Positions 1 through 43,011 of a stretch of 43,011 bases of DNA are shown one piece after another (the first letter of the stretch is position 1; every line of letters begins with the position of its first letter). This stretch comes from a virus. The stretch lies in IMG/VR virus record IMGVR_UViG_3300021168_000051, positions 1-43,011 of that record. The stretch is one strand, 5' to 3'. The position numbers and the translations under genes are program-made. Below the pieces are notes generated by a model. It ran no database searches. It had not been told where the DNA came from and saw only the letters and a list, made by a program, of their open reading frames with translations.

Positions 1-173
1 TAAACCACTAACCCCCCAGAATACTAGCCTACATTCTCGGACTAGCGCGAGTCTTCCCGCGACAGACTAAGCTGCGCGGGCTCCCGGGGTGCTTGGAGCT
101 TTCAGAAAAACATAGCCTCGCATGTTCGGATCGTTGATGTACTTGAGCCCGACGGACTTCAAGGCCTCACGGA
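1..173. repeat. Left copy of 173-bp terminal redundancy
   Basis: These bases are repeated at 42839-43011 with a single difference (A at 109, G at 42947). The pattern shows that the window is a linearised circular or terminally redundant phage genome cut in the middle of a gene region. The repeat includes the 3' part of the 84-aa leftward gene. Overlap of this size is typical of circular assembly, so it is not by itself evidence for physical direct terminal repeats. Confidence 0.9.
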
Positions 174-321
174 TGGCCGTGTTGTGGACGCGAGCGGCCT
201 TCTTACCCTTGATTTGGCCGCCGACCAAGTTCCGCAGATACTGCGATTCCTTCGGCCCGAGTGTCAGGACGGTCAGCTTGCGCCGTCCGGGGGTGCTCAA
301 CTTTGAAACTGCCTTCGCCAT
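67..321 (-). CDS. Small basic protein, unknown function (84 aa)
   Basis: An ATG start is preceded by a good ribosome binding site (AGAGGA about 8 bases upstream on the minus strand). The 84-residue product is rich in Lys and Arg, especially in the first 45 residues (GRRKL, GGQIKGKKAARVH), so nucleic-acid binding is possible but unproven. It is the last gene of the left block before transcription crosses the window junction. A second, partial copy of the gene lies at 42905-43011 because of the terminal redundancy; the one base difference there is synonymous (Val GTT/GTC), which supports real coding. The gene is flanked on the circle by two imperfect direct repeats of about 57 bp. No family recognised. 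Confidence 0.7.
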   Translation of the reverse strand: MAKAVSKLSTPGRRKLTVLTLGPKESQYLRNLVGGQIKGKKAARVHNTAIREALKSVGLKYINDPNMRGYVFLKAPSTPGARAA

Positions 322-334
322 GATGGATATCCTC

Positions 335-562
335 TCAACTTACGCCTAGGTGCGGTAAGGCTCGACACCGGGAAGTAGCACTTCCATACTTACATATGAG
401 CAATTCTAAAATGGATTCTGGGGGATTCGCTAAAATATAGTTATCCGGATTCCACATATTGGCGTCGCCACGCCACATAGGGCACTGTGCCGCGTCATCC
501 GGTGTTTTGCATGGCCCTAGTTGATAGGACTGACAGAGTAAGCACCATTCCCTGTCTAACAC
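335..562 (-). CDS. Small cysteine-containing protein, unknown (75 aa)
   Basis: The GTG start overlaps the stop of the upstream gene by one base (TAGTG), typical of translational coupling in this operon. Residues CLLCQ near position 7-11 followed by Cys at about 18 and 27 could bind a metal, although spacing does not match a known finger that I can name. The C-terminal half coding sequence (381-437) is duplicated imperfectly at 42785-42841. Function unknown; confidence rests on the coupling and context rather than on homology. Confidence 0.55.
   Translation of the reverse strand: MLDREWCLLCQSYQLGPCKTPDDAAQCPMWRGDANMWNPDNYILANPPESILELLICKYGSATSRCRALPHLGVS
381..437. repeat. Imperfect direct repeat, copy 1
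   Basis: About 57 bases here resemble 42785-42841, sharing the blocks GAGCAATTCTA, AATG and GGGGGATT in the same order and spacing. This copy lies inside the 75-aa gene and encodes its residues reading ANPP and ELL; the other copy could encode a similar ANPP...ELL stretch but has no start. The two copies flank the 84-aa gene on the circle. Confidence 0.55.
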
Positions 563-714
563 TAGATGCCTGCGCGGTCGCCGCCGATACGGAACTTAAA
601 TCCGTAGCGTCGCAGGTTAATGACGTTTAAACGCAATTTGTCCGTGAGGACATAGACAGTTTTCCAGCGGTTCGCCGCGACTAGCACTTGAAATTTAATT
701 CTGCGCTGCATCAT
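562..714 (-). CDS. Small basic protein, unknown (50 aa)
   Basis: The ATG at 714 overlaps the stop of the upstream gene (TAATG), so I prefer it to the longer open frame beginning with a TTG at 747. The product is 50 residues, basic (MMQRRIKF, NLRRYGFKF) and without cysteines or a membrane segment. The next gene starts at its stop codon. Unknown function; a peptide of this size could be a host-takeover factor, but nothing in the sequence shows that. Confidence 0.55.
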   Translation of the reverse strand: MMQRRIKFQVLVAANRWKTVYVLTDKLRLNVINLRRYGFKFRIGGDRAGI

Positions 715-977
715 TATGGCAATGGCTTTGGGATGATTACATGACAAGATTTTACAGGCGTGAGTGCGCGCCGCCGGTCAAGTAATGACGGCGCAGGAAA
801 CGCGCCAGATTCTCGGATAAATATATCCCATTCTGTCTGATATAGCCGAATTAAATCCCCTGCCCTAAATGGTCGTGGTCCCTCAAATCGGCGCCAGTCT
901 GGTTGAGCATTAACGTACGCAATTTCCTGCGGCGTAGAAAGCTGGTGTTCCCAAAGCCCATTACGTAGCTGCGGCAC
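714..977 (-). CDS. Hypothetical protein (87 aa)
   Basis: I chose the GTG at 977 because AAGGAG lies seven bases upstream; the frame is also open from a GTG at 1007 that has no such site. With this start the gene overlaps the end of the sigma-like gene by 17 bases. The protein has a hydrophilic, mixed composition with the segment RPFRAGDLIRLYQTEWDIF and resembles no family I can name. It immediately follows the sigma-like gene, whose region-4 equivalent seems truncated, so it could be a partner protein, but that is speculative. Confidence 0.6.
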   Translation of the reverse strand: MPQLRNGLWEHQLSTPQEIAYVNAQPDWRRFEGPRPFRAGDLIRLYQTEWDIFIRESGAFPAPSLLDRRRALTPVKSCHVIIPKPLP

Positions 978-1575
978 GGCCAAGCTCCTTCGCTGTACGC
1001 TTATCACGCGCCTTAGTTAGCTCTGCTGCGGTATGCTTCCCGCTCGGCGCTGCGGGCTTCTCAAGCGATTCTAGCGCTAGCTCAACTGCCTCAAGCCGGA
1101 TTAGCTCATTTAGGGGATCACCTAGGCCTATAGGCCTATACTCCGTCGATTCTGAGACTTCTAGCGCATCGTCCTCCCCAGAATCGGAATCTTGAAAGGC
1201 TAGCGGCCTATCCAAGTCTGCCGAGTAGCTTCCCATGCCGCCGTTCTGTACTGCCGCTAGGTAGCGGCGTATGCGCCTACGGAAAGTAACGGCGGCGTAT
1301 CCTGAGAACTTAGCAGGGGCTACGTTAATAATCGTTCGCATGTCCTCCGTGCATTCCTGCGCCGCATCAATAAAATCAGAATCATCAGCGTTACGGAATT
1401 CATTGGAGTTTCGCACGTCCGCAGCTATATACGCTGCGATGCGATGCATGAAAAGCAATAGCGGCTCATAGTCCGCATGCTCTAGATAGTCGCGTATCTC
1501 TAAATCCGTGAGGATCGGTGAACAATTCCGCGCAGCTTTAGTAAATGCCGCGAATGAGTATGAATCGGTTGTCAT
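961..1575 (-). CDS. Possible sigma70 region 2-like protein (204 aa)
   Basis: Residues from about 36 to 107 follow the layout of sigma70 region 2: a helix beginning EPLLLFMHRI, then an acidic stretch resembling the DLxQE core-binding segment (DDSDFIDAAQE), then a segment like the FDPxxGxxFxxYA motif (APAKFSGYAAVTFRRRIRRYL). It continues with the usual linker pattern (SADLDRPL, then an acidic run) and a helix resembling the start of region 4 (DPLNELIRLEAVELALESL). The region-4 helix-turn-helix is not complete: the chain ends at TAKELGRAAAT. If correct, the protein would bind host RNA polymerase, which would fit the absence of a phage polymerase. The start ATG overlaps the stop of the 37-aa membrane gene (CTATGA). 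A coincidental helical resemblance cannot be excluded. Confidence 0.4.
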   Translation of the reverse strand: MTTDSYSFAAFTKAARNCSPILTDLEIRDYLEHADYEPLLLFMHRIAAYIAADVRNSNEFRNADDSDFIDAAQECTEDMRTIINVAPAKFSGYAAVTFRRRIRRYLAAVQNGGMGSYSADLDRPLAFQDSDSGEDDALEVSESTEYRPIGLGDPLNELIRLEAVELALESLEKPAAPSGKHTAAELTKARDKRTAKELGRAAAT

Positions 1576-1685
1576 AGTAAATCCCCTAAGAAACGTAGCA
1601 CAAATCCAACCGCAATGAGTGCTACTAGGCGCAGAACTAAGAGCGCAATGAAGTAGGGCTTTTCGGAGTAATCCTGCCTACCCAT
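1572..1685 (-). CDS. Very small membrane protein (37 aa)
   Basis: This 37-residue reading frame starts with an ATG inside the end of the glutamine amidotransferase gene (GATGGGTAG) and ends in the ATGA that starts the sigma-like gene, so it is coupled on both sides. About 20 hydrophobic residues (from IALLVLRLVAL to VGFVL) form one predicted transmembrane helix, with a polar N-terminus (MGRQDYSEKP) and a short C-terminus. It fills exactly what would otherwise be a 100-base gap in an operon without gaps, which is the main evidence that it is real. Function unknown. Confidence 0.55.
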   Translation of the reverse strand: MGRQDYSEKPYFIALLVLRLVALIAVGFVLRFLGDLL

Positions 1686-2940
1686 CAAGGGTACCTGTAT
1701 TCAATTCGCTCCATCCCGGGAGCAGGTCGCCGCGTGAGGCATCCTCTCGCAGGGAGTGTTGCGACGCGGAATTCCCGGTTACATCAATTTCCGCTTCAGC
1801 ATATCCTCCGTCATCGTCTACGCGAATTAGATGTGCACGCAATGCCGCGTCTAGTTGTTCGTCTTGATCTTTGCGCGTTTGATCTGTAGTGTCGTCCGCT
1901 GTTGTATCGTCCGTGTCGTTTAAACGCACACCAGAATCTACACCAGGAAGCGCACCAGCTAGCACTTGTAGCGGCGTAGGCGTAGGCGTGCGATTGTGCG
2001 TCAGACGCAAGGGCTGCCGCGCTGTGCGCCGTCCGGCTAACGTGCGGGGGTCAGGTATCCCTTCGCCGTAGCGCCGATCTAATGCCTTCCTGAGAGATTC
2101 TGAGACAATTGACGTAGGGACGCGCTCGTGAGCGTTCGTAGGAACCTTGTCCTTGTCATCTTGTGTGCGTTGCCGTTCTCTAACCTTGTCATACCAGGTT
2201 GAGTCGCGATTTACCCATGAACGGGAATCACCTACGTCGTCGCGACGACCGTCCGCAGTTTTATCACGGGCTCTTTCCGTTGTGCATGTCACACAGGAAC
2301 AATCCAAGACGTGATAAGGCCAATGACGGTTACGCTCAACCGGCGTATGGTAATCCCGGCGCGGATAATAGCCTGTGCTCTCGCCGTACCATACCTTCGG
2401 CGTAGTGCTCGGCAAGGAATAGGTCTGGGAGTACCAAATACCATCACGGTAAGTTCCCGCTTCACCATGTACCAGGATGAATTTAAAGTCATGCGTCATT
2501 ATGCAAAGCTTGTTATTCCAGCCTATGTGTCGCGCCACGCCACACCAATAATCCATATTGTTATCTTCTGGAACATCCGTCAGATACTCATTCACGAACG
2601 CACCAGTGTCGGAGCAATCCTTAGTAGCCTTTGATGTGTAGTCGCTTAAGACTCCATTATGCATGACATACGCGCGGCCATCCGCCGTCTTGAAGGGATG
2701 GCAATTCTGTAAGATGACGTCGCCGTGTGTCTTGTAGCGGAAATGTATCGCGTATTCGATCTTAGCTTCCTCAAGCTTCGCGACAGTTTTAATAGCCTTT
2801 TTCAAGGCCTTTTTCCCTAAAAATTTGCAAATACCCTCCCGAGACATGATGCCGATACCGTCATCATTCGCGAAATGCGCAGCGCGCATATTGTCAAGGG
2901 GGAGAGACTTACCAGCAGGAACGTACGCGATCAAACACAT
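1678..2940 (-). CDS. Class II glutamine amidotransferase-like Ntn hydrolase
   Basis: The chain begins Met-Cys, so removal of Met would expose the catalytic Cys2 typical of class II glutamine amidotransferases. Further signature segments are HFRYKTHG at 66-73, NCHPF at 79-83, MHNG at 93-96 and SDTGAFV at 110-116, matching the HxRYATxG, NAxPF, HNG and SDTE regions of the fold. These enzymes release ammonia from glutamine for a partner domain. The C-terminal half (about residues 200-420) is low complexity and charged, with a CSCVTC cluster near 216-221, and no recognisable partner domain. The upstream neighbour two bases away is an amidoligase, a natural user of ammonia or amide chemistry. Total length 420 aa; start ATG is unambiguous because Cys2 must follow it. 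Confidence 0.8.
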   Translation of the reverse strand: MCLIAYVPAGKSLPLDNMRAAHFANDDGIGIMSREGICKFLGKKALKKAIKTVAKLEEAKIEYAIHFRYKTHGDVILQNCHPFKTADGRAYVMHNGVLSDYTSKATKDCSDTGAFVNEYLTDVPEDNNMDYWCGVARHIGWNNKLCIMTHDFKFILVHGEAGTYRDGIWYSQTYSLPSTTPKVWYGESTGYYPRRDYHTPVERNRHWPYHVLDCSCVTCTTERARDKTADGRRDDVGDSRSWVNRDSTWYDKVRERQRTQDDKDKVPTNAHERVPTSIVSESLRKALDRRYGEGIPDPRTLAGRRTARQPLRLTHNRTPTPTPLQVLAGALPGVDSGVRLNDTDDTTADDTTDQTRKDQDEQLDAALRAHLIRVDDDGGYAEAEIDVTGNSASQHSLREDASRGDLLPGWSELNTGTLDG

Positions 2941-2942
2941 GG

Positions 2943-4427
2943 CTAGATTTCCTCAACGATTTGAATTTGTTTAGAACCTTTGCGAATCGCAATAGTGTCT
3001 TTCTCACGAAGAAACGCGAGTAAATGCGGGTAGAGTTTTCCATTCTCTACAATGAACTTTAGATAAGGCTCATATTGCGTGCAATCCCGCGCGCCGATTG
3101 TCTCGACATAGCGGATCACCGAATGACAAAACTCGATGTTTTTCAAGACGCGATCGAAACGAAGATTGCCGCGAAATATACGAAATTCTATTGTCTCAGT
3201 CGATAGATGCATAGCTTCATATTTTGCAGTCGATTGCATGCGTCCATCAGCAAGTTTCTTCGGTCGCAGATTCGTGTAGGAGTTGGATGCGCGCTGTGCT
3301 ATACGCTCGATTAGCGCGCGATTTTTATCCGCATTGACAAAGATCAAGGCCTTACCGAGAGTTAGCGGACTGATTGCAGCGCGGTTGACATGCACGTGCA
3401 TTCCACAATTGGTTGTATGCTTACCTGCACATCCGCCCGCAGCAATTGCCGGGCGTAAAACTTCTTTCCAGTCAAACGTATGCTGATGATAATCCAGCGT
3501 GTACGGCCTCGTTATTAGCTCAATACCGGATGCATTCAGCGAACCATCCCGCGCTAGGACGTAGCGGTTTTTAGGATCATCTAGCCGCCCATTCAGCGCT
3601 GCGGAAAGCTTCATTCCTCCGACGATACTAGAATCTTTGGCATTTTCCATTTCAAGCTCTACGCCGAAACAAAATGAATCCCTCGGGGTTATCTCCGGCC
3701 AGCCGAATAGAAGTATATTATTTACTTCATGATAGCCGAAAATATGCGCTCCAGCGGAGGACTGTTGGCGATACGCCGCCAAGTTATTTTGAGTTTCGCG
3801 TCTAATCCTAATCTCGTAATTGTGGGCTGCTGCGGCCTCGCGGAACCAGCGGCCATTTGATACCTGGTTGCAGTGACGTGTAGCGAACGCAGGAGAGACA
3901 TATTCGCTTATATCGACAAGCATAATTGCTGTCGCTGTGGGAATCCAGCGCAAACGTCTAACACGTCCGTGTTGTGAGGCAGGCAATTCCCCCGACGGAT
4001 TATCCATATTGAAGCGGACGAAATAGTGACGGCGATCCGCGCATGACTTGCATAGCCTATCAAGCGACGCACCATTCCATATAGAGGGACTTTCTAGTTT
4101 CCCCACTTGCCTATAGGACAGCGATAGCGTTGAGTGACACGCCGCACAAATAAAAGTTTTCTTAGTATTCATAGAATCTTCATCCTCAGTATCTGTGTGT
4201 AGGTAGTCATCCGGGTCTGTGATCGGCTCGGCGTGCCAGGCGCGCCATTGCTCTAGTGTTATTCGCCGCTCGTGAACTAATGTATTGATCGGCCTGCAAT
4301 GCTCCGCGCAATTGCAAACGGTAATGCCCTCCCAGTACCATTCCTGCGTGAAACCACCGGCATAATGCCGGTTTCCTGGCGGTCTCGGAACTAATAAGAG
4401 GGGATGAATATAATACGAGGCGGGCAT
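2943..4427 (-). CDS. Amidoligase (COOH-NH2 ligase fold, PF12224-type)
   Basis: The C-terminal half carries the marks of the putative amidoligase family: FGVELEME at 254-261, a DGS loop at 294-296, CGMHVHVN at 341-348 and ETIEFRIFRG at 411-420. These supply the acidic and histidine residues of a glutamine synthetase-like ATP-dependent ligase that forms amide or peptide bonds. The N-terminal 140 residues are a separate region with a likely zinc ribbon (CAAC at 94-97, CKSC at 126-129) and a second Cys/His cluster (CNCAEHC, 38-44). ATG overlaps the stop of the JAB gene (TAATG), and the glutamine amidotransferase follows directly. Substrate is unknown: a cell-wall peptide, a small peptide tag or a metabolite are all possible. 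Confidence 0.82.
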   Translation of the reverse strand: MPASYYIHPLLLVPRPPGNRHYAGGFTQEWYWEGITVCNCAEHCRPINTLVHERRITLEQWRAWHAEPITDPDDYLHTDTEDEDSMNTKKTFICAACHSTLSLSYRQVGKLESPSIWNGASLDRLCKSCADRRHYFVRFNMDNPSGELPASQHGRVRRLRWIPTATAIMLVDISEYVSPAFATRHCNQVSNGRWFREAAAAHNYEIRIRRETQNNLAAYRQQSSAGAHIFGYHEVNNILLFGWPEITPRDSFCFGVELEMENAKDSSIVGGMKLSAALNGRLDDPKNRYVLARDGSLNASGIELITRPYTLDYHQHTFDWKEVLRPAIAAGGCAGKHTTNCGMHVHVNRAAISPLTLGKALIFVNADKNRALIERIAQRASNSYTNLRPKKLADGRMQSTAKYEAMHLSTETIEFRIFRGNLRFDRVLKNIEFCHSVIRYVETIGARDCTQYEPYLKFIVENGKLYPHLLAFLREKDTIAIRKGSKQIQIVEEI

Positions 4428-4885
4428 TAGGACTTACTCCCACTCGTAGAGACATTAGCGGACGTGCTTAGTGTCCGTCCTGTAGGACGATACACGCGCA
4501 TTTCTTGAAGTCTTGAGACGTAGATATAGCTCATTACACGTAACCGTTCGGCTATTCGTACGTCAGTATCGGAAAAGGAATCTGCGTTCGGGTCTTTACC
4601 GGGATGCGTGTGGAATAGTGCTATGAGCTTGTCGCCGTTTAAACGTATCGTGAATTGGATTGTGTTCGCCGTCCCAATGGATACAGGCAATATCCGATAA
4701 GTGCCGTCAGCAGCTTGCAGGACTGCCGTCCCGCATTCAAGTTTGAGATACGTAGCTTTCTGCCTGCAATCAAAGAGCGCAGCTTGTAGCGCCGCGTAAG
4801 GGGTTTCATGAGATGATGCAATCAGCGCGAATAGCAGCGCGTAAAAGCAGCAAGACACAAGGAATACAGTTTTCCAGAATTTCAT
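4427..4885 (-). CDS. Membrane-anchored JAB/MPN-type putative isopeptidase
   Basis: Residues 6-24 are strongly hydrophobic and form a signal anchor or signal peptide. The remainder shows the JAMM zinc-peptidase pattern: a Glu (E50, in LECG), then HTHP (H92, H94) and, ten residues after the second His, SDTD (S105, D108). The spacing is longer than the canonical HxHx7SxxD but similar to secreted JAB relatives. Such enzymes cut isopeptide or peptide bonds. It is coupled to the amidoligase (TAATG overlap) and, upstream, to a 47-aa gene (ATGA overlap). Location beyond the membrane would suggest an envelope or periplasmic substrate. Family assignment is by motif only. Confidence 0.68.
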   Translation of the reverse strand: MKFWKTVFLVSCCFYALLFALIASSHETPYAALQAALFDCRQKATYLKLECGTAVLQAADGTYRILPVSIGTANTIQFTIRLNGDKLIALFHTHPGKDPNADSFSDTDVRIAERLRVMSYIYVSRLQEMRVYRPTGRTLSTSANVSTSGSKS

Positions 4886-5025
4886 TTTGCTAACTCCACT
4901 ATTACAGTTTCGCCATCACGCAAGTAATCGCGGGCAATCCGCTCCGCTTGCGTAAGACTAAACGTATTTATGTGTATTGTAAAGTACGTTGAATTGAGAC
5001 GTTTAAACGTTACTAGATATCTCAC
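4882..5025 (-). CDS. Small hypothetical protein (47 aa)
   Basis: A 48-codon frame with a GTG start overlaps the upstream stop by GTGA and ends in AAAATGA, overlapping the ATG of the JAB gene. These two couplings make a real gene very likely despite its size. The product begins MRYLVTFKRL and ends with a helix (LTQAERIARDYLRDG) followed by ETVIVELAK; this looks like a compact alpha/beta fold of about 47 residues. A similarly built small protein starts the operon at 6408. The palindrome GTTTAAAC (5001-5008) lies within it. Function unknown. Confidence 0.65.
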   Translation of the reverse strand: MRYLVTFKRLNSTYFTIHINTFSLTQAERIARDYLRDGETVIVELAK

Positions 5026-5204
5026 ATATCCTCGCCCGCCGCACTCAGTGCATCTCGCGCTAGCGCAGTAATTCTTGCGAGTAATACTTCCTCACTTTCG
5101 CGAATATCTAAAGAAGCATGGAAGATTCGCCATAATGACCACACCATATACCCATATGAGTCTGTGACGGGATCGGGCACAGGCAAGGGAGCGGCGGCAT
5201 TCAT
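5022..5204 (-). CDS. Small hypothetical protein (60 aa)
   Basis: The ATG at 5204 forms an ATGA overlap with the stop of the preceding gene, so it is preferred over the ATG at 5252, which would overlap by 52 bases. The product is acidic and helical (WRIFHASLD, ESEEVLLARITALARDALSAAGEDM) with no cysteine or membrane segment. Function unknown. Confidence 0.6.
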   Translation of the reverse strand: MNAAAPLPVPDPVTDSYGYMVWSLWRIFHASLDIRESEEVLLARITALARDALSAAGEDM

Positions 5205-5470
5205 GGCAATGGCTTCGACGGCATTCTCGGCGTATACGGTTGTGTAAGCCAAGTCTCCTGCATTTTACGTCCAGTCATGCTATCACGCAATTTTTTGATT
5301 TTCCAGCTATGAGGGTGGAATATGTGCATTAGAATAGTCCCTTGTACGATATAAGATTGTAATTCCACAGGGTTGAGCGTTCCTGAAAACTCTAGCGCGA
5401 TAGCGCGCTCTACTTCGGCCATATCTCGGAATCTAAACCCGTTATCCACGTGTCCGGGAGGTGCTGGCAT
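5201..5470 (-). CDS. Hypothetical protein (89 aa)
   Basis: The start ATG at 5470 overlaps the preceding stop (TAATG); a GTG three codons upstream is less likely. The protein begins MPAPPGHVDNGFRFRDMAEV and has a basic tail (KIKKLRDSMTGRKMQ). I recognise no family. It belongs to the same tightly coupled leftward operon of small proteins that precede the JAB gene. Confidence 0.6.
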   Translation of the reverse strand: MPAPPGHVDNGFRFRDMAEVERAIALEFSGTLNPVELQSYIVQGTILMHIFHPHSWKIKKLRDSMTGRKMQETWLTQPYTPRMPSKPLP

Positions 5471-5655
5471 TACGTACACTCCACTGTGATTGAGAGATAA
5501 TCCTCACCGATGAAGTCTAGCGCGAACTTAGTCGCGTCTTTCAGATTGTAGGCATACACAGTATGTTCCAATGCTGTGCCGTCAGACTTCGTGACAGTCA
5601 CTAGGAAAGGGCACTTTCGTGCCCGCTCTATAGGGATGATTTGTGCCTTATTCAT
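5470..5655 (-). CDS. Small hypothetical protein (61 aa)
   Basis: The ATG at 5655 overlaps the end of the SprT-like gene by eight bases, so the longer open frame to 5733 is not used. The 61-residue protein reads MNKAQIIPIERARKCPFLVT and continues with alternating beta-like segments (HTVYAYNLKDATKFALDFIG, SITVECT). It looks like a small alpha/beta fold of the kind seen in the neighbouring tiny genes; function unknown. Confidence 0.6.
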   Translation of the reverse strand: MNKAQIIPIERARKCPFLVTVTKSDGTALEHTVYAYNLKDATKFALDFIGEDYLSITVECT

Positions 5656-6262
5656 TGTCACTATCCTCCGGCTCTTGAACTTCGCCGAGCATTGGCATTT
5701 CATTACAATAGCATAGCGGTACGCCCTGGTCAAGCCATTTCTGTGTAGTGCGCAGAGTATAGCCGCATTCCTTGCATGATACCTTCACTAGTCTTGTAGA
5801 CTGTTTCTTGCGGCCTATTGATGACATAGCCGCATGTGGATATCGTCCTAAGTCTGAGGACCATACCGCTATCATGTCCATGAGTAAATCATCTGCCTCA
5901 GTAGCTGTCATCTTACCGCGAAGCCCCGCAGCTAGCGCAGCTTTCTGAAATGGCTTCCTATGACCTACTTCAACGCCGACTGCCGCATGTATTGCTTCAT
6001 GTACGAGTGTAGCTAAGACCCCGCTACGTCCGGTGACGTCACTCAATACAGGCGAGATGAATATCTCTGTGAAACCTTCCGCAGACGCAACCGTGTTCCA
6101 ACATTCTCCTATTCTCTTAGAGCCGATGCGACCGCCAGCCAGACCACAACTAACTTTTGTTGTGTCCGGGACGATTACGTCCGCTTTGTCTTTCAGATAT
6201 TGTCTGATGATGGCTAAGGCACAACCTAGCCATTGCTCGCGGGTTTCTAGTGTTGCACTCAT
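5648..6262 (-). CDS. SprT-like zinc metalloprotein
   Basis: Starting at the ATG at 6262, which has GGAG eight bases upstream, the protein has 204 residues. The metalloprotease motif HEAIH lies at 88-92 within a helix (LVHEAIHAAVG), and a zinc-ribbon-like C-terminus carries CKEC and CYC pairs. This is the layout of SprT-like proteins, whose eukaryotic relative Spartan degrades DNA-protein crosslinks; phage copies are common and of unsettled function. It is the second gene of the leftward operon and overlaps both neighbours. A longer open frame upstream (to 6310) conflicts with the 49-aa gene and is rejected. Confidence 0.78.
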   Translation of the reverse strand: MSATLETREQWLGCALAIIRQYLKDKADVIVPDTTKVSCGLAGGRIGSKRIGECWNTVASAEGFTEIFISPVLSDVTGRSGVLATLVHEAIHAAVGVEVGHRKPFQKAALAAGLRGKMTATEADDLLMDMIAVWSSDLGRYPHAAMSSIGRKKQSTRLVKVSCKECGYTLRTTQKWLDQGVPLCYCNEMPMLGEVQEPEDSDNE

Positions 6263-6408
6263 TTGAATATCTCCATTTGTTGGGCGTCTGATAACTCTAC
6301 GATTCGCCATTCATTACCTAAATCCGCTGCGTACGCTTCGGCCAGTTCGCGACTAGCGAACCAGTCCGAACTAAACTCTCCTGTAATTGCACACCATAAG
6401 AATAGCAT
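6259..6408 (-). CDS. First gene of leftward operon, small protein (49 aa)
   Basis: A 49-codon frame from an ATG at 6408 ends in an AAATGA overlap with the SprT-like gene. The product starts MLFLWCAITGEFSSDWFASR and continues ELAEAYAADLGNEWRIVEL, a plausible small alpha/beta protein. The start lies just downstream (leftward) of the AATAGCATGT-GTTTAAAC repeat, whose ATG-containing half overlaps the start codon itself. AGGAG occurs about 12 bases upstream, a long spacing. It is probably the first product of the leftward transcript leaving the control region. Confidence 0.6.
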   Translation of the reverse strand: MLFLWCAITGEFSSDWFASRELAEAYAADLGNEWRIVELSDAQQMEIFK

Positions 6409-6529
6409 GTATGTTTAAACTCCTCTCTTAATGATCTAACGCTTATACAATAGCATGTCTAGTTTAAACAGTACATTACAGTATTGTAATCAAGTATATT
6501 TATTGTTGCGGCGCATTTGGCATGCTATT
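6401..6529. promoter_or_regulatory. Repeated AATAGCATGT/GTTTAAAC motif at leftward operon start
   Basis: AATAGCATGT is followed after two bases by GTTTAAAC at 6401-6420, and again after three bases at 6449-6469; an inverted AATAGCATG lies at 6521-6529. Two composite copies 49 bp apart just upstream of, and overlapping, the first leftward start codon suggest an operator or a phage-specific promoter element. No convincing sigma70 -35/-10 pair was found for leftward transcription here, so a different promoter class is possible. Confidence 0.5.
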
Positions 6530-6632
6530 TGATATCCTCCGTATAACGTTTAGGAGCGGCGATCTAAACATGCCCGCTAGCCTAGCATTGCCTAACTAGA
6601 GATCACCGAACCATTAGATTTTCATACACAGG

Positions 6633-6687
6633 TTATCCACATAATAGAATCAATAACTTAGCTTGTGGATAACTATAGTTATCCACA
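6633..6687. other. Putative replication origin: three DnaA boxes
   Basis: Three perfect copies of the DnaA box TTATCCACA occur within 55 bp: 6633-6641 on plus, 6664-6672 on minus and 6679-6687 on plus. The last two form a perfect 24-bp palindrome (6664-6687). AT-rich DNA suitable for unwinding lies between and beside them. DnaA boxes of this exactness are bound by bacterial DnaA, so host initiator recruitment is the straightforward reading, though a phage protein could use the palindrome. Confidence 0.6.
6646..6660 (+). repeat. 15-bp direct repeat, copy 1
   Basis: AGAATCAATAACTTA occurs here, between DnaA boxes, and again exactly at 7531-7545, just after the three-armed leader element, 885 bp away. 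A 15-base exact repeat in 1.3 kb is unlikely by chance even in AT-rich DNA. Confidence 0.5.
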
Positions 6688-6744
6688 GTTCACTTCATTA
6701 TTGTTAACTCCGCCTCCTACCAATTGCTTGTCAAGTATTATTTG

Positions 6745-6759
6745 TATTGCGATGCAATA
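6745..6759. promoter_or_regulatory. Dyad TATTGC-N3-GCAATA, copy 1
   Basis: A perfect 6-bp inverted repeat with a three-base centre, repeated with a different centre at 7117-7131. Two identical half-site pairs in a noncoding region are the usual appearance of an operator for a dimeric regulator; the regulator is not identified. Confidence 0.4.
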
Positions 6760-6873
6760 ACTGTAGCGACAGTTCTACATTAACTATTCTTAATGTAGCA
6801 TGTCTTGACAGCGTTTACACACGTTATGTGTTGTACTGTACTATATCACTATATCCCCTAATCCCTCCCTGAG

Positions 6874-6890
6874 TGTTACCGTCTGTAACA
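6874..6890. promoter_or_regulatory. Dyad TGTTAC-N5-GTAACA
   Basis: A perfect 6-bp inverted repeat with a five-base centre in the control region. It could be an operator; only one copy is seen, so the support is weak. Confidence 0.25.
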
Positions 6891-7116
6891 TTGGTGCCAG
6901 TCTCTCACATCTTCCATTTGTCAAGTGAAATCTTTTCATCTATGTTATGTCTCATTATCTCTTGACTTGGCTGGACTTAACATAATGTATTTCACAGCTT
7001 AGATCCTAGCCCAGGGGTACCCGGGGGAATGCTTTTTGCGGCTGGCCAGGTACCGAATTCCCTCACCAGAAAATTAAAAAAGTAGTAGCCTGAAAAGTAG
7101 CCTGTTACTTACTTTA

Positions 7117-7131
7117 TATTGCAGCGCAATA
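7117..7131. promoter_or_regulatory. Dyad TATTGC-N3-GCAATA, copy 2
   Basis: Second copy of the dyad found at 6745-6759, with centre AGC instead of GAT. It lies about 107 bases upstream of the sigma70-like promoter and could regulate rightward transcription. Confidence 0.4.
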
Positions 7132-7237
7132 ATATCCCACGTAAATGTACCCTGTGGGATACACTTTCAACTAGAAATTGATCCCTCTAATAGTAGGCAG
7201 ATTACGACTCAAAACTATTTTCTAAATAATTTAATGC

Positions 7238-7267
7238 TTGACATGACTAGAAGACTTATGATATATA
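7238..7267 (+). promoter_or_regulatory. Sigma70-like rightward promoter
   Basis: A perfect -35 hexamer TTGACA (7238-7243) is followed after 18 bases by TATATA (7262-7267). It points rightward, toward the structured leader and the late gene cluster, giving a predicted 5' untranslated region of roughly 430 bases before the ATG at 7709. It suggests that host RNA polymerase transcribes the virion genes. The spacer is one base longer than optimal. Confidence 0.45.
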
Positions 7268-7407
7268 CTACTCAATACACACTTCAGAATAATTGTCAAT
7301 AGATTTTCAAACATTAAGTTTTGTAAAGAAGTGTTAAGATTCCCCATTTTTCATTTTTAATTTGCTCGGTAGTAGTATAGGACATAAGATTTTCATAGAT
7401 ATTCCTT

Positions 7408-7433
7408 TTCTTATTCCGGACTCGGAATAAGAA
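7408..7433 (+). ncRNA. Leader hairpin A
   Basis: TTCTTATTCC (7408-7417) pairs perfectly with GGAATAAGAA (7424-7433); one more G-C pair closes the loop to a GACT tetraloop. No U-run follows, so it does not look like a terminator. It directly precedes the three-armed element at 7439-7528. Confidence 0.5.
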
Positions 7434-7438
7434 TCTTC

Positions 7439-7528
7439 AAGAATCTTTCTAGTTTCTTCCGGAAACACTGTTAGGAGTGTTTCCTACAGAAACACGACAC
7501 TAAAGTTTAGTGTCTTAGAAAGATTCTT
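7439..7528 (+). ncRNA. Three-armed leader structure with alternative pairing
   Basis: A perfect 13-bp outer stem (7439-7451 with 7516-7528) encloses two perfect hairpins: 9 bp at 7461-7469/7476-7484 and 9 bp at 7496-7504/7506-7514 around a single central base. GTGTTTC at 7477-7483 can alternatively pair with GAAACAC at 7489-7495, so the first inner hairpin has a competing partner. This amount of exact pairing in 90 bases is far beyond chance. It lies in the predicted leader of the late transcript; possible roles are antitermination, RNA processing or a protein-binding site. It could instead act as DNA. Confidence 0.6.
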
Positions 7529-7530
7529 AG

Positions 7531-7545
7531 AGAATCAATAACTTA
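7531..7545 (+). repeat. 15-bp direct repeat, copy 2
   Basis: Exact second copy of AGAATCAATAACTTA (first at 6646-6660). The pair could be binding sites for one initiator or regulator, or the scars of a duplication. Confidence 0.5.
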
Positions 7546-7591
7546 ACTATCTTTCCCGCCTCCACTTCGCTTGGGGCTCCGTTCCGGCGAA

Positions 7592-7681
7592 CTATAAATT
7601 ACCATTATAGCGTCGTCGTGGACTCGCGTCCTACAGGACGCTTATCGCCGTATACCGTCCAGGTATCCTGCGATAGTCCAC
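7592..7681 (+). ncRNA. Second leader structure: hairpin plus three-way junction
   Basis: A 6-bp hairpin (7592-7597/7605-7610) is followed by a three-way junction. P1 pairs 7618-7624 with 7675-7681 (7 bp). P2 pairs 7626-7631 with 7636-7641 (6 bp, TACA loop). P3 pairs 7644-7648 with 7670-7674 (5 bp) and is extended past a symmetric internal loop by 7652-7656 with 7662-7666 (5 bp). The element ends 27 bases before the first late start codon. It does not match any riboswitch or ribozyme class I know. Confidence 0.58.
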
Positions 7682-7708
7682 TCCTAAGACATTAATAACT
7701 AAAAGAAT

Positions 7709-8143
7709 ATGGATAAATCCAGAGAATACGACTCGCCGAATAAGAACATCTACGGACCCGGAGTAAAGGCTAACCATTCATCGGAGTCGCCTAGCGTTGA
7801 CTCCGATTTGGACCATAGCCAGGCAGACGAGCCTCTCGCTAACGTTCCCCCTCCGCAGGACCCTAACCTGTCCGGGATGACCCCCACAGAGGGGGTTTAT
7901 ACCTGGCTCGCCGGTTCTATGGACGGTTGGGATGAAAACGATGACTACCGGACGTACTTTGAGAGATCTATCGGCTGCGACGGGATGCTCTGCTGTGACT
8001 CCGCAGACGGCGATTACGACGATAACGGTGGCCACCCCACGGGGGTAGGCCATCCCTACGGCCATCACGGCCCTGCGACCGCTGGAACGCGTCCTAATGC
8101 GTCTGAGTTCTCTATCGGCCCCGTCATTATGAGACGGATCTAG
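7709..8143 (+). CDS. First late-cluster gene, acidic hypothetical protein (144 aa)
   Basis: The first gene after the control region. Its ATG has only a weak upstream purine tract, so translation may depend on the structured leader just before it. The product is acidic and low in hydrophobic residues, with Asp/Gly/His-rich stretches (GWDENDDYRTYF, GDYDDNGGH, HPYGHHGP) and a Cys pair at CCD. No family recognised. The following three small genes have similar Gly/His-rich composition, which suggests a set of small virion or accessory proteins. Confidence 0.65.
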   Translation: MDKSREYDSPNKNIYGPGVKANHSSESPSVDSDLDHSQADEPLANVPPPQDPNLSGMTPTEGVYTWLAGSMDGWDENDDYRTYFERSIGCDGMLCCDSADGDYDDNGGHPTGVGHPYGHHGPATAGTRPNASEFSIGPVIMRRI

Positions 8144-8146
8144 CAT

Positions 8147-8464
8147 ATGGGTAAGTTTAACCATAACTCCGGAGTTACTCAGACTCCTAAGCATATCCTG
8201 AATATGGTCGATTCTGGCGTACCGCACAATAAAGCTCCTGCTCACCAAGGTTCCGGTATTCCGGATGAAGATATGCTCGGTAGCCATACTACCGATCATG
8301 TTGTACTGCACAATGCCCATCCTCATACGGAGCACTCCGTAGGGTACGACGGGGATGTCGGCTATACGAATCACGGGTTTGAGGCGATTCATATCCGCCA
8401 CGGCGGACGAGATAAGAATCCGGAACATCATCCCCCGTCTGGACTATTTGACGGTATATCGTAA
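8147..8464 (+). CDS. His-rich hypothetical protein (105 aa)
   Basis: Begins MGKFNHNSGVTQTPKHIL. Roughly one residue in six is histidine, spread along the chain (HNAHPHTEH, HIRHGG, HHPPSG), which could bind metal ions or be a structural feature of a virion protein. It starts three bases after the previous stop and overlaps the next start. Unknown family. Confidence 0.65.
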   Translation: MGKFNHNSGVTQTPKHILNMVDSGVPHNKAPAHQGSGIPDEDMLGSHTTDHVVLHNAHPHTEHSVGYDGDVGYTNHGFEAIHIRHGGRDKNPEHHPPSGLFDGIS

Positions 8465-8757
8465 TGTCGTCCCCTTTCCAACCACTTAAAGCTCAAGCTA
8501 CGACGGGTAGACCCGTCAAAGGTCTTACATCAATGCCTTCGATGAATGCTGTGGAACCAGCACAGACGATGACTAAGGCGGCAGGATTGCCGCATCCTTC
8601 TATGAATAAGGGTAATGGACAAGCATTCGGTACTATGACGGCAAATAAGGTTGCCGGAGCATTTACGCACGAGACTCGCGGCGGTTCTGCTCCTGTCGGT
8701 GAGACACAAGGCATTCATATGCACGATACCGTACCTCACATTAAGATGCACCCTTAG
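8464..8757 (+). CDS. Hypothetical protein (97 aa)
   Basis: ATG overlaps the stop of the previous gene (TAATG), and the next gene starts directly after its stop (TAGATG). Composition is rich in Pro, Met, Thr, Gly and His, with a C-terminus ending IHMHDTVPHIKMHP. No domain recognised; it belongs to the block of small genes that precede the terminase genes. Confidence 0.6.
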   Translation: MSSPFQPLKAQATTGRPVKGLTSMPSMNAVEPAQTMTKAAGLPHPSMNKGNGQAFGTMTANKVAGAFTHETRGGSAPVGETQGIHMHDTVPHIKMHP

Positions 8758-9117
8758 ATGGCTATAACCGCAGGACAACAAGCCGGTAAGGCTCCCTATC
8801 AGATTGCTGGCGCGGAGGCTGTAGCGCCTATACGTCCCGGCAACTCCACATCAGCCGTAACACCCACAGCGTCTACTACGAGTACTCTACCAGTAGATCC
8901 CCAGGGTAATGCTTACGGAGCCTATAGATTCACCGCTTCAGGTTCGATCTGGTTTGGATTCGGTTCCGGCCCGGCTACGCCTGGCGGAGCTAACGAATAT
9001 CTCGTAACTGTCGGCGTAGTGCTTGATTTAGTACCGCCGCCAGGAACCACACAATATACAGCAATATTTGATGCGGCAAGTACTGCCGGATCTCTTTGCT
9101 GCGTCGGCCTTTATTAA
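8758..9117 (+). CDS. Hypothetical beta-rich protein (119 aa)
   Basis: An Ala/Gly/Thr-rich chain with beta-strand character in its second half (GAYRFTASGSIWFGFGS, YLVTVGVVLDLVPP, YTAIFDAAS), ending in SLCCVGLY. It resembles small phage head decoration or fibre proteins in composition, but I cannot name a family. The next gene has its own ribosome binding site (GGAGAGGA). Confidence 0.6.
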   Translation: MAITAGQQAGKAPYQIAGAEAVAPIRPGNSTSAVTPTASTTSTLPVDPQGNAYGAYRFTASGSIWFGFGSGPATPGGANEYLVTVGVVLDLVPPPGTTQYTAIFDAASTAGSLCCVGLY

Positions 9118-9139
9118 TAATCAATCCTGGAGAGGATTT

Positions 9140-9439
9140 ATGAAGATTGATCTATTCGCGCACATTCTTGATCACGAAGATACGCCCATTGAGGAAAATG
9201 GGGAAAAAGTTACAGCAGCGACGGCATTTAAGAGGGCTCTTCTAGCCGCCGAAACGACTGCACAGAATAAGCTGGAGCATTTTGAACTCTGGCTAAAAAT
9301 TAAAGCTGCGAACGCTGAAACAGAATTCAGTGTCGCAGAGGTGGCTTTGCTAGACAAAGCTATAGCGTTCTTTCCTACGCTCATTCATGGCCGTCTTTCT
9401 CACCTACTGGCCAATAAAACACAAACAAAGGTAAATTAA
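9140..9439 (+). CDS. Helical hypothetical protein (99 aa)
   Basis: The ATG at 9140 is preceded by GGAGAGGA, so the longer frame from 9068 is rejected. The chain is mostly helical and acidic (HILDHEDTPIEENGEK, AAETTAQNKLEHFELWLKIKAA, VALLDKAIAFFPTLIHGRL). It resembles small adaptor-like phage proteins but no family is certain. Confidence 0.65.
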   Translation: MKIDLFAHILDHEDTPIEENGEKVTAATAFKRALLAAETTAQNKLEHFELWLKIKAANAETEFSVAEVALLDKAIAFFPTLIHGRLSHLLANKTQTKVN

Positions 9440-9442
9440 GAA

Positions 9443-10279
9443 ATGGCTGCTGGACCTCTACTTGCTGCACAAGCACAAACTACTACGACTACGACTGGTA
9501 CGGGCTCGTTGACTATTGTCAATTCAGTCCCGGCAGGCGCTCCCGCAGGTTCTACTACTTTCGCAGCGGCATTCGCTCCGACTGGCGTATTCCCTGTTCC
9601 TAATATTTTCTACGCTATTGTTGACGCTTCAGGTAATATCGAAGCAGGATACGGTACGCTTACGTCTGCGACGGTATTGACTCGTGATTTCGTGATATTC
9701 GCTGGAGTTGCTAATAACACTCCTCCGTTCGTCCCGGCCTTCGTCGGTACTCCTACTGGTTCGTTCATTAATCTGGCTGCTGGTACTGCTAACGTATTCT
9801 CTAATCCGGGATTGCTCTCACAGGTCACTCCGTATCAGCAAAGGTTCCCTAACTTCACTGGTAATCAGCAATCGTCTGCACAAGATGGCGGCATTACTGA
9901 AGATATCATGCAGGGTTCCTTCCAAGGCACTATCACCAATGGTGGTGCTGGTACTGTTGGAACGGTTAACTATAAGGTCTCATCCAACGGCGAAGTGCAG
10001 ATTAGCTTCCCCGCTGCGTTGACTAATAACTCCGCAGGCACGACTTCCGTACTGACTGGCGTTCCGTCTTATTTGTCTAACGTTACTACGCAGACTGTTC
10101 CGGCTGTTGTCGTGTCTAACGGCGCGAACGCTCTCGGTGCAGTAGTTGTGACTGCCGGGGCTACTCCGACGAGTACTGGTACGTTTACCTTGCAGCAAGG
10201 CACTCCCTTGACTGGCACATTTACAACTGCCGTCGCTAACGGTTTCCCGACTTCATCTTTCGTGTATACGCTGCACTAG
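9443..10279 (+). CDS. Thr/Gly-rich beta protein, possible virion decoration (278 aa)
   Basis: The sequence is rich in Thr, Ala, Gly and Val with repeated beta-strand patterns and almost no charged residues, typical of secreted or virion surface beta-structure. The N-terminus (MAAGPLLAAQAQ followed by a Thr run) is not a clear signal peptide. The gene lies upstream of the terminase, apart from the main virion block, together with other small beta-rich genes. A head-fibre or decoration role is an inference from composition and context. Confidence 0.6.
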   Translation: MAAGPLLAAQAQTTTTTTGTGSLTIVNSVPAGAPAGSTTFAAAFAPTGVFPVPNIFYAIVDASGNIEAGYGTLTSATVLTRDFVIFAGVANNTPPFVPAFVGTPTGSFINLAAGTANVFSNPGLLSQVTPYQQRFPNFTGNQQSSAQDGGITEDIMQGSFQGTITNGGAGTVGTVNYKVSSNGEVQISFPAALTNNSAGTTSVLTGVPSYLSNVTTQTVPAVVVSNGANALGAVVVTAGATPTSTGTFTLQQGTPLTGTFTTAVANGFPTSSFVYTLH

Positions 10280-10286
10280 AAGTAGT

Positions 10287-10466
10287 ATGGCTGACACTAA
10301 GAAAACCGGAAATTTTGAGGGCAAGAGCAACAAGCTCGGCCACGGAGGCCGGGCTGCTCAACTCAAAGCGGCGGGTGTTCCGGGGGGTGTGATTGGCGCA
10401 ATAGCTCGCGCTAAGCACGCCGCTCCCGGACAAGCACATTACCACGGCGGTCATCATTCCGGGTAA
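10287..10466 (+). CDS. Small conserved-type phage protein before terminase (59 aa)
   Basis: A 59-codon frame starts with an ATG at 10287 and ends in TAA at 10464-10466. It reads MADTKKTGNFEGKSNKLGHG and continues RAAQLKAAGVPGGVIGAIAR, ending in a His/Gly tail. The composition and position just before a small-terminase-like gene resemble short proteins seen in other podoviruses. Its last codons overlap the open frame of the next gene, which lacks a standard start; a +1 frameshift at the stop would join them. Confidence 0.62.
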   Translation: MADTKKTGNFEGKSNKLGHGGRAAQLKAAGVPGGVIGAIARAKHAAPGQAHYHGGHHSG

Positions 10467-10524
10467 AACCGCGACGACGTGGAAGGAAGGTCAGTCAGGT
10501 AACCCGGCTGGCCGACCTAAAGAC

Positions 10525-10857
10525 GTGCGCACACTTCAAGTCCTCAAAAGTGATCTTGAACTTGCAGTCCGCGAAAAACTTAGCCCGAGTCGAGTATCCT
10601 CTGTAGTTAATCGTCTGCTAGATATAGCGACGAGTGACAAGAGTACAGATAAGGATGCGATAGCCGCCGGAAAGGTAATCCTAGATATGGCTATTTCTAA
10701 GTCAGCCGTACAAGAGCCGATAGAAGGTAAGTCCGGTCTTAAAATTGTCATCGAAACATTAACATTGCAGCAAGCTCCAGTGAAGATTGAAGCGAAGCCT
10801 ATAGAAGTAGAATTCACAGAGATAAACGAGCGTAGTAACGCTCCCGAGATAAAATAA
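10525..10857 (+). CDS. Terminase small subunit-like protein (DUF5681-like N-terminus)
   Basis: The GTG at 10525 is the first standard start in this frame, but the frame is open back to 10405, and the codons just upstream encode WKEGQSGNPAGRPKD, the hallmark of DUF5681-type proteins found next to large terminases. True translation must therefore begin further upstream, perhaps at ATT 10456 (GGCGG five bases before it) or by +1 frameshift from the 59-aa gene. The rest is helical (VLKSDLELAVREKLSPSRV, AIAAGKVILDMAIS) with an acidic C-terminus. Role: likely DNA recognition for packaging. Confidence 0.65.
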   Translation: MRTLQVLKSDLELAVREKLSPSRVSSVVNRLLDIATSDKSTDKDAIAAGKVILDMAISKSAVQEPIEGKSGLKIVIETLTLQQAPVKIEAKPIEVEFTEINERSNAPEIK

Positions 10858-11051
10858 TGGATAAAGAAATTCCAGTTCATATGGCGGCGTCTACAGGACG
10901 AGATGACCAGTGGACTATAAAAGATCAAGAAGCTGGTGGGAATATTTCGGGGTATGACCCCGACGCAGACATTTACATGGTTCCTGACTTTCAAGGTGCC
11001 TCGGGGCAGGGGGCCAACCAATCCACAGATCGACCGAAGGGATCAGGCTAA
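10857..11051 (+). CDS. Small hypothetical protein (64 aa)
   Basis: ATG overlaps the stop of the terminase-small-like gene (TAATG) and its own stop overlaps the next ATG. The product is hydrophilic (MDKEIPVHMAASTGRDD, ISGYDPDADIYMVPDF) and ends in a Gly/Ser/Lys-rich tail. No family recognised. Confidence 0.6.
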   Translation: MDKEIPVHMAASTGRDDQWTIKDQEAGGNISGYDPDADIYMVPDFQGASGQGANQSTDRPKGSG

Positions 11052-11401
11052 TGTTTCAGCAACGTCAACTTAATGACGTTTACCAGCTAATGGAAGTTAG
11101 TGTAACTGCTCCCTTTACAATTGGTAGTATTGCACCAAACGTAGGTCAGCATATTAATGTAACCTGTAGTATTGGCGGAACTGGTGTCGAACCAGCACAA
11201 TTTAATTTAGGCGATTCGTTAGAAGTTATTTTTTCATCTAATTTTGGTTCATTAGCAGGTTTTAATTATCAGGCGTGGCCTGTAAGTGCTGGTGTTGCAC
11301 AAATCGTATTTAATAATAGTAGTGCCGGAACGATAACACCTAATGCGAACGGCACGGCTACTATTATAGCAAAGCGTATTACACCACAGTTGATGTCATA
11401 A
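11051..11401 (+). CDS. Tandem paralogue 1 of 3, beta-rich virion-type protein (116 aa)
   Basis: First of three adjacent genes with the same plan: an N-terminus MFQQRQLNDVYQLMEVS, a beta-rich middle containing FNLGDSLEV, and a C-terminus with GTITPNA and IIAKRITP. The copies at 11401 and 11761 share these positions (RQxN, LxEVS, LGD, ITP, AKR) but differ widely between them, indicating old duplication with divergence. Few charged residues and many Thr/Ser/Asn suggest a capsid decoration or spike protein. Confidence 0.68.
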   Translation: MFQQRQLNDVYQLMEVSVTAPFTIGSIAPNVGQHINVTCSIGGTGVEPAQFNLGDSLEVIFSSNFGSLAGFNYQAWPVSAGVAQIVFNNSSAGTITPNANGTATIIAKRITPQLMS

Positions 11402-11751
11402 TGTTTCAATCACGACAGATTAACGAAATCTATAATCTCGTAGAAGTCAGTTTTGCTACATTTACACTAGCTGCGTCAAATGCTGGTACTACATTCACGC
11501 AAAATACAAACTTTGTGTTAAATAATTTGAATTCACCATTTAGCGTAGCTACATTTGCCTTAGGCGATATTATTGAGTTATACCCGTCAGCTAGTGTAGG
11601 TACTGTTGGGGGATTAGTAATTCAGGGTACGCCTACTAGCACACCGGGCCAACTCACACTCGCCGTATTTAATCGCTCTGGATCTACAATTACTCCAGGA
11701 GCCGGTCAATGGATTTGTGTTGCTAAACGTATAGCGCCTAATTTGTTTTAA
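11401..11751 (+). CDS. Tandem paralogue 2 of 3, beta-rich virion-type protein (116 aa)
   Basis: Begins MFQSRQINEIYNLVEVSFAT, keeps FALGDIIEL in the middle and ends STITPGAGQWICVAKRIAP, aligning end to end with its neighbours. ATG overlaps the previous stop (TAATG). Most differences from the flanking copies are in residues 20-55, which could be a variable surface. Confidence 0.68.
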   Translation: MFQSRQINEIYNLVEVSFATFTLAASNAGTTFTQNTNFVLNNLNSPFSVATFALGDIIELYPSASVGTVGGLVIQGTPTSTPGQLTLAVFNRSGSTITPGAGQWICVAKRIAPNLF

Positions 11752-11760
11752 GGATGATAA

Positions 11761-12114
11761 ATGTTACAGCAGCGACAAGTTAATGATATTGAGCAATTAA
11801 TAGAGATTAGTTATGCTCCGGCAGTTAGCCCTGGATTAATTGGCAGCGCATTTGGTGCTACTAGTGTTACTGTATCTTGCGTTCTTGGTAATGCATTTGG
11901 CGTGTCTAAAGCTACTTTTCAGTTAGGTGACGAATTAGAAGTACAAGTACCAGCAGCCGCAGCGCCGGTAGTCGGATTAGTTATTACAGCTTTACCGACT
12001 ACTACGCCGGGCCAATGTACAATTTCGTTTGTGAATTGTTCGGGCGGTAATATAACACCGACTAGTGCTACGTATGTGATTATAGCCAAGCGCTATACAC
12101 CCACGGTGATCTAA
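11761..12114 (+). CDS. Tandem paralogue 3 of 3, beta-rich virion-type protein (117 aa)
   Basis: Begins MLQQRQVNDIEQLIEISYAP, has FQLGDELEV in the middle and ends NITPTSATYVIIAKRYTP. AGGATG upstream serves as a weak ribosome binding site. Same length and motif order as the two preceding genes. Confidence 0.68.
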   Translation: MLQQRQVNDIEQLIEISYAPAVSPGLIGSAFGATSVTVSCVLGNAFGVSKATFQLGDELEVQVPAAAAPVVGLVITALPTTTPGQCTISFVNCSGGNITPTSATYVIIAKRYTPTVI

Positions 12115-12158
12115 TGGCGACGAAATTGAAAATTTCTAGCGCGGTTACGGAGTAACCT

Positions 12159-12359
12159 ATGCCTGGACGAACTATTAAAATTGGCACTGGCCCAAGGTCG
12201 GGACAATCATTCGATGTAGATAAGCCTGCTGCGGCTCCCGGCGGCACGAATCCGGAAGGCGAACAGGAAACGGTCGATCAAGCTGTCGAGCGTATGGCCG
12301 GTACACCTACAAATGCCGGAAGACAATCACAGTCCACAGATCATATGAATCAGTATTAG
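12159..12359 (+). CDS. Small hydrophilic protein (66 aa)
   Basis: GGAG lies upstream of the ATG. The protein is Gly/Pro/Gln-rich (MPGRTIKIGTGPRSGQSFDV, then an Ala/Pro stretch) and likely disordered. It sits between the paralogue cluster and a membrane protein gene whose ATG follows its stop directly. Unknown function. Confidence 0.58.
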   Translation: MPGRTIKIGTGPRSGQSFDVDKPAAAPGGTNPEGEQETVDQAVERMAGTPTNAGRQSQSTDHMNQY

Positions 12360-12650
12360 ATGGTTAATGCATTTTTTGCGAAATGGATTAACTTCCTAAA
12401 CGGTAGTCCGTATTTCGTAAGTTTCCAAGTACATTGCTGGATCATGTGTACGCTAGTTTACCATCTCGGTAAAGTAGTTCCGATCATTCCCCTCGCCGTA
12501 GTGATGACAGCTATTACTGCATGGAAAGAGTTTTACTGGGATCACAAGAATGAGCCGAATCACAACGCCTTCCCACAAGGTATAACCGATTTCGGTTCGT
12601 ATCTAACCGGCACCGCACTCGCACTAGTCTTCACATATACTAACACCTAG
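12360..12650 (+). CDS. Small membrane protein (96 aa)
   Basis: Two to three hydrophobic segments are visible (about residues 15-40, 41-52 and 80-94), with the hydrophilic stretch WKEFYWDHKNEPNHNAF between the second and third. It starts directly after the previous stop (TAGATGG). It could be a second holin or an entry-related membrane protein; the recognisable holin is elsewhere at 28933. Confidence 0.6.
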   Translation: MVNAFFAKWINFLNGSPYFVSFQVHCWIMCTLVYHLGKVVPIIPLAVVMTAITAWKEFYWDHKNEPNHNAFPQGITDFGSYLTGTALALVFTYTNT

Positions 12651-12663
12651 CGGAGAGGCAAGG

Positions 12664-14031
12664 TTGTCTGAATCCCTCAAGATTTCGCTGACTCCAGCGC
12701 AATCTGCAATACACAATAGTAAAGCTCGCTTTATCGTCTGTGCCGCTGGGCGGCGGTTTGGGAAGTCCTGGTACGCTTCCGTAAAGCTCGGAGTTGCTGC
12801 CTTAAGCGAAACCAATCGCTACGGCCATAAACTCACTCCTGAGCAGCCTGTTTACTACGTAGCGCCTACATTCGATCAGGCGATACGGACGATGCGTCCG
12901 AAGTTGATCCGTCTCCTCGGTTGGTATAATCCGAAGACGCATTCCGGATTCATCAAGAATGAAAACATCAATGCCGGGTTCATAGAACTCATTAATGATG
13001 TAAAGATTTACCTCAAGGGGGCAGAGAACGACGATGCCCTCAGAGGCGAAGGCAATCGGTTGGTGGTATTGGATGAATATGCATCCATGGCTCCGCATGT
13101 ATGGCCTGAGATTCTTGAACCTACTCTTATGGACGTGGAGGGAGATGCTCTCTTCATAGGAACTCCGAAAGGCAAGAATCACTTTTATCGACTGTTTATT
13201 AATGCCCTAACTTGCCCAGAAGAATACTGGAAAGACTGGGAAGCCTTCCACTTCAAGACGACGGACAATCCTTTCGTCAAAGAGAAGGAAGTCCGCCGCT
13301 TAATCAGCAGGAAAAAGACCGATGATGGCCTTGATCCGCGAGATAGAAATAAACAGGAAATTGAGGCAGACTTTGTCTCCGGTGGATCTAAGATCCTTAG
13401 ACCGGATAATTTCCCAGTCGTCCCCCGCTTTCCCCGCTCAGATGCGCAATACTATATTACAGTCGATCTCGCAGGATTCAGAAGGGGTACAGGAAACGCC
13501 GTACTAAAATCCGATGAATCCGTCGTAGCTGTTACTGCCGTCAAAGGTGATATGTGGACGGTACTTCGGATAAAGCACGGCCACTGGGATGTTAGAGAGA
13601 CGGCTTTCCGTATTGTTGAAGCATCTCGTGATTTCCCCGGAAGCCGCCTCGGCATTGAAGAGGGAATGTTAAAAGCCGCTGTTGAGCCGTACTTGGAAGA
13701 GTACATGCGGGAGTTCAACAGATACATAAATATTGAACCGTTAAAACACAACAATGCACGGAAACAAGATCGCATCGTTTGGGCGCTTGGCGGACGTAGC
13801 GAACGCGGACTCATCGAACTTCTCACGGATAAACCGGAGAACTACCACGGACCGGAAATCCAACCTTGGAATGATTGGTTCCTCGATCAAATCGCAGACT
13901 TCCCCGATCCCCTTGCCCATGATGACGGAATTGACGCAGTTGCCTACACTGACCAAATGCATGTCACTTCCTATATTGACCAAGCTGACCTCCCTGAGTG
14001 GGAGCCTTTAGATTTGATAGCTGGATACTAG
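12664..14031 (+). CDS. terL: Terminase large subunit
   Basis: Starts with TTG preceded by GGAGAGG. The 455-residue protein has the packaging ATPase Walker A AAGRRFGKSW (27-36), Walker B LVVLDEYA (133-140, acidic D137/E138) and a coupling motif FIGTPKGKNHFY. The C-terminal nuclease region begins near TVDLAGFRRG, continues through the acidic IEEGM segment and ends with HDDGIDAVAY. It cuts and pumps DNA into the procapsid with the portal encoded next (three bases downstream). Confidence 0.92.
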   Translation: MSESLKISLTPAQSAIHNSKARFIVCAAGRRFGKSWYASVKLGVAALSETNRYGHKLTPEQPVYYVAPTFDQAIRTMRPKLIRLLGWYNPKTHSGFIKNENINAGFIELINDVKIYLKGAENDDALRGEGNRLVVLDEYASMAPHVWPEILEPTLMDVEGDALFIGTPKGKNHFYRLFINALTCPEEYWKDWEAFHFKTTDNPFVKEKEVRRLISRKKTDDGLDPRDRNKQEIEADFVSGGSKILRPDNFPVVPRFPRSDAQYYITVDLAGFRRGTGNAVLKSDESVVAVTAVKGDMWTVLRIKHGHWDVRETAFRIVEASRDFPGSRLGIEEGMLKAAVEPYLEEYMREFNRYINIEPLKHNNARKQDRIVWALGGRSERGLIELLTDKPENYHGPEIQPWNDWFLDQIADFPDPLAHDDGIDAVAYTDQMHVTSYIDQADLPEWEPLDLIAGY

Positions 14032-14034
14032 TTC

Positions 14035-16149
14035 ATGCCCGTTATGCCAACTCGGGGCAATTCGATTCTCGTCGAAACGCCGGAGACAATTCGAGCTGAG
14101 CAATCTAAGCGAGCTTCAACCTATAATCCGGCTGCCGCCTTGTGTGGATGGATATGGACGAAGGTAAATATCTGGGAAGATACCCGCAACCGGGGGTATC
14201 AACAGCTATGGGGCGAGTACTGGCGCATGTGGCGCGGCAAGTGGTCAGTACAAGAAATCAACCGTCTCTCTGAGCGGTCGAAACTAATCGCTCCAGCACT
14301 AGCGCAAGCCATCGAACAAACTGTATCTGAACTGGAAGAGGCAATCTTCTCTAAAGAGACATGGTTTGATGTAGCCGTTGAAGTAGCTAAGGATATGGCG
14401 GCTATCGCCAAGCGTGACCGGCTATTGACTGATTTAGAAAAGGTCAATGCTGCCGATCAGATCATGGAAGCCGTCCTTAATGGGGCTATCTTCGGCACCT
14501 TGATCGCTAAGGTCAATACGAGTCTATCAGCCGAACAAAAGCCGATCCGTGATCCAGTTTCGTATGAATTAAAGGCTAAAGACGAGAAACAAGTACAGGT
14601 TTCCATTGAAGCGATACGGCCGGATCAGTTCATTCCAGATCCAGCCGGTCTTACAGTTGAACAGATGCTCGGCTGTGCTCATAGACTACAACGTACTATG
14701 GCCTATGTGCAAGAGAAGTGCGCGCAAGGCATCTATGATGAAAATGCATTAGCAAACGTCTTCCCTACGAGACGCTTGAAGAATTCAGACGTGGATCAAG
14801 AAGATCCCATGTCTATCAATACGACTTATGAAAGCGAGCAGGTTGACGTTATCGAATACCACGGTAAAGTCCCTGCTCGTTTGCTTTTTGAGGTCAAAGA
14901 AGCTAAGAACGTAGCAGATGAACTTCTAGGACTATCCCTTAAGGACATTGAGGACTCCGCAGGAGTCGGTCCTATGATTGAGGCGATAGTGACTATCGCT
15001 AACCAGGGAGTGCTCCTACGTGCCATACCTAATCCGTTCACGCTTACGGATAGATCAATAGTAGCGGCACAGTTCGAGAAGGTACCAGGACGATTCTGGG
15101 GGAGGGGCGTCGCTGAAAAAGGTTACAATCCGCAGAAAGCCCTTGATTCCGAAATACGCTCTCGCATGGATGCTCTTGGGTATTTATCTGCTCCCATGCT
15201 AGCTGTGGACTCCGGTCGTATTCCTCGCTCTGGAAACAAACTCGAAGTCAAACCTGGAAAAGTATGGACTACGCAAGGTAATCCAAATGAAGTCCTAATG
15301 GCCTTCCCGCAACTGAATTTTAATCAAATGACGTTCCAACAAGCCTCCGAGATGGAACGTATGGTACAAATGGGTACGGGGGCACTTGATGTTGCGTCGG
15401 CTATTAAGAATCAGTCTCAGTCTGGCGCTAATTCCATGTCTTCAAATTCTATGCTCATGGGAGCTTTCGTTAAGCGGTCTAAACGCTCGATTGCGAATAT
15501 TAGCAGAAACTTCATTGGACCACTAATACAGAAAGTTATCTGGCGCTATATGCAATTCGATCCAGTTAGATATCCAAACGACTTGGATATCAAATTGAAG
15601 CCGACCTTGGGGATTGTAGCTCGCGAAGTAGAAGCGGGGCAGATGACGCAACTCCTCGGTATGATGCCGCAGGAATACCATCAGGTACAGCTATTATTGG
15701 CGAAGGGCATTATAGAGCATACGGCTCTCTCCAACAAGGGAGAATTGTTACAGGCGATTATCCAGGCTCTGAAGCCGCCCTCGCCGCAGGAACAGCAACA
15801 ACAGCAGCAAGTACAACAACTTACTGTGCAAGCGCACATTGCTGGTTTGCAGGCTCAGGTCCAGGCTCTGCAACTTACGAATCAGAAGACGCAGGCGGAG
15901 ATCAAGAATATCCTCGCGCAGGCCGCTGAGAGATCACATGAAGCTCAGATTAATGTGGCTCGCCTACATCAGGACGAACAGCGCATTGAACAGGATCAGA
16001 CCGAGCAAGAACAGTTTGCACAACAGAACCGGGTAGCTGCGGCACGACTGCCAATTGAATGGCTTACCGCGCAAGCTCGTATGATCTCAGCACAAGCATC
16101 AATGCATAAGGCAAAGAACCCGCCGCCAAAGGCGAGTACATCAAAGTAA
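14035..16149 (+). CDS. Portal (head-tail connector) protein
   Basis: At 704 residues this is slightly larger than typical T7-like connectors. It lies between terminase and scaffold/capsid genes, as expected. The body carries the characteristic wing and stem composition (RPDQFIPDPAGLTVEQM, PGRFWGRGVAEKGYNPQ, GTGALDVASAIKNQSQSGAN). The C-terminal 120 residues are an unusually Gln-rich coiled coil (PPSPQEQQQQQQVQQL onward), probably the helical barrel extension reaching into the capsid. Portal rings feed DNA and hold the tail. Confidence 0.88.
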   Translation: MPVMPTRGNSILVETPETIRAEQSKRASTYNPAAALCGWIWTKVNIWEDTRNRGYQQLWGEYWRMWRGKWSVQEINRLSERSKLIAPALAQAIEQTVSELEEAIFSKETWFDVAVEVAKDMAAIAKRDRLLTDLEKVNAADQIMEAVLNGAIFGTLIAKVNTSLSAEQKPIRDPVSYELKAKDEKQVQVSIEAIRPDQFIPDPAGLTVEQMLGCAHRLQRTMAYVQEKCAQGIYDENALANVFPTRRLKNSDVDQEDPMSINTTYESEQVDVIEYHGKVPARLLFEVKEAKNVADELLGLSLKDIEDSAGVGPMIEAIVTIANQGVLLRAIPNPFTLTDRSIVAAQFEKVPGRFWGRGVAEKGYNPQKALDSEIRSRMDALGYLSAPMLAVDSGRIPRSGNKLEVKPGKVWTTQGNPNEVLMAFPQLNFNQMTFQQASEMERMVQMGTGALDVASAIKNQSQSGANSMSSNSMLMGAFVKRSKRSIANISRNFIGPLIQKVIWRYMQFDPVRYPNDLDIKLKPTLGIVAREVEAGQMTQLLGMMPQEYHQVQLLLAKGIIEHTALSNKGELLQAIIQALKPPSPQEQQQQQQVQQLTVQAHIAGLQAQVQALQLTNQKTQAEIKNILAQAAERSHEAQINVARLHQDEQRIEQDQTEQEQFAQQNRVAAARLPIEWLTAQARMISAQASMHKAKNPPPKASTSK

Positions 16150-16166
16150 CGTGATAGGAGAGGATC

Positions 16167-16490
16167 ATGGATATTCATCAGATTAATGTGCTATCAAATG
16201 AGGCGAAGTCAAAGTATATGGCTTTGCAACGTCTCTTTGACCAGCCAGGATTTAAATACCTCGTAGAGTGGGCTCGTGCTCAGGTCGCCGATTCAACACA
16301 ACGTGAATTGACTGCGCCGAACTGGGATCAGGTTCTACTTATGCGGGGAGCGAGATTTGCTTATGGCAATTTCGCAGAGATTGAGAAATTTACTGAAGCG
16401 GAATTTTCGGAACTAGCCGATTCGGAACTTAGCCGACAAGCCGCTGAAGTTGAAGAGAAAGCAGAAGCTACGTCACTAGAAAATGAGTAG
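16167..16490 (+). CDS. Hypothetical protein between portal and scaffold (107 aa)
   Basis: A good ribosome binding site (AGGAGAGG) precedes the ATG. The protein is helical and acidic, with a C-terminus of Glu/Ala-rich helix (FTEAEFSELADSELSRQAAE). Position in the head gene block suggests a morphogenesis role, but no family is recognised. Confidence 0.62.
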   Translation: MDIHQINVLSNEAKSKYMALQRLFDQPGFKYLVEWARAQVADSTQRELTAPNWDQVLLMRGARFAYGNFAEIEKFTEAEFSELADSELSRQAAEVEEKAEATSLENE

Positions 16491-16496
16491 AGACTG

Positions 16497-16781
16497 ATGT
16501 CAAAGCTCATTCTGTGGCTGTTTCGCTGCACGAAGTGTGGTGATGCATTTGAGGATCTTGCCAAACCAGATATCTACTGGAGCAAGTGTCCTAAATGCGG
16601 AGCGAACGCACGACGTGAAATAACCCCTGTACGGATTGACCGTACTCGAATAGCAGGCACTACGGGTGCCTCGCCAGAGAGTATAGATCACTTCGATAGG
16701 GTACATAAACAGCAGAAGATGAAAGAAGAACGATCAATGGCGAACCATGGTGACTATGGCAAAGCGCCGGGATCTGATTAA
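16497..16781 (+). CDS. Zinc-ribbon protein, FmdB-like (94 aa)
   Basis: The N-terminus has a classical zinc ribbon: CTKCGDAFE at 11-19 and CPKCGANARRE about 20 residues later. The remainder is a hydrophilic tail. FmdB-like ribbons are frequent in phage head gene clusters. The ATG follows the previous stop by six bases. Confidence 0.68.
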   Translation: MSKLILWLFRCTKCGDAFEDLAKPDIYWSKCPKCGANARREITPVRIDRTRIAGTTGASPESIDHFDRVHKQQKMKEERSMANHGDYGKAPGSD

Positions 16782-16833
16782 TTCCCTCTGCAACTACGGA
16801 GATGTCGTGTATAACGACCTCTAGGAGTACCAA

Positions 16834-17682
16834 ATGGTTAGACTCGTTGATGTCCCCCTTGATAGTGGTAGCTCGACACGAGCTATCGAACAACTAACTG
16901 AAGCTGTGAAAGAGTCATCTGAGCAGCAACCGACTAGACAGACTGTGACACAGACAAACGTCCCCGATGTAGACCCCCGCTTTGCAGGGAAGTCCACCGA
17001 GGAAATAGTGTCGATGTACAGGAATCTGGAGAGTCATAGCGGTAGACTAGCTAGTCAACTGGGCGAAGCCCGGACTAACCTACATACCATTATCACGGGA
17101 AAGAGAGAAAACGATCTGCGGCAGAATGGCGGAGTAACTGAGACTCCGGTCAAGATTAACCCGTCTGATCTGTTGTCAAACCCCACTGAAGCAATCGACC
17201 GATATTTGTCTAGTAAGCAATCGCCGGAAGTCAGTGCTTTACAGCAACGACTTGCGCAACTGGAAGGCCAACTAGCTAACACTACATTACGTTTCAATCA
17301 TCCAAAGGCAGAAGAAGAAACTGCTGATCCGGCTTTCGCAGCTTGGGTACGGCAGACACCTCTCCGGGGGCAACTCGCGCAGCGAGCGGCGAACGGGGAT
17401 GCAAGCTCTGCGGATATGTTGTTAACGGAATGGCAGCAAGCTAAAGGCTCCGGTAAAGATCCTGTGACTAACGCTTCCGAGCGTGCAAAGGATCTGGCGC
17501 AGCGAACTACACTAGAAGGCAGAAGTTCCGGCTCAGAAGGAACGGGTAAAGCGAAGCGCACCTTCAAATCCTCGGATTTGATTGCACTCCGAATGAACGA
17601 TCCGGATAAGTATGAGAATCCTGCATTTCAAAGGGAGATCACTCAGGCGTATATCGAAAAACGTGTATTGCTCGATCAATAA
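16834..17682 (+). CDS. Putative scaffolding protein
   Basis: AGGAG precedes the ATG. The 282-residue protein is hydrophilic, helical and Gln/Glu/Ser-rich, with a predicted coiled coil (ESHSGRLASQLGEARTNL; LQQRLAQLEGQLANTTL), and lies directly before the major capsid gene. These are the features of T7-like scaffolds, which guide procapsid assembly and then leave. Identification rests on context and composition. Confidence 0.7.
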   Translation: MVRLVDVPLDSGSSTRAIEQLTEAVKESSEQQPTRQTVTQTNVPDVDPRFAGKSTEEIVSMYRNLESHSGRLASQLGEARTNLHTIITGKRENDLRQNGGVTETPVKINPSDLLSNPTEAIDRYLSSKQSPEVSALQQRLAQLEGQLANTTLRFNHPKAEEETADPAFAAWVRQTPLRGQLAQRAANGDASSADMLLTEWQQAKGSGKDPVTNASERAKDLAQRTTLEGRSSGSEGTGKAKRTFKSSDLIALRMNDPDKYENPAFQREITQAYIEKRVLLDQ

Positions 17683-17710
17683 ACAATAATATAATCTTGG
17701 AATAATAATA

Positions 17711-18760
17711 ATGGCTACAGCATTAGTTCTAAGCAATGATATTGCAACAAGTTTAACTGGTGGGCCTGGTAGTCCTAACGATGTCCATGCCGCTAATTTC
17801 GTTCCAGCACTTTGGAGCGACGAAGTAGTTGCAGTATACAAATCGAATCTGGTTCTTGCCAACCTGATTCGTAAGCTTAATCATAGAGGCAAGAAAGGCG
17901 ATACTATCCACATTCCGACGCCCGCTCGCGGTACGGCTGTGAATAAAGTCGCACAGAGTGTTGTGACGCTACAACCCTTTGTCGATCAATCTGGCGTTGG
18001 TGGTATCACTATCACCATTAATAAACACAAAGAGTATTCACGACTCATTGAAGATATCGTTGACGTGCAAGCGTTGCCCTCCCTCCGTCGGTTCTATACT
18101 GACGATTCGGGATATGCGATTGCAAAGCGCGTTGACCGTGATATCAACTTCCAGTTAGGATCTGGCACGACTGTATTCGGCCCTGCCGGTACTTTCATTG
18201 AAGATCCGGCGACTGGTAACGTGCTAGCAGCTAGCACTGCTGCTTTGGCAGTTGGCGACGGGCAGACGGTTTACAATCCGTCGGCTAACGCGAACGCAGG
18301 TAATGCTACGGACCTTACCGATCTCGGTATCCGGCGTATGATCCTGAAGCTCGATCAAGTTGACGCGCCGATGGCGGCTCGCTATTTGGTCCTCCCTCCG
18401 GTGGCGAAGGCGCTTCTGTTGGGTGTTGCGCGGTTTACGCAGCAAGCGTTCACTGGCGAAGCTGGTGCTGGTAACTCAATCCGCAATGGTCTCGTTGGTA
18501 ACGTGTACGCTGTTGAAGTGTACGTGTCTAACAACATTCCTAACATCTTCGCCACTTCCGGCGCAGTTGGTGGATCGGTTGGCTGGCTCTTGCAGCGTGA
18601 TGCGACTGTGCTTGTTGAGCAAATGGGTATCCGTACTCAGCAACAGTACAAACAGGAGTTCCTCGCGGACCTGTTTACTGCTGATATGATCTACGGCACT
18701 GGTATGTTGCGTGGTGGTTCTGCCATCGGCTTCGTTACTAATAACCTCCTGGACGCATAG
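17711..18760 (+). CDS. Major capsid protein
   Basis: A 349-residue protein following the scaffold and followed by a terminator, as in T7-like phages. It has a helical N-terminal arm (FVPALWSDEVVAVYKSNLVL, 30-49), then a beta segment KKGDTIHIPTPARGTA, and a long Ala/Gly/Val-rich core. The fold is presumably HK97-type. Residues 30-55 closely resemble a segment of the Tat-signal protein encoded at 39865-40194. Confidence 0.85.
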   Translation: MATALVLSNDIATSLTGGPGSPNDVHAANFVPALWSDEVVAVYKSNLVLANLIRKLNHRGKKGDTIHIPTPARGTAVNKVAQSVVTLQPFVDQSGVGGITITINKHKEYSRLIEDIVDVQALPSLRRFYTDDSGYAIAKRVDRDINFQLGSGTTVFGPAGTFIEDPATGNVLAASTAALAVGDGQTVYNPSANANAGNATDLTDLGIRRMILKLDQVDAPMAARYLVLPPVAKALLLGVARFTQQAFTGEAGAGNSIRNGLVGNVYAVEVYVSNNIPNIFATSGAVGGSVGWLLQRDATVLVEQMGIRTQQQYKQEFLADLFTADMIYGTGMLRGGSAIGFVTNNLLDA

Positions 18761-18771
18761 TCTAGGTCTGT

Positions 18772-18800
18772 AGGAGCCCTCGAAAGGGGGCTCCTCTTTC
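18772..18800 (+). terminator. Rho-independent terminator after capsid gene
   Basis: AGGAGCCC (18772-18779) pairs with GGGCTCCT (18788-18795) over an 8-base loop, followed by CTTTC. The short U-run suggests partial termination, which would raise capsid mRNA over tail mRNA. T7 also places its terminator after the capsid gene. Confidence 0.7.
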
Positions 18801-18802
18801 TA

Positions 18803-19141
18803 ATGGCATTCCAACCTTTACTTAAAAATCCATATTGGAAATCCACTCAGAAAATAGCTAATTATGCTATCACTGGGCAGGATTCCCAATCTGGATTTCA
18901 CAACTTAAATGCTACTGTAAATATTGTTTTGACTCTGCCGAAGGCATTTCCGGGACTATATTACAAGTTTCTCGTAGCGGCGGCACACCAGATTACAGTT
19001 ACACCGAAGATAGCTACGGATACTATACGCGGTAAAGCCGCTGGAGCATCCGCAGTTAATTCCACAATCGGCTCTTTCTTATCACTGATATGTCTAGTTC
19101 CTGGCTTCTGGGAACCTGAAATCAACATCGGACCCTGGTAA
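18803..19141 (+). CDS. Hypothetical head or tail protein (112 aa)
   Basis: Starts immediately after the terminator hairpin, so its ribosome binding site may lie within it (GGGGGCTCC). The protein is beta-rich (NIVLTLPKAFPGLYYKFLVAA, QITVTPKIATD) and its stop overlaps the tail-tube A start. A head-completion or minor capsid role is likely from position only. Confidence 0.65.
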   Translation: MAFQPLLKNPYWKSTQKIANYAITGQDSQSGFHNLNATVNIVLTLPKAFPGLYYKFLVAAAHQITVTPKIATDTIRGKAAGASAVNSTIGSFLSLICLVPGFWEPEINIGPW

Positions 19142-20193
19142 TGGCTTCATTCACAATGAGACAAATGCTCGTGAAGACTCTCACTAATATAGGTGAGCCG
19201 GTCTCCGCTGCGAATGTTCCGCCAGTCGGTCAACCGATAGTAGATCCATATCAACTACAAGTTTGCAACTTCATTAATCATATTAAGGAAGAATGTGAGC
19301 AACTCCACCAATGGTCTTCCAGATGGCAGACCTATACTCTCTCCTACACGTCCGGTAATACCACACAACAAATCATCGACCAGGGGGGCTTCTTCTTACC
19401 AGCAGGGGCTCAGCCGTGGTCCGGTTCGTCAGTCGTTCGTCAACAGAATCCCAAGATGGGGCGCGAGGTCGCGCTAGTCTTTGATATTACAACATTTGGT
19501 ATTCCATTCGTTTTGGATGAAATGCCGCTTGCGGATTTGACTTATTACAACACTGTGCTGAATCAGACTCCGGTGCAGTATTCTACTAACTTTGTTGTCC
19601 AGGATCTAGGTAATGATAATATCCAATTGCTCATGTATCCCGGGGCTAACGCAACCCGTAATATACAGATTACACTGTACAACCCGCAGCAATACATTGA
19701 CCCCACTAATGGAACTGGAAATCAAGTTGATATATGGAACACCGGCACCACTGGGATATCCTTTACTACCCCCGTAGCAACGGGTAATACCTCCGCCACG
19801 CTTTTAGTACCGTGGCAATTCCCGTCCGGCACGTATCCCACCACATTTAGCGGCGCTAATACAGGTCTAACTGGGATCGTAAAACAGACAGTTAATGCAA
19901 CATTCGTAAATGGAGCTACGACCTGTACTTGGACGCCAGCGCTTACTTCTAATCTTTATTTACCACAAGTAGTCGTCCAGGGCTTCTTAAGTGGCGGCAT
20001 GGGTGCTGATTCACCGATTATTATGCCGAATCGCATTATTGAACTAGGTGCTGCCTGGTACGCTCTATCGGAGCGCGGAGAAAGCCTTGGCGCTAGCTCT
20101 ATGTTCTCTGAAGATAAATACCGCCGGGCTATGGATGATCTCATGGGAGCCGATAAGAGTTCTCAGGGAGATTTAATGATGGTAGTCGTGTAA
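19141..20193 (+). CDS. Tail tubular protein A-like (adaptor/gatekeeper)
   Basis: The 350-residue protein has a helical N-terminus (MASFTMRQMLVKTLTNIGEP; VCNFINHIKEECEQLHQW) and a C-terminal helix region (NRIIELGAAWYALSERGE; DKYRRAMDDLM) characteristic of T7 gp11-type adaptors. Residues about 214-270 form an inserted beta module (SATLLVPW, FPSGTY, VNATFVNGATTCTW) that also appears twice in the next gene. It sits between portal and nozzle in the tail. Confidence 0.75.
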   Translation: MASFTMRQMLVKTLTNIGEPVSAANVPPVGQPIVDPYQLQVCNFINHIKEECEQLHQWSSRWQTYTLSYTSGNTTQQIIDQGGFFLPAGAQPWSGSSVVRQQNPKMGREVALVFDITTFGIPFVLDEMPLADLTYYNTVLNQTPVQYSTNFVVQDLGNDNIQLLMYPGANATRNIQITLYNPQQYIDPTNGTGNQVDIWNTGTTGISFTTPVATGNTSATLLVPWQFPSGTYPTTFSGANTGLTGIVKQTVNATFVNGATTCTWTPALTSNLYLPQVVVQGFLSGGMGADSPIIMPNRIIELGAAWYALSERGESLGASSMFSEDKYRRAMDDLMGADKSSQGDLMMVVV

Positions 20194-22178
20194 TGACAAT
20201 ACAACAGTCGCTTCAGCAGACTCTCGCGACTGTACTCCCAATTGACCAGGTCCAGCCAATTGACTTCGTCATGCCGGGAGGTCGCGGTTTAAACACCGTA
20301 GAAGCTGGTACATTACTTGATCCGAGCTATTGCCTCGTCGCTACGAACGCAGTTATAGATGTATCTGGTAGGTTAGCCGCAAGACAGGGCGCTAATCCAA
20401 TAACATTTGAGTCCAATACTCTATTATTCGCGTCCGCTCCGTCTGGATCATCTGCTACGCTAGCGACTACCTGGCAGCAGCCATCTGGTCCGTATATAGT
20501 AACTTTCAGCACGAAAGAGGTTCGTAGAGCTACGTTTACGAACGGTTCCGCGACGATTACATGGACAGGAGCCTTAACTACTTCCCCGACGACATTATTT
20601 TCAGCTTCTGCTGGCGCATCGCAGAGTATCACGTTTACGGTACCTCCAACCGGAACCGCGGGGATGCTAACTGCTAACTGGACGCAAGCTACCGGACAGT
20701 ACAGCGTATTCTTTAGTGACGGAGAGAATCGCTCAGTATTACTGACGAACGCCTCTACTGCGGCATCATGGACACAAACATTATCCGGTACGCCGCAAGT
20801 AACGGCTACGGTAATCTTCTCGATTCAGGGGCTAGCCGAATATAATCAAGGCGGCGGAGTTTACCAGCAAATTCTGTCATGGGCTGGTGGAATATCCAAC
20901 AATCCGAATAACCCAACTAATAATCTTGGAGGCTCCGTAAATGTCTCAAATGGCCGCTGGTTCTTCCAAAACTTCAACAATAAGGCTATCGGCTTCCAGT
21001 TCGGGCAGAAGCCGATTGTCTACACAGGTACGGGAACCTTCGCCACTGTCGTTGAGAGCGCAGGTACTGCGCCGACTGGCGGAGTCGGTTGTGCCGCCTT
21101 CGGGCGCGTATGGGGAGTCGATGCGGACTTACAGACCATCAAATACTCCGGGTTACTTGATGAAACGGACTGGAGTCTAACAGATGGTAATGCCGGACTT
21201 ATTGACATGCACACAATATGGTCTGATGGCACGGACCAAGTTACGGCAATCTTCGCATTTAATGCGGCTCTCGTTGTCTGCGGCACAAAACATGTCATAT
21301 TCTTCACAGACGGAAGAGGCTCTATGCTTGGCATGGACCCGACTCAAGCATATGTTTTCGACATGCTCGCTGGCACCGGCTGTCTCTCTCAGTGGACCGT
21401 AGATCATGTAGGTGAGGCGGATGTCCTCTTCCTTTCGCCTAATGGATTACAGAGTCTCCTGCGGCTCACACAGAATCGCAATAACCCTGTAGAGACGCTA
21501 AGCAAATATAACCGCGATACACTCCTCGGACAGATTCAGGCGGAAGTACCAGCTAATATCTCTGGATGCTTTAACAATCTAACGGGTTTCTACATACTCG
21601 GATTGCCTAATAGCGGAGTTACGTGGTGTTTCGATCAGCGGCGAAAATATATTGACACGCAGCAAGAACTCAATTCGATCACTACTACATGGACGATGGC
21701 TCTCACAGCCTGCGTCTCTCTTAATACTAATCAACAATTATTCATTTGTAGAGCCGGACAGGGCACAGTCTGCAATTATTCCGGGTTCGCTGATGAATTC
21801 GCCACATACCAATGGGCGTATCAATCCCCCTGGATGGATTTAGGGCCGCAAGTAGCTCAGCGACTGAAGATGCTGAAGCGTCTCTTATTGATTTTATTCA
21901 CTGCTGGTGGAGCTTCCTTCACGGTGACTTGGAGTGTAGATTTCAGTACTACACTAGGTAGTGCGACGCAGACGGTTGCGTCATTCGGAACTAACTCTCA
22001 GTATGGTCTCGGACAATATGGCATCGCTCAGTATGGCGGAGCTAGTAATCTTTATCCCTGGAAATACGCTGCACATATAAAGGGACAATACTTTCAACTC
22101 GGATTAACAACAATAGTAAGTGGTGTGTTTGCATTACAGCAGACACAGTTCGCTACGAAAATAGGCCGGATAGCATAA
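20193..22178 (+). CDS. Tail tubular protein B-like (nozzle)
   Basis: A 661-residue, beta-rich protein coupled to tail-tube A (TAATG overlap). It has propeller-like segments (FGRVWGVDADLQTIKYSG, AFNAALVVCGTKHVIFF) typical of T7 gp12-type nozzles. Residues about 85-128 and 152-198 are two copies of a small beta module shared with tail-tube A. The nozzle forms the distal tail tube that opens on infection. Confidence 0.75.
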   Translation: MTIQQSLQQTLATVLPIDQVQPIDFVMPGGRGLNTVEAGTLLDPSYCLVATNAVIDVSGRLAARQGANPITFESNTLLFASAPSGSSATLATTWQQPSGPYIVTFSTKEVRRATFTNGSATITWTGALTTSPTTLFSASAGASQSITFTVPPTGTAGMLTANWTQATGQYSVFFSDGENRSVLLTNASTAASWTQTLSGTPQVTATVIFSIQGLAEYNQGGGVYQQILSWAGGISNNPNNPTNNLGGSVNVSNGRWFFQNFNNKAIGFQFGQKPIVYTGTGTFATVVESAGTAPTGGVGCAAFGRVWGVDADLQTIKYSGLLDETDWSLTDGNAGLIDMHTIWSDGTDQVTAIFAFNAALVVCGTKHVIFFTDGRGSMLGMDPTQAYVFDMLAGTGCLSQWTVDHVGEADVLFLSPNGLQSLLRLTQNRNNPVETLSKYNRDTLLGQIQAEVPANISGCFNNLTGFYILGLPNSGVTWCFDQRRKYIDTQQELNSITTTWTMALTACVSLNTNQQLFICRAGQGTVCNYSGFADEFATYQWAYQSPWMDLGPQVAQRLKMLKRLLLILFTAGGASFTVTWSVDFSTTLGSATQTVASFGTNSQYGLGQYGIAQYGGASNLYPWKYAAHIKGQYFQLGLTTIVSGVFALQQTQFATKIGRIA

Positions 22179-23240
22179 GTGGCAAATTACGTTCAGACAA
22201 CTTTCTTCACACCTAAAGATACTTTGCCGACTACAAATCCGGCAAAGACTATCTTCGGCTCCGCTTATGACGTAGAATTTGGTAATATATCCGCTGCGAT
22301 AGCTACTAAGTACGACAATACGACTACTGCACCATCCTTGTTATCACTTACAGTGGGCACGCCTACTGGCGGTAATCTCGGTGCCGGATCAATTAATGCA
22401 CAAAGTATATCTGTTAATAATGTTGCCGTATTAACTGTAGGTGGTGGTGGCTTCGTTTCTTCTATAACCGGAACGGCTAATCAGATCACGGCTTCCGCTA
22501 GTACCGGCGCAGTAACCTTAAGTCTCCCCCAGAATGTAGTTATTCCAACTCCGGCGAACGGCACCGCGTTAACTGTTACAGCAGTCAGTACTGGTCTAGC
22601 TATTCGGGCAATAGCCGGACCAATTGAAATAGATAATAATCTGCTGCCTTTAGTTGTTTTAAATGCGTCAGGGGCTAATTTTGGATTTCTACAAAATCAA
22701 ACTTCAGCTTCATGGAGTTTAGCGTACGGCGGTACTTTTGCATCTCTAGGTACGCCGGTTCTTACGTGGACTGCGGCTGGTGGTGTACAAGTTGGCGCAC
22801 CGACTGGTGGTGATCAGGGTGCCGGTACTATTAATGCTACGGGATATTTTGTTAATGGCGCAGCCTTCGCAAGCGCGACGACAGGATCATTTACCGCAGG
22901 TACGACAGGATTAAGCGGCGCAACTATTGCGTGTAACTGGACTAAAGCAGGCACAATGGTGGTTATGCGCACCGGGGTTCCTAGTACTGAAGTAAGCAGC
23001 ACTACAGGCTTTACGATTACTGGACTTCCTGCTGCTATCCAACCGACAACCGCTAAGTATGCAGCAAATACGACTGTTGGCCTAAATAATAGCTCCGTCA
23101 CACCTAATATCACTGCGCTTGTCAGTGGTAGCACTATCACCCTCGGCATTAATGCCGTAGCTGCTGCCTGGACTGCTTCTGGTAATAAAACTGTGGGCGA
23201 TGGTACTAATGGGGCAATATTTGTGTGGGATACAAACTAA
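22179..23240 (+). CDS. Tail fibre or spike-like protein
   Basis: GTG start directly after the nozzle stop. The 353-residue chain is low in charge and rich in Thr, Ala, Gly and Asn with repeats such as VGTPTGGNLGAGSINAQSIS and a related segment GAPTGGDQGAGTINATGYF about 150 residues later. The N-terminal 45 residues (MANYVQTTFFTPKDTLPTTN) are likely the tail-attachment domain. Receptor binding is inferred from composition and position. Confidence 0.68.
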   Translation: MANYVQTTFFTPKDTLPTTNPAKTIFGSAYDVEFGNISAAIATKYDNTTTAPSLLSLTVGTPTGGNLGAGSINAQSISVNNVAVLTVGGGGFVSSITGTANQITASASTGAVTLSLPQNVVIPTPANGTALTVTAVSTGLAIRAIAGPIEIDNNLLPLVVLNASGANFGFLQNQTSASWSLAYGGTFASLGTPVLTWTAAGGVQVGAPTGGDQGAGTINATGYFVNGAAFASATTGSFTAGTTGLSGATIACNWTKAGTMVVMRTGVPSTEVSSTTGFTITGLPAAIQPTTAKYAANTTVGLNNSSVTPNITALVSGSTITLGINAVAAAWTASGNKTVGDGTNGAIFVWDTN

Positions 23241-23258
23241 TGTTGTCGCGACAATACT

Positions 23259-23444
23259 ATGGATAATCCACAACATCATCATATTGGCGGCTGGTTCGCT
23301 TTGATTAGTATTGGAGGAGCCGCTGTTGTGAAATTCGTGTCGGACTACTCTAATTTCTTCTCCGGGGTAGCTAGTATATTGACAGCGCTCGCCGCTGGTT
23401 TAAGTATTTGGTTTACATTGCGGCGTAAAAAGCCGCCGCAATAA
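23259..23444 (+). CDS. Small two-helix membrane protein (61 aa)
   Basis: Two hydrophobic segments (about 11-27 and 34-52) separated by a short polar turn, with a basic C-terminus (RRKKPPQ). It resembles small holin-like or entry-related membrane proteins. It lies between the fibre and the internal virion genes, away from the lysozyme/holin pair. Confidence 0.6.
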   Translation: MDNPQHHHIGGWFALISIGGAAVVKFVSDYSNFFSGVASILTALAAGLSIWFTLRRKKPPQ

Positions 23445-23522
23445 CAGTTGAGCCGTAAGGCTCGGATCGGGCCGTCCATACAGGTTCCTCTCCTCCTATA
23501 TGCCAACGGCCTGGTCCTCTAA

Positions 23523-25598
23523 ATGACAGTTAAGGTAGTAGATCCCGGTGCTAATGACACACCTTCCGCTGGTGAACACCAGCTTGGAATGGGCCAGGCT
23601 CCTCCCGGCTCAAAAGATCAGAATCAAAATTACGGCGTACTAAGTCCGCAACAGGCGCAAATATATAACCAGTCTGAGTCTAATGTTCTCGGGACTGTCG
23701 GATTAACGCTAGATCAGTATAATAAATTAGCTCAAGCTAATGCAATTCCTGCTGCTCTGCAACAGAAGATAGATTCCGCCTCGAATCAGAATTATACGAA
23801 TACGGTTACACCGGATACGTGGCTGGATAAGCTGGCGTCCACAACGGCATTAGGGATGTCTCTCGGTGTAGCTACTGCTGGACTCGGTTCTTTTATAGGT
23901 CCCGGTTTAGGAGCTACTCTCGGTACGACAGGCGGAGGAATCGCCACAGGAGCTATTACAGGGGCAGCAGGTGGTGCCCTGGGTTCTGCATTCACAGGAC
24001 AAAATATCGGTAAAGGAGCCCTTGTAGGGGGCGTTACAGGCGGTTTGGCCGGAGGGCTTAATCCGGCCTTACAAAGCGCCGGACTAAGTCAAACTGGCGC
24101 AGGGATGGTAAGTGGAGCGGCTGGCGGAGCCCTTAGAGGGGCTATAACAGGTAATCCCCTGGCCGGAGCCATATCTGGCGGCGTATCCGGAGGTCTTTCT
24201 AGCGCTAACAGTCAACTCGGTGGTAATGCCCTTACTGGAGCCCTAGCAGGTTTCGGGGGCGGACTCGCCTCAAATGCAATAAATAGAGCGATAACTCCGG
24301 GTCCTGGTGGACCCGCAGGACAGAATAGTATGATGGGCGGCGGTTCAATAAATCCAGGGCAAGGGGCTGCACAAAATCCCTATAGCGGACTCAGTTCGCA
24401 ATTCGGCGGGTTATTCGGCGCTGGAATGGGTATTGCATCCAATAACCAACAATCTAATTTACAGCAAAATGCGTACACTACTGCGGGTAGCGCAGCTAAT
24501 TATAATCCCTTCAATTTCAACGGTCTCGGAGGGATGGGTTCCAGCTTCTCAAACGGCACAGGAACGCTCTCTGCTGGCGGTTTTAATCCGGCTGGTTTCC
24601 AAGGTTTAACGAATACTGCTCTCGGATCTGCCGGACAATTCGCAGGAGGCGGCTTACCGCAGGGGGTATCTCAAGCGGGGGGGAACTTCATGTCTGCTTT
24701 GGGCGGAGCCCAAGGTAATGCCGGAATGGGTGCTGCTGGCGGACTCGGAATGTTCAACCAGGGGGCTAATCTAGTTGGCGGAGCGAATGGCTCTTATAAT
24801 TCCGCTTATAATAATTCCCTTAGTGCAGCGCAGCAAGCCTTACAACAACCTCTGCAACAGCAATATAACGCGCTGCGCAATCAGCAATTTGAAACGGGCA
24901 TGTCAGGCACTAGTGGCGGCGGACTGCAGACGCAGGCATTCGCCACGGGTATGGGTCAGGCAGAATTGCAAGCACAGCAGAATGCCGTATCACAGGCTAA
25001 CTCGGCGCAAGGCATAGCCCTCGGCTACGGCTCTAATCTGATGAACTCCGGGCTTAATCAGTTCAGTAATTTCAACACGCAAGGTGCTGGATTCGCCGGA
25101 CAAGGTTTAAACACGCAGATGGGCCTCGGGAGCTATTCACCACAATTATCGTCTTTGTACGCTAATTTGGCTAACACAGGCGTTTCTGGCCTAGGCGGCG
25201 TCCAAGGGATGGATACGCAACTTGCGCAGCTAGGCTTGCAGGGAATGCAGATCGGTGGCAATAACATGAACAACGCCGCACGAACGCAAGGTGGGATAGC
25301 GCAGAACAATAATTATACTAATCCATTTGCTGGCTACGCTACAGGAGTTAATTCGCTATTCGGGAATAGCGGAGGCCCGGGAGGCGGAATACTTGGCAAT
25401 TTAGGATCATCCTTAAGTTCTCTGTTCAGCGGCATGGGCGGGAATAATAATTTCAATCCGAGTAACTTAAGCGGCAATGGGGGACAATTACAAACAGGTG
25501 CGCTAGATGCTACAGCACCAACTTTCGATTTTAGCAATATTGGTAACAATGATAATCAATACGGCTATAGTTGGGATGGCACGACTACCGGATACTAA
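23523..25598 (+). CDS. Gly-rich internal virion or ejection protein (691 aa)
   Basis: The first 80 residues are polar; residues 110-240 are an extended Gly/Ala-rich region with glycine-zipper-like repeats (GAITGAAGGALGSAFTG, GGVTGGLAGG) able to insert into membranes; the rest is Asn/Gln/Gly-rich. Position after the tail genes and before two further large genes matches the internal core and ejection proteins of T7-like phages, which form a channel across the envelope. Confidence 0.65.
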   Translation: MTVKVVDPGANDTPSAGEHQLGMGQAPPGSKDQNQNYGVLSPQQAQIYNQSESNVLGTVGLTLDQYNKLAQANAIPAALQQKIDSASNQNYTNTVTPDTWLDKLASTTALGMSLGVATAGLGSFIGPGLGATLGTTGGGIATGAITGAAGGALGSAFTGQNIGKGALVGGVTGGLAGGLNPALQSAGLSQTGAGMVSGAAGGALRGAITGNPLAGAISGGVSGGLSSANSQLGGNALTGALAGFGGGLASNAINRAITPGPGGPAGQNSMMGGGSINPGQGAAQNPYSGLSSQFGGLFGAGMGIASNNQQSNLQQNAYTTAGSAANYNPFNFNGLGGMGSSFSNGTGTLSAGGFNPAGFQGLTNTALGSAGQFAGGGLPQGVSQAGGNFMSALGGAQGNAGMGAAGGLGMFNQGANLVGGANGSYNSAYNNSLSAAQQALQQPLQQQYNALRNQQFETGMSGTSGGGLQTQAFATGMGQAELQAQQNAVSQANSAQGIALGYGSNLMNSGLNQFSNFNTQGAGFAGQGLNTQMGLGSYSPQLSSLYANLANTGVSGLGGVQGMDTQLAQLGLQGMQIGGNNMNNAARTQGGIAQNNNYTNPFAGYATGVNSLFGNSGGPGGGILGNLGSSLSSLFSGMGGNNNFNPSNLSGNGGQLQTGALDATAPTFDFSNIGNNDNQYGYSWDGTTTGY

Positions 25599-25600
25599 AT

Positions 25601-27085
25601 ATGGCGCAGCAGAATTTAACTGATGATGGGGTTGATCTCGGACCGACTCCGGAGGATGTAGCTTCTTCCGAGCAGAATCAATATGAACAGCAGATGAAAG
25701 GCGGTTCCGTGCAACGGAACATGGCTAACATCTCTCGCGGTATGCAACTTGCTCAAGGCGGCGGACCGCAGATGGCGAGAGCGCAGAACGTGCAATCCCG
25801 TCTACAGGCGATCCTCTCGGATGTTAATCAAGGAGCAGATCCTGACGAAGATCCGCTTACTAAGCAGATGCGCATTGCTAAGGCGCTTTCTGTCGGTATG
25901 ATTGATGTAGCGCCGCAGATAGCGCTACAAGCCAATCAACAGGCGCAGAGGATAGCGCAAGCACAACAGCAACAGAAGCTGCTTTCTACACAACAGCAAG
26001 CCGCACAAGCTAATTTAGACCAGACACAGTTTAAAGATAAAGTTCAACAAATTACTGGACAGATTGTATTCGCTAAGAAGAGCGATGACGGCGGAATGGA
26101 AGCGTACGCTACTGTAAATCCTTCAGATCCTGACTATCAGAATAAAATAGCACAGATTCAAGCGAATGCAGCTAAGGATGGTGTCCAAGTCATACCAATG
26201 ACCTCTGATAGTTTTGTTAATGGTAGACAAGCAGTAGCGCAAACACAAGCGCAGGCACGGCAATACGCTGCCGATCAAGCTGCACAAGCTCGTCAATACG
26301 CATCAGATCAAGCCTTACAAGCAGCTATGATACGTGCGGCACAGAGCGGTCATATGATGACCGGCAATCAGGCTATGATGACTAAGCGCGTTATGACAGC
26401 CGTGGATCTAGGAGCAGGAGCGCTTACTAATATAGCGGCGTTACCTTTCGGCTCGTCCGCAGGTAATTACTTCGGTATGGGTGCTGCCCCTGGCGAGAGT
26501 GTATTCAAGTCATCATTCGATTCGCTACGTAATAAAATAACGGACTTGGATAATCAACGTTATTCTGCGATTGCTTCTCAATTAGAGCGTAATATTGCTA
26601 CTGTAGAAGCACAGGGCGGATTACAGGGCGCTCAACAAATGTCTAAAAGCATTGCAGAGACGTTGAAGATTCGTCCGGGCGATCAAGCCATGACTGTGCT
26701 TACTAAACTCGCAGATGTTAGACGTATCTTTGAGGATGGTACGAAGCTTTATATGGCTGATCCATCTATTCCGCCTGAACTAAAGAGTGTCGTACAAGAA
26801 AGTCTCGATTCAATGCGTAAGTCCGTACCATATAGTGTACATGATGTTACAGCATTCCTCGCCGCGCAAGATAAAGACCATAAATTAACTTTCACTCAAT
26901 ACGCGGCGCAGCGCGGACTCGGCGCGGAAACTAAAGCTCCCGGCGGCGGCGACGGTATGTCGCCTGATGGTAAGATTTCTATGGACGACGGCTCCGGTAA
27001 TATTTATCATATACCTTCTGGAATGGCGGCGCAATTCCGTGCGGATCATCCGAATGCTAAATCAGTAACTACGGCCACTCCCTAA
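25601..27085 (+). CDS. Internal virion protein (494 aa)
   Basis: I use the ATG at 25601, two bases after the previous stop. The chain is Gln/Ala-rich and helical in its first half (RIAQAQQQQKLLSTQQQAA; AQTQAQARQYAADQAAQARQ), followed by a more globular region. It ends in TAATG overlap with the next gene. Core or ejection function is inferred from location and composition. Confidence 0.62.
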   Translation: MAQQNLTDDGVDLGPTPEDVASSEQNQYEQQMKGGSVQRNMANISRGMQLAQGGGPQMARAQNVQSRLQAILSDVNQGADPDEDPLTKQMRIAKALSVGMIDVAPQIALQANQQAQRIAQAQQQQKLLSTQQQAAQANLDQTQFKDKVQQITGQIVFAKKSDDGGMEAYATVNPSDPDYQNKIAQIQANAAKDGVQVIPMTSDSFVNGRQAVAQTQAQARQYAADQAAQARQYASDQALQAAMIRAAQSGHMMTGNQAMMTKRVMTAVDLGAGALTNIAALPFGSSAGNYFGMGAAPGESVFKSSFDSLRNKITDLDNQRYSAIASQLERNIATVEAQGGLQGAQQMSKSIAETLKIRPGDQAMTVLTKLADVRRIFEDGTKLYMADPSIPPELKSVVQESLDSMRKSVPYSVHDVTAFLAAQDKDHKLTFTQYAAQRGLGAETKAPGGGDGMSPDGKISMDDGSGNIYHIPSGMAAQFRADHPNAKSVTTATP

Positions 27086-28545
27086 TGGCGGAAATTGATT
27101 GGTCACAGTACGCCGCTGGCGGACCTCCGGAAAATGTCGATGTAGTCTCGCAGGGAGAGGCTAAACTACGACAGACAGGTTATCTGGCGAATGGCAAGCC
27201 TGCTCCGTCCGCTATGGTTGTGGACATGAACACGCCGCCTCCTCGCGGCGGTCCCGGACCTGTGGACTGGTCTAAGTACGCTGCTACGCCTCCCAAACAG
27301 CCGGAAGCAGTTTCCCAACCAGACGCTGATAAATACGACTTTACTAATGATCCGGAAGGTGCCCAACAGCGTCTTATGGGAGATCTCGACCCTCGCGGTT
27401 ATGCTCGTGGGGCCATCCGTGGTGCGACAGCCCCCGCGACTATTCCAGCAGACGTAGCTATCTGGGTAACTAATAAAGTACGGAAAGTGCTAGATCCGGA
27501 AGCCTCTACATTAGATACGGATGCGAGCGACGTACTCGGCACTGTGATGGACAAAATGGGACTTAAGAAGCCCGAAGGCCCCGGTGGAACCGCCTCAGAA
27601 CTAGCAGGTGGATTGATTGGTGGAGGACTTAACCCTAAATTTGCTGCGGACATCAATCCTGGGAAGTGGTGGTCCTGGGCTAATCCTACTTCTCCAGTGA
27701 ATAATTCCGTACTCGGAGATGCTGTACGCCAGACTTTAGGTGTGCCATCAAAACCGGGGGAATACGGAGTAACCGCAGAAGTTATGGCAGCAGCGCAAAA
27801 GGCTTATAAGGGCGCGCTGGATATTGGTCGTAATGCCGCCACAATCTTCCAAGATAATCCACGTACTATTGCTACTTCTCTCGCATCTATAGCGCAGGAT
27901 GCCGGATATGAAAAAGATACACTAGTTGAACTATTGAAGCGTCCTGAAGTAACCAAACTATTCCGTATCTTTCAGGATGGCCGCGCTACCACAGAACAAT
28001 TAGGTAATGCCTCTTCCGCGCTCGGCTCCGCAGCCGCGTCAGTTTCTGATAGTATTCTACGAAATACCCTATTTAAATTTAGGGATTTCGCTGAGGATGC
28101 TATCAAAAGCTCACTTTCGCCGCAAGCAGGTGCGCTCTATGAACAAGGCCTGCAAAAGTTCAAGGCATATCAGCAAATTTCGAACTCCGGCGCACTGAAC
28201 ACGACTACTGGAGAGTTCAATCCAGTTAAATTTCTTAACTCCATAAAAAATGACGCAGACTGGATAAACGGCTCTAATCAGAGTCCGCTATATCAAGTAA
28301 TGCGCCATGTGGAGGCCGGGCAAAAGGTCGTAGATCAGATGTTAGATAGCGTCACAGGTAAAATAGGTTATGCCCTTAGAACCGCTGCTAAGTCTATTCC
28401 GGGAGTTGCTCAATCTATTGTTCAACGAGGTATTCCGGAAACGATGCGACAAATAGCTAATCATCCGGGGTTTTTACAGAGTTTAGGAGGTAACCCAGAT
28501 GCCGACGCCAATAACGTTTCAAATAGCCCTGGACAAAATCCTTAA
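27085..28545 (+). CDS. Internal virion protein with DWSKYA repeats (486 aa)
   Basis: The N-terminus has two copies of a short motif, IDWSQYAAGGPP at 4-15 and VDWSKYAATPP at about 53-63, a pattern common at the start of phage internal virion or tail proteins. The body is helical. Its last 47 bases overlap the lysozyme gene. Confidence 0.63.
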   Translation: MAEIDWSQYAAGGPPENVDVVSQGEAKLRQTGYLANGKPAPSAMVVDMNTPPPRGGPGPVDWSKYAATPPKQPEAVSQPDADKYDFTNDPEGAQQRLMGDLDPRGYARGAIRGATAPATIPADVAIWVTNKVRKVLDPEASTLDTDASDVLGTVMDKMGLKKPEGPGGTASELAGGLIGGGLNPKFAADINPGKWWSWANPTSPVNNSVLGDAVRQTLGVPSKPGEYGVTAEVMAAAQKAYKGALDIGRNAATIFQDNPRTIATSLASIAQDAGYEKDTLVELLKRPEVTKLFRIFQDGRATTEQLGNASSALGSAAASVSDSILRNTLFKFRDFAEDAIKSSLSPQAGALYEQGLQKFKAYQQISNSGALNTTTGEFNPVKFLNSIKNDADWINGSNQSPLYQVMRHVEAGQKVVDQMLDSVTGKIGYALRTAAKSIPGVAQSIVQRGIPETMRQIANHPGFLQSLGGNPDADANNVSNSPGQNP

Positions 28546-28924
28546 AGAAGAGAAAGGTTATGTCAATGACGCGCAAGATCCGGGCGGCGAGACGAATCTT
28601 GGCATATCTAAACGTGCGTATCCGGATTTGGATATTAAATCGCTCACTCCGGAAACTGTTGCGCCGATATACAAACGAGACTACTGGGATCGGCTAGATG
28701 CCGATAATCTGCCTAGCCCTCTGAACTATGTTGCGTTTGATTGCGCTGTGAATCAAGGTCCTGGAGAGGCGGCAATCCTAATGCGAGCCGCCAGTAGTGT
28801 CGGGGCGCTATTGCGGCTGCGACTTGATCGATACCGCCGGTCTCCTCATTGGGATCGGTTTGGCGCTGGCTGGTCGTCTCGTCTCGTGGATGTTGCATCG
28901 TTTGCTCTTGATAGTCTTGTATAG
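28499..28924 (+). CDS. Endolysin, GH108-type muramidase
   Basis: GGAGGT precedes the ATG. The N-terminal part contains the GH108 signature around the catalytic Glu: ILKEEKGYVNDAQDPGGETN (residues 14-33, Glu18 most likely), followed by LGISKRAYPDLD. The C-terminal third (LRLRLDRYRRSPHWDRFGAGW) matches the associated peptidoglycan-binding region. It cleaves cell-wall glycan at lysis. There is no signal peptide, so the holin encoded next would release it. Confidence 0.85.
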   Translation: MPTPITFQIALDKILKEEKGYVNDAQDPGGETNLGISKRAYPDLDIKSLTPETVAPIYKRDYWDRLDADNLPSPLNYVAFDCAVNQGPGEAAILMRAASSVGALLRLRLDRYRRSPHWDRFGAGWSSRLVDVASFALDSLV

Positions 28925-28932
28925 GAGGGGGT

Positions 28933-29334
28933 ATGGTTATAGCGGATGTAGTAGCGGGGATTCTAAAGCCGATATCTGATGTTATAGATCACGTCACAGT
29001 ATCGGGTGAGGACAAAGCCAAGTTGCAGTTAGCGCAACTGTCCGCGTCGCTTCAGGCAGCGACGGCTGTTCAGAATTATGAACAGACACTCCTGGATGGT
29101 CAGTTGAAAGTGATAACAGCCGAAGCGTCGTCTGGAAGTTGGCTAACTTCATCTTGGCGACCGATAACAATGTTAACGTTTCTTGGACTAGTAGTGTGCG
29201 ATTCGTTTGGTTGGTTGCATTCTCCTCTAGCCCCCCAAGCCTGGACTCTGCTTCAGATAGGGCTCGGTGGATATACTGTAGGTCGCTCAGTAGAGAAGGT
29301 GGCTGTCCCGTTAGTGCGGGCTCTGACGAAATGA
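28933..29334 (+). CDS. Holin, 3-TM family
   Basis: AGGAGG precedes the ATG. After an amphipathic N-terminus, the C-terminal half has SWLTSSWRPITMLTFLGLVV and IGLGGYTVGRSVEKV, the signature of the 3-TM phage and GTA holins. It forms membrane lesions that free the endolysin. Its stop overlaps the next start (ATGA). Confidence 0.82.
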   Translation: MVIADVVAGILKPISDVIDHVTVSGEDKAKLQLAQLSASLQAATAVQNYEQTLLDGQLKVITAEASSGSWLTSSWRPITMLTFLGLVVCDSFGWLHSPLAPQAWTLLQIGLGGYTVGRSVEKVAVPLVRALTK

Positions 29335-29513
29335 CAATTTGTGTTTGCAAGAATATCTCCACTAGACAGATTGCTATTGCCGTATCAGACGGCGTTAATA
29401 CTCTACATGATCTTATTCAAAAGCTCGGTATTGGCACAGGTTGTGGTACCTGTGTAAACGAAGCAGCCCGCGTATTGCGCGCACTAAATAATCCGTATGA
29501 TCGACTTATCTAA
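29331..29513 (+). CDS. Bacterioferritin-associated ferredoxin (Bfd)-like protein
   Basis: The ATG at 29331 overlaps the holin stop (ATGA). The 60-residue protein matches the BFD-like [2Fe-2S] fold from end to end: CVC at 4-6, a helix ISTRQIAIAVSDG, then LGIGTGCGTCVNEAARVL with the second Cys pair at 38 and 41. Host Bfd reduces bacterioferritin to release iron. A phage copy, coupled to the lysis genes and followed by a cysteine-rich protein, is unusual. The long open frame upstream (to 29139) is a shadow of the holin. Confidence 0.8.
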   Translation: MTICVCKNISTRQIAIAVSDGVNTLHDLIQKLGIGTGCGTCVNEAARVLRALNNPYDRLI

Positions 29514-30072
29514 AGTTCAGTCCAATATAGCTGCGGCTGCCGGTAATGTTCCAGTCCGTAAAGTAGTCGTCCTTAAACGCGGCAAAGATGGTCTATTCAT
29601 ACAGCCGACGACTACCGGGCCTGAATATGAATTTGAGGAAGCTCACCGTAGAATGGCCTTCGCTGAAGGCTACAAGTACGCTGACGAGACTACTGGAAAC
29701 ACACGAACCTTCGATCCGAAAGGGAATTATAAGTGTGGTGAATGTAATAAAGCTGATGGGGAATATTGTCTATTCGTCTGTGAGGATGACAAACCACTAG
29801 AAGCTATAGAGATTGATAGAAAGGCAGGCTCATGCGGATACTGGGAAAATCTCTGTGCTGGCGATCCTGAACTAAAGAACCCACAGAAACCGGAGACTGT
29901 CGCTGTATATGGCGTAGCCAAAAATGGAGAGGGCTTCGGCTGTCATCGTTGTCCGTTCGCATCTAAGGCGTACGCAAAAGATAGCCGAGGACGGGAGTTA
30001 TATTGTGGAAAGGGATCATTTAGAGTCGCCTGGAACGCATGCTGTGAGCTTAACGGCGCTGCCACTAAATAG
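29497..30072 (+). CDS. Cys-rich protein, possibly Fe-S (HiPIP-like) (191 aa)
   Basis: It overlaps the Bfd-like gene by 17 bases. Eleven cysteines occur, all in the second half: C80, C83, C91 and C95, C113, C120, C149, C152, C170, C182 and C183. The segment KCGECNKADGEYC followed about 20 residues later by GSCGYWE recalls the C-x2-C...C...C-x-x-W pattern of high-potential iron-sulfur proteins. Together with the preceding ferredoxin-like gene, an iron-sulfur or redox role is plausible. The first 75 residues carry no recognisable domain. Confidence 0.6.
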   Translation: MIDLSKVQSNIAAAAGNVPVRKVVVLKRGKDGLFIQPTTTGPEYEFEEAHRRMAFAEGYKYADETTGNTRTFDPKGNYKCGECNKADGEYCLFVCEDDKPLEAIEIDRKAGSCGYWENLCAGDPELKNPQKPETVAVYGVAKNGEGFGCHRCPFASKAYAKDSRGRELYCGKGSFRVAWNACCELNGAATK

Positions 30073-30294
30073 CTCCTCACGACTTACAATCATCCCTTTT
30101 GGTATGCGCGCCCTCGTATGCGTTTGCCCATCATCGGATAGATCCATTGCTAGTGTAACATTCTTTTCTGTCTCTTTGATGACCCACCCAACACTCTGAA
30201 TAACGGAGTTCTGGGTGTCCACATCATCAGGATCTTGCCAGCCGCCATCCTGTTCTCCGCCAGCGTCTTCCCATGTTATCAGTTCAATTTTCAT
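30016..30294 (-). CDS. Last leftward gene, hypothetical protein (92 aa)
   Basis: Reads MKIELITWEDAGGEQDGGWQ and continues as a compact beta-rich protein (VIKETEKNVTLAMDLSDD, RARIPKGMIVSREELF), a type often seen in phages. It converges with the cysteine-rich gene, overlapping it tail to tail by 57 bases. It lies beyond the bidirectional terminator hairpin, so its transcript must come from read-through. Confidence 0.65.
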   Translation of the reverse strand: MKIELITWEDAGGEQDGGWQDPDDVDTQNSVIQSVGWVIKETEKNVTLAMDLSDDGQTHTRARIPKGMIVSREELFSGSAVKLTACVPGDSK

Positions 30295-30323
30295 AATAAC
30301 AAGTATCCATAATAATAAAAATC

Positions 30324-30350
30324 AGGGGCTCTTTTGAGCCCCTTTTATTT
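30324..30350. terminator. Bidirectional rho-independent terminator
   Basis: AGGGGCTC (30324-30331) and GAGCCCCT (30336-30343) form an 8-bp stem with a TTTT loop. On the plus strand TTTTATTT follows; on the minus strand GATTTTTATT follows. It is the only clear terminator between the convergent rightward and leftward gene sets. Confidence 0.82.
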
Positions 30351-30555
30351 ACTTGTGTGTCAACGGCGGAATAGGAGGTAAAGACTGAATGAACTCATAC
30401 ATACTAACGGCTATTGAGAACAATTGGTGATACACTCGCCACTGATACACGTTCGCTGCTAGACTCAGGCTCAGTAATCCCCCCGAGAGCCACAGCCAAT
30501 GATTGCCACTTCGCAAAATCTTTTTTCGCCAAAAAGACTTCTTTCGTATATTCAC
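30349..30555 (-). CDS. Small membrane protein overlapping upstream gene (68 aa)
   Basis: The GTG start has GAGG nine bases upstream. The product has a basic N-terminus (MNIRKKSFWRKKILR) and one strong transmembrane helix (WLWLSGGLLSLSLAANVY). It overlaps the end of the 235-aa gene by 152 bases in another frame, which argues for caution, but its stop sits exactly before the terminator. It could be a spanin-like or membrane-anchoring protein; no lipoprotein partner is seen. Confidence 0.42.
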   Translation of the reverse strand: MNIRKKSFWRKKILRSGNHWLWLSGGLLSLSLAANVYQWRVYHQLFSIAVSMYEFIQSLPPIPPLTHK

Positions 30556-31111
30556 GTAGTAATTCCTCGGCGGCTTCTAGCCGCTGTTTAGCGTATCCTA
30601 GTTGATCTTTAACATATTCTGTCGGGTCTCTAGATACTGATTTAGCTCTTTCAGTTGGTCTTCCCACTGCTTCTGCTCGTCGGGACTTAGAGGTAGCTGA
30701 AGGGCTAATTTCTCGAACAACGTCCACTTCCACGACATCTTCCATCTGCTCCTGTTGTATCCTCTTAAGCCGCTCCTCAGCGGCTTTTTCATTTGCGTCC
30801 CGCAATCCCTGAGTAGCGCGCCCAATGATCGCTGCCTTGACTCCCTCTACCCAGGATAGGGTTACTTTCTTCTTATGTTCCTGAGATATCCAATCAGAGA
30901 CGATGTTCTCTGTACCATCCTCCGGAATGTAGATGAACTGGAACTGTCCATTAGGATTGACATTCTCTCGCGTTCTCGCCAGAATATCACCGTCATTAAG
31001 GTCTGACGGTTCAATACCTGGTACGGATGTATCCCCCATATTCACGAAGGCTGCTAGATCTTCTTTATTGGTACCGGCTAACATAGTACCCTGTGCCATC
31101 TTTCCTGCCAT
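30404..31111 (-). CDS. Charged coiled-coil protein (235 aa)
   Basis: The N-terminal 90 residues look globular (DGDILARTRENVNPNGQFQF), followed by a long, charged helical region (DANEKAAEERLKRIQQEQME; YVKDQLGYAKQRLEAAEELL) with a basic, Ser-rich linker in between. No family recognised. It begins four bases after the exonuclease stop. Confidence 0.65.
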   Translation of the reverse strand: MAGKMAQGTMLAGTNKEDLAAFVNMGDTSVPGIEPSDLNDGDILARTRENVNPNGQFQFIYIPEDGTENIVSDWISQEHKKKVTLSWVEGVKAAIIGRATQGLRDANEKAAEERLKRIQQEQMEDVVEVDVVREISPSATSKSRRAEAVGRPTERAKSVSRDPTEYVKDQLGYAKQRLEAAEELLREYTKEVFLAKKDFAKWQSLAVALGGITEPESSSERVSVASVSPIVLNSR

Positions 31112-31114
31112 AGA

Positions 31115-31912
31115 TTACCCCGTAAGCATTGCTCGTCGTTTTATAAGCGGAATGAGAAGGATTTTACCACGTGACCACTTTCCACAATCCTGACAATGGT
31201 ACCGCTGATACTTCCCCTGCTGTAGGACAGTGAAACCCCTATGTTGTATGTTCTTTGAGCCGCAGTTGGTGCAGCAAGATTCCTCAGAATATGTTCCCAA
31301 GTTCGGATGACCCACAATCCAAGGTAGAAGGCGTTTATATACTTTTTCAAGAGAGATAATATCCTGTATGTTATACCGTTTCATAGCGCGGAAAGCTGCG
31401 GGATTGCGTTTAAGACACTCCCGCCACATTTCAAAGCCGGGGAACTCCTTATGGTCACTCTTAGGTGAATCCGTCAGATAGGCTGCTAACCATTCCAGCT
31501 TATTAGAAGTGAATGCTGCGACCTTCTTAGCCACGATCTTAGTATCCACCACGCGCACAGGGGAATAAGGCTTTATCCCTTTCATTATCATTCGTGCGTT
31601 AATCTTCTTGATGTCGAACTGTTTGCCGTTCTGTGCTACTACAATATCAGCTTCATCCAGTAGTTCATATAGACCATAAAGCAAACTAGTGTCGTCGCGA
31701 ATATCTTGGCGTTCTCTAGTATCTGCGTAGTAAATACGGCTCTCGCCGAGAAACTTACCTGCGTAGGATAGCACGGACCATTCTTTGATGATCTGATTAA
31801 GCCCTATATTCTGTTCCCAGATTCCCCAGGAATAGCCTTCTAGCGGAGTAGTCTCAATGTCTAAGAATAGGATTTTAGGTCGTAGCGACGACTTATGTTT
31901 TTGTGTTTGCAT
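31115..31912 (-). CDS. DEDD-family 3'-5' exonuclease with zinc ribbon
   Basis: The ATG at 31912 overlaps the end of the preceding gene; a TTG four codons upstream is less likely. The RNase H-like exonuclease residues are ILFLDIETTP (D18, E20), a second Asp in AQNGKQFDIKKINAR, and a third in YNIQDIISLEKVYKRL. The C-terminal 60 residues carry a zinc ribbon (CCTNCGSKN, CQDCGKW), so this is a nuclease with a separate nucleic-acid or protein contact domain. The DNA polymerase has its own exonuclease domain, so this one probably serves repair, RNA decay or host DNA degradation. Confidence 0.78.
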   Translation of the reverse strand: MQTQKHKSSLRPKILFLDIETTPLEGYSWGIWEQNIGLNQIIKEWSVLSYAGKFLGESRIYYADTRERQDIRDDTSLLYGLYELLDEADIVVAQNGKQFDIKKINARMIMKGIKPYSPVRVVDTKIVAKKVAAFTSNKLEWLAAYLTDSPKSDHKEFPGFEMWRECLKRNPAAFRAMKRYNIQDIISLEKVYKRLLPWIVGHPNLGTYSEESCCTNCGSKNIQHRGFTVLQQGKYQRYHCQDCGKWSRGKILLIPLIKRRAMLTG

Positions 31913-32354
31913 TGCGTTCCTCAAGTTCTCGGAGAATCAATTCTAAGCGAGCGCAACTATTCCAAGCTACTTGCGCCGCATGAAGGACTTCCTCTCCGAG
32001 TCCTCCTGGTCCATTATCAGTTTCAAAATCATCCTCAACCAGCAAGTGTCTTGTCAATGCAGCGCCGTAGCGCTGCCTTCCGTTGGGCACCGATTCCCAC
32101 CCCTTCCATGAGTACTTTCTCGCTCCCAATTCCGATACTCGTGCTATTGCCTTCAACGCTCTTGGGAAGTACTGAATGGCCCCACGCAGGACGTCCACTT
32201 TCCCGGCGTCTAGCTTTGCTCCTGGTGCGAAGGACTGTAGACCCCCTGGATCTTTCTCTAGCGGCTGCGAGCTTGGACTTTGTACGACTATAGAGCCCTC
32301 TAGGAGTTGTTTGTTTGCAGATCCGAGTTCCCCCGATTGCAGAAGAAACTTCAT
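31893..32354 (-). CDS. dATP/dGTP diphosphohydrolase-like protein (DUF5664)
   Basis: After a 45-residue variable N-terminus the protein shows the family pattern: APGAKLDAGKVDVLRGAIQY, ALKAIARVSELGARKYSWKG, RYGAALTRHLLVEDDFETDN and EEVLHAAQVAWNSCARLELI. Relatives include the MazZ-type enzymes that supply precursors in phages replacing adenine by diaminopurine. No PurZ is present in this window, so base replacement is not supported; adjusting dNTP pools is the simpler role. Start overlaps the previous stop (ATGA). Confidence 0.68.
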   Translation of the reverse strand: MKFLLQSGELGSANKQLLEGSIVVQSPSSQPLEKDPGGLQSFAPGAKLDAGKVDVLRGAIQYFPRALKAIARVSELGARKYSWKGWESVPNGRQRYGAALTRHLLVEDDFETDNGPGGLGEEVLHAAQVAWNSCARLELILRELEERNANTKT

Positions 32355-32614
32355 ACTCTACGACCCTTTCTGGATGGTTTACGCCTGACAACTCTCTTAG
32401 GCTTTTGCGTAAGGCTTTGCTTAGTTTTGAGTTCATTGATTACACTTTCCTTTTCCACCAATTGCATCCGCATAGCAGCAAATTGCTGGCGTGTTTCCGA
32501 CATTAGTAGATCTTGATCCCGCTGCCGCATGTTCTCATATTGCCGCGTACTATATCGCGGCTTATTTAGCCGCCGCTCTAGGAGCCACACACGTATACGT
32601 TGTATCATTTCCAT
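32351..32614 (-). CDS. Basic coiled-coil protein (87 aa)
   Basis: The protein is highly charged: a helical N-terminus (MIQRIRVWLLERRLNKPRYS), a Gln/Glu coiled-coil centre (RQQFAAMRMQLVEKESVINE) and a Lys/Arg tail (KPKRVVRRKPSRKGRRV). It is coupled to both neighbours (ATGG/TGA overlap upstream, ATGA downstream). DNA binding is plausible; function unknown. Confidence 0.6.
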   Translation of the reverse strand: MEMIQRIRVWLLERRLNKPRYSTRQYENMRQRDQDLLMSETRQQFAAMRMQLVEKESVINELKTKQSLTQKPKRVVRRKPSRKGRRV

Positions 32615-33141
32615 TCCTTCGGCACTTCATGGTGCCAGATAGCTAACTTCCAATTAGGACAGAACTTCTTGAACCACACAGTTATGCTGCCTTTGGTACC
32701 GGAGGCTCTGAAGTCTGTGGCGAATAGGAAACGGAGATCAACATTCGCGTGCGTTTTATAGATACTACGGAAAAGCGAACGTTCACGAGGTCTAAGGTAG
32801 CCCTTAACTTCGACGTAATATCCGACGGCTTTATGTTTACTATCACTGGGAATAACAAATAAGTCCGGAGTATAATGCCTTTGTTGACCAACGTCAGTTC
32901 CTCCGCAACTTGTGCAGGAACCGTTCCGTATGGGACTAGTGTAGGCCAGCGTATTACTTTTCGTTGTACGATAGACTTCGGCGGGAGTTTTCTTGAAGGT
33001 TGCATAGACCTCATACTCGAATTTAGAGTCGAACTCTTCTCCATCTGGCGATAACCATCGTCGGTCAGAGCGCTTAATACCTACTCTTGTGCCCTCCACC
33101 GTAGCGCGCTTAACTCGCTTCTTCGGCCTAGAGATTGGCAT
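32605..33141 (-). CDS. Endonuclease I-like (T7 gp3-type) resolvase
   Basis: The catalytic pattern of T7 endonuclease I is visible: Glu42 in FEYEV, Asp93 in YTPDLFV, then Glu111 and Lys113 in YYVEVKGYL. An additional Cys pair (SCTSCGG, 76-79) occurs between the first two elements. The length of 178 is close to the 149 of T7 gp3. This enzyme cuts branched DNA and can break down host chromosomes. It overlaps the DUF4406 gene by 14 bases. Confidence 0.8.
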   Translation of the reverse strand: MPISRPKKRVKRATVEGTRVGIKRSDRRWLSPDGEEFDSKFEYEVYATFKKTPAEVYRTTKSNTLAYTSPIRNGSCTSCGGTDVGQQRHYTPDLFVIPSDSKHKAVGYYVEVKGYLRPRERSLFRSIYKTHANVDLRFLFATDFRASGTKGSITVWFKKFCPNWKLAIWHHEVPKEWK

Positions 33142-33541
33142 ACAACACGTCTTTTACCCATTCTCGGCTCAGTTCTGTGATACCTGCTCCGGTATGGTAC
33201 TCATATATCGGCTTGCCTGTGAGTAGGGCTACAATGACTTCAAGCTTAGCTCCGCGTGACCTCTGCCAGTTAGGCAACAACGCAACCCCGTCTACAAGAT
33301 CAGCGACAATCTTTACATCGCGGGCTAATATATCTGCCCAAGTCTCTCCACCGATCTTGCCGTTGACCATCTTTCCGTCTTTACTGGCGAGTGCTTCCTT
33401 CTTGATAGTATCACTATCTTCTTCTGCTGGACTTATAATATTCATACCTTGTGCGCGAAGCGTCGCCGCTGCTTCCGTAAATGCTGGAATATTGTACTGC
33501 GGGATATTGGACATCGGCCCCGCTATATATAACTTAGCCAC
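33128..33541 (-). CDS. DUF4406 / nucleoside deoxyribosyltransferase-like protein
   Basis: Begins MAKLYIAGPMSNIPQYNIPA, the hallmark of DUF4406 phage proteins, followed by AAATLRAQGMNIISPAEE and VALLPNWQRSRGAKLEVIVA, where the SRGAxxE segment carries the likely catalytic Glu. These proteins are relatives of nucleoside 2-deoxyribosyltransferases and may act on nucleotides. The neighbours are DNA-metabolism genes. Confidence 0.78.
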   Translation of the reverse strand: MAKLYIAGPMSNIPQYNIPAFTEAAATLRAQGMNIISPAEEDSDTIKKEALASKDGKMVNGKIGGETWADILARDVKIVADLVDGVALLPNWQRSRGAKLEVIVALLTGKPIYEYHTGAGITELSREWVKDVLYANL

Positions 33542-33793
33542 TTAACCTCCTGTTGGATAGACATCGCCATTTATGGCGATCTTATAATCTTCATACGGGG
33601 CTACCCATCTACGATAGAATTCCGCTTTAGCGGCTTCTAGCGCACCTATAATATCATTAAATCCTTGATAGTTATTATGCGCCTTTGCATAGTCAAGTAT
33701 TTCGACAGTAAGCGAGTAATTTAGTTCCCCCGCAGTATCAGGAGCCCTTCCCTCTAATATTTCGCGGCGCTTTTCCGGTTCAATATACGGCAT
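33542..33793 (-). CDS. Conserved phage protein (83 aa)
   Basis: Reads MPYIEPEKRREILEGRAPDT, then AGELNYSLTVEILDYAKAH and IIGALEAAKAEFYRRWVAPY, ending in NGDVYPTGG. This arrangement is that of a widespread small phage protein of unknown role found near replication genes. It ends at the start of the DUF4406 gene. Confidence 0.75.
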   Translation of the reverse strand: MPYIEPEKRREILEGRAPDTAGELNYSLTVEILDYAKAHNNYQGFNDIIGALEAAKAEFYRRWVAPYEDYKIAINGDVYPTGG

Positions 33794-33982
33794 CTATTCC
33801 TCCCAGGGGAGAGTTTCGTTCTCCAGCGGCGGATCAAGTTCGTCTGCCCTCTTCTGTAACTCCGCATCAATCTTGAGACTGAGTGTTACTAAGTCCTCAG
33901 TCGGCCAGTCGGCTATGTCTAGTGTAACTGGAGGGAAAGTGTAATCTGAAATAATCTCATTGAAGGTTTCATCATCATTCAT
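33794..33982 (-). CDS. Small acidic protein (62 aa)
   Basis: The ATG at 33982 overlaps the exonuclease stop (ATGAATGA), so the longer frame to 34054 is rejected. The 62-residue product is strongly acidic (MNDDETFNEIISDYTFPP; ADELDPPLENETLPWEE). Acidic small phage proteins sometimes mimic DNA; here this is only a possibility. Confidence 0.6.
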   Translation of the reverse strand: MNDDETFNEIISDYTFPPVTLDIADWPTEDLVTLSLKIDAELQKRADELDPPLENETLPWEE

Positions 33983-35057
33983 CGTCTTTCTCCGGTTCAT
34001 ATCCAGGTAACCATCCGTGCGGCGTCCCCGGAGGATTCCAGAGTTGCCCTTCATAATGCTGTAAGAAAACTAGGCGTGCTGTCTCTAAGGCAATGGCTTC
34101 GGCGTCACTACGTGCATACGGACAACCGGCTCTAGTCGTGCTCGCCTCGTAAGCAGCGACAATCGTTCGCCAGATGGCGGAGTCTCTAGGTTCTCGTCTG
34201 ATATCATATACAGATATCTCTGAATTGAGGACATGCTTAGTTCTTGTATTTGTTCGAACTGTTGAATGTTCTATTGTCCTACTGGACGCCGAGGCTCGAC
34301 CGTCACATCGTAAGTCCGAATAGATCCGCCGTACCAGTTGTTTAGCTCGCGCCGCCCCCAGCTTCCAGCATCCCGGTATACCATCTGTTGCGTCTCCTGA
34401 AAGGCACTGTTCCCAGAAGAATTGCTCAGATTCTGTGTCGGTTGTGGCATAAAAAACTCTCTTAAGATAATTGAAATGTTCGCCGGGTATCTGATCTAAA
34501 TCTTTATCAATCGTCGCAATTATGTAGTCTTCTCCGTCAACCAGGCATTTATGCGCGAGAATGCTACATTCGTCATCTGCTTCACGTCCGTATACGACAA
34601 TCCCGCCCCATGAGCCAGTAATGTAATCCCTAATTCTTTGGTACCAGTAGGGCTTGTGTAGAGGATCTCGATTTCCCTTATATGGAAACCTGGTCGCAAT
34701 TGCCTCTCTAAAATTTCCAGGTCCACTGAGGATGGTGGTAATTCGACTGAACTCTTCTATTCCGTAGTGCTCTCGGATTTCTTTTTCGATTGAGAAAAGT
34801 TTAGTTCTAACTGCTGCAATTGCGTTCTCCTCAGTATCCGGGATCACTCGCCGCTCTTTCTCGATGACTTCAAGTTGCGGATTGTCTTGCAGATACTTTT
34901 GCATTCGCTTACCGGCTGTAGTGCCGTCGTACGGAGCAAAATACGCTTCCGTAATCTCACCTGTCTCCTGGTCCTCCGTGACGAGATGATAAGCTGTAGT
35001 CTCTGCGGAGAAGCCGCAGCTATAGACGAGAGGGTCAGCGTCTATGATTAAGTGCAA
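33975..35057 (-). CDS. 5'-3' exonuclease / flap endonuclease (T7 gp6-like)
   Basis: The N-terminus MHLIIDADPLVYSCGFSAET carries the first metal-binding Asp; further acidic clusters are GREADDECSI, ATIDKDLDQIPG and GDATDGIPGCWKLG, the last resembling the H3TH region of flap nucleases. Residues about 240-300 form a basic Ser/Thr/Arg-rich stretch with no counterpart I know, possibly an insertion. The 360-residue length is slightly above T7 gp6 (300). It removes RNA primers and degrades host DNA for nucleotide supply. Confidence 0.82.
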   Translation of the reverse strand: MHLIIDADPLVYSCGFSAETTAYHLVTEDQETGEITEAYFAPYDGTTAGKRMQKYLQDNPQLEVIEKERRVIPDTEENAIAAVRTKLFSIEKEIREHYGIEEFSRITTILSGPGNFREAIATRFPYKGNRDPLHKPYWYQRIRDYITGSWGGIVVYGREADDECSILAHKCLVDGEDYIIATIDKDLDQIPGEHFNYLKRVFYATTDTESEQFFWEQCLSGDATDGIPGCWKLGAARAKQLVRRIYSDLRCDGRASASSRTIEHSTVRTNTRTKHVLNSEISVYDIRREPRDSAIWRTIVAAYEASTTRAGCPYARSDAEAIALETARLVFLQHYEGQLWNPPGTPHGWLPGYEPEKDDE

Positions 35058-35242
35058 GCCTTATACTCCCATCTCCAAATACAACCTTCTTGTTGGCGGC
35101 GCTTAACTGTCTCCAGCCAACGGCATTCCTGCGTATCTGTCATCCGCGTAGGCCACCAGGTAAAATAATCATGCCATTCATGTACGTAATCCAGATATAT
35201 GCGCCAGGCTTCTTCCTTTGACGGTCCGCAGTTGAACTTCAT
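35048..35242 (-). CDS. Small Trp-rich protein (64 aa)
   Basis: The 64-residue product (MKFNCGPSKEEAWRIYLDYV, HEWHDYFTWWPTRMTD, WLETVKRRQQEGCIWRWEY) has eight tryptophans and three cysteines. Its stop overlaps the exonuclease start. No family recognised. Confidence 0.62.
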   Translation of the reverse strand: MKFNCGPSKEEAWRIYLDYVHEWHDYFTWWPTRMTDTQECRWLETVKRRQQEGCIWRWEYKACT

Positions 35243-35243
35243 A

Positions 35244-35585
35244 TTAAGTCACCGGAGGAGGCGTTACAACAGCCGCACGAGTATCCGGCGTAGGCGGAGA
35301 AGAGAAGCCATTAATCTCCCCTGTCCGCGTCTTACCGAGAGCTTGCTGCTGCGTCTGCATAGCGCATACCATCAACCAGAGGGCATAGCCGCGCATCTCA
35401 ATGACTCGCGTCTTGCGATTCACTAGGATGTACATATCCTGCCCGGTAGACGGCGTAGCTTTCTCTATCGCTAGATAATAGTCCGCCGTCTGCGTCTCCA
35501 GGCCAGATATTTCCACTCCGCGCCACGGTAGTCTTGATGACACTGCGCTTACGCGCTTTTTACTCGTCTTTTTCGTCGGCATCAT
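35244..35585 (-). CDS. Hypothetical protein with basic N-terminus (113 aa)
   Basis: The frame is open to 35630, but the ATG pair at 35585/35582 gives a more usual short overlap with the SSB-like gene. The N-terminus is basic (MPTKKTSKKRVSAVSSRL), the middle is alpha/beta (DYYLAIEKATPSTGQDMYIL, VIEMRGYALWLMVCAMQ), and the C-terminus is Pro/Thr-rich. Function unknown. The start choice is uncertain. Confidence 0.58.
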   Translation of the reverse strand: MMPTKKTSKKRVSAVSSRLPWRGVEISGLETQTADYYLAIEKATPSTGQDMYILVNRKTRVIEMRGYALWLMVCAMQTQQQALGKTRTGEINGFSSPPTPDTRAAVVTPPPVT

Positions 35586-36147
35586 TTTCACCGGGGACAA
35601 TGATTTCTTCTTCATCGGCGGCACCTTCATCAGTGACGGATTCTAGGATACGCTGCGTTTCCGTGTCCACGTAGAAGCGAACAGTGAGTTTGTCAATGAG
35701 CGCCATGATCTCTTCATATCGCTTCGCTTCGCCCGCTTTAGTTTGAGCGCCGCTGACAGGTAGAGATTTTGTCTCCACCAGGAGCTTAATGACGTCAATA
35801 GCTGCATTTCGTGAGCTTTGGTAGTGAATGGACGCTTGCGTGCTAATAGCTGATCCGCCAGTAGACTGGCCTGCTGTGCTCGCGCTAATCTTAGCAGGTG
35901 CGTTCTTGAGAGGCTTAATCCCTTTGACATCCCAATACCCCGCGTCATTCTGTTCAGCCATTAGTGCGACGTAGTCGCCTTCCTTTACGTCGGGTTTATC
36001 AAAACCAGCGCCGAACCACTGCTCAAGTTCCACGCCGTTTTCATCAGCTAACTTAAGCGAATACAGCGTATACGGCTTGTATGGGGGGCGTTTACCCTTA
36101 CCTGTCTTAACTGCAATCTTTGCGACGAAACCTTTAAAATCAGACAT
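35560..36147 (-). CDS. Single-stranded DNA-binding protein-like
   Basis: The first 80 residues form an OB-fold-like beta barrel (MSDFKGFVAKIAVKTGKGKR; YTLYSLKLADENGVELEQWF; VKEGDYVALMAEQND), followed by a Ser/Thr/Gln linker, a helix, and a strongly acidic C-terminus (ADEEEIIVPGENDADEKDE). An OB fold with acidic tail is the design of SSB and T7 gp2.5, where the tail contacts polymerase and helicase. The gene lies next to the polymerase. Assignment is by architecture. Confidence 0.65.
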   Translation of the reverse strand: MSDFKGFVAKIAVKTGKGKRPPYKPYTLYSLKLADENGVELEQWFGAGFDKPDVKEGDYVALMAEQNDAGYWDVKGIKPLKNAPAKISASTAGQSTGGSAISTQASIHYQSSRNAAIDVIKLLVETKSLPVSGAQTKAGEAKRYEEIMALIDKLTVRFYVDTETQRILESVTDEGAADEEEIIVPGENDADEKDE

Positions 36148-38088
36148 TTACTTTCTCCTCTCTATTTGTCCGTTAATACATTCGTAACGTTCTTCAATTC
36201 CTTCACTCCAGTGTTCCCCGATCTTAATGCCCGTACCCAGAGGTACGTCAAAATCAAGCCCGTAAACACTGATAAGATACCGCAGAACACATGGGCCAAA
36301 AGCCTCAGTAGCGATTCTGCGAAAATCGTCCGCATGATCCGGATGAATCTCGCATACCAGGGAATCATGTACTGTGTTGATTGGTATGATGACGCCATCT
36401 AGACCTTCTGCGCGGACCATATGCCAAAAGTAGGTAATAGCAATTGGGATGATTTCCGCTGTAGCCAGCGCCTGAATCGGGTAATTGTATATTGCAGAAC
36501 CGTTATTAACGTAACCTGTTGAGGACATCCGGATATTAGGCCAGTAATACCGCATTCCCCAGGGGGTTGTGAGATACTTGCGTTCAAGGACTTCATAGAC
36601 CCAATTCTCCTGGACTTTCGCTAAATCAGGGTACCGTCGTTTAAACGCTTCGTACCAGCGTTCCTGCGCAGGAGTTCCCTTTGAGCCTCCATACAGCGGT
36701 TTAAACGTCTCAGGCTTAGCAGATTGTCGTCTAGCAGACGCCACTTTGTCTCCTGCCAGATACGCCTCTCGTAGTTTAGTGTACGGTTCCTCATACATTG
36801 CCGCCGCTGTTACGCAATGGGCGTCGAATTCTGGGTCTGCAATGTCAGCCCTTGCTTGGCGATCGTTTCCAAGGAAGGCGGCGACGCGGAATTCGAGTTG
36901 TGCTCCATCTGCTTCTCCAATAAGCCAGCCATCTCTTCGAGCAGCGAATAGACGTTTAAAATCTCTCGGTATATTCGTGAGTTGGCAGGATTTACTTCCT
37001 TTGGCTGTGGTTTGGATCGCAATGCCAGTTGAACTAAGCCGATGCGTTGCCGTAATTGATTGGTTAAACTCGGCGTGGAATGTCCCGCTATGTTGCTCAC
37101 ATATTTCCTTAAAGTAATCGAGGTTCTTGGATATGGCAGAACCTATTTTAGATAACTGCTTCTTTAATGCTAGAAACTCAGTTTGCTCTTTGGTCGTTGC
37201 CTTAAGTTTTTCAAGCGCTTTAGCACTTGTTTGTCTGCCTCCGCTTGGAGTTCTCTTAGGTTCTCCTGAGCGATCTCTAAGTTCTTGAAAGCGGAGTACG
37301 TCATAGACATACGCAGCGACCTGCTTGGAGCTTCGCCAGTTAATTCCACCAGTAAGTCTATTAAATCCTTCCGTAAGCTCTCTAAACTTAGCTGAGTATT
37401 CTGTATAGACTTCTTCAACGCGAGTCTTGTCAAGATGGCATCCTTCCTTTTCTATGCCCGCCAGAAGAGGGGTGAGAATACAGCGCGTATACAAGACGCC
37501 AAGCCGACCGCTATCGTAAAGCTGTCTACGCTGATCCAGAAATAACTGTTCGGTAGTTCTAACATCTTGGCGACATCTATCTAAGACCCATTTCTTAGGC
37601 ATCTGCGAAACTTTAACGTCATTACCCATCCACAGATCAACAATCGGATCTTTGCGAGGATATCCGCGTCTCGCACAACAGGCATCGAGACTAATACTCG
37701 TCGGTCGGACGCCGGACTCGATATCTCCGGATACAAGGTTACCGAGTAGGACGTATTCGGCGAGCATCGTATCGAACCCGAGGATTTGTCCGATATCGAC
37801 ACCGATGCGCTTAAGCCAGCCGTATTCATATTTGAGGTTGTGCCCGACAACAAAGTCTACCAGCCGAAGTGATTCAACAAGACGTGTTTGGTCGAACTCA
37901 CTACCCCAATAATGACGAATAGGCCCCCCAGAAGCCCGCCAGCAAGCAAGCTGCAAATGATTACGAGAATCGAGTGCTGAACCGAAGCGTCCATCATTTA
38001 CCTCCGTTTCAAAATCAAGTACCAGGTAATTAGACCCAAGATACCGCCCAGGATCAGGTTCACTAATATGATTAGGAAGTTGCGCCAC
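36148..38088 (-). CDS. Family A DNA polymerase with 3'-5' exonuclease domain
   Basis: GTG start. Exonuclease motifs: YLVLDFETEV (D25, E27), VVGHNLKYEYGWL and RCRQDVRTTE (D175). Polymerase motif A is GEADGAQLEFR (391-401, D393), motif B is SAKPETFKPLYGG (456-468) and motif C is TVHDSLVCE near 573-581. In ExoII a Glu stands where Asp usually follows the Asn, so proofreading may be altered, although the alignment there is by eye. The 646 residues are close to T7 gp5 (704). It replicates the phage genome; no thioredoxin-binding insertion is evident to me. Confidence 0.92.
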   Translation of the reverse strand: MAQLPNHISEPDPGRYLGSNYLVLDFETEVNDGRFGSALDSRNHLQLACWRASGGPIRHYWGSEFDQTRLVESLRLVDFVVGHNLKYEYGWLKRIGVDIGQILGFDTMLAEYVLLGNLVSGDIESGVRPTSISLDACCARRGYPRKDPIVDLWMGNDVKVSQMPKKWVLDRCRQDVRTTEQLFLDQRRQLYDSGRLGVLYTRCILTPLLAGIEKEGCHLDKTRVEEVYTEYSAKFRELTEGFNRLTGGINWRSSKQVAAYVYDVLRFQELRDRSGEPKRTPSGGRQTSAKALEKLKATTKEQTEFLALKKQLSKIGSAISKNLDYFKEICEQHSGTFHAEFNQSITATHRLSSTGIAIQTTAKGSKSCQLTNIPRDFKRLFAARRDGWLIGEADGAQLEFRVAAFLGNDRQARADIADPEFDAHCVTAAAMYEEPYTKLREAYLAGDKVASARRQSAKPETFKPLYGGSKGTPAQERWYEAFKRRYPDLAKVQENWVYEVLERKYLTTPWGMRYYWPNIRMSSTGYVNNGSAIYNYPIQALATAEIIPIAITYFWHMVRAEGLDGVIIPINTVHDSLVCEIHPDHADDFRRIATEAFGPCVLRYLISVYGLDFDVPLGTGIKIGEHWSEGIEERYECINGQIERRK

Positions 38089-38090
38089 AC

Positions 38091-38339
38091 TTAGCTATTC
38101 TTCTCAATCTTAGTAGCGCGAGCATTAGCCGCTGCATATCGACGATTAGCGACGGCCAATTCCTCCGCTGCCGTCTTTACTAGCGCGTCATACGCTTCGC
38201 TCAGCAGCGTAATAACATGCACTAGCTGAATTTCTGAAAATGGCGCAGAAAAGTAACGCGGTCCTGCGACTTCAAGTCCCTTCTTCAGTTGCTTCGCTAT
38301 TACCTGCGCCTGTTCCAGTGTGTAAGTCGGCTGTGCCAT
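38091..38339 (-). CDS. Small helical protein (82 aa)
   Basis: Reads MAQPTYTLEQAQVIAKQLKK and ends in an Ala-rich coiled coil (ALVKTAAEELAVANRRYAAA). It overlaps the end of the phosphatase-like gene by 68 bases, more than is usual here, so the true start could be internal. Unknown function. Confidence 0.58.
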   Translation of the reverse strand: MAQPTYTLEQAQVIAKQLKKGLEVAGPRYFSAPFSEIQLVHVITLLSEAYDALVKTAAEELAVANRRYAAANARATKIEKNS

Positions 38340-38721
38340 TCTGATACTCCGTATATTGCTGTTTAATAATCTCTACGAGCTTAGGTGCGCGTCGTTGATA
38401 AATGTCTGGGACACTCAGCGTCACTATCGGCGTATTACCGATGTCTATTTGGTTACGGCTAATAAAATTATCGAGATACGTCTTAATCCCCGGCTCGACA
38501 CATACAATCTCGTCTGCCCATTTAAGTAGAAACTCGTCTACTACGATTAGCGCGTAATCGTCTACGACGCCTGCTGCGCGAGTATTATAGTTCCACGGAT
38601 CATTCGAGAGTACCCACGCTACTGTAGGGGATCGAAGTAACCCTGCTGAACACAGCGCTAACACGCGCTTATCCGGTCCTTGATAAGGATTACCTATATT
38701 GTAGAGACGGTTGAAGCTCAC
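38272..38721 (-). CDS. Low-molecular-weight protein tyrosine phosphatase-like (COG4551 type)
   Basis: The P-loop of cysteine phosphatases is present: VLALCSAGLLRSPTVAWVL with Cys24 and Arg30 in the CX5RS arrangement. It is followed by NTRAAGVVDDYALIVV and LLKWADEIVCVEP, as in COG4551 proteins. It would remove phosphate from protein tyrosine or a small molecule. Starting GTG overlaps the helicase stop (GTGA). A phosphatase inside the replication operon may act on host regulators. Confidence 0.7.
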   Translation of the reverse strand: MSFNRLYNIGNPYQGPDKRVLALCSAGLLRSPTVAWVLSNDPWNYNTRAAGVVDDYALIVVDEFLLKWADEIVCVEPGIKTYLDNFISRNQIDIGNTPIVTLSVPDIYQRRAPKLVEIIKQQYTEYQNGTADLHTGTGAGNSEATEEGT

Positions 38722-39941
38722 GTAGTGTCCTCCACTCTGTTCAGTTCTAAATTGAATCGCACGAGCAACGGCTCTCGTGACTTTCCGCCTGTGGCTAGCT
38801 TGTTCTTAGCAAAGCTAAGCATTCGCAGACCTCGCGCCCGCATTTCTGTCGATGCGCCTATACCAATTTGCAAATCAACAGTGCCAGGTAAACCAACTCG
38901 GCTAGAATCAACATCACCAGCGGAAAGATATATAGGCCCATCTGAATTATGTCCTTGACTTCTATCACCCGCCTGAGTAACGCTGATACCGATGATCTTT
39001 TGACGGCCTAACAATGACCTGAAACGTATAGCATTGTGTTCCATCTTCTGAGTCATGCCGTCCTCGGCTCCACTCAAGTTCCGTATCTGATCCAAAATGA
39101 TGATATTCGGAGAATGTTTCGCCGTCAGATCCTCGACCTCCGAAATAGAACCAGGGTGAATATGGACCATTGTCAAACGTTCTCCGCACAATTCTGTGAG
39201 GAGGCGCTTCGCCTTGTTCGGATGCGCATCTATCCAACTCTGTGGTTGCCCGAGCAGCGAGAGTCGCACTCTGCTCTTCAATATATTTATTGAGTCCTCG
39301 TTCCCCACATATAGTACGGTCTTTCCAGAACGTATTAAATTCGCTGTCGTCGATACTGTCAGACATGATTTTCCGATTTCCGTACGGCCAAATATGAGAA
39401 TATGATGCCCAGGTAGAGCCCCCCCACCAATCCTAGAATCCAAGGACGCGGGTCCCACACTAACCCGATTAGCAGCACCGATGGTGCTGTCAAGAGTATC
39501 CCAGTCTTTAGCATATTCAACATCCGATTTAGCATCTAAGTCTACTTGTTCCCATACGGCATTAAGCTGCGTAAGAAGTTCACTAGCTTTGTTATGATCC
39601 TTAGAAGAAGTAGCGGAGGCAAACTCAAGAGCGAGATTAGACCGGCGTAGATCAAGGACAAGCTCAACAACATTCGGGCTAGATACGGGCTTAAGATCAT
39701 CGAGCGTCGAGAGTATGGCATCGGCATGCTTAGGATTGGTGATCCTTCGAGCACCCAACTCTCTGAGAGTGTCAACTCGTATGTCTGCCGCAGTTTTGTC
39801 GCGCTCATAGTAGTCACGTACCAGTTCATACCAAAAGGCGACAGAAGGGGATGCTTCCTTAGCATTAAAGTGCTCGCGTATAGAGTCGTACGCGATCCTC
39901 GAAGATATTGTAGCTGCCAGTATTTGCGAGTCGAGTCCCAA
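38718..39941 (-). CDS. Replicative helicase, DnaB/gp4-like RecA fold
   Basis: TTG start. The N-terminal 100 residues resemble the helical DnaB N-domain (SQILAATISSRIAYDSIREH). The RecA-type core has Walker A FGRTEIGKSC (184-193) and Walker B NIIILDQI (279-286), followed by ISVTQAGDRSQG. Total 407 residues. It unwinds DNA ahead of the polymerase; primase is encoded separately at 41108-41983, unlike the fused T7 gp4. The Tat-signal gene overlaps its start by 77 bases. Confidence 0.85.
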   Translation of the reverse strand: MGLDSQILAATISSRIAYDSIREHFNAKEASPSVAFWYELVRDYYERDKTAADIRVDTLRELGARRITNPKHADAILSTLDDLKPVSSPNVVELVLDLRRSNLALEFASATSSKDHNKASELLTQLNAVWEQVDLDAKSDVEYAKDWDTLDSTIGAANRVSVGPASLDSRIGGGALPGHHILIFGRTEIGKSCLTVSTTANLIRSGKTVLYVGNEDSINILKSRVRLSLLGQPQSWIDAHPNKAKRLLTELCGERLTMVHIHPGSISEVEDLTAKHSPNIIILDQIRNLSGAEDGMTQKMEHNAIRFRSLLGRQKIIGISVTQAGDRSQGHNSDGPIYLSAGDVDSSRVGLPGTVDLQIGIGASTEMRARGLRMLSFAKNKLATGGKSREPLLVRFNLELNRVEDTT

Positions 39942-40194
39942 GATTATATTTCCTCATAATCACATTACTTAAAATCAGGTTATTCTTATAAGCTTGCAGC
40001 ATTTCATCTAACCACAATTGCGGTATGAATTGGAGTCCTTCATAGTGGCCAATAATCCCCTGAGCCGGTACGATTATCTGAGGTGACGGAAGGAATATTG
40101 TTCGCTCAGGCGCTAACAATTCTTCGAGGGTTAGCCCAGTTGCGGCCATTGCCGCAGTAGCGCCTAATAGTTGTAGGAATCCTCTACGATTCAT
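39865..40194 (-). CDS. Tat-signal protein with capsid-like segment (109 aa)
   Basis: The N-terminus MNRRGFLQLLGATAAMAATG is a textbook twin-arginine signal (RRxFL followed by a moderately hydrophobic stretch). After LLAPERTIFLPSPQIIVP, residues 56-81 read QFIPQLWLDEMLQAYKNNLI and LSNVIM, which align without gaps to major capsid residues 30-54 with about 13 identical positions. From residue 85 onward the gene overlaps the helicase start. ATG overlaps the preceding stop (TAATG). Whether the protein is exported, and why it carries a capsid-like helix, is unknown. Confidence 0.72.
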   Translation of the reverse strand: MNRRGFLQLLGATAAMAATGLTLEELLAPERTIFLPSPQIIVPAQGIIGHYEGLQFIPQLWLDEMLQAYKNNLILSNVIMRKYNLGTRLANTGSYNIFEDRVRLYTRAL

Positions 40195-40469
40195 TACTTA
40201 TATTTCATTGCTGCGAGGACGCGAGCTACTAGATTCCATACATGCTTAGTCTTTCGAGGATAATCCTTGATTTCAACATGGCGGAGTTTACGACTCTCAT
40301 GCATAATCGCCGCAGAGATCATATGGTTATCCGTCTCGCCTTTAGCTGCGCGAGCCCAGTAATTGCCACTATCACCTGTGCCTGTGCCATCATTCGCAAT
40401 TATCATTCTGGCTATCTCAGATATTTCACCTGTAATCGCGGAATGTAATTCGACTCTAACTACTAGCAT
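40194..40469 (-). CDS. Conserved-type phage protein (91 aa)
   Basis: GGAG lies upstream; I use the ATG at 40469, though a GTG one codon earlier is possible. The protein begins MLVVRVELHSAITGEISEIA and continues RMIIANDGTGTGDSGNYWAR, a pattern I have seen in small phage proteins near replication genes. Function unknown. It is coupled to the Tat-signal gene. Confidence 0.68.
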   Translation of the reverse strand: MLVVRVELHSAITGEISEIARMIIANDGTGTGDSGNYWARAAKGETDNHMISAAIMHESRKLRHVEIKDYPRKTKHVWNLVARVLAAMKYK

Positions 40470-40490
40470 CACAATCTCCGCTGAAATGTG

Positions 40491-40940
40491 TCATCGACAC
40501 ACGCTGACTTCGGCGTTCGGATTGGCTTCGCAGGCGTTCAGCAATCCCTCCGTGAACGTCACCAGCCCTTCATAGTTTCCCCAACCGTTTGCAGGGTTGT
40601 GCGCGCGGAAAGTGTCTGGATCGTCGCGTAGCTTCTTTAGCCCGGCTCGCAACGGTTCAACCAACTGGCGAGCCTTGCCCATGCCATGCTCATCGGGTCG
40701 CCATAGCGCGTCGTATAGGCCCGCAGCGCCGGCCATCTTGCCGAGGTTGTGCGTGATGTTTGCAGAATAGACCTCGTAGCTATCCTCGGCTTGTTCGGCT
40801 ATGACCGGTTCACGTCCTGGATTCCGCGCATCCCATTCTTCGCGGGTGATCTCTTTCGTGCTGCCATCCTCGCGAACGAAGATCCCAGAGCCGGTACGGC
40901 CAACTGCGTCCTTTTGCTTCAAATATACATCAAGGCTCAT
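40491..40940 (-). CDS. Conserved hypothetical protein in GC-rich island (149 aa)
   Basis: Begins MSLDVYLKQKDAVGRTGSGI and carries VYSANITHNLGKMAGAAGLY, DALWRPDEHGMGKARQLVEP and NGWGNYEGLVTFTEGLLNAC, a pattern found in bacterial and phage proteins of unknown role. GGAG is eight bases upstream of the ATG. Its codons are visibly more GC-rich than those of its neighbours, which suggests recent transfer as a moron. Confidence 0.75.
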   Translation of the reverse strand: MSLDVYLKQKDAVGRTGSGIFVREDGSTKEITREEWDARNPGREPVIAEQAEDSYEVYSANITHNLGKMAGAAGLYDALWRPDEHGMGKARQLVEPLRAGLKKLRDDPDTFRAHNPANGWGNYEGLVTFTEGLLNACEANPNAEVSVCR

Positions 40941-41107
40941 TTGTCAGACTCCACTGATCCATCGGACTGGGGCGTTACCATTTAGTGCTGATGAGTCCTA
41001 GAAACTCTTAATCTTCCGCCCCTTCGAGCGAGGCTTCCCGGAGCAGTTCTCAACGCTATCAGCGTAGCGCGGCCTGTAAATAGCCCCTCAGGCGGCAGGG
41101 CACATGT
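40941..41107. other. Structured, GC-rich intergenic segment
   Basis: No gene is seen in 167 bases. GGGGCG near 40969-40974 can pair with CGCCCC near 41017-41022, enclosing a smaller GAGT/ACTC hairpin. The segment forms the 5' leader of the 149-aa gene and shares its higher GC content, so both may have entered together. Confidence 0.4.
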
Positions 41108-41983
41108 TCACAATGGTAATCGAGCTAATTCATCATCGGAACAATCTTTGATGTCACGCGACAGCACCACTACACGAGTCGAATCAAACGCTTGACCCCA
41201 CTTCCTTGCCATCGCAAAAGCTTGGCCTGTAGCATCCGCATCGAGGGCTATTACAATAGAATGATTGTTGCGTTGCAACTCCGCAATCTTCCCGGCATTG
41301 ATCCCTGTTCCGAGAATCGCCACGGCGCGATAAGCCGGTTTAAACCCTACTAATCGCATAGCTGAAATCGGATCTTCGACTAAGACTGTCGGACTATCTA
41401 TCTCACCAATGCCATACCACGACATAACCGGATCGAGGTTTTCCATGTAGGTCAGTGCTTTTATATCCCAGTACGAATCCCTTCGAGCTTCTTCTGTGTC
41501 TGCTGGTGACCCCTCCCAGGGGCGGCGAGTTATCCAGCCTCGAATCGAGGTATCTGGCGCATATATCGGCAAGGCATACCGATGGGCAGTACGTCGAATC
41601 GAGGTTATTGATTCGTCAGATATGTGAAACCTATCTTTAAACCATGCTACCTCTCGCTCTGACAACATATGCAGATCAGCCGTTAACGGTCTAGGACCGG
41701 CTTTAGCGGTCGTCGGCTCCCCTACTGCCGGTATCTTGTCAGGTCTGCTGTAAACGGTTCCTGAGAGCCCACAACCGGCCCGATGACAGTGGTACTTAAT
41801 CTGACCGCCTGCCTCAACTAGAACGCTTAGGGACCGTTCATGTTTAACCCCTCCCTCGCATTCCGGGCATAGCTCTGCGCCGTGCTGCCCTACTCCTATG
41901 CGGCTAGCTAGGTCAACAATAGCTTGATGCACAGCGAGCGCTTGGGGGGATTGCGCGCGGCCTTGTTTAAACACGTTATCCAT
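41108..41983 (-). CDS. DNA primase (zinc finger and Toprim)
   Basis: The N-terminal zinc finger is CPEC at 39-42 with HCHRAGC at 65-71. A Toprim domain follows: VLVEDPISAMRL with the conserved Glu and VIALDADATGQAFAMARK with the DxD pair. The 291-residue protein lacks a helicase domain, which is encoded separately. It makes RNA primers for lagging-strand synthesis. ATG overlaps the preceding 49-aa gene by eight bases. Confidence 0.87.
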   Translation of the reverse strand: MDNVFKQGRAQSPQALAVHQAIVDLASRIGVGQHGAELCPECEGGVKHERSLSVLVEAGGQIKYHCHRAGCGLSGTVYSRPDKIPAVGEPTTAKAGPRPLTADLHMLSEREVAWFKDRFHISDESITSIRRTAHRYALPIYAPDTSIRGWITRRPWEGSPADTEEARRDSYWDIKALTYMENLDPVMSWYGIGEIDSPTVLVEDPISAMRLVGFKPAYRAVAILGTGINAGKIAELQRNNHSIVIALDADATGQAFAMARKWGQAFDSTRVVVLSRDIKDCSDDELARLPL

Positions 41984-42125
41984 TCGGGAACTCTCTCACA
42001 TGCACTCCTGACTTCCCAAGCCAGCGCAGTATTCGAGCGTCATCGAATGCCGTATCTTTGTCTGTTCTGCGGGTTTCTAATCCGCTAGTAGACCAACACT
42101 CAAATCGAGGTTGATACTTAGTCAT
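41976..42125 (-). CDS. Small hypothetical protein (49 aa)
   Basis: A 50-codon frame from the ATG at 42125, which overlaps the stop of the previous gene (ATGACTAA), to a TAA inside the primase start. The product reads MTKYQPRFECWSTSGLETRR and ends DARILRWLGKSGVHVREFPN plus Gly. It fills the gap between two coupled genes, so it is probably real. Function unknown. Confidence 0.6.
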   Translation of the reverse strand: MTKYQPRFECWSTSGLETRRTDKDTAFDDARILRWLGKSGVHVREFPNG

Positions 42126-42399
42126 AATTTTCTGCATCCAATTCATCTGATACTGTAGGATTAGCTCGGCTCGGCCTATTCATCATTCTCTCTCGCATCT
42201 TGCGCTCTGCCTTATTCTGTGCTAGCGTGTCCGGTATTGAATCGAGTTGAGAGGATCTGAGCTTACCGGCATCTGTCATCATGTAATCGTAATATTCCGG
42301 CATCAAGTCATAGGACAATGCTGCGTCGCGCAAGCTATTAAATGATACTTGCCAGCGAGGGTTTATTGCTTCAAGTAACTCGAAAATCTCATGGCGCAT
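42118..42399 (-). CDS. First gene of replication block, hypothetical protein (93 aa)
   Basis: I use the ATG at 42399 (MRHEIFELLEAINPRWQVSF); the frame is also open from a TTG at 42423. The protein is helical and Met/Arg-rich in its C-terminal half (NKAERKMRERMMNRPSRANP). It follows the noncoding region with a LexA-like dyad and starts the leftward block that includes primase, helicase and polymerase. No family recognised. Confidence 0.62.
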   Translation of the reverse strand: MRHEIFELLEAINPRWQVSFNSLRDAALSYDLMPEYYDYMMTDAGKLRSSQLDSIPDTLAQNKAERKMRERMMNRPSRANPTVSDELDAENYD

Positions 42400-42423
42400 A
42401 CTTATATTGATGCTTTTTAACAA

Positions 42424-42838
42424 CGAATTCGGGGCTTATTACTGTATTTATTTACAGTGGATAACAATCGAGCATAAAACATCATTAGAGCTTCGGTGGC
42501 TATAGGATAAAGCCAGCGATAGCCCGCAACGCGGGTAGGTCGTTGAATACAGTGAGATACTCTCGGATAGACTCTTATCGTGATCCTATATCGTTAGGAC
42601 TCTACGCTATGAGTAGGGGATATCTCTTTTTGAGCCCCCTGCCGCCACCATTTGATACGTTTTACCGTCCGCAGTGCTGTCATGCGTCCGTCCCTCCGCT
42701 CTTTAGAGGGGTATCCGAGTCCTTGCTTTAGGCTTTTAGGCGCTGCGCGCAAGTATAGGCGTATAGAAGCAAGTAAAAAAACTACACTCCCATACTACTA
42801 TCGAGCAATTCTATAATGAAAAATGGGGGATTAGCGGA
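42424..42838. other. Noncoding region before the replication block
   Basis: No gene is seen on either strand. It holds a LexA-like dyad (42440-42459), hairpins at 42497-42515, 42523-42535 (CCCGC-AAC-GCGGG, with a 3-base loop) and 42584-42599, and an imperfect copy (42785-42841) of part of the 75-aa gene. Since leftward transcription passes through it on the circle, it is likely to contain a promoter or RNA processing sites for the replication genes; no clear -35/-10 pair is visible. Confidence 0.6.
42440..42459. promoter_or_regulatory. LexA (SOS) box-like dyad
   Basis: The sequence TACTGTATTTATTTACAGTG contains CTGT-N8-ACAG, the exact consensus half-sites and spacing of the E. coli LexA operator with the typical AT-rich centre. 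It lies about 40 bases upstream of the first replication-block gene. LexA binding there would keep replication genes low until DNA damage or until another promoter takes over. Confidence 0.5.
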
Positions 42839-42841
42839 TAA
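42785..42841. repeat. Imperfect direct repeat, copy 2
   Basis: Related to 381-437 inside the 75-aa gene. Read leftward it could encode ANPPFFIIELL, compared with ANPPESILELL in the gene, but no start codon or full frame is present, so it looks like a remnant of a duplication. Confidence 0.5.
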
Positions 42842-43011
42842 ACCACTAACCCCCCAGAATACTAGCCTACATTCTCGGACTAGCGCGAGTCTTCCCGCGA
42901 CAGACTAAGCTGCGCGGGCTCCCGGGGTGCTTGGAGCTTTCAGAAAGACATAGCCTCGCATGTTCGGATCGTTGATGTACTTGAGCCCGACGGACTTCAA
43001 GGCCTCACGGA
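42839..43011. repeat. Right copy of terminal redundancy (with partial CDS)
   Basis: Copies 1-173 with one substitution. It includes the C-terminal 35 codons of the 84-aa leftward gene (from 42905 to beyond the window end). The substitution is silent in that gene. Confidence 0.9.

Follow-up and report, generated by a model that had tools for sequence, protein, structure and literature searches.

Among the closest described relatives of the locus examined here is a long phage cassette of an amidoligase, a COOH-NH2 ligase, a glutamine amidotransferase, an ATP-grasp protein and a GGCT, as in LUZ24 (gp16-gp22), PSA-HP1 (ORF40-47) and phiEco32; PMC5498523 credits the cassette to Iyer et al. 2009 and Hardies et al. 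2013. LUZ24 and StenR_269 carry this longer form, with the ATP-grasp protein, a second ligase and the gamma-glutamyl cyclotransferase. The phage cassette has been assigned to peptidoglycan modification, and superinfection exclusion has been proposed (PMC5498523; PMC10580990; PMC11945000). This cell-wall role is itself a prediction from genome context. Shorter forms have also been sequenced. The Methylophilales phages MEP401 and MEP402, as well as ctgrD200 (PMC10580990), carry an amidoligase and a glutaminase side by side in the same order, placed before a primase in MEP401 and MEP402, and Mycobacterium phage Marvin, from a mycobacterial host, encodes an amidoligase-like protein followed by a glutaminase (gp105-gp106). 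The amidoligase-glutaminase pair is thus an already described and widespread phage module.

The DNA analyzed in this work (hereafter the window) is a complete 43,011-base IMG/VR record of the virus class. Terminase, portal, major head protein, endolysin, family A DNA polymerase, DnaB-like helicase, primase and exonuclease were identified among its proteins, and because it carries these head, packaging, lysis and replication genes we regard it as a tailed phage of approximately T7/LUZ24 size. A nucleotide search of the window DNA against a phage collection retrieved no match, and five genes tested against a defence-system library retrieved zero matches. The window phage also encodes a nucleoside 2-deoxyribosyltransferase-like protein.

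Three genes of this phage (Table 1) were described by an earlier sequence-only reading as a coupled set encoding a JAB isopeptidase, an amidoligase and a class II glutamine amidotransferase that could together make and remove a peptide or amide modification, perhaps on the envelope. The ORFs, their coordinates and their coupling are as that reading described them, all three on the - strand: the JAB and amidoligase ORFs overlap by one base (TAATG), two bases separate the amidoligase stop from the glutaminase start, and a GGAG/GAGG Shine-Dalgarno-like motif lies 8-10 nt 5' of all three starts. That all three are coding is beyond chance, given the length and coupling of the ORFs, their ribosome-binding sites, the family matches and the conservation in relatives at 30-50% protein identity. 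The three enzyme assignments were likewise borne out by Pfam or profile matches and conserved residues, and the predicted folds of the JAB protein and the amidoligase match JAMM/MPN and glutamine-synthetase-type proteins, respectively.

Table 1. Position and assignment of the three genes within the window.
Product	Position	Strand	Remarks
JAB/JAMM-superfamily protein, 152 aa	4427..4885	-	Prok-JAB match and JAMM-like predicted fold; predicted N-terminal hydrophobic anchor; accessory gene
Amidoligase_2 (glutamine-synthetase-fold carboxylate-amine ligase), 494 aa	2943..4427	-	Pfam match, predicted fold and invariant residues; N-terminal CxxC/CxxC region
Class II (Ntn-type) glutamine amidotransferase domain, 420 aa	1678..2940	-	GlmS profile match; Cys2 after Met

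The amidoligase matches Amidoligase_2 (PF12224) with an E-value of 2.1e-6 and 28.2 bits, passing the cut-off of 22; of 24 aligned homologues, 20 also match this family (E<=0.001). In its structure model, residues 248-482 are mostly of high confidence and align to YbdK with a Z-score of 13.3 over 213 residues and to glutamine synthetases with Z-scores of 11-12.6; the depupylase Dop was also among the fold matches. Eleven residues (E257, E259, D294, E303, C341, G342, H344, H346, R379, E414 and R416) are invariant in the 24 sequences, and little or no variation is seen at the residues of the motifs GxExE, CGxHxH and ExRxF. Based on family, fold and active-site motifs, the protein is predicted to be an ATP-dependent amide ligase. 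The proposed N-terminal zinc ribbon fared less evenly: four cysteines in a CxxC...CxxC arrangement (C94, C97, C126, C129) do not vary among the four closest relatives, consistent with such a ribbon, but the fold of this region is predicted with low confidence. A sequence search found no amidoligase relative of known structure, and a single-protein scan of viral contigs retrieved no relative, nor did a strict-pattern search of bacterial genomes, the patterns of which are too strict to show absence.

Searched as a single sequence, the glutaminase matches GATase_4 and GATase_6 at 5e-4 to 9e-4 and falls under both Pfam cut-offs (19.4 bits against 23, and 19.7 against 27). Nevertheless, its homology stands, since the GlmS glutaminase domain is found at 3.3e-9 by a profile built on 23 homologues, which also finds PurF at 2e-4. 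C2, R68, T71, G73, H81, P82, N95, G96 and D111 are invariant in the 23 sequences, and alignment to GlmS places among them an intact catalytic set, namely the nucleophile Cys2 directly after Met, the glutamine-holding Arg and Asp, and the Asn-Gly oxyanion hole, in agreement with the initial assignment as a class II enzyme with Cys2. The protein is free-standing, with no synthase domain and with a variable C-terminal region of about 230 aa.

We compared this arrangement across 37 viral loci with a related amidoligase, five loci retrieved via the glutaminase (contigs partly shared) and eight phage records. Amidoligase and glutaminase adjoin in 30 of the 32 distinct IMG/VR loci, the amidoligases of the remaining two being cut by the contig end; the glutaminase is downstream in 26 loci (with a gap of <=53 nt in 24) and upstream in 4. 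The same pair is present in MEP401, MEP402, ctgrD200 and Marvin, as described above. The MEP401, MEP402 and ctgrD200 proteins are 20-32% identical to those of the window, and the Marvin glutaminase is 32% identical to that of the window across 191 aa. The order in LUZ24 is also that of the window, with amidoligase gp18 followed by the class II glutaminase-type gp19 (annotated as GFAT-type) in an early unit directly before the primase/helicase. In contrast to the window, the LUZ24-type long form has no JAB gene, and neither do Marvin or the whole records of MEP401, MEP402 and ctgrD200. The ATP-grasp protein, second COOH-NH2 ligase and cyclotransferase (GGCT) of the long form were not found among the window genes or the neighbors examined, and since the two-gene form is also found in MEP401 and Marvin, we consider the window to hold a short form of the cassette.

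Many small tailed phages carry the pair, usually at the head of the early or replication operon. A primase is found near it in 8 loci (1.5-5 kb downstream), a helicase in 7 and a polymerase in 8; apart from these replication genes, the neighborhood survey found no widely recurring gene family beside the pair. Small ORFs upstream of the three genes in the window had been suggested to encode a substrate peptide. One of them has one match, in locus L017, and no recurrent small substrate-peptide or tag gene was found beside the pair in the surveyed neighborhoods; for lack of recurrence across loci, we set these ORFs aside as substrate peptides. Judging from the survey, the minimal unit of the cassette appears to be the two-gene form, and could be tested cleanly with only two proteins.

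Adjacency in nearly every related phage, together with intact active sites, argues for the partnership of amidoligase and glutaminase that the sequence-only reading had proposed. We consider it fairly probable that the pair acts as a glutamine-dependent amide synthetase that amidates a host carboxylate early in infection, in the service of host takeover or superinfection exclusion. Cys2 of the glutaminase would free ammonia from glutamine, and the amidoligase would use ATP to activate a carboxylate, in the form of an acyl phosphate, before joining it either to that ammonia, transferred between the two proteins, or to another amine. A carboxyl group on a host molecule would in this way be capped early in infection, the likeliest target perhaps being an acidic peptide group of the host, for example a peptidoglycan stem peptide or a host protein, and the outcome would be takeover or the exclusion of superinfecting phages. 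Both enzymes lack signal and membrane segments, so that any target in the envelope would need to be met as a precursor in the cytoplasm. That the pair heads the early operon favors host takeover or rival-phage exclusion over virion assembly or lysis. We would like to note two points against an amide synthetase: free-standing Ntn glutaminase domains could be peptidases or hydrolases and not ammonia donors, and no recognized glutaminase lies within 5 kb of the amidoligases of Clostridioides phage AR1086-1 and Microcoleus phage My-WqHQDG.

A different role for such genes has been proposed for the Planctomycetes phage ZRK32, which also encodes a glutathione synthase and a gamma-glutamylcyclotransferase and which, together with ammonium, raised host growth (PMC10945688). 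On that model, the pair would be auxiliary metabolic genes for host nitrogen or amino-acid metabolism and would modify no structure. For the window and its relatives this appears unlikely, as the ligase-glutaminase pair alone recurs, unaccompanied by pathway genes, and a glutaminase that spends glutamine offers no obvious nitrogen gain.

Amidotransferases and amide ligases also serve phage DNA hypermodification and peptide lactam formation. The pair might by analogy make a DNA-base modification or a small-peptide (RiPP-like) one, and the nucleoside 2-deoxyribosyltransferase-like protein of the window phage would fit with the former. However, the 25 window proteins scanned include no further base-modification gene, and no small peptide gene recurs beside the pair; we therefore regard this reading as quite improbable, and retain the amide synthetase as the preferred one for the pair.

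The JAB gene presents a different picture. Its product matches Prok-JAB (PF14464) with an E-value of 2.7e-7 and 30.9 bits, passing the Pfam cut-off of 25, and matches DUF4329 (PF14220) at 4e-6, slightly under the Pfam cut-off. The best NCBIfam match is to a desampylase at 15.6 bits, far under the cut-off of 130. The structure model, built on a two-sequence alignment, is weak (pLDDT 61); its best 50 Foldseek matches are all JAMM/MPN-family chains or complexes with them, led by PfJAMM1 of Pyrococcus (5ld9, E=1e-3, probability 1.0), and VIA-align yields a Z-score of 8.2 to PfJAMM1 and of 8.2-8.8 across the JAMM superfamily. A search of solved structures with the two JAB copies known to us, that of the window and that of locus L014, retrieved chance matches only. 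The L014 copy is the sole homologue found (35% identity), and E50, H92, H94, S105 and D108, the active-site residues listed in the sequence-only reading, are identical in it.

The canonical JAMM metal site reads EXnH[ST]HX7SXXD (PMC300881). Both copies retain all five motif residues, but the spacing from HxH to SxxD is 10 residues in the window protein and 14 in the L014 protein, compared to 7 in the canonical site (PMC300881). Similar to Prok-JAB and DUF4329/Tox-JAB-2, the window protein has the JAMM residues E, HTH, S and D and the predicted fold; it differs from these families in its non-canonical spacing and in an added N-terminal anchor. The N-terminus is hydrophobic at about residues 6-24 (hydropathy 2.28 at residue 6), and hydropathy thus predicts a membrane-anchored protein, whereas the L014 copy is without an N-terminal anchor. 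We also weighed whether the JAB protein could be a tail-tip protein like lambda K (PMC1779556) and rejected this due to its location in the early operon and its length, which is too short for an NlpC domain.

The name isopeptidase is not secure for the window protein, because DUF4329, which both JAB copies match, is a Pfam name with a partial overlap to Tox-JAB-2, which occurs in toxins as well as tailed phages and for which nuclease activity has been proposed (PMC3482391). The accessory hydrolase may, accordingly, not be an isopeptidase. It could be an independent early effector, a DUF4329/Tox-JAB-2-like hydrolase with nuclease or peptidase activity directed against the host or a rival phage, the gene of which was inserted ahead of the pair; its sporadic occurrence, documented below, fits accessory cargo. 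Other features fit this less well: the window protein scores better on Prok-JAB than on DUF4329, peptidase-type JAMM proteins, PfJAMM1 among them, head the structure matches, and a membrane anchor would be unusual in a nuclease whose target is cytoplasmic DNA. Since RadC is also in the list of structure matches, the fold does not decide between peptidase and nuclease. On balance we give the effector reading a little less than an even chance. It bears on the JAB gene alone and could hold alongside an amide synthetase role of the pair.

Searches with Prok-JAB and DUF4329 found a JAB gene in only 1 of 43 other records bearing the amidoligase or glutaminase, namely L014, so that the conservation reported above for the pair does not extend to the third gene. 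A two-sequence JAB profile and motif scan of the fetched loci and a JAB profile scan of viral contigs both returned L014 alone again, while tblastn of phages with either copy found no homologue and a single-protein scan of viral contigs found no relative. This count may have passed over a very divergent JAB gene: the records include fragments, and either Pfam model recovers just one of the two known copies, the other scoring below cut-off or not at all. The JAB protein is thus an occasional neighbor and not a fixed third part of the pair.

In the window phage the JAB gene is probably co-transcribed with the pair, and the three genes were read as one reversible envelope-modification system in which the JAB protein removes or processes what the amidoligase and glutaminase install. 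The translational coupling in the window is in keeping with this, as is the L014 copy, which retains the active-site residues and, like the window gene, precedes the pair on its strand; the amidoligase fold is, moreover, that of Dop/PafA, which add and remove peptide tags. We nevertheless find such a system unlikely. Besides its presence in a single other record, the L014 copy lies 1.6 kb from the amidoligase, not adjacent to it, and is anchorless; if the window protein is anchored with its N-terminus in, its domain would be outside the cytoplasm and apart from two soluble enzymes. Together with the tree neighbors described below and the proposed nuclease activity of the DUF4329-like clade (PMC3482391), this counts against a JAB eraser, and with the JAB protein not a conserved partner, the write-and-erase idea is unsupported; the survey corrects the view that a JAB eraser belongs to the pair. 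A Pup/Dop-like cycle outside the cytoplasm, in which the pair would mark an envelope precursor and the anchored JAB protein would remove the mark on the outer face of the membrane, is very improbable.

The amidoligase and glutaminase trees agree in placing the window and L011 as sisters, and likewise L014 and L025; L011 and L025 each have the pair but no JAB gene. As the window and L014 are not sisters in either tree, the history of the JAB gene comprises at least two gains or losses. Most likely, the JAB gene of the window encodes a separately gained, membrane-anchored hydrolase beside a module that elsewhere does without it.

The 8-base palindrome GTTTAAAC is present in the window in 12 copies against 0.6 expected, a count found in none of 100 shuffles, and the second most frequent 8-base palindrome has 5 copies. 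Half of the copies fall within the initial 6.5 kb. Among the viral loci fetched for comparison, which carry a related amidoligase or glutaminase, GTTTAAAC is also frequent in L011/L019 (7 copies in 10.7 kb) and in L028 (5 copies in 11.4 kb), and most other loci contain none. The palindrome may serve this phage group as a regulator or partition site.

Palindrome sites and additional genes or ORFs in the window
Feature	Position	Strand	Observation
GTTTAAAC sites	625, 1918, 4637, 5001, 6413, 6462, 20287, 25105, 36639, 36699, 41338, 41965
204-aa protein	961-1575	-	Downstream of glutaminase; homologues in L011, L017, L018
SprT-like zinc-peptidase-like protein	5648-6310	-	HExxH; phrog_6361, 5e-38; Pfam SprT-like below cut-off
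Nucleoside 2-deoxyribosyltransferase-like protein	33128-33541	-	phrog_355, 2e-23; replication region
133-aa ORF	38965-39366	-	Out of frame within helicase gene 38718-39941

The 133-aa ORF probably arises as a shadow of codon conservation in the helicase gene; mutually similar out-of-frame ORFs were found at the same place in the helicase genes of L011, L017, and L018.

Homologues of the 204-aa protein in these same three loci occupy a comparable position. At this place, L014, L021, and L025 encode a short protein with a stretch resembling sigma region 2 (e.g., DYEDLAQEG), and judging from this stretch it is thus possible that a phage sigma-like factor is encoded at the site downstream of the glutaminase.

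The gene for the SprT-like protein lies upstream of the JAB gene in the window. A homologue (8e-36) is encoded immediately upstream of the amidoligase in the related locus L034 (6549-7229).
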